Positions 1 to 22,982 of a stretch of DNA of 22,982 nt are shown one piece after another. Numbering within the stretch: position 1 is the first letter of the stretch; the number at the start of each line of letters is the position of its first letter. The DNA comes from a virus. Below the pieces are notes generated by a model, which saw nothing but the letters and a program-made list of their open reading frames with translations, was not told the DNA's origin and searched no databases. Location of the stretch: positions 1 to 22,982 of IMG/VR virus record IMGVR_UViG_3300027768_000062. One strand, 5' to 3'. A program made the translations under genes and the position numbers.

Positions 1-318
1 ATTTTCGACATATTTTGCAAAAGACCCTCTGCTTTTTACTTTCCCCTTTCCGACCTGTTCAATGCCTTCTCGTAAAGACTTCAATGCTTGTGGATTTCTA
101 TATAGCCAGAGCTCTCTTGCTGGTATGGTCGCTAACGGCGTAAGTATTATTCTGCCATCTTCATCAACACTTACTTCTAAATCCATTGGCAAACTGATAT
201 TCAAAAACTTTGCTAGTGAAACACGGCCCTTAGCATCTGCTCGTACTCTACCTTGTTGTCTCATATCGACCTCCGAATTTTGGACGCCTCCTGAAACTTC
301 ATCTATTAGGCTAGTCAT
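1..318 (-). CDS. AbrB/SpoVT-type antitoxin (crosses the circle junction)
   Basis: Antitoxin of a type II toxin-antitoxin pair. Read on the minus strand from ATG at 316-318, the frame stays open to base 1 and continues in the terminal copy to a TGA at 22875-22877, giving 108 aa. Residues about 20-62 resemble a swapped-hairpin AbrB domain (KGRVSLAKFLNI, then DEDGRIILTP), as in MazE/PrlF-type DNA-binding antitoxins. The C-terminal 45 residues are charged and helical, the usual toxin-wrapping tail. The stop overlaps the start of the RelE-type toxin (22589..22894), so the two are translationally coupled. Two starts have strong ribosome sites: ATG 318 (AGGAGG, 4 nt) and ATG 264 (GGAGG, 5 nt). The AbrB fold begins just after the second. 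Family call is by motif; the pairing is inferred from the overlap. Confidence 0.75.
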   Translation of the reverse strand, partial: MTSLIDEVSGGVQNSEVDMRQQGRVRADAKGRVSLAKFLNISLPMDLEVSVDEDGRIILTPLATIPARELWLYRNPQALKSLREGIEQVGKGKVKSRGSFAKYVEN

Positions 319-339
319 CTATCCTCCTATCCTATTTAT

Positions 340-368
340 ATGATATTCAAATTTGAGATTTTGGACAA
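340..368 (-). promoter_or_regulatory. Promoter and operator of the AbrB/RelE toxin-antitoxin pair
   Basis: On the minus strand a TTGTCC (363-368) and a TATCAT (340-345) lie exactly 17 bp apart, 22 bp upstream of the antitoxin start. The spacer contains a perfect 10-bp palindrome, TCAAATTTGA (347-356). A palindrome between the -35 and -10 is a natural place for the antitoxin or the complex to repress its own gene, as in most type II modules. The promoter is read from sequence; autoregulation is inferred. Confidence 0.55.
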
Positions 369-697
369 ATAGGTTTATCCCTAACATCCAATATGCCAAA
401 ATGGTCTAAATCATCTCATTTTCACTGTCACAATTCAAGTAGAAGTTTTTCTTTGATAGTTTTGTTAGGGATCATCTCAGAAAACGAAAAAAATCGTACA
501 CTAAGACTTGGGCAGTGACCATAGCGACCTAGGCTTGCCAGCACCGACCTTTATGGCTAACCGCTAAAAAAACGCTCGTTTATTTAGTGTTATCAAAAAC
601 CTTATTTTCCAAACAATTTTACGCAAAAAAATCCATTGATTAAACAACACTAAATTTGGTAGCATGTTGCAAACTTTTTTAGCGGAGGTGCAAGACA
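369..697. other. Gene-free 330 bp between the toxin-antitoxin pair and the resolvase remnant; nested inverted repeats, possible res site
   Basis: No gene is seen. Two nested perfect inverted repeats lie in the half next to the resolvase: an 11-bp pair CCGCTAAAAAA (561-571) / TTTTTTAGCGG (675-685), and inside it a 10-bp pair ATTTAGTGTT (582-591) / AACACTAAAT (646-655). In Tn3-type elements the res site sits just upstream of the resolvase gene, often between it and a divergent toxin-antitoxin pair, so this is a candidate res relic. The arms do not match a res consensus that I can recall. The resolvase ribosome site (GGAGG, 684-688) overlaps the outer right arm. Confidence 0.4.
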
Positions 698-979
698 ATG
701 CTTATCGGTTATATGCGTGTTTCAAAAAATGACGGGTCACAGACACTCGATTTACAACGCGACGCCCTTATCGCGGCCGGGGTCAAGGAAGACAGATGTT
801 ATTCTGATCATATATCCAGCCAAAAAGATTCACGTCCTGGTTTAGAGGCGTGTTTTAAAGCGCTACAACCAGGCAATACCCTCATAGTATGGAAACTCGA
901 CCGCCTCGGCCGTAATTTAAAAGAGCTGGTGACAATGATCGAAGACCTCCGCCAGAGGCAAGTCGGATTTGGGGTTTGA
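698..979 (+). pseudogene. Truncated serine resolvase (Tn3 type), N-terminal half only
   Basis: The 93-aa product opens with the resolvase signature GYMRVSKNDGSQTLDLQRDAL, in which Ser9 is the nucleophile, and keeps the WKLDRLGRNLKEL helix with the catalytic arginines. Full resolvases have about 185-200 aa; here the frame stops at TGA (977-979) right after RQVGF, where intact proteins continue into the long E helix and the DNA-binding helix-turn-helix. Both are missing, so it should not resolve DNA. Translation is well set up (GGAGG 9 nt before ATG). Downstream, instead of the rest of the gene, comes a degraded piece of the large terminase gene, so the truncation is probably a recombination boundary. 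The family is certain; whether the fragment is expressed is unknown. Confidence 0.85.
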
Positions 980-1023
980 AGCCCAATGGAACGAAAACAT
1001 ACGCTAAGCATTACTATGTGAAA

Positions 1024-1065
1024 AAATCGCAGCCACATCCTTTTCACAGACCATAGTCGATGCCT
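1024..1065 (+). pseudogene. Degraded duplicate of the large terminase C-terminal tail
   Basis: This stretch matches the 3' end of the large terminase gene (22425-22466) at 36 of 42 positions by eye. In the same frame it reads KSQPHPFHRP-stop-SMP, against KSQPPPFHRPQSMP in the intact gene; one CAG codon has become TAG. The frame stays open upstream to about 960 (ending TYAKHYYVKKSQ), but the resemblance to the terminase fades there. It lies between the truncated resolvase and the next structural-type gene, where a terminase end would have been before the toxin-antitoxin/resolvase segment was inserted. Confidence 0.75.
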
Positions 1066-1171
1066 TACCAACAATGATTTATGATGTGAAATATCATCAA
1101 AAAAACTTTCAACTATTGTGTATTAAAAATTTGATTTCTGATATCGTGAGGGTAATAACAAAGGAATAAAT

Positions 1172-2215
1172 ATGGGCGTTTCAATTCTACCTGGTAATTC
1201 TCGAACACCCTGGGATTTGATTGGAGAACTGACGGGACAAAACATATCTCAAAACCTTCCTGGAGCCATTCAGCAAGGATATAATCGTGGTGTAATGCAA
1301 CAATCATTAAATCAATTTAATCCTCAAGCTGGCGTCTTTGAGCAATTGAAGACTTTATCGCGTATGCTATCAGTTCCTGGCGGACCACAAACATTTGGAT
1401 TTTTACAGAGGGCGGAAGAGAATGCAGCAAGAAACAAGCAACTTGCTGACATATTTGGAAACAATAATCAAAATCAACCTCCAACAAATGGAGCGGGGCC
1501 CCAGGCTCAAAACGCTCGTGATTTCTCGAATATTTCAGATGAAGCTCTCGCTAGATTATCTATCGCCGATCCTCAAAGGGCAAACGCACTCCGGCAAATA
1601 GTCCAGAATCAGCGTCAGCAAAAGGCGGATAAACAAAGAGCCGATATCGAATCATTTTCAAATACTAAATTCAGTGAAGGTTATAAAGCCATTCAGGATG
1701 ATGACACGGCAGCTCTAAACGATATTATAAAAGATCCTCAAACCCCATATGATGTCAAACATCGGCTTAGTAATTTAAAGAATCAGCATGATGTGAGAAA
1801 AGATGTCAAAAATCGCGAAATACGAACAAGGCAGAATTATCTTAAGAGTGCGTACACGAAAGCGATCAATAAAGAGCGTGATAGATTAGACCATGTTCCC
1901 AGTAAAGATAAGCCTGAAATTGTCGAACGTATCAAAGACCTTGTTAGGAATCAGCGACGAGATATGAAGAAATTTGCTATAGATCCTGAAAGCTATCCTG
2001 AGTTAGGTATATGGGATACTGAGGCATCTCAGTATATTCCAGATGAAGAGTTTAACGAAGAGGGCTTAGGAGCAGAAGTCACACAAAAAGGTCAGAAAAT
2101 TCTTTTCAATCCTAAAAATCCAGAACATATAGCACGAGCAAAACAAGTTCTTGCGGAAGTCGGTGGGGATAAAGCCAAAGCTAATGCAATCCTGTTTGAG
2201 GAGTTTGATAAATGA
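1172..2215 (+). CDS. Unknown protein, probably virion-associated, 347 aa
   Basis: I do not recognise this protein. It is hydrophilic and helix-rich, with no signal peptide or membrane segment. Residues 1-60 are Gly/Gln/Asn-rich (start MGVSILPGNSRTPWDLIGEL), residues 80-105 are an Asn/Gln/Pro linker, and residues about 130-260 are highly charged and look like coiled coil. The last 30 residues (AKQVLAEVGGDKAKANAIL) look like a small helical tail. The start at ATG 1172 has AAGGA 7 nt upstream. Its TGA overlaps the ATG of the 1724-aa gene by 4 bases (ATGA), so the two are coupled. In many phages, one or two such helical proteins precede the giant internal or ejected protein; that role is inferred from position. 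Another possibility is a scaffold-like protein. Confidence 0.8.
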   Translation: MGVSILPGNSRTPWDLIGELTGQNISQNLPGAIQQGYNRGVMQQSLNQFNPQAGVFEQLKTLSRMLSVPGGPQTFGFLQRAEENAARNKQLADIFGNNNQNQPPTNGAGPQAQNARDFSNISDEALARLSIADPQRANALRQIVQNQRQQKADKQRADIESFSNTKFSEGYKAIQDDDTAALNDIIKDPQTPYDVKHRLSNLKNQHDVRKDVKNREIRTRQNYLKSAYTKAINKERDRLDHVPSKDKPEIVERIKDLVRNQRRDMKKFAIDPESYPELGIWDTEASQYIPDEEFNEEGLGAEVTQKGQKILFNPKNPEHIARAKQVLAEVGGDKAKANAILFEEFDK

Positions 2216-5200
2216 CCGCACCTGATTTTTTTGAGGGACTTGACAATGATGATGAATTTTTAAGACTTGAAGAACCATCATCCTCTAAAAAACAGCCATT
2301 AAGTTTACAAAATAACCCAACCAAACGCGCATCGATCGATGCGATTCCAGACTTTTTCGAATCAATTGACATAGAGCAGCCATCCGATCAAATGAGATCG
2401 AGCAGCCAAGGAACACCCAATTTCTTTGATGAAATGGACGATTCAGATGTCTCCAATCAGCAAGAGCCATCCATATGGGAACGAGCAAAGAACTACTTCA
2501 CAAGCGGCAAGCTTGGTGAGGCGGCGTCTCTCCAAATGCGCAGTGGGGGTTTTGCTGGGGCTCCAACACTGACGCCGGAACAGGCGAAGAGGGTCGGTAC
2601 AGAATTTGCGACCATTGCAGCGGTAGAAGCTGCCTTCGCCCCTGTTCTTGGATATGCAGCAGCCTCTCAAATTGCCCCTGGAATATTAACCGCTCTCACT
2701 AGACTTACTCAAGCAGCTACAACAGGCGCCGCAACAGCGACAACATCGAAATTAGTAGAAGAAGGCGAATTGCCGTCTCAGGAAGAATTGCTCGAACATG
2801 GAGTAACATGGATGGCAATTGATGCTGGACTGCAAGCTTTGCACGCAGGTGCTGTTGGAGGAAAGTACGCCTATGACTTCGGTGCGGCAGTTAATAAGAT
2901 TGCCAAAGAAGAAAAAGTACCGGCCACAAAGGTTTTAAGTAAACTGTGGGATTCGACTGTAAATTATATCAAAACGCGATTTGGCAGGCCGATCAATGCG
3001 CCACAGGACATAACCATTGAAGATGTGGCTATCCTCGTGGACAAGGCGAAACAGGCAGAAAAAGAGGGGCTACAAGAGGCATTAGAGGTTGAGCCTATCA
3101 AAGTAGAAAAACCTCAAAAGCCAAAGGCTCCTGAAGAGGCTGAGATAGAAAAACCCGAAGCATTAAAGCCTGAAGAGGAAATCAAAACTAAGACACCTCA
3201 ACAAATTGAGGCCAAAGAACCAAGAGAAGAAGAACCGATTGGCGGCAAGACATCTTTCACAACATCGAAAGGATCCACCTATACGGTTAATCCCGATGGT
3301 ACAACGACACGAGCGAAAGCCGCCAGGTTGGAACATGGAGGAGACGAAGGAATTCAGCCTACAAGTGAAAATACATGGTATCTCACTCCTGAAGATTCTA
3401 TGAAGCTTGGTGAGTTCCAGGCAAGAGGTGAAAACAAAAAGATTGTTGAACTCCCTAATGGCCAGCTTGGCGTTCAATATCTCACAGGCAAAGACAAAGG
3501 AAAAATAGAACAGAGAACCATCGTTGATTTCTCCAAGGAACCTAAAGAAGGAATGATCCCTGTTGAATCATGGCAAAATGGAGAGCGCATCCATTTCGGC
3601 AATGAAATAACGAAAGTCGAAAAGCCAAAAGGCGAAGCAAAAGTCATCGACGAGCGTGCTATCTTGAAAGATATCATGGATCTTAAGGATGAATTATCGA
3701 AAACGAATGGTACGACTAGAGCTATACAGCAAAAGAAGCAAGAACTCGCAGATGCCATTCGAGAAAAAGCTAGAGAGTTGAAAAAGGTGCGAGAACAAAA
3801 CAAGTCTCTAGAGCAGCCTACTTTCAAAAAAGTAGAACGTCCTGACATTACTCCAAAAGGGCTAAAGAAGCAAAAAGACTATATTCTCGACAAGATCGAT
3901 GATGCTATTGCCAATCCTCACGACACAAATCAGATTGTTATCGACGTTCCAGGCGATGGAGAGTTTAAGATTAATAATGAGCCTCGCATTCTTGAATCTG
4001 CACGCGATAAAATCGAAAAAGGTTGGCCTGTAAGGCAATTAAAAACAAAATCACCTACAGTGCTTAGGAAGGAAGAGGGCGCAGGAGTCCTAAAATCAAG
4101 GCTTCCAGAAGAGGGGGCAATGGGAGAGGAATTACCCAAGAGACCAACCCAAATTCCGCCATGGCAGACACGCCCTCGTCAGCCTGTTGTGGGTAAGAAG
4201 CAGGCAGTGGCACGCTCCAAGATTATAGAGCTATTCCGTACAGCCTTTACCGATCCTATTCGCCTTGGAAAAATCAGCCAAAGAAATGCAGTGGGCATTC
4301 ACAAACTATGGCCTAAAGTAACGCGTCTTCTCCGAGATAACGATATCGAAACAGTGGCCCATGAAATCGGGCACAATCTACATACGACACTATATGGTGG
4401 AGATGCAAAGACACCACAAGAACAAGCCCACAATATCAGCAATGCTTTGAGACCATATCTAGACGAGTTAAAGCCTCTCGCACACTATGAGCCCTGGGGG
4501 ATGGAGGGCTTTGCAGAGTTCACCCGGCTCTATGTCACTAATCCAGATGTGGCAAAGGAGCTTGCGCCTAAGTTCTACGACAAGTTTGAGAACGACATGA
4601 GGGCTGAGTACCCTGAGATGTTAAACGCGCTCCTGGAGGCCAGGGAATACTACGATGCCTATCTGCAAGGCACGCCTCAATCCAGGATAAGAGCTCAAAC
4701 AAGCTATGCTAGTGATAAGGGCAAACTCGCCAATATCATTGAAGCAGTGAAGAAAAAATTTCATCCCGATAAACTTAAGACAGAATTCTTGGATGACGTA
4801 TTTCCCGCCAAGCGGCTTGTGGCAGAGGCGTTTGGCATTCCGCTTTCAGAAGTAGAAAACCTGAAGGATGAGCGCAATCTTTACAGGGCCTTGCGTGTTC
4901 TGAAAGGAGCAGTTGGCAAAGGGGACGTCTTCGTCCTTCACGAGACATTCAATGCCAAGACCCTAGATAAGATCAATGGAAGCTTAAAAGATATCCTGAA
5001 GCAGCTTCCAAATGAAGAAGCGTATCGTGAATTCAATGATTATCTTATCGCACGCCGAGCTCTAGAAAAAACAGCACAGAATGTTGAGACTGGTATCAAC
5101 GCCGGAGATGCCTTGGCAGTTGAACAAGAATTACGTCCTAAATATGGGGAACTGGCGCAACAGCTCGACAAATACAACGACGCTCTTTTGAAATATGCTC

Positions 5201-7386
5201 TCGATGCAGGTCTCCTTTCTAGGGAACAGTATGTTATGATTAAAAAGAACAATGTTCTTTACACCCCTTTCCAACGTGTTATGGAGCCTGAGAAGGGAGG
5301 AGTAGCAGCTGGTGGTGGGCGACTCCAGGCCGGAAAGCCCATTAAGCGTATGAAGGGCTCTACCCGTGATATTATTGCGCCCGTTGAATCCATTCTAAAA
5401 AACACCTACAGCATTATTATCAATGCCGAGAAGAATTTAGCCGGTCAGGTGCTTGCTAATATTGCAAAAACTAAGAAGGATATAGGTACATATGTCGAGC
5501 ATGTGCCAACTCCCATAAAAGTTAAAGGTAAGATAGAAGGTGAACAGGTAGCAAAAGAGCTCGCAAAACGTTTTGAACGCGAAGGACTAAGCGATTTAAT
5601 CGAATATGATCAAGATGGCAAACCGGTTTTAAGAGAAGATATTGCTGATGCCATTCCAGAGGTGTTTTTACGGTTTGGGGCTGGCCAATATCCTGCTGGT
5701 GAAAACATTGTCACCGTATACTTTGAAGGCAAGCCGAAATACTATCAAGTGTCCCCCGAAATTTTTGAAATGTGGAACAAAGGGATCGCTCCTTATACGG
5801 CCGGATTACTTACCAAAATCCTACGCATACCGGCCAGAACATTGAGGGCAGGTGCTATCCTTAATCCAAAGTTCATTCAGAAAAACGTTATTAGGGACAC
5901 GTGGGGTAGCTGGCTCTTTACAAAATATGGCAAAGGCTTAAAAGCCCCTGTAAGTCTCTTCATAGACACGATCTATAGCCCCCTGTCGATGCTGGCAACA
6001 GCAGCAGTAAAAGGCGGCCTCTATGTGGAGTGGCTCAAATCAGGTGGTGGTATGTCCACGATGCAAAGCCTCGATCGAAACAATGTAACAAAGAAACTCA
6101 ATGAAGTCCGCGGAAAATGGCAAGGAATACAGCCTATCAAATGGCTCAGGCAGGCGGCAGAGATTAGTGAAGAGGTGAACCGCCTCTCTGAATTCGGTAA
6201 GGCGTTAGCTGTTGAGGGTAAAACAAGATTAGGTAGGGAAATAGCTGCCTTTGCCGCCAGAGACTTGAGCATTGACTTTGCGAAAATGGGGCTGCAAACT
6301 AAGGCGCTTAATCAAATTATTCCCTTTTGGAATGCGACTGTGCAGGGGGGAGACAAACTACTCCGCACAATGGCTAATCCCCAGGACAGAAAGAATTTCA
6401 TTCCCAGGATCATCGGTTTTATCGTGCTCCCTTCTCTCATGCTGGCATGGCTCAACAAAGATGACGAAAGAGTCAAAGAATTCTATGAAGAAGAGAAAGA
6501 TTTCAACTTCATTACATTTATTGGAGACAAAGCCATTAAAATCCCTGTGCCCTTTGAAACAGGTGTACTTGCTCATGGGCTTACGCAGCGCATGTTTAAT
6601 CATTTCATGAAAAAAGACCCTGAAGCCTTCGAGAAATTCATGGGTAGTATTCTATCTGCGATGTCTCCGAACTTCATCCCTGCCTTTGCCAATCCAGTGA
6701 TAGAAGCGTATGCAAATAAGAACTTCTTCACGGGTGCAAGAATTGTCCCGATGGGGCAAGAAGGGCTTATATCGAAATATCAATATAAGCGCACCACGTC
6801 GGTTACAGCTCGGCTATTAGGTCGTGCCATGGCATATATGCTAGGACAAGAGACTAGGTCAAAGGCAGCATCCCCGGCGATTATAGACCATTTTATCAAT
6901 GCCTGGGGTAGTGGCCTTGGTCGGCAGATGATAAACATTTCTGACGCTTCCCTAGAAGCTGCTGGGCTAAGCGATAAGATACCTGGGCCGAACCAGGCAA
7001 TCACCGAGAAATATGAGCTCGACGCTTTCACTGCAAGATACCCACGTGCTAGCACCCGCAGCATAGAGAAATTCTATGACAATTATGCAGATGCAACAGC
7101 CCGCAAAAAGTCCTTAAAACATGCCGAAAAGATGGAGCTTGCTACAAAGGAAGAGCAAGAAGCGGCATACCAGCGCTTTGAGAAGATCTATGACTACAAC
7201 ACCTTACAACATGCTTATAAGGCGATGCAGAACTGTCAGCGAGAGATCAATAACATTTGGAATGATCCTAGCATTGACCCTAAACTCAAAAAACAGTTTA
7301 TCGACGATCTTTACTTGGAGATGATTCAATTTGCCAAAGATGCTAACGAGGATATTCGACAGTATCGGTTAGTTCAAGAAGACTAA
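2212..7386 (+). CDS. Giant polyvalent/ejection-type protein with HExxH metalloprotease and LPD38-like region, 1724 aa
   Basis: The protein resembles the large polyvalent proteins that phages and plasmids deliver into cells with their DNA. In order: an acidic N-terminus with three copies of a P-[D/N]-F-F-[D/E]-x-[L/I/M]-D motif (residues 4-11, 46-53, 69-76); an Ala-rich hydrophobic stretch (about 132-175) that could touch membrane; a Lys/Glu/Pro linker (about 285-345); a charged, partly coiled-coil middle; a zinc-protease site HEIGH (717-721) followed by EGFAEF (765-770), whose Glu would be the third ligand, as in gluzincins; helical regions (830-1150); and from about 1195 a stretch (LNPKFIQKNVIRD, then RLSEFGKAL) that I match to LPD38 from memory. 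Hydrophobic IIGFIVLPSLMLAWL lies near 1400. It is coupled to the preceding gene by a 4-base overlap. Likely roles are processing host or own protein, or a DNA-entry conduit. The protease motif is clear; the delivery role is inferred. Confidence 0.85.
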   Translation: MTAPDFFEGLDNDDEFLRLEEPSSSKKQPLSLQNNPTKRASIDAIPDFFESIDIEQPSDQMRSSSQGTPNFFDEMDDSDVSNQQEPSIWERAKNYFTSGKLGEAASLQMRSGGFAGAPTLTPEQAKRVGTEFATIAAVEAAFAPVLGYAAASQIAPGILTALTRLTQAATTGAATATTSKLVEEGELPSQEELLEHGVTWMAIDAGLQALHAGAVGGKYAYDFGAAVNKIAKEEKVPATKVLSKLWDSTVNYIKTRFGRPINAPQDITIEDVAILVDKAKQAEKEGLQEALEVEPIKVEKPQKPKAPEEAEIEKPEALKPEEEIKTKTPQQIEAKEPREEEPIGGKTSFTTSKGSTYTVNPDGTTTRAKAARLEHGGDEGIQPTSENTWYLTPEDSMKLGEFQARGENKKIVELPNGQLGVQYLTGKDKGKIEQRTIVDFSKEPKEGMIPVESWQNGERIHFGNEITKVEKPKGEAKVIDERAILKDIMDLKDELSKTNGTTRAIQQKKQELADAIREKARELKKVREQNKSLEQPTFKKVERPDITPKGLKKQKDYILDKIDDAIANPHDTNQIVIDVPGDGEFKINNEPRILESARDKIEKGWPVRQLKTKSPTVLRKEEGAGVLKSRLPEEGAMGEELPKRPTQIPPWQTRPRQPVVGKKQAVARSKIIELFRTAFTDPIRLGKISQRNAVGIHKLWPKVTRLLRDNDIETVAHEIGHNLHTTLYGGDAKTPQEQAHNISNALRPYLDELKPLAHYEPWGMEGFAEFTRLYVTNPDVAKELAPKFYDKFENDMRAEYPEMLNALLEAREYYDAYLQGTPQSRIRAQTSYASDKGKLANIIEAVKKKFHPDKLKTEFLDDVFPAKRLVAEAFGIPLSEVENLKDERNLYRALRVLKGAVGKGDVFVLHETFNAKTLDKINGSLKDILKQLPNEEAYREFNDYLIARRALEKTAQNVETGINAGDALAVEQELRPKYGELAQQLDKYNDALLKYALDAGLLSREQYVMIKKNNVLYTPFQRVMEPEKGGVAAGGGRLQAGKPIKRMKGSTRDIIAPVESILKNTYSIIINAEKNLAGQVLANIAKTKKDIGTYVEHVPTPIKVKGKIEGEQVAKELAKRFEREGLSDLIEYDQDGKPVLREDIADAIPEVFLRFGAGQYPAGENIVTVYFEGKPKYYQVSPEIFEMWNKGIAPYTAGLLTKILRIPARTLRAGAILNPKFIQKNVIRDTWGSWLFTKYGKGLKAPVSLFIDTIYSPLSMLATAAVKGGLYVEWLKSGGGMSTMQSLDRNNVTKKLNEVRGKWQGIQPIKWLRQAAEISEEVNRLSEFGKALAVEGKTRLGREIAAFAARDLSIDFAKMGLQTKALNQIIPFWNATVQGGDKLLRTMANPQDRKNFIPRIIGFIVLPSLMLAWLNKDDERVKEFYEEEKDFNFITFIGDKAIKIPVPFETGVLAHGLTQRMFNHFMKKDPEAFEKFMGSILSAMSPNFIPAFANPVIEAYANKNFFTGARIVPMGQEGLISKYQYKRTTSVTARLLGRAMAYMLGQETRSKAASPAIIDHFINAWGSGLGRQMINISDASLEAAGLSDKIPGPNQAITEKYELDAFTARYPRASTRSIEKFYDNYADATARKKSLKHAEKMELATKEEQEAAYQRFEKIYDYNTLQHAYKAMQNCQREINNIWNDPSIDPKLKKQFIDDLYLEMIQFAKDANEDIRQYRLVQED

Positions 7387-7604
7387 ACATTGCTTTTTCT
7401 AGAAAATAGATTCTTGATCTTGTGGACGATCCAGTCAATTACTACTATAGCAAATATCACATAGATAAATAAGAAGCACGGGCCTACGCCTTCTTCGTCG
7501 TCTCCATAACTTTTAAATAGGATGCTATTAATGACACCAAACACAGTCAATACGAAAAGCATTTTTGTAGTGTGTTTGTAGTCATCGCTAAATCTTCCAG
7601 ACAT
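7383..7604 (-). CDS. Small membrane protein with two transmembrane segments, 73 aa
   Basis: A short basic N-terminus (MSGRFSDDYKHTTK) is followed by a hydrophobic segment (residues about 15-31), a short acidic loop (YGDDEEGVG), a second segment (about 42-60, CFLFIYVIFAIVVIDWIV) and a Lys/Arg-rich tail. That predicts an inner-membrane hairpin with both ends in the cytoplasm. GGGG lies 7 nt before the ATG, and a perfect TATAAT (7659-7664, minus strand) lies upstream, so it looks like a real gene. It converges on the 1724-aa gene and the two stop codons overlap by 3 bases. Size and topology would suit a holin-like or superinfection-exclusion protein, but no lysin is nearby and I recognise no family. 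Confidence 0.65.
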   Translation of the reverse strand: MSGRFSDDYKHTTKMLFVLTVFGVINSILFKSYGDDEEGVGPCFLFIYVIFAIVVIDWIVHKIKNLFSRKSNV

Positions 7605-7640
7605 TATAAAACCCCTTTAAAAGTTTAGTTTTAATATGAG

Positions 7641-7699
7641 ATATTACATTAGACTATGATTATAAGAGCATCCAAAAACAATTTTTAATAATGTAATAT
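7641..7699 (-). promoter_or_regulatory. Promoter of the small membrane gene inside an 11-bp inverted repeat
   Basis: A perfect inverted repeat ATATTACATTA (7641-7651) / TAATGTAATAT (7689-7699) encloses 37 bp. On the minus strand a consensus TATAAT (7659-7664) sits between the arms; no good -35 is present 17 bp upstream. Two operator half-sites around a -10 suggest a repressor or activator site. The regulator is not identified; the Cro-like protein at 9642..9944 is one candidate. Confidence 0.4.
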
Positions 7700-7727
7700 G
7701 TGTTATAAGTGGGATTCTTGGCCGACT

Positions 7728-8072
7728 TTATTTAGACTTTGCCGCAATTCGCGTTTGAGGTTTTTCAGAAGTAGCAGGAGTGCTTTTTTTGATTTTTTTA
7801 GGAGTCTTCTTAGTAGTAGTTTTTACATCCTTTCCAATCTCATACAATACATCGGGACAAATATCGGCGTCGTTTGGCCATCGGATGCTTGATGGATATT
7901 CGTCGTCATCTAAGGAAACTTGCTTAAAGAATTCGATATCCTGCAAAGGTTTAAAATAATGACCTCCATTTTTAACTACATCTGTTAAGTCGACTATTTT
8001 TATCTTCTTGTCATCGAAGAGGAGTTTTAGCCTGTAGCCATCAATGTATTCGACTGCTTTGACTGTCTTCAT
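7728..8072 (-). CDS. DUF2442 family protein with lysine-rich tail, 114 aa
   Basis: Residues 1-80 match the DUF2442 pattern: V-x-x-V at the start, GYRLKLLFDD (a strand, then a turn), VDLTDVV, FKPLQDIEFFKQV, and the hallmark IRWPNDADICPDVLYE. The function of the family is unknown; its members often travel with DUF4160 or toxin-antitoxin-like partners in accessory DNA. Residues 83-114 are an added Lys/Thr/Pro-rich tail (TTTKKTPKKIKKS), which is unusual and could bind nucleic acid. The start codon lies 9 bp from the left end hairpin of the TnpB element, and no strong ribosome site precedes it (only AGG next to the ATG). Insertion of the element may thus have cut the gene from its promoter or from a partner gene. 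Confidence 0.8.
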   Translation of the reverse strand: MKTVKAVEYIDGYRLKLLFDDKKIKIVDLTDVVKNGGHYFKPLQDIEFFKQVSLDDDEYPSSIRWPNDADICPDVLYEIGKDVKTTTKKTPKKIKKSTPATSEKPQTRIAAKSK

Positions 8073-8080
8073 CCTATCGA

Positions 8081-8122
8081 CGGCGTGGAGACCTTACCCT
8101 TTAGGGTGGGGAGGAAACGCCG
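8081..8122 (+). repeat. Left-end imperfect palindrome of the TnpB element
   Basis: Outer 6-bp stem CGGCGT / ACGCCG, 5-nt internal loops on each side, then an 8-bp inner stem (two G:T pairs) closed by TTTA. TnpA proteins recognise this kind of end hairpin as single-stranded DNA. Confidence 0.7.
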
Positions 8123-8170
8123 CTCCTGTTTTTGTTGATTTGAATTCTGTAATGGTGAATAATTTTCGCC

Positions 8171-9250
8171 ATGATAACTAAAACGATATGTTGCAAGCTT
8201 CTTACAAATCCAGCTTCTTTTGAAGCGCTCAAGGAAACAAGTATTGCTTTTGCCGCTGCTTGTAATTTCGTCCTTAGGGGTGCAATTGCGGAAAAAACCC
8301 ATAATGCTATCAAACTGCATCATCTGTTTTATTTTGATGTGCGTCGGCTGTATGGGCTTTCCGCTAACTTGGCAGTAAGAGCGAGCCGTCGAGTAGTTGC
8401 GTGCATGACAAAGCTTAAAGGAAAAAGAAAAACGCCTAAATTGTTTAAACCTAAAAGTATTGATTACGATGCCAGGATATTTAATTTCCAAGAAATCGAT
8501 GAAACTGTTTCCCTTACGACTATCAAGGGAAGGATTAGAATCCCTCTTATCCTTGGCGAGCATCAAAGAAAAGCCCTCCTCGGAAAAAACCCCACATCTG
8601 CGACAGTAATCAATAAGGCTGGCGTTTGGTATATCCATATGGTTGTTGAGGAGAACACAGATCCAAGTCCCGGCAAAGAGATAATGGGCGTTGATCTTGG
8701 CATTACGAATATAGCTACCACATCTACTGATCTGATGGAATGTGGCAGGTCTAGGCAGCAATTCAAGCAAAAAAGAGCAGCAGTTAGAGCTAGCCTTCAA
8801 TCTAAAGGCACAAAAGGTGCTAAAAAAGTTCTTAAGAGAATTTCGAATAAAGAAAATCGTAGAATCAAATACGAAAACCATGTTCTTTCTAAAAAACTTG
8901 TCGAGGAAGCTAAAAGGCACAATTGCGGCATCGTCCGCATGGAACGGCTGAAAGACATCCGAAGCAGGACAAAGACGTGGAACAAACATCTTAATCGCAT
9001 GGTGGCCGGATGGAGCTTTTACCAGTTGCAGCAGTTTGTTGAGTACAAAGCTGGCAAGGCTGGTATTGCTGTCGAATATGTTAATCCTGCATATACTAGT
9101 CAAACTTGCCATCAATGCTTGAAATTAGGCTCCCGTAAAGGAGAGCGGTTTAGTTGTGCAACCTGTGGTGACCAACATGCTGATGCCAACGCATCTCGTG
9201 TGATAGCCATAGGCGGGGCGTCCGTAAATACGCCTAAATTAGCAGCGTAA
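8171..9250 (+). CDS. tnpB: TnpB, RNA-guided nuclease of the IS200/IS605 family
   Basis: TnpB is the ancestor of Cas12: it uses an omega RNA, made from the end of its own element, to cut matching DNA. The RuvC residues are all present: Asp175 (MGVDLGITN), Glu258 (GIVRMERL) and Asp338 (HADANAS). Between the last two lies a complete zinc ribbon, Cys313/Cys316 and Cys329/Cys332. The N-terminal WED/REC part (1-165) is full length, and 359 aa is near the family's usual 370-400. The enzyme therefore looks catalytically intact. No tnpA is adjacent. The ribosome site before ATG 8171 is weak, which is common in this family. The right-end hairpin lies 12 bp after the stop and should form part of the omega RNA. 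Confidence 0.92.
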   Translation: MITKTICCKLLTNPASFEALKETSIAFAAACNFVLRGAIAEKTHNAIKLHHLFYFDVRRLYGLSANLAVRASRRVVACMTKLKGKRKTPKLFKPKSIDYDARIFNFQEIDETVSLTTIKGRIRIPLILGEHQRKALLGKNPTSATVINKAGVWYIHMVVEENTDPSPGKEIMGVDLGITNIATTSTDLMECGRSRQQFKQKRAAVRASLQSKGTKGAKKVLKRISNKENRRIKYENHVLSKKLVEEAKRHNCGIVRMERLKDIRSRTKTWNKHLNRMVAGWSFYQLQQFVEYKAGKAGIAVEYVNPAYTSQTCHQCLKLGSRKGERFSCATCGDQHADANASRVIAIGGASVNTPKLAA

Positions 9251-9316
9251 GCTAGCTAAAAGCTTTCGCCTTTAGGCGAGAGTTGTTTACTTAACGTTAA
9301 AATCCACAATTATCAA
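9120..9316 (+). ncRNA. Probable omega RNA region (3' part of tnpB and right end)
   Basis: In characterised TnpB systems the guide RNA scaffold covers the 3' end of tnpB and the right end, and the guide is the flanking sequence just outside. Here the scaffold would include the 8-bp hairpin at 9263-9282. If the TCAA at 9313-9316 ends the element, the guide would begin with GCAAGATTCACTTTCTTGCT at 9317. The 5' boundary is nominal. Inferred from family knowledge; only the hairpin is directly visible. Confidence 0.45.
9263..9282 (+). repeat. Right-end hairpin of the TnpB element
   Basis: Eight-bp stem CTTTCGCC / GGCGAGAG with one G:T pair and a TTTA loop, matching the loop of the left-end hairpin. 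The sequence after it (TTGTTTACTT) is only partly T-rich, so I read it as an end structure and not as a terminator. Confidence 0.7.
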
Positions 9317-9356
9317 GCAAGATTCACTTTCTTGCTAGCATTATTCGATCGAGACT

Positions 9357-9578
9357 TCACACCCCACGATTCACTGAGAATAGCTTAAACAAAAATGGAA
9401 GCTCCTCGGAAAACAACGGCTCCAGCTCTTTCATGTAGTTAGCACGAGCCTTTTCCACGGCCTCTTTTTCGTGGCTAGCTGTCACTTCATAGGTGAGATA
9501 CTGAAAATTCAAGTGCTCGAAGCTATGGAGATACTTAAGGTCCAAAATCTTTACGCGGTATACTTTTTCTGAGTGCAT
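9357..9578 (-). CDS. Unknown small protein, 73 aa
   Basis: I do not recognise this protein. It starts MHSEKVYRVKILDLKYLHSF and has two predicted strands (residues 5-14 and 24-33), followed by a helix (HEKEAVEKARANYMKELEPL, 36-55) and a hydrophobic end. The pattern, a short beta pair plus one helix in an acidic and basic mix, resembles small phage-encoded regulators or inhibitors, but that is no identification. AAGGA lies 8 nt before the ATG. It is divergent from the Cro-like gene and shares a 63-bp promoter region with it, so that protein may control it. Confidence 0.6.
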   Translation of the reverse strand: MHSEKVYRVKILDLKYLHSFEHLNFQYLTYEVTASHEKEAVEKARANYMKELEPLFSEELPFLFKLFSVNRGV

Positions 9579-9641
9579 GAAATTATCCTTTGGCTATGAT
9601 GGACATCACCTTAACGACTGAGGTTAGTAGTAAGATCTAAT

Positions 9642-9944
9642 ATGGTATTCATTTTGAATACTGATGTCAATAGAAGATTTATGTTTTTGCGAGAATATCT
9701 ACAAAAAGAAGGGATCACATACAGGGAATTCGCTGAAAAGCTAGGGATTCACATCCATTCTTTAAAAAATATTGCCTATGGGGTCAGACGCCCGGGCCTG
9801 GGCCTTTCCCTGAAAATCGAAGATGCCACAAACGGCAAAGTGACCTCGCGAGAGCTCTTCCAGGACTTTGATAAAATATCTCAAGCCAGAGTAGGGGTAA
9901 AAGGGAAGCCTACCAAAAAGAAAAGCAATCCAAAACCGTGCTAA
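9642..9944 (+). CDS. Cro/C1-type helix-turn-helix regulator, 100 aa
   Basis: Residues about 14-75 form an XRE/Cro-type five-helix domain: FLREYLQKEGITYREFAEKL is helix 1 to helix 2 and GIHIHSLKNIAYGVRRPGL contains the recognition helix, followed by the SLKIEDATNGKVTSREL segment usual in Cro/YdaS-like repressors. The C-terminus is a Lys-rich tail (KGKPTKKKSNPKP). The residues before the domain make the start uncertain: ATG 9642 has only a distant GAGG, and Met14 (9681) is an alternative. Its likely job is to repress the divergent small gene or other accessory genes. It converges with the next minus-strand frame with a 4-bp overlap. Confidence 0.75.
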   Translation: MVFILNTDVNRRFMFLREYLQKEGITYREFAEKLGIHIHSLKNIAYGVRRPGLGLSLKIEDATNGKVTSRELFQDFDKISQARVGVKGKPTKKKSNPKPC

Positions 9945-10219
9945 ATTTGGGAAATCTGAAATAGGGCAAAATTAGCTTCTGGATATGCTGTAGAATCCGA
10001 ATTCTTGTCCTCTACATCAACCAGCAATAACAGCTGATCGATTTCATGCAACAACTCTTCAAAATACTGCACGTCATGAGCTATTAGGAGTCTATCTGAA
10101 TTCATGTCATTCATACAGCTACGGAGTTTAGATTTTCCATTCTTTAAATGCCAATGGAACAATGAATTGCACAAACGACCGTTTACGCAATCAAAGCTTA
10201 ACCCAGTTCTCGGTTCCAT
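9941..10219 (-). CDS. Possible small unknown protein, 92 aa
   Basis: I do not recognise it. The N-terminal half is Cys- and Asn-rich, and residues about 40-70 look like one amphipathic leucine-rich helix (YFEELLHEIDQLLLLVDVED). GAGG lies 4 nt before the ATG at 10217-10219. It ends overlapping the Cro-like gene's stop by 4 bp, a tight arrangement that supports a real gene, but composition alone does not settle it. No membrane segment or signal peptide. About 200 bp upstream of it (10220-10425) are without any gene I would support. Confidence 0.4.
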   Translation of the reverse strand: MEPRTGLSFDCVNGRLCNSLFHWHLKNGKSKLRSCMNDMNSDRLLIAHDVQYFEELLHEIDQLLLLVDVEDKNSDSTAYPEANFALFQISQI

Positions 10220-10391
10220 TGTGCCTCACACCTGTAAAAGATCAAGTGGCGGCTGATGACATGAATGTTGGGTCTACCCCTAGTCCCCGTGAATGAGTAA
10301 GCGATTCTATCAAGAGATGGGTTCATTCCCTCTTTTTTTGTAAATCCTTGGCATGTTTTATAAAATGATTCTGTAGAATATGAAAGGTTTA

Positions 10392-10429
10392 ATAAAGACA
10401 CTGTTTTGGTGTCAATTAGGTGTCTTTAT
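10392..10429. repeat. 11-bp-phased box cluster 1, at the end of the HigA gene
   Basis: GGTGTC occurs at 10408-10413 and 10419-10424, exactly 11 bp apart, and an inverted box (GACACT, 10397-10402) lies one more 11-bp step away. The outer parts form a perfect 10-bp inverted repeat ATAAAGACAC (10392-10401) / GTGTCTTTAT (10420-10429), whose right arm overlaps the stop codon of the antitoxin gene. It could act as a binding site of the RHH protein or as a transcript-end hairpin; there is no T-tract. Confidence 0.55.
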
Positions 10430-10713
10430 GCGCAGCAGTTAACTAGTTTTGCTAATGTCTTTATCGTTGGGTTTTTCCCTTTAAAAGCATGATACATCGT
10501 TGCTCTCGACAAATCGGTTGCTTGAGCGGCTTTAACCTTATTAACAATTTCTAAATGTGTTTCGATAACTTCAATAACACCCTGAGGATCATTGTTTTTT
10601 AGACATTCCCAAACGGCTTCGGCAATGAAAGTTTCATCCAACAGTCGCTCAGTTGCGCTGTATTCAATGACCTTTGCATCTTTTTTTAGCTTCAAGTTAG
10701 ACTTAGTTTTCAT
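10426..10713 (-). CDS. HigA-type antitoxin (addiction module antidote), 95 aa
   Basis: The neutraliser and DNA-binding repressor of the HigB-type toxin encoded just before it. The C-terminal half is a helix-turn-helix of the HigA antidote class: the pattern VNKVKAAQATDLSRATMYHAF then KNPTIKTLAKLVNC matches family members in which the second repeat of helices reads the operator. I start it at ATG 10711-10713 (MKTKSNLKLKKDAKVIEY), which overlaps the toxin's end by 11 bp and has GGAG 11 nt upstream; the longer frame from 10770 lies wholly inside the toxin gene and is unlikely. Toxin-before-antitoxin order is the rule for HigBA. The stop sits inside box cluster 1. Confidence 0.85.
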   Translation of the reverse strand: MKTKSNLKLKKDAKVIEYSATERLLDETFIAEAVWECLKNNDPQGVIEVIETHLEIVNKVKAAQATDLSRATMYHAFKGKNPTIKTLAKLVNCCA

Positions 10714-11005
10714 CTTCTGTATACTCCGCGAGGATTTTCTTCGCTTGTGAGATATCGTAGTTTTGACCATTTTTATTACCTCCTAGCAAAATTAAAATAT
10801 TTGGATCAGACAGGTACGCATAGTAAACTCTACGACCATTTTTCCATTTCAACTCCCAAACATCATCTCCAACATCATTGATTGTGCCAAAATACCCATC
10901 CGTTTCAATCTTTGAAATTCTTTTTTCGATCTGTACTTGTGATTTTAGACTTTCATCAGCCAGCCAGTCATCGAATTCTGTAGTTTTTATTGCCTTGTAA
11001 AGCAT
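10703..11005 (-). CDS. HigB/RelE-type toxin (addiction module killer protein), 100 aa
   Basis: A small ribonuclease-type toxin of the Gp49-like/TIGR02683 class, which acts on mRNA at the ribosome. The family pattern is clear: FDDWLADESLK near the start, IEKRISKIETDGYFGTINDVGDDVWELKW in the middle, then GRRVYYAYL, ILILLGGNKNGQ and the closing DISQAKKIL. I chose ATG 11003-11005 (MLYKAIKTTEF), because GAGGAG lies 4 nt ahead; the frame opens four codons earlier with no ribosome site. It overlaps the HigA-type gene by 11 bp. The upstream 80 bp hold a GACA-TTC-TGTC palindrome (11038-11048) that may be the module's operator. Confidence 0.88.
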   Translation of the reverse strand: MLYKAIKTTEFDDWLADESLKSQVQIEKRISKIETDGYFGTINDVGDDVWELKWKNGRRVYYAYLSDPNILILLGGNKNGQNYDISQAKKILAEYTEDEN

Positions 11006-11037
11006 CCTACTCCTCATTCATAATGTATCATATATTA

Positions 11038-11048
11038 GACATTCTGTC
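11038..11048. promoter_or_regulatory. Possible operator palindrome upstream of the HigBA-type pair
   Basis: GACA-TTC-TGTC, a 4-bp inverted repeat with a 3-bp spacer, 33 bp before the toxin start. On the minus strand TTGATG lies directly upstream and AT-rich candidates for a -10 (TATGAT, TACATT) follow, but the spacing is not good. Weak evidence. Confidence 0.3.
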
Positions 11049-11088
11049 ATCAAAAATAGGAACACAAAATATTGATTGTTTTTATGTT

Positions 11089-11337
11089 CTAGTTAAATTT
11101 TTCAGCAACCGCTTCAAGAATCCATTGATTTCTTGAAACATTTCCGACGCGTATTGATCGATCTTTATCAATCTTTTCGATCATCTTTTGCGGGATGCGA
11201 AGCGTGAAACGTATTTCCTCGTCAGTCTTCGGCTGATGTTCTACATCTGCGGTTGTTTTCCCACCTTTATTTATGATGGTGTCAATATCATGTTGAATGA
11301 ATTTAGGTGTCTTGGGAGCTTTCTTTTTTACAGTCAT
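11089..11337 (-). CDS. Ribbon-helix-helix partition partner of ParA (ParG-like), 82 aa
   Basis: The last 40 residues form a ribbon-helix-helix: strand IRFTLRIP (42-49), helix KMIEKIDKDRS, turn, and helix NQWILEAVAEKF. Residues 1-40 are a flexible, Lys-rich tail. This matches ParG/Omega-type centromere-binding proteins (about 75-80 aa), whose tail stimulates the ATPase of a small ParA and whose RHH dimer binds short repeats. It follows parA by 40 bp on the same strand. That 40-bp gap is made of four boxes at 11-bp steps, and its AGGA ribosome site is among them, so the protein may repress its own synthesis. The RHH fold is clear; the partner role is inferred from adjacency and size. Confidence 0.8.
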   Translation of the reverse strand: MTVKKKAPKTPKFIQHDIDTIINKGGKTTADVEHQPKTDEEIRFTLRIPQKMIEKIDKDRSIRVGNVSRNQWILEAVAEKFN

Positions 11338-11340
11338 TTT

Positions 11341-11379
11341 AGTGTCATCCTGGTGTTATTGTGGTGTTTATTTGGTGTT
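11341..11379. repeat. 11-bp-phased box cluster 2, between parA and the RHH gene
   Basis: Four boxes begin at 11341 (AGTGTC), 11352, 11363 and 11374 (each GGTGTT), exactly 11 bp apart, that is one per DNA helical turn on the same face. They fill the whole gap between the parA stop and the RHH start. Direct repeats at regular helical spacing are what RHH partition proteins bind as centromere or operator. Confidence 0.75.
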
Positions 11380-12013
11380 AACTAAAAAGAGCTGAGCTCA
11401 GTTGCCTTATTTCAGCGATCGCTTTTTTATCTTGAGTTTTCAGTTCGATTATACCCAAACCCTCAGCAGCCGCATTAGCAAATGCTTTGCGCTGACCAAT
11501 AGTAGATGGCAAATAAGTAATACCGTCGCTTTCTTTAAGGATATCAGCGGCATCTTGATTATCTACTCCCTGAGGATCTGCTCTATTAATGACGGCATAC
11601 GCCTTGAGTTTTGGATTCACTGTACGTATTTCTTCGACCAAACTGACTACTTTTCCGATAGTCCATACATCTAAACTGCGCGGTTGAAATGGAGTTAAGA
11701 AAAGATCAGCAACAGTCAGAGCACTCCTTTGACTATTTGTGTCCCTTCCACCAGCATCCACAATAACATCGTCATAGTCGCTGGCCATCTTTAATAATTG
11801 AGAGCGAATGGTTGGCCCTAAAATCTGAACCGTTGTCCAGGGTGTTGTTATCCCTAGATTTTCCCTGTGTTCTGCCCAATCAGAAGCGCTGCGCTGTTCG
11901 TCAGCATCGACTAAAAGAACTCTCTTACCTTCAAGAGCCCGAATAACAGTTAGATTTGTGGCGAGAGTGCTTTTACCACTCCCACCTTTAATGCCCCCGA
12001 TAACAATAATCAT
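11378..12013 (-). CDS. parA: ParA-family partition ATPase (ParF-like), 211 aa
   Basis: A small ParA/MinD-type ATPase that moves the plasmid to the cell halves. The deviant Walker A is KGGSGKST (residues 9-16) with the signature Lys9; switch I is DADEQRSASDW; Walker B is DDVIVDAGGRD. At 211 aa, without an N-terminal DNA-binding domain, it belongs to the short type Ib (ParF) class, which works with a small RHH partner, encoded next in the same direction. A promoter (TTTACA, 17 bp, TAAAAG; 12079..12107) and GAGG 8 nt before the ATG precede it. Box cluster 3 covers the expected transcription start, so autoregulation by the RHH partner is likely. Confidence 0.93.
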   Translation of the reverse strand: MIIVIGGIKGGSGKSTLATNLTVIRALEGKRVLLVDADEQRSASDWAEHRENLGITTPWTTVQILGPTIRSQLLKMASDYDDVIVDAGGRDTNSQRSALTVADLFLTPFQPRSLDVWTIGKVVSLVEEIRTVNPKLKAYAVINRADPQGVDNQDAADILKESDGITYLPSTIGQRKAFANAAAEGLGIIELKTQDKKAIAEIRQLSSALFS

Positions 12014-12035
12014 AGCTTTACCTCTTTTGAATTGC

Positions 12036-12075
12036 GTGTGTCATTAAGACGCTGAAATGACATCGACATGACACC
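12036..12075. repeat. 11-bp-phased box cluster 3 over the parA transcription start (parS/operator candidate)
   Basis: TGACAT (12058-12063) and TGACAC (12069-12074) are 11 bp apart; a weaker AGACGC (12047-12052) is one further step away, and an inverted GTGTC (12038-12042) closes the group. It lies between the parA promoter and its start codon. In type Ib par loci, the site upstream of parA is both operator and centromere. Confidence 0.6.
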
Positions 12076-12078
12076 ACG

Positions 12079-12107
12079 CTTTTACACTCCCTGCCTTTTT
12101 TTGTAAA
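12079..12107 (-). promoter_or_regulatory. parA promoter
   Basis: On the minus strand TTTACA (12102-12107) and TAAAAG (12079-12084) are 17 bp apart. Transcription would start near 12072, inside box cluster 3. Confidence 0.5.
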
Positions 12108-12131
12108 ACGAATCTCAACAAAAGAAAATGC

Positions 12132-12160
12132 TTGTCAACACTTGTTGTGTTTGATAACAT
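12132..12160 (+). promoter_or_regulatory. Possible promoter of the tyrosine recombinase gene
   Basis: TTGTCA (12132-12137) and TAACAT (12155-12160) are 17 bp apart. The -10 falls on the left arm and spacer of the 13-bp inverted repeat, so a protein bound there would block transcription. Confidence 0.4.
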
Positions 12161-12177
12161 GCGCTTATCAAACACAA
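12145..12177. repeat. 13-7-13 inverted repeat: candidate recombinase core site or operator
   Basis: TTGTGTTTGATAA (12145-12157) and its exact reverse complement TTATCAAACACAA (12165-12177) flank a 7-bp asymmetric spacer CATGCGC. Crossover sites of tyrosine recombinases (loxP, FRT, dif, att cores) have 11-13 bp inverted arms around a 6-8 bp spacer, and the gene just downstream encodes such an enzyme. It also overlaps the recombinase promoter and would serve as an operator. No T-tract follows on either strand, so it is not an intrinsic terminator. Confidence 0.6.
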
Positions 12178-12191
12178 AAAAGGATTTTAAA

Positions 12192-13313
12192 ATGAATTCC
12201 CATCTTACCGACCAGCAGTTGGCGAATGAATTAGCTACGCGTTACCCTCAAGGAGTGTATCCTGTATTTGCAAATGCAATAAATGAACAGGGTCAATCTT
12301 TAGGCGTTGACATCATAAATGGTCCTATTGCTGTTATCGACGAAACTGATTGTGATTATTCTCTAAAGGCTGACCAGTACATTAATGCTGCGACGCCGCC
12401 AAATACAAAACGCGCCTACATCGGAGATATTCAATATTTTATGCAATGGCAGATTGCTGTATTCGGTAGGACAAATTGGCCTGTTACGGAAGAGATCACC
12501 ATTCAATTTATCTTCCATCATCTCCAAGAAATGCCTGTTGAGGTTGAAAACCATCTATTAGCTAGTGGTTGGAAAAAACGTCGTGGCCTGCACTCGGTAA
12601 ATACAGTGAAACGTCGCTTGGTAAGCGTTTCTATCTGGCATAATATGAATGGTAAAAAAAGCCTATGTGACTCTCCAAAGGTTAAAAGCTTGTTGTCTGC
12701 TATGGTAAAGACACAAGGAAAACAGAAAAAAAGTAAAGCGATCACTAAAAATGTTTTGGAAAACCTGTTGGTTACATGTTCTGATAATTCTCTTATTAGT
12801 ATCAGAGATAAAGCTCTGCTTCTTTTTGGATGGGCAAGTGGAGGTCGACGCAGATCTGAAATCGCGAATGCTGTTTTTGAAAATCTTGAGGAGACGGAAG
12901 AGGGTGATTTTATTTACACCATTGCAAAAAGTAAGACAGACCAGTCTGGAAAGGGACATGACGTCCCTATTAAAGGGTTGGCAGCTACAGCTCTAAGGGA
13001 ATGGTTAAAACTATCTGATGTTACTAGTGGGAACCTGTTTAGATCAGTCAGTAAAGGTGGGACTATAGGGAAAAAGATCACAGACGTCGACATCAATCGG
13101 ATTGTAAAAAAGCGTTGTGAAAAAGCAGGCTATGACCCTTCATTATATTCTGCGCATTCTTTGCGTAGGGGATTTATTACTGAAGCAGGAAAGCAGGGAT
13201 GTCCTCTTGGTGATGCTATGGCTTTGACAGGTCATAAAAGTGTCAATATAGCCATGGGGTATTATGAAAGCGGCGCTGTCATTAATAACAAAGCAGCAAA
13301 TCTGATGCTATAA
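12192..13313 (+). CDS. Tyrosine recombinase/integrase, 373 aa
   Basis: A phage-integrase-family enzyme that cuts and rejoins DNA at specific sites. The catalytic set is complete: Arg220 in GGRRRSE, a Lys in AKSKTDQSGKG, His322 and Arg325 in HSLRRGF, His348 in GHKS, and Tyr357 (Tyr358 is adjacent). Residues about 50-165 are the SAM-like core-binding domain. I start at ATG 12192 (MNSHLTDQQLANELATRYP), which has AAGGA 8 nt upstream; the frame opens 20 codons earlier at a TTG inside the inverted repeat, which is unlikely. On a circular plasmid with a loxP-shaped site next to it, multimer resolution is a likely role; integration into the chromosome is the alternative. It reads away from parA, and box cluster 4 begins 1 bp after its stop. 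Confidence 0.92.
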   Translation: MNSHLTDQQLANELATRYPQGVYPVFANAINEQGQSLGVDIINGPIAVIDETDCDYSLKADQYINAATPPNTKRAYIGDIQYFMQWQIAVFGRTNWPVTEEITIQFIFHHLQEMPVEVENHLLASGWKKRRGLHSVNTVKRRLVSVSIWHNMNGKKSLCDSPKVKSLLSAMVKTQGKQKKSKAITKNVLENLLVTCSDNSLISIRDKALLLFGWASGGRRRSEIANAVFENLEETEEGDFIYTIAKSKTDQSGKGHDVPIKGLAATALREWLKLSDVTSGNLFRSVSKGGTIGKKITDVDINRIVKKRCEKAGYDPSLYSAHSLRRGFITEAGKQGCPLGDAMALTGHKSVNIAMGYYESGAVINNKAANLML

Positions 13314-13338
13314 TGACACCTTTATGACACTGTTTTGG
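13314..13338. repeat. 11-bp-phased box cluster 4, directly after the recombinase gene
   Basis: TGACAC at 13314-13319 and 13325-13330, 11 bp apart. The 13 bases GACACTGTTTTGG (13326-13338) are identical to those at 10397-10409 in cluster 1 and in the same orientation, so clusters 1 and 4 are related copies that bracket the whole maintenance block. Confidence 0.6.
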
Positions 13339-13358
13339 AGCCATTAAGATGGTTTTTT
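13339..13358 (+). terminator. Weak terminator after the recombinase gene
   Basis: A 6-bp stem AGCCAT / ATGGTT (one G:T) with a TAAG loop is followed by six T (13353-13358). The stem is short, so efficiency is doubtful. Confidence 0.35.
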
Positions 13359-13479
13359 AATGACTACAGAAAAATAAAATAAAAAAATCCATTTAGGCTT
13401 GTTTGAAAAGGCTGAATTTTGTTATTTGGAAAGGTTAAATTTCGTTGACTATTAAAATGTAAAATATTAATTTCCGGGT

Positions 13480-13508
13480 AATAAAAGAAAAGGCTCCGCA
13501 AGGGAGCC
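13480..13508 (-). terminator. Intrinsic terminator for a minus-strand transcript
   Basis: Stem GGCTCC / GGAGCC (13492-13497, 13503-13508). On the minus strand it is followed by TTTTCTTTTATT; on the plus strand there is no T-tract. No minus-strand gene ends here, so the transcript it stops is probably non-coding. Confidence 0.65.
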
Positions 13509-13620
13509 CAAGAAATTTCAATACAAGATTACGAGTCTTGTATCATACACATTGAAGTGTCTCATAACTTCAATATAGAAAAAGAACGGTAAAAATACCA
13601 TATTTTTATGTTCTAAAACT
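13490..13620 (-). ncRNA. Candidate small structured RNA, antisense to the replication leader
   Basis: Read on the minus strand, hairpins at 13583-13615 (AGAAC / GTTCT outer; AAAAATA-CCA-TATTTTT inside), 13551-13574 (8-bp stem, 8-nt loop) and 13521-13543 (8-bp stem, 7-nt loop) are followed by the terminator at 13480-13508. A short RNA of several stem-loops plus a terminator, opposite the leader of replication genes, is the shape of plasmid copy-number antisense RNAs. I could not find a convincing promoter, and the 5' end is a guess. Confidence 0.4.
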
Positions 13621-13646
13621 GAAATTTTTTGGTTTCCCCTCTGCGC

Positions 13647-13667
13647 AGCTTCCACATAAAGGAAGTT
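13647..13667 (+). promoter_or_regulatory. Hairpin that hides the ribosome site of the AlpA-like gene
   Basis: AGCTTCC (13647-13653) pairs with GGAAGTT (13661-13667; one G:T), loop ACATAAA. The right arm contains the AAGGAAG ribosome site 7 nt before ATG 13672. Folding of the leader could thus set expression of the downstream replication genes. Confidence 0.4.
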
Positions 13668-13671
13668 CAGC

Positions 13672-13944
13672 ATGTTAAATTTACAATCAAATATCGACAT
13701 AATCGTTGAGGATATTCAAAAAAAATTTCCAGAGTTTTTACGTCCTAAAGATCTAGTCAAATCCGGCCTTTACAAATCAACAAGCGATCTTTGCTGGTCT
13801 ATGAAGCGAAATCGAGCACCACCCTCGATCAAGCTAAGTACCCATAAAGTAATTTTCCCCAGAGCCTCACTATGTGCATGGCTTAGAGAAAAAGCGCAGA
13901 ATGATTTTGTAGGAGGCCGAGGAAATGACAAATCTCCAGCTTAA
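13672..13944 (+). CDS. AlpA/MerR-like winged-helix DNA-binding protein, 90 aa
   Basis: The core (residues about 22-75) fits the AlpA/excisionase-type helix-turn-helix: FLRPKDLVKSGLYKSTSDLCWSMKR, where the second helix and the basic KRNRAPPSIKLS turn would contact DNA, then KVIFPRASLCAWLREKA, the usual strand and final helix. Such proteins serve phages and plasmids as excisionases, regulators or origin-binding accessory factors. It is the first gene of a block with helicase and primase, and its end overlaps the helicase start by 20 bp, so a replication or operon-control role is more likely than excision. AAGGAAG precedes the ATG inside a hairpin. Confidence 0.72.
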   Translation: MLNLQSNIDIIVEDIQKKFPEFLRPKDLVKSGLYKSTSDLCWSMKRNRAPPSIKLSTHKVIFPRASLCAWLREKAQNDFVGGRGNDKSPA

Positions 13945-15439
13945 TCATTTGAACGTTGCAGTTGATGAAGAAATTTCAAGTACCCCCCTGTTAAATGAAA
14001 ATGGAAATTTAGAGGAGGGCAAAAGCAATGACTCTAATAACACCTTAGCAATATCGGCGAATACGGCCAAAGATCATGTTTTGATTAAGATTAAGGAAAA
14101 CATCCTTATTAAATTTCCTACGGATGAACTTAAAAATAAAGTCATCGCTGAAAATACATTCATAAATCCAAAATATGTTTCAAATGAAGAGCATGGTTAC
14201 AGCAATTGGAACGTCGATCCATATATTGAAACTTACCAAGTGATTGAAGATGGCCTAATTGTCCCTCTAGGGTTTGGAGCCCAACTGCTCAAATTGTGCA
14301 AAGAGGAGAATTTAGATATTGAGTTTGAAGATCAACGCACTACCTGCCACGTCTCTTATCCTGATTCATTAAACGAAATAACATTGCGCTCATACCAAAA
14401 CCGTGTTGTTGGAGATGCTTTAAACAATATTCAAGGAACTATTGTAGCACCCACGGGTTGCGGAAAATCACTCATTGGCTTGGAGATTATCCGCCGTCGC
14501 CAACAAAAAGCACTCATTATCGTTCATCGATCAGACCTGGCGGAGCAGTGGATAAATGTTATCAAATTGCGCTTAGGTATAATACCAGGGCAAATTGGTG
14601 ATGGAAAATGGGATGTTGGAAATGAGATTACAGTGGCAATGGTGCAGACATTAGCCTCAAGGCAAGACGACACTAAAACACTGTCTGATGAATTTGGAAT
14701 AATTATCGCGGAAGAATGTCATCATTTGCCTTCGGAAACCTTTTTCGAAACCATAGGCATGTTTAACGCTAAATATAGATATGGTTTATCAGCTACAATC
14801 GACCGTCGCGATGGTCTTATGCCTTTGATTTTTCTTGCAGCAGGACCACTCATAGCTTGTGTTGAACGCAAAGAAGTCGAAGCTCTCCAAGCAACAGTCC
14901 CGGCTTCCGTAATATCAATTGAAACCAAATGTGCTCCAGAAGCAGGTTCTTGGAATGAGTATATAGATGCAATTTGCACAAATGCCGACCGTAATCTTCT
15001 CATATTCAACTTAGCTACAAATTCCAATGTACCCACACTTATCTTAACAGATCGGATAGCACATGCAGAAGACCTTTCAGACATATTTTCTAAAAGAGAG
15101 ATTCAGCATGTCCTTGTGCACGGCCAACTCAAGAATCGAGATGAAGCAATGAATCTCGTCAAAAGTGTTCCGATAACCATTGGCACAACTGGACTACTTG
15201 GGGAGGGGCTCGACATACCATTCTGGGAAGTGTTGATCATGGCATCACCAATTTCAAGCGAGATAAAATTGATGCAAGCCATTGGTCGGGTAATAAGAGC
15301 TAGTGAAGGGAAGAAAAGAGCCCTAGTATATGATCTAAGAGACGATTGCGGATTTTCTGGATCTAGTTTCAAAAAGCGTTTTGCAATCTACAAGAAACAC
15401 AACATTTGGGTGAAATTTAGCAACGATAAAATTAAATAA
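13925..15439 (+). CDS. SF2 DEAD/DEAH-type helicase (UvsW/XPB-like), 504 aa
   Basis: An ATP-dependent DNA translocase or helicase. After an N-terminal substrate-binding part (to about 145), the motifs come in order: Q-like RSYQ before motif I, Walker A APTGCGKS (175-182), motif II EECHH (263-267), motif III SAT (289-291), motif V TTGLLGEGLDIP, and motif VI QAIGRVIR (451-458). Motif II has Glu where nearly all members have Asp. The length matches UvsW-like enzymes that remodel forks and recombination intermediates. The ATG overlaps the AlpA-like gene by 20 bp and has GGAGG and GAGGA upstream. A hairpin terminator and the primase-helicase gene follow, so this is part of the replication block. 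Confidence 0.9.
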   Translation: MTNLQLNHLNVAVDEEISSTPLLNENGNLEEGKSNDSNNTLAISANTAKDHVLIKIKENILIKFPTDELKNKVIAENTFINPKYVSNEEHGYSNWNVDPYIETYQVIEDGLIVPLGFGAQLLKLCKEENLDIEFEDQRTTCHVSYPDSLNEITLRSYQNRVVGDALNNIQGTIVAPTGCGKSLIGLEIIRRRQQKALIIVHRSDLAEQWINVIKLRLGIIPGQIGDGKWDVGNEITVAMVQTLASRQDDTKTLSDEFGIIIAEECHHLPSETFFETIGMFNAKYRYGLSATIDRRDGLMPLIFLAAGPLIACVERKEVEALQATVPASVISIETKCAPEAGSWNEYIDAICTNADRNLLIFNLATNSNVPTLILTDRIAHAEDLSDIFSKREIQHVLVHGQLKNRDEAMNLVKSVPITIGTTGLLGEGLDIPFWEVLIMASPISSEIKLMQAIGRVIRASEGKKRALVYDLRDDCGFSGSSFKKRFAIYKKHNIWVKFSNDKIK

Positions 15440-15444
15440 AAAAA

Positions 15445-15472
15445 CCCTCTGACGGATAATCCAGAGGGCTTT
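15445..15472 (+). terminator. Terminator between helicase and primase genes
   Basis: Perfect 7-bp stem CCCTCTG (15445-15451) / CAGAGGG (15462-15468), followed by CTTTC. The A-rich run before it would make a better tract on the minus strand. It may only partly stop transcription and so lower primase expression. Confidence 0.5.
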
Positions 15473-15499
15473 CATAACAAAATTAACGGTAGCCTCATT

Positions 15500-18136
15500 A
15501 TGACACAAGCAACGGTAGAATTTCAACCAGAAATTCAAGCAAGAACGATTTCGGAGTTGCAAGAACAAGCCCGGCAACAAATGCTAACTTATGGCTTCTA
15601 CTTTGATGGCCTATTTGACACAAGCGGCAAGCGCATAGATTTTTGTGGGAGACAAGGCGATAGAAGAAAGACCGAATGGTACATAGCCTCTCTGGATACT
15701 GATTCAAAAGGAAGGCAATGGCTTCGAGTTACCTACAATTCACATCACGACACCTTAAAATCGGATAAAAACTACACATTTAACAGCACAACTGGCGCTT
15801 CTCTAAATGATCATGAGTTGAACGAACAAAAAGCACGAGTTGCTGCCATGCAACAAAAGAGACAACAGGAACAAGGTGTTGAAGAAAGAAAACAACAAGA
15901 AAAAGCTAAAACAGATCGAGATCGATTCAATAAAGCATCCGATGAAGGGCAATCAACATATCTTTCAAGAAAACAAGTAGGAGCGCATGGGATTCGATTT
16001 GAAAAAACTGGAAATGAGGCAGTAATTCTCGTTCCAATGCGTGATGAGAACGGGGAAATTCAAGCATTGCAAGAGATCTACGAAACAAAAAGGACATTCT
16101 GGAACGAAACAAAACCAAGAGATAAAAATTTTACTAATGCCGTCAAAGGTCTTTTTCATGTCATAGGGAACATTGTCGATGGTCAATTAATTCGTGTATC
16201 AGAAGGCTATTCGACGTCAGTTAGTTGCTATGAAAGCACAGAATGCACCGCCCCTCATGTCGTCGCCTTTTCAGCTGGAGCATATAAAACCATAATTCCG
16301 ATTCTAAGGAAACAATACCCAAATAGCTTCATAAGCATATGCGCAGATAACAATGTGAGAGATAATCCCGAGGAAGAAAATACGGGGGTAAGAGAAGCAG
16401 AAAGAGCTGCTAAAGAAACCGATAGATGCTTTGTTGTTTATCCGATCTTTCCTGAAGGTAAAGAAAGAGATGAAGAAGGAAACCGATACGCTGATTTTAA
16501 CGACCTAATGATTGCTGAAGGCAAAGAAGAGGTGCGAATGCAGATCGAAAATACCACTTATTCAAATGATACAGAGGAAGCAGAATCTTTAATAGACGGG
16601 CAATCAGAGAATGAATACGATTCTACTGACATATCAAAAGCGACGGCAAACGCTCGTCGCAGAGCTATTACAAATCAAGTAACACTTGATGACATTATCA
16701 GAGATATTCGCAAACAACACCCAACACTTAAAGATCAAGCCAAAGATATAGCAACGAAAGCGTTATCATGGGCCAAAAACTTTCAAACAGGTTTCGAGAT
16801 AATTGTTAATGGTATTCCTAAAACAATAACTGATATGAAGTCACTTGATTCACGTTTAGCACAACTCGAAGCACCAGGACAACCTTGTGTAATAGTTAAT
16901 CGTAAGGACGCACTGCCTATCACCAATGCCGACTATAACAAAAGATTAAGTGGCGAAGTTGTCGTTGTGGGAGTGAACGAGAAGGGACAGCCTAAATATG
17001 TTGCTGCAAATAAATTTTGGGAGGGAAACACTCATAAACATATCTATCGCAACATTGTATTTACTAATAAACAAACAAACAAGAATGACTACAATCTATT
17101 TACCGGATTTGGAGTTGAACCAAAACAAGGAAACTGCGAAAAAATTCTTAATCACATCAAAGATGTTGTTTGTTCTGGTAATAAAACTAATAATACAGCT
17201 CTTCTTAAATTGCTTGCCTGGCAAATGCAAAACATCGGTAGACCTTCACGTATCATTACAGGTTTACAAAGCATTGAACAGCAAGTTGGAAAAGGATGTT
17301 TATTAGGTGATGTCCTTGCTCCAATTTATGGAAATGCTGGATTTACAACCAGCGATATCGGACAAATTATAGGTAGATTTAATGATACAATACGCGGCAA
17401 GGCTTTTATTTTCTTAGATGAATGCTTATTTGCAGGTGATCGAAAAGCTGCTGATGCAATTAAATCCTTGGCAACTGCTACACGTATAGGCGTGGAGTCC
17501 AAAGGAGTCCCAACAGTACAATTTCCATGTGCAGCAAACATATTCCTTTCAACAAACCATCCTGATGCCGCTCATATTGAGGAAGCAGACGCTCGTTATT
17601 GGATTTTAGAAGTTAAGCCTCATCGCAAAGGAGACACCAATTATTTTGAAAAGTTATATGCTGAGATCAATGGTGGTGGCCTTTCAGCTTTCATGCATTA
17701 TTTACTGAACCTTGATGTCAGAGAGTTTGTCCCTCAACGAGACGTCCCTATAGATAACGAAGCGAAAAATACAATGATTAGGAACTCGATCAATCCCTAT
17801 GACGCTAGGAAATGGCTTGAAGACTGCTGTCATACACACATGATTTTAGGCTGCACTCCTAGAGAAGAATATAAACAAGCCGGTTACCGATGGGAATTTT
17901 GGAAAAAAGGCGAGGAATATGAAAACGGCGTATTTTTTACAGCTTATGCCGAATGGCTGAAAAATGTTAAGTCGCCTGTCGCGCCAAAACCAACGGCAGC
18001 GAATAATTTTGGTGCATTGTTAAATACCGCAGGTTTTGAATCACGAAGAGACGCACAAAGACGACGAACACTACCAGACCCAAGCGAATGCTTAAAAAAA
18101 GTGACAGAGATGCTGGAAAGTAAAGGTAAAAAATGA
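15500..18136 (+). CDS. Primase-helicase replication protein (TOPRIM + SF3/DUF5906-type), 878 aa
   Basis: The likely replication initiator of the element. Residues 1-110 are an unassigned N-terminal part and 110-150 a Gln/Arg/Lys-rich coil. Residues about 165-320 are a TOPRIM-type primase domain, with Glu235 in SEGYST and Asp283 in CADNN; the usual DxD is only partly kept. Residues about 500-780 are a phage-type SF3 helicase: a Walker A-like QQVGKG (Gly597, Lys598), Walker B IFLDE (Asp640, Glu641), and a sensor STNHP (Asn686) followed by a DARYW arginine-finger region. The first glycine of the P-loop is missing. The fusion of primase and SF3 helicase resembles phage P4 alpha and many plasmid Rep proteins, whose origin is often adjacent; a repeat-dense region follows here at once. 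The ribosome site at ATG 15500 is poor. Confidence 0.88.
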   Translation: MTQATVEFQPEIQARTISELQEQARQQMLTYGFYFDGLFDTSGKRIDFCGRQGDRRKTEWYIASLDTDSKGRQWLRVTYNSHHDTLKSDKNYTFNSTTGASLNDHELNEQKARVAAMQQKRQQEQGVEERKQQEKAKTDRDRFNKASDEGQSTYLSRKQVGAHGIRFEKTGNEAVILVPMRDENGEIQALQEIYETKRTFWNETKPRDKNFTNAVKGLFHVIGNIVDGQLIRVSEGYSTSVSCYESTECTAPHVVAFSAGAYKTIIPILRKQYPNSFISICADNNVRDNPEEENTGVREAERAAKETDRCFVVYPIFPEGKERDEEGNRYADFNDLMIAEGKEEVRMQIENTTYSNDTEEAESLIDGQSENEYDSTDISKATANARRRAITNQVTLDDIIRDIRKQHPTLKDQAKDIATKALSWAKNFQTGFEIIVNGIPKTITDMKSLDSRLAQLEAPGQPCVIVNRKDALPITNADYNKRLSGEVVVVGVNEKGQPKYVAANKFWEGNTHKHIYRNIVFTNKQTNKNDYNLFTGFGVEPKQGNCEKILNHIKDVVCSGNKTNNTALLKLLAWQMQNIGRPSRIITGLQSIEQQVGKGCLLGDVLAPIYGNAGFTTSDIGQIIGRFNDTIRGKAFIFLDECLFAGDRKAADAIKSLATATRIGVESKGVPTVQFPCAANIFLSTNHPDAAHIEEADARYWILEVKPHRKGDTNYFEKLYAEINGGGLSAFMHYLLNLDVREFVPQRDVPIDNEAKNTMIRNSINPYDARKWLEDCCHTHMILGCTPREEYKQAGYRWEFWKKGEEYENGVFFTAYAEWLKNVKSPVAPKPTAANNFGALLNTAGFESRRDAQRRRTLPDPSECLKKVTEMLESKGKK

Positions 18137-18140
18137 ATTT

Positions 18141-18404
18141 CTCGACAGACCGACGGACTCGACACACAATTTTTCCCAACTCCCACAAAATGCGGTATAA
18201 GGAAAGTCTAAATTCTTTATACCGCGTTTTTGGCACATTGAGAAAAAAAGTCTGTCTTATGTGTCGAGTCTGTCGAGTTTCATATATAAGCCTTTAATTA
18301 TCACTGAGTTTTGATATTAGACAGACTTATATATATATATATTAAGTCTGTCTAAGTGTGTCTATAGCTCGACAGACTCGACAGACTTAGACACACTTAG
18401 ACGC
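18141..18404. other. Putative replication origin: many GACAGAC/GTCTGTC repeats around an alternating TA core
   Basis: Seven exact GACAGAC/GTCTGTC copies lie here: 18144, 18250, 18268, 18320, 18346, 18371 and 18380 (start positions), with GACACAC/GTGTGTC variants at 18161, 18356 and 18390. Two arms TAGACAGACTTA (18318-18329) and TAAGTCTGTCTA (18343-18354) enclose 13 bp of alternating TA. A second perfect pair, TAAGTGTGTCTA (18353-18364) / TAGACACACTTA (18388-18399), encloses a tandem CTCGACAGA repeat. An easily melted core flanked by repeats, next to a primase-helicase gene, is how initiator-dependent origins are built. No DnaA box was seen. Inference, but the structure is visible. Confidence 0.65.
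18192..18231 (+). terminator. Intrinsic terminator of the primase-helicase gene
   Basis: 13-bp arms GCGGTATAAGGAA (18192-18204) and TTCTTTATACCGC (18213-18225), one mismatch, 8-nt loop, then GTTTTT (18226-18231). A strong terminator 56 bp after the stop codon, embedded in the left part of the origin-like region. Confidence 0.8.
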
Positions 18405-18447
18405 GGTTTATACAAGAGCAAAAAGAGTACATAACGGAGGAGTTGTA

Positions 18448-18933
18448 ATGAATGTCGAAATAGTCGAATTTTACCCTATTGAGCGGAAGGAGGAGAAGGA
18501 TTTCCTAACTGGAACACTTCGGATTAGGCTCCCTGACATAAAGCTCCAAATTCTTGGCATATTTGTTACGAAGAATAAGGATTCCTGGTTTTTTGCCCTT
18601 CCTGGACGGAAAGGGATCGATCACAAAACTGGTAATGCGGTTCGATATCCATTTATCGCGTTTGACGATCGCCAGATGCAAAAAGAACTAATCGAAGCCT
18701 TAAGAGAAAAAGTTCCCGCATTCATTGGAAAGCGACTTGCGGATACAGAGAATCCTCTAGTGTTTCCACCCAAAAGGCGTAACCCAGAAGACAAAGCAGG
18801 GATCGCGGCTAATGAGGGTGTTGTGGTAGAGAAAAGAGAGGAAAGACAAGAAAGGCAAAACTTGGCTATTGCAGGCAAGGTCTGGCAAGATCCGCCTCCA
18901 AGGAAAGACATATACAATAGGAAACGAAAATAA
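18448..18933 (+). CDS. SpoVG-like small nucleic-acid-binding protein, 161 aa
   Basis: Residues 1-90 resemble SpoVG in order of strands: VEIVEFYPI, then LTGTLRIRLPDIKLQILGIFV, then WFFALPGRKG (SpoVG has LFVAMPSKR at this place), YPFIAF and the final helix MQKELIEALREKV. SpoVG proteins bind DNA and RNA and regulate many genes; plasmids and phages carry relatives. Residues about 105-161 are a Lys/Arg/Glu-rich, probably unfolded tail (VVEKREERQERQ). A very good ribosome site (GGAGG, 7 nt) precedes the ATG, and it is the first gene after the origin-like region. The next gene's ATG follows its stop directly (TAAATG). The homology is remote, by eye. Confidence 0.55.
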   Translation: MNVEIVEFYPIERKEEKDFLTGTLRIRLPDIKLQILGIFVTKNKDSWFFALPGRKGIDHKTGNAVRYPFIAFDDRQMQKELIEALREKVPAFIGKRLADTENPLVFPPKRRNPEDKAGIAANEGVVVEKREERQERQNLAIAGKVWQDPPPRKDIYNRKRK

Positions 18934-19530
18934 ATGCGGCACAGCAATGATAAGATAACCAGTATTCTAGAAGTACAGAACAGCGTTTCATTGCCACCGG
19001 CAGAAGGAGACGCTATTTTTAAGACACTACAAGCCGTTCCGGATGATATCTTGAAGGAATATGTAGTCGCCATTCAGAATAATGTAGAAGATCAACTTCT
19101 GATTAAAAATTGTGCTTTAGCCAAAGATTGCCCGTTACTATACAAGCACTTAACGGCAAATCTCACTCTGCATCAACTTGATAAACTAAACTATATCGTA
19201 CAGCACCTGGCTACGAAAAATCCTTTGGAAAAAATAAGAGAGTTATCTCGTTTGACATTCGACAATGAACCACCTACGGATGAGAGTGTGGCCAAGGCTT
19301 TTGCACTGATTAGCCTGATTCAGTCGTCTAAAGCAGACCACAAGCAAAAGGCTGAAGAGCTTTCTAAACTTTCAGCACAAATACAACTAATCGCTGATAT
19401 CTTCCTAGTTTTGGGCTTGGATGAAAAATACGGTCATTTAATTATGGTAAAACTATCGGAAGGATTTCAAGATGACCTCGACTCTTTGATCAAATTAACT
19501 ACTAGAAATTTCATGGATAAAATTGTATAG
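18934..19530 (+). CDS. Unknown helical protein, 198 aa
   Basis: I do not recognise it. It is almost entirely predicted helix: charged and Leu-rich segments such as TLQAVPDDILKEYVVAIQ, KLNYIVQHLATKNPLEKIRE and AEELSKLSAQIQLIADIFLV, without membrane segments, zinc sites or nucleotide motifs. Two Cys lie close together near residue 60 (NCALAKDC). It begins on the base after the stop of the SpoVG-like gene, with AGGAAA in that gene's last codons, so the two are co-expressed. Its place between the origin and the RusA/terminase genes is where phages keep small host-takeover or recombination-accessory genes. No function can be given. Confidence 0.75.
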   Translation: MRHSNDKITSILEVQNSVSLPPAEGDAIFKTLQAVPDDILKEYVVAIQNNVEDQLLIKNCALAKDCPLLYKHLTANLTLHQLDKLNYIVQHLATKNPLEKIRELSRLTFDNEPPTDESVAKAFALISLIQSSKADHKQKAEELSKLSAQIQLIADIFLVLGLDEKYGHLIMVKLSEGFQDDLDSLIKLTTRNFMDKIV

Positions 19531-19617
19531 TTACTATTTAAAAGATAGGCTGATATTTTATTGAATGTGCAATAAATGCTCAGCTAGATCCAGAATCTAA
19601 AGACGCAAAGATATTTT

Positions 19618-20070
19618 ATGAGACGAATTGATTTTTTTAATGATAGCGCATCTTTGATAAGAAAGTATTTTGAAACTTATCAGCAAGATACGAATAATCC
19701 AGAACATTTCGCCATATGTGAACTATTTCATTTGTTTGATGATTCGATGAGATGGTTTTACTCTGAAGAAAGAGGAGAATGTAAAGAATTAGATCGGTGG
19801 AGAGAGCAGCTTGAGTTAGCAGGAGTTAAGGCACATAAAATTTATACGAAGTTGAAAGAAAAAGGTATCGATGTGGTGTATGACAAAAATCTGCTTAAAA
19901 ACAGGCAGGATGACTGTAAATCTGGTCCTGAAAAATTGGGATTTCATCTCCATCTTAACGCTGTGGAAGACCTACTTAACTTTTGTATTATCGGAACTGC
20001 AGATACTAAAAAGCTCAGTAAACTGAAAAAATCTATTGGTATCAAAGAGCAAAACTATGTCAATGCCTAA
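19618..20070 (+). CDS. Unknown soluble protein, 150 aa
   Basis: I do not recognise it. It starts MRRIDFFNDSASLIRKYFET and is mixed helical, with a His/Glu/Asp-rich part near residues 30-50 (EHFAICELFHLFDDSMRWF) and Lys-rich segments in the second half. HLHLNAVEDLLNF (about residues 110-122) may close a helical bundle. The conserved-looking acidic and His residues could bind metal, but there is no known motif. The ribosome site is weak (AAAG), and the 87 bp before it hold no clear promoter. The RusA gene follows after 24 bp, so they probably share a transcript. Confidence 0.7.
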   Translation: MRRIDFFNDSASLIRKYFETYQQDTNNPEHFAICELFHLFDDSMRWFYSEERGECKELDRWREQLELAGVKAHKIYTKLKEKGIDVVYDKNLLKNRQDDCKSGPEKLGFHLHLNAVEDLLNFCIIGTADTKKLSKLKKSIGIKEQNYVNA

Positions 20071-20094
20071 AGGACATCAACAAGGGCAATTAAA

Positions 20095-20490
20095 ATGCTC
20101 GTAAACGAACTTAAATTGCTAGGTGCTCCAATTCCTGCGGCTCGTCCAAGAGTAAAGCGCAACGGCTTCACTTTTGACCCGAAAGCAAAAGAAAAATCCG
20201 TGGCTAAGAAGCTCGTCATTAATCAATGGAATAGGGAACCATTAAAAGAACCGCTTTCGGTGGACATTCTTTTTGAGATGCCAATTCCGAAATCAATCTC
20301 GAAGAAAAAGCGAGCACAGCTTATTGGGCAACCTCATGTTATAAAGCCAGATTGTGACAATTTAGCAAAGTTTGTTTTAGATGTCATGAATGATGTTATC
20401 TATAGTGATGATAGTTGTGTTTATGATCTTCATGTAACCAAAAACTATTCAGCAGATCCTAAAACAGTGATTAAGATCATTAAAATTTAA
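20095..20490 (+). CDS. rusA: RusA-family Holliday junction resolvase, 131 aa
   Basis: A dimeric endonuclease that cuts Holliday junctions and branched DNA before packaging. The RusA signature is present: KPDCDNLAKFVLDVMNDVIYSDDS (residues 83-106), with the catalytic aspartates in KPDCDN and DDS, and the flanking PxPAARPRVKRNG near residue 12. At 131 aa it is slightly longer than E. coli RusA (120 aa). AAGGG lies 9 nt before the ATG. It directly precedes the terminase genes, as in many lambdoid phages, where debranching the DNA is needed for packaging. Confidence 0.93.
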   Translation: MLVNELKLLGAPIPAARPRVKRNGFTFDPKAKEKSVAKKLVINQWNREPLKEPLSVDILFEMPIPKSISKKKRAQLIGQPHVIKPDCDNLAKFVLDVMNDVIYSDDSCVYDLHVTKNYSADPKTVIKIIKI

Positions 20491-20509
20491 TAGTAAAAAT
20501 GGAGTAGCA

Positions 20510-20941
20510 ATGCCAGCACCACTAAATCACCCGCCTTATCCTGGATGCGAAACAGGAGGACGGCCAACAAAATACACGCAGGAATTCATTGAAGAAGAAG
20601 CTGATGCTTTCCTCGCATGGATGAATAAACCTGGCTCCATTTACTTCAAACGATTTGCAGTTGATAGAGGGTATCACCCTAACCGTCTTGCTGAATTTGC
20701 AGAACAAAACGAAAAGTTTTCGTGCGCGTATGAAAGAGCGAAGGCATGGCAGGAGATGCGGCTCGTTGAAGGTGGCCTTCTGAATGAGTTTAGCGGCAGT
20801 TTTACAAAGTTTGTGATGGGCAATGTGTGCGGCTGGACTGATCGCGTCGAAACGAAAGTTTCAGGCGATGCGGTCAACCCGTTAACTTTCCTTTTGCAGC
20901 AGGTCGACGGAAAAACAAAGGATCTGGTCAATGAAAAGTGA
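20510..20941 (+). CDS. Terminase small subunit (probable), 143 aa
   Basis: The DNA-recognition part of a phage packaging motor. It shows the small-terminase pattern: GGRPTKYTQEFIEEEADAFL at residues 17-36, then YFKRFAVDRGYHPNRLAEFA, a helix-turn-helix-like region, and ERAKAWQEMRLVEGGLLNEFSGSFTKFVMGNVCGWTDR, in which the closing NxCGWTDR is typical of this family. Its last 11 bp overlap the large-subunit gene, the usual coupling. GGAG lies 6 nt before the ATG. Because both subunits are kept together and look intact, packaging of this or a related DNA is probably under selection. Confidence 0.85.
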   Translation: MPAPLNHPPYPGCETGGRPTKYTQEFIEEEADAFLAWMNKPGSIYFKRFAVDRGYHPNRLAEFAEQNEKFSCAYERAKAWQEMRLVEGGLLNEFSGSFTKFVMGNVCGWTDRVETKVSGDAVNPLTFLLQQVDGKTKDLVNEK

Positions 20942-22487
20942 AATTCTGGAGGAGGCCGAGAAAAACCTTAGAGATCCATTATGGCGTCTCAACAATTTTT
21001 ATTGGATTATCGATAAAGAGGGCCACAAAACGCGCTTCAAAATGAACTGGGCGCAAGAGGAGCTTTACCGCGGCCTCTGGTATTGTAACATTATTTTGAA
21101 GGCGCGTCAGCTAGGTGTGAGCACTTTTGTGTGTCTCTTGTATCTAGACAGGTGTCTATTCAATAGTAATTGTTCCGCAGGGATCATAGCGCATACCAAG
21201 GAGGATGCGGAAATGTTATTCAGACGAGTCAAGTTTGCCTATGAGAATTTGGCTTCAGAGCTACGCTCGATTCGTTCCGTCAATATGGACAATGCGCGGG
21301 AGCTTCAGTTCAATAATGGATCGTTGTTGCGTGTTGGTACGAGTATGCGAGGAAGCACCTTGCAATATCTTCACATCAGCGAATACGGTAAAATCTGCTC
21401 TAAATATCCGGAGAAGGCTAGAGAGATCGCTACCGGTTCTTTGAACACGATTGCAGCTGGACAATATGTCACCATCGAGAGTACGGCTGAGGGACGCTCA
21501 GGTGGATTTTATGAGATGTGTAAGCTAGCCCAGGATATGCAGGACTCTAAACAGTCACTTTCAAAGCTCGATTACAAGTTTTGGTTCTTCCCTTGGTGGA
21601 AGCATCCTGACTATACTATAAGCCATGAAGGTGTGCCGATCCCACAGGATCTAAGAGATTACTTTGATGGCCTCGATAAAAATGAAAAAATCACCCTTAC
21701 ACTAGGGCAAAAGGCTTGGTATTCCAAGAAGTACATGACGCAAGGGCTTGATATGAAGCGCGAATACCCAGCTACACCTACAGAGAGCTTTGCTACAGCT
21801 AACGAGGGTTTGTATTATGGCGCGCTGTTGACAAGAGCTAGAAATGAAGGAAGGATCAGGAAAGTTTACGAAGAAGAAAACGCACCTGTCCATACAGCTT
21901 GGGACCTTGGTTTTTCAGACAGTACGGCTATCTGGTTTTTCCAAATCTGTGGGCAGGAAGTCCATTTATTGGAATATCACGAAGACAGCGGAAAACCTCT
22001 TACACACTATCTTAAACTAGTTAAGGACAAGCCATATTCTTATGGAAAACATTTTGTTCCACATGATGCCGGGCAGCGCGAATATAGTTCTGGTGCGTCT
22101 AGGGAAGAGGTGGCCCGCGCTCATGGAATCAATTTCACAATCGTTCCTAACCTTAAGATCATCGAAGGCATTGACGCTGTCAGAAACATGATCAATCGAT
22201 GCTGGTTCGATGAAGAGAAGTGCGCTGTTGGCATCAGGATGCTAGAAAGCTATAAGCGCGGCTGGGATGATAAGCATGGTTGTTGGAAGCAAGACCCCGT
22301 ACACAATGAAGCAAGCCACGGGGCGGATGCTTTTCGCTATCTCGCGTTGAGCTTGCAGGATACAAAGCCAGGGATGACAAAAGAGGATTTAGATAGACTG
22401 AGAGCTAGAAGCGGATATGCGAATAAATCGCAACCACCACCTTTTCATAGGCCACAGTCGATGCCTACCCAGGCGTATCGATTCTAA
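20931..22487 (+). CDS. Terminase large subunit (packaging ATPase and nuclease), 518 aa
   Basis: The motor that cuts concatemers and drives DNA into a phage prohead. ATPase part: a Walker A of the KARQLGVST type (57-65), Walker B YLHISEYGK with Glu151, and the coupling motif ESTAEG (183-188). Nuclease part: the three acidic residues of the RNase H-like fold, Asp325 (AWDLGFSD), Asp379 (PHDAG) and Asp466 (HGADAFRYL). All motifs are complete and the length is normal, so it should be active. It overlaps the small subunit by 11 bp. The C-terminal tail (KSQPPPFHRPQSMPTQ) is duplicated in broken form at 1024-1065. No portal gene follows, which is where nearly all tailed phages have it. Confidence 0.95.
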   Translation: MKSEILEEAEKNLRDPLWRLNNFYWIIDKEGHKTRFKMNWAQEELYRGLWYCNIILKARQLGVSTFVCLLYLDRCLFNSNCSAGIIAHTKEDAEMLFRRVKFAYENLASELRSIRSVNMDNARELQFNNGSLLRVGTSMRGSTLQYLHISEYGKICSKYPEKAREIATGSLNTIAAGQYVTIESTAEGRSGGFYEMCKLAQDMQDSKQSLSKLDYKFWFFPWWKHPDYTISHEGVPIPQDLRDYFDGLDKNEKITLTLGQKAWYSKKYMTQGLDMKREYPATPTESFATANEGLYYGALLTRARNEGRIRKVYEEENAPVHTAWDLGFSDSTAIWFFQICGQEVHLLEYHEDSGKPLTHYLKLVKDKPYSYGKHFVPHDAGQREYSSGASREEVARAHGINFTIVPNLKIIEGIDAVRNMINRCWFDEEKCAVGIRMLESYKRGWDDKHGCWKQDPVHNEASHGADAFRYLALSLQDTKPGMTKEDLDRLRARSGYANKSQPPPFHRPQSMPTQAYRF

Positions 22488-22588
22488 GAGAAAAATGTAG
22501 ATGGGCTGCTGATTTGGTCTACTCCCATTATAGAGTTCAGTAAAATCATTAACGTTTCTGAACCGATCCAAACTTCATGCAAAATCAT

Positions 22589-22894
22589 TCATGGATGCGG
22601 ACTAATCGCCAATACAGAAATTACGCCTTTCGCGGGCCCATAATGCCAGAAAATGCGGTAAGCTCCTGGAGTATTGTTTTGAACATATGCCTCGAATACA
22701 TCCTCGCCATTTTTTCCTTTTTCTCTAGAGTATTTATGCGTTTTGAGGGATGGGTGCTTCAAATTTGTTTCCAGGTATCCTAAAGCCTTATGTATTGCTT
22801 TATAAACAGCTTTTTTGCTTGGGGTATTCTCTAACTCTTCGAGCTGTTTATCGGCAATTTCACTGAATTCCAGTTCAAATTTCATTTTCGACAT
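22589..22894 (-). CDS. RelE/ParE-fold toxin paired with the AbrB-type antitoxin, 101 aa
   Basis: A small toxin of the RelE superfamily, probably an mRNA interferase. The pattern KFELEFSEIADKQLEEL, KALGYLETNLKHPSLKTHKYS, DVFEAYVQNN and GAYRIFWHYG, ending VISVLAISPHP, matches a RelE-like group with this characteristic PHP end. I start at ATG 22892-22894 (AGAGGG 13 nt upstream); ATG 22885 is an alternative, and the frame opens further up at a TTG. The antitoxin's stop (22875-22877) lies inside it, so translation is coupled. It converges with the terminase gene across a 101-bp gap (22488-22588) in which I see nothing. Antitoxin first, toxin second, unlike the HigBA pair. Confidence 0.85.
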   Translation of the reverse strand: MSKMKFELEFSEIADKQLEELENTPSKKAVYKAIHKALGYLETNLKHPSLKTHKYSREKGKNGEDVFEAYVQNNTPGAYRIFWHYGPAKGVISVLAISPHP

Positions 22895-22982
22895 ATTTTG
22901 CAAAAGACCCTCTGCTTTTTACTTTCCCCTTTCCGACCTGTTCAATGCCTTCTCGTAAAGACTTCAATGCTTGTGGATTTCT
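22884..22982. repeat. Terminal copy of bases 1..99 (circle overlap)
   Basis: These 99 bases are identical to the first 99 of the window. The antitoxin frame runs through the joint and ends properly on the other side, so the molecule is circular or a head-to-tail concatemer of a 22,883-bp unit. A 99-base overlap is also a typical k-mer length of short-read assemblers. Confidence 0.95.

Follow-up and report, generated by a model that had tools for sequence, protein, structure and literature searches.

The window analysed here, a 22,982-bp stretch of viral DNA, very likely carries at 18141-18406 either a cis-acting replication origin or a cis-required region resembling crr of phage P4. The primase-helicase whose gene lies directly upstream would read this block. 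The sequence-only reading had described the region as origin-like, and this description held up: the block is linked to the helicase, recurs with the same grammar in two relatives, and matches the layout of P4 crr and of PICI origins. As the window is a fragment, another origin may lie outside it.

A repeat array immediately 3′ of the primase-helicase gene

The array occupies a noncoding block of 311 bp (18137-18447) between the primase-helicase gene and the next ORF. Counting pairs of shared 7-mers gave 115 in this block versus a mean of 7.6 and a maximum of 20 in shuffled sequences. By this measure it was by far the highest 300-bp bin of the window, in keeping with the earlier claim of a repeat density without parallel elsewhere. 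The window holds eight copies of the word GACAGAC, of which seven, at least as many as had been noted by eye, fall within 18144-18386. These seven start at 18144, 18250 (-), 18268 (-), 18320, 18346 (-), 18371 and 18380. Scanning the remainder of the window for the same word returned a single stray copy, at 12935. By chance, the whole window would be expected to hold a mean of 1.47 copies and five at the most; none of 100 shuffles reached eight. An Rfam search returned no match in the window.

Individual sites were scored in the window and in two relatives using one degenerate pattern, CTCRACRSAC, with up to three mismatches. The relatives were a viral contig (L002), whose helicase is 65-66% identical over the whole protein, and a Parachlamydiales genome contig (L003), for which the identity is 50%. 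In the window, the scoring revealed about 13 candidate sites of nine to ten bp, distributed over ~270 bp in five oriented blocks. The features of the locus were as follows:

15500..18136, plus strand: primase-helicase gene, 878 aa, the proposed initiator, with an N-terminal primase-like half, a DUF5906 helicase and a C-terminal winged-helix-like end
18141..18167, plus strand: block A, three direct iterons by pattern scoring (starts 18141, 18149, 18158); L002 7607, 7616, 7625; L003 7539, 7548
18187..18230, plus strand: hairpin with a stem of 18 bp and a loop of 8 nt, separating blocks A and B (RNA fold z -7.6)
18250..18277, minus strand: block B, three reversed iterons (starts 18250, 18259, 18268); L002 7717, 7726, 7735; L003 7650, 7659, 7668
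18282..18342, no strand: least stable 60-bp stretch of the window by nearest-neighbour stability, proposed to be the unwinding element, with the 30-bp minimum at 18314-18344
18317..18326, plus strand: site C, a single forward iteron that follows the last B site at 49 bp (same distance in L002 and L003) and falls in the left arm of palindrome 1
18330..18342, no strand: alternating TA core between C and D; the relatives are AT-rich there, but not alternating TA
18346..18365, minus strand: block D, two reverse iterons (starts 18346, 18356); L002 7814, 7823; L003 7747, 7756
18368..18406, plus strand: block E, forward iterons (starts 18368, 18377, 18387, and a degenerate one at 18397); L002 7836, 7845, 7855, 7864; L003 7769, 7778, 7789
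18448..18933, plus strand: next ORF, 161 aa, without a family match; its place behind the array is conserved in L002 and in a chlamydial genome, L079

With the first site starting at 18141 and the primase-helicase gene ending at 18136, the array is immediately 3′ of this gene, as it is in L002 and L003.

The predicted protein contains the two parts sought in an initiator, a primase part and a helicase part of the SF3/D5 type. Specifically, residues 70-657 matched a PHROG DNA primase (E 8e-60), and Pfam DUF5906 was matched at E 1.4e-14. Relatives of the protein also matched VapE-like/D5 models. Pox_D5 and RFX wHTH matches were located at the C-terminal end in the aligned helicase family; the window protein by itself gave no Pfam hit for a C-terminal winged helix. 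AlphaFold modelled both the helicase half and the last 114 residues poorly, with pLDDT values of 58 and 54, respectively. Using hhalign, the protein aligned with P4 alpha over the helicase core only, and the profile similarity was weak (probability 14, E 0.002). A separate observation concerns the history of the gene. The helicase half (residues 395-878) is 87% identical to that of L002 versus 66% for the whole protein (window 15500-18136, L002 4899-7601), and the N-terminal half thus looks exchanged by recombination.

Conserved arrangement and changing words

Both relatives have a noncoding block in the same place behind the primase-helicase gene, and the repeat excess was far above that of shuffled sequences in all three phages. 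The order and orientation of the sites were also common to the three: A(+++)-hairpin-B(---)-C(+)-D(--)-E(+++ or ++++), with two sites, not three, found in block A of L003. Start-to-start distances in the window, L002 and L003 were 49, 49 and 49 bp from B to C, 29, 30 and 30 bp from C to D, and 12, 13 and 13 bp from D to E. The main words were CTCGACAGAC in the window, CTCAACGGAC in L002, and CTCAACAGAC and CTCAACACAC in L003. Because order, orientation and near-spacing were kept but the words differed, GACAGAC is a word private to one phage. It was rejected as a conserved box since the word changes in the relatives. An arrangement that is kept while its letters change is what would be expected if one changing protein read all of the sites. 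Word similarity rose with helicase identity (Mantel r 0.43), although shared ancestry of whole loci may contribute to this correlation.

The sequence-only reading had also described two interlocked palindromes. Both exist, they overlap, and they have one arm in common. The arms of palindrome 1 (18317-18329 and 18343-18355) are perfect, as described, but they are 13 nt long rather than 12. Its core, the 13-bp TATATATATATAT at 18330-18342, was indeed unique in the window. Palindrome 2 pairs 18343-18362 with 18380-18399 at 90%, and a subset of it, 18350-18364 with 18388-18402, is perfect. The perfection seen in the window was not shared by L002 and L003, in which the palindromes are imperfect. 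As read from the site map, the window palindromes are C facing D and D facing E, and are side effects of inverted iterons.

Duplex stability, hairpin and GC skew

Nearest-neighbour energies placed the weakest duplex in all 22,982 bp at 18314-18344, a 30-bp segment around the TA core. This segment is located between C and D, such that iteron sets flank an AT-rich, easily melted stretch.

The hairpin between blocks A and B has counterparts in both relatives. In L002, the stem is similar with changed bases (z -6.2); in L003, a hairpin of unrelated sequence occupies the same place (z -4.9). The window hairpin is probably a transcription terminator or insulator, a prediction based on its placement just behind the primase stop, as behind P4 alpha and pRN1 orf904. 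It possibly acts as a priming site. Of the terminator that had been proposed in this region, the hairpin was confirmed; a simple terminator scan did not score 18187-18230, and the T-run is short. For these two reasons, the terminator role is kept as a prediction.

GC skew had been suggested as a check on the origin, with a switch near 18.3 kb. No switch was found there. The skew gives no support to an origin because it is dominated by gene direction.

Association of the array with helicase genes

To score repeats behind genes, a downstream-repeat test was used with P4 crr as the positive control; the latter, located behind alpha, scored z 19. A strong downstream array (z of at least 5) followed 20 of the 37 related helicase genes versus 2 of 105 control gene ends from the same loci, and the remaining 17 helicases stayed below z 5. 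In none of the window, L002 and L003 was the array upstream of the helicase; it was always downstream. Among the chlamydial and viral relatives, the excess was likewise downstream, and upstream scores were near chance except in L058 and L060 (z about 9). In L058, a viral contig, a second repeat-rich stretch lies upstream of position 965, before the primase-helicase, and is possibly a second P4-like array.

These comparisons bear on whether the array is instead a packaging (pac/cosB-like) site, whose repeats would be bound by the small terminase (TerS) to mark the packaging start. The genes for TerS and the large terminase (TerL) do lie within about 2-3 kb downstream in the window, and arrays stand directly before the small terminase in L012 and L021. 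Nevertheless, array and terminase were dissociated in four loci or genomes. In L003, the helicase is the same and the word is related, yet the next ORF is no relative of the window TerS and the genome contains no relative of the window TerL. Conversely, L012 has a TerS that is 50% identical, but a different (AAA_25) helicase and a different word, TGAACAAA. L070 and L073 have TerL proteins that are 72% and 78% identical, respectively, but lack both a strong array and a match to such a helicase. Moreover, the distance to TerS varies, whereas the array always abuts the helicase gene. As it is the helicase and not the terminase that the array accompanies, the packaging site was rejected, and we consider it very unlikely. 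Judged from these gene and repeat comparisons, the array tracks the helicase.

The gene order of the window was found again in L079: SF2 helicase, DUF5906 helicase, array, 161-aa-like ORF, RusA, TerS and TerL. The array word in this genome is CCGTCCA. Strong iteron arrays were also observed directly behind AAA_25 (RepA-type) helicases, which stand in place of DUF5906, in chlamydial prophages (L012 427-594, L021 381-594, L072 4401-4700); the words of these arrays were TGAACAAA and TGAGACT. Finally, positions 1-240 of a chlamydial contig, L078, hold a dense TTCGACA/TGTCGAA array, whose word is close to CTCGACA of the window. The helicase gene of L078 would fall off the contig start.

Two further roles were weighed against the same data. 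Replication initiators often autoregulate, and an operator array for a regulator of the primase operon, or of the transcript starting before 18448, would suit the intergenic position, the hairpin and the downstream gene start. However, as an operator the array would be very large, its spacing is kept across 270 bp while the words change, and it follows the helicase gene in phages with different downstream genes. We therefore regard an operator as improbable. Still harder to credit is that the array serves as a centromere-like site for partition by the ParA encoded at 11378-12013: although a ParA-like gene is present in the window, it lies at a distance of >6 kb next to a small ORF of its own, and the array follows the primase-helicase rather than ParA. 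We hold this reading to be extremely improbable.

Proposed mechanism

In the preferred reading, an origin or crr-like region served by the primase-helicase, the putative C-terminal winged-helix domain of the helicase would bind the iterons in each of the oriented blocks A to E. The weakest duplex of the window lies between the convergent C and D sites. Helicase rings could then load from both sides, melt the TA core and unwind, after which the primase half would begin DNA synthesis. The A-B hairpin would stop the primase transcript and shield the block from transcription, as is thought for the terminators of P4 alpha and pRN1 orf904.

A broader proposal is that DUF5906-type primase-helicases of tailed phages, those of Chlamydiota included, generally have as their origin a swappable iteron ladder, with steps of 8-10 bp, that lies directly behind the gene, each initiator reading a private word in a shared grammar. 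We see this generalization as evenly poised between right and wrong. Looking in the literature for a general rule that places iterons behind phage primases, we found pRN1 and unrelated papers only.

Host, other genes and implications

The large terminase gene (20931-22487) encodes a protein up to 78% identical to proteins from Chlamydiota genomes and at most 48% identical to those of catalogued phages. TerL matches were present in 25 of 234 Chlamydiota genomes and point to tailed phages or prophages of environmental chlamydiae. Judging by these protein matches, Chlamydiota are very probably the group that the phage infects or in which it resides. No description of tailed phages of Chlamydiota was found in the literature searched.

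Several other window genes were read by eye from their translations. An IS605-type TnpB-like ORF with C-terminal Cys pairs (8171-9250) appears to be inserted in the phage, two adjacent minus-strand ORFs (10426-11017) resemble a HigB/HigA toxin-antitoxin pair, and a 1724-aa ORF (2212-7386) resembles large polyvalent, possibly injected, phage proteins. In addition, a ParA-like ATPase and its small neighbour ORF (11089-12013) may constitute a partition module, a hint of a plasmid-like stage.

The origins of most phages are unknown, and the downstream-repeat test offers a route to candidates. As the test recovers P4 crr and flags 20 of the 37 helicase loci, origins and initiator-word pairs could be catalogued computationally. 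The present block provides a candidate origin for tailed phages of Chlamydiota, and natural initiator/word pairs could be used to study DNA recognition. If the general proposal for iteron ladders is true, origins and initiator specificity would be readable from sequence alone.

Comparison with known systems

Like the window, P4 has short iterons directly behind its primase-helicase gene (TGTTCACC, annotated as type I), some of them 9 bp apart and in both orientations, and an annotated terminator lies between alpha and crr. P4 uses a different word, and its protein differs from that of the window over most of the sequence. In P4, crr consists of two 120-bp repeats, and replication starts several kb away, at a second array. 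Since the array behind alpha is thus a helper site and not the start, the window block may not be the start point itself.

In plasmid pRN1, the origin is located just downstream of the primase-helicase gene orf904, with a putative terminator stem-loop between them, and the C-terminus of the primase-helicase is a winged helix (PMC4234260). The pRN1 system differs in having an iteron-free origin, made up of a large stem-loop, and a primase of the archaeo-eukaryotic type.

Among phages, S1, H4907 and ZQG1 encode related primase-helicases followed directly by a two-orientation iteron array (z 24, 32 and 24, respectively). Their words and hosts are other than those of the window, and the arrays are not labelled as origins in the annotated features shown. 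The same downstream-repeat test detected no such array in phages AXL3 and CN1.

The PICI origin is immediately 3′ of the initiator gene and has two iteron sets flanking an AT-rich region; the pri-rep-ori segment was shown to replicate, and each element has its own iteron (PMC6092414). The PICI/SaPI elements thus resemble the window in having an origin behind the primase/initiator gene and iteron sets around an AT-rich stretch. They differ in that PICIs are satellites, whereas the window belongs to a tailed phage and its array comprises five oriented blocks and encloses a hairpin. Going by arrangement, the window element is best filed with the P4/PICI-type modules in which a primase-helicase gene is followed by its ori.
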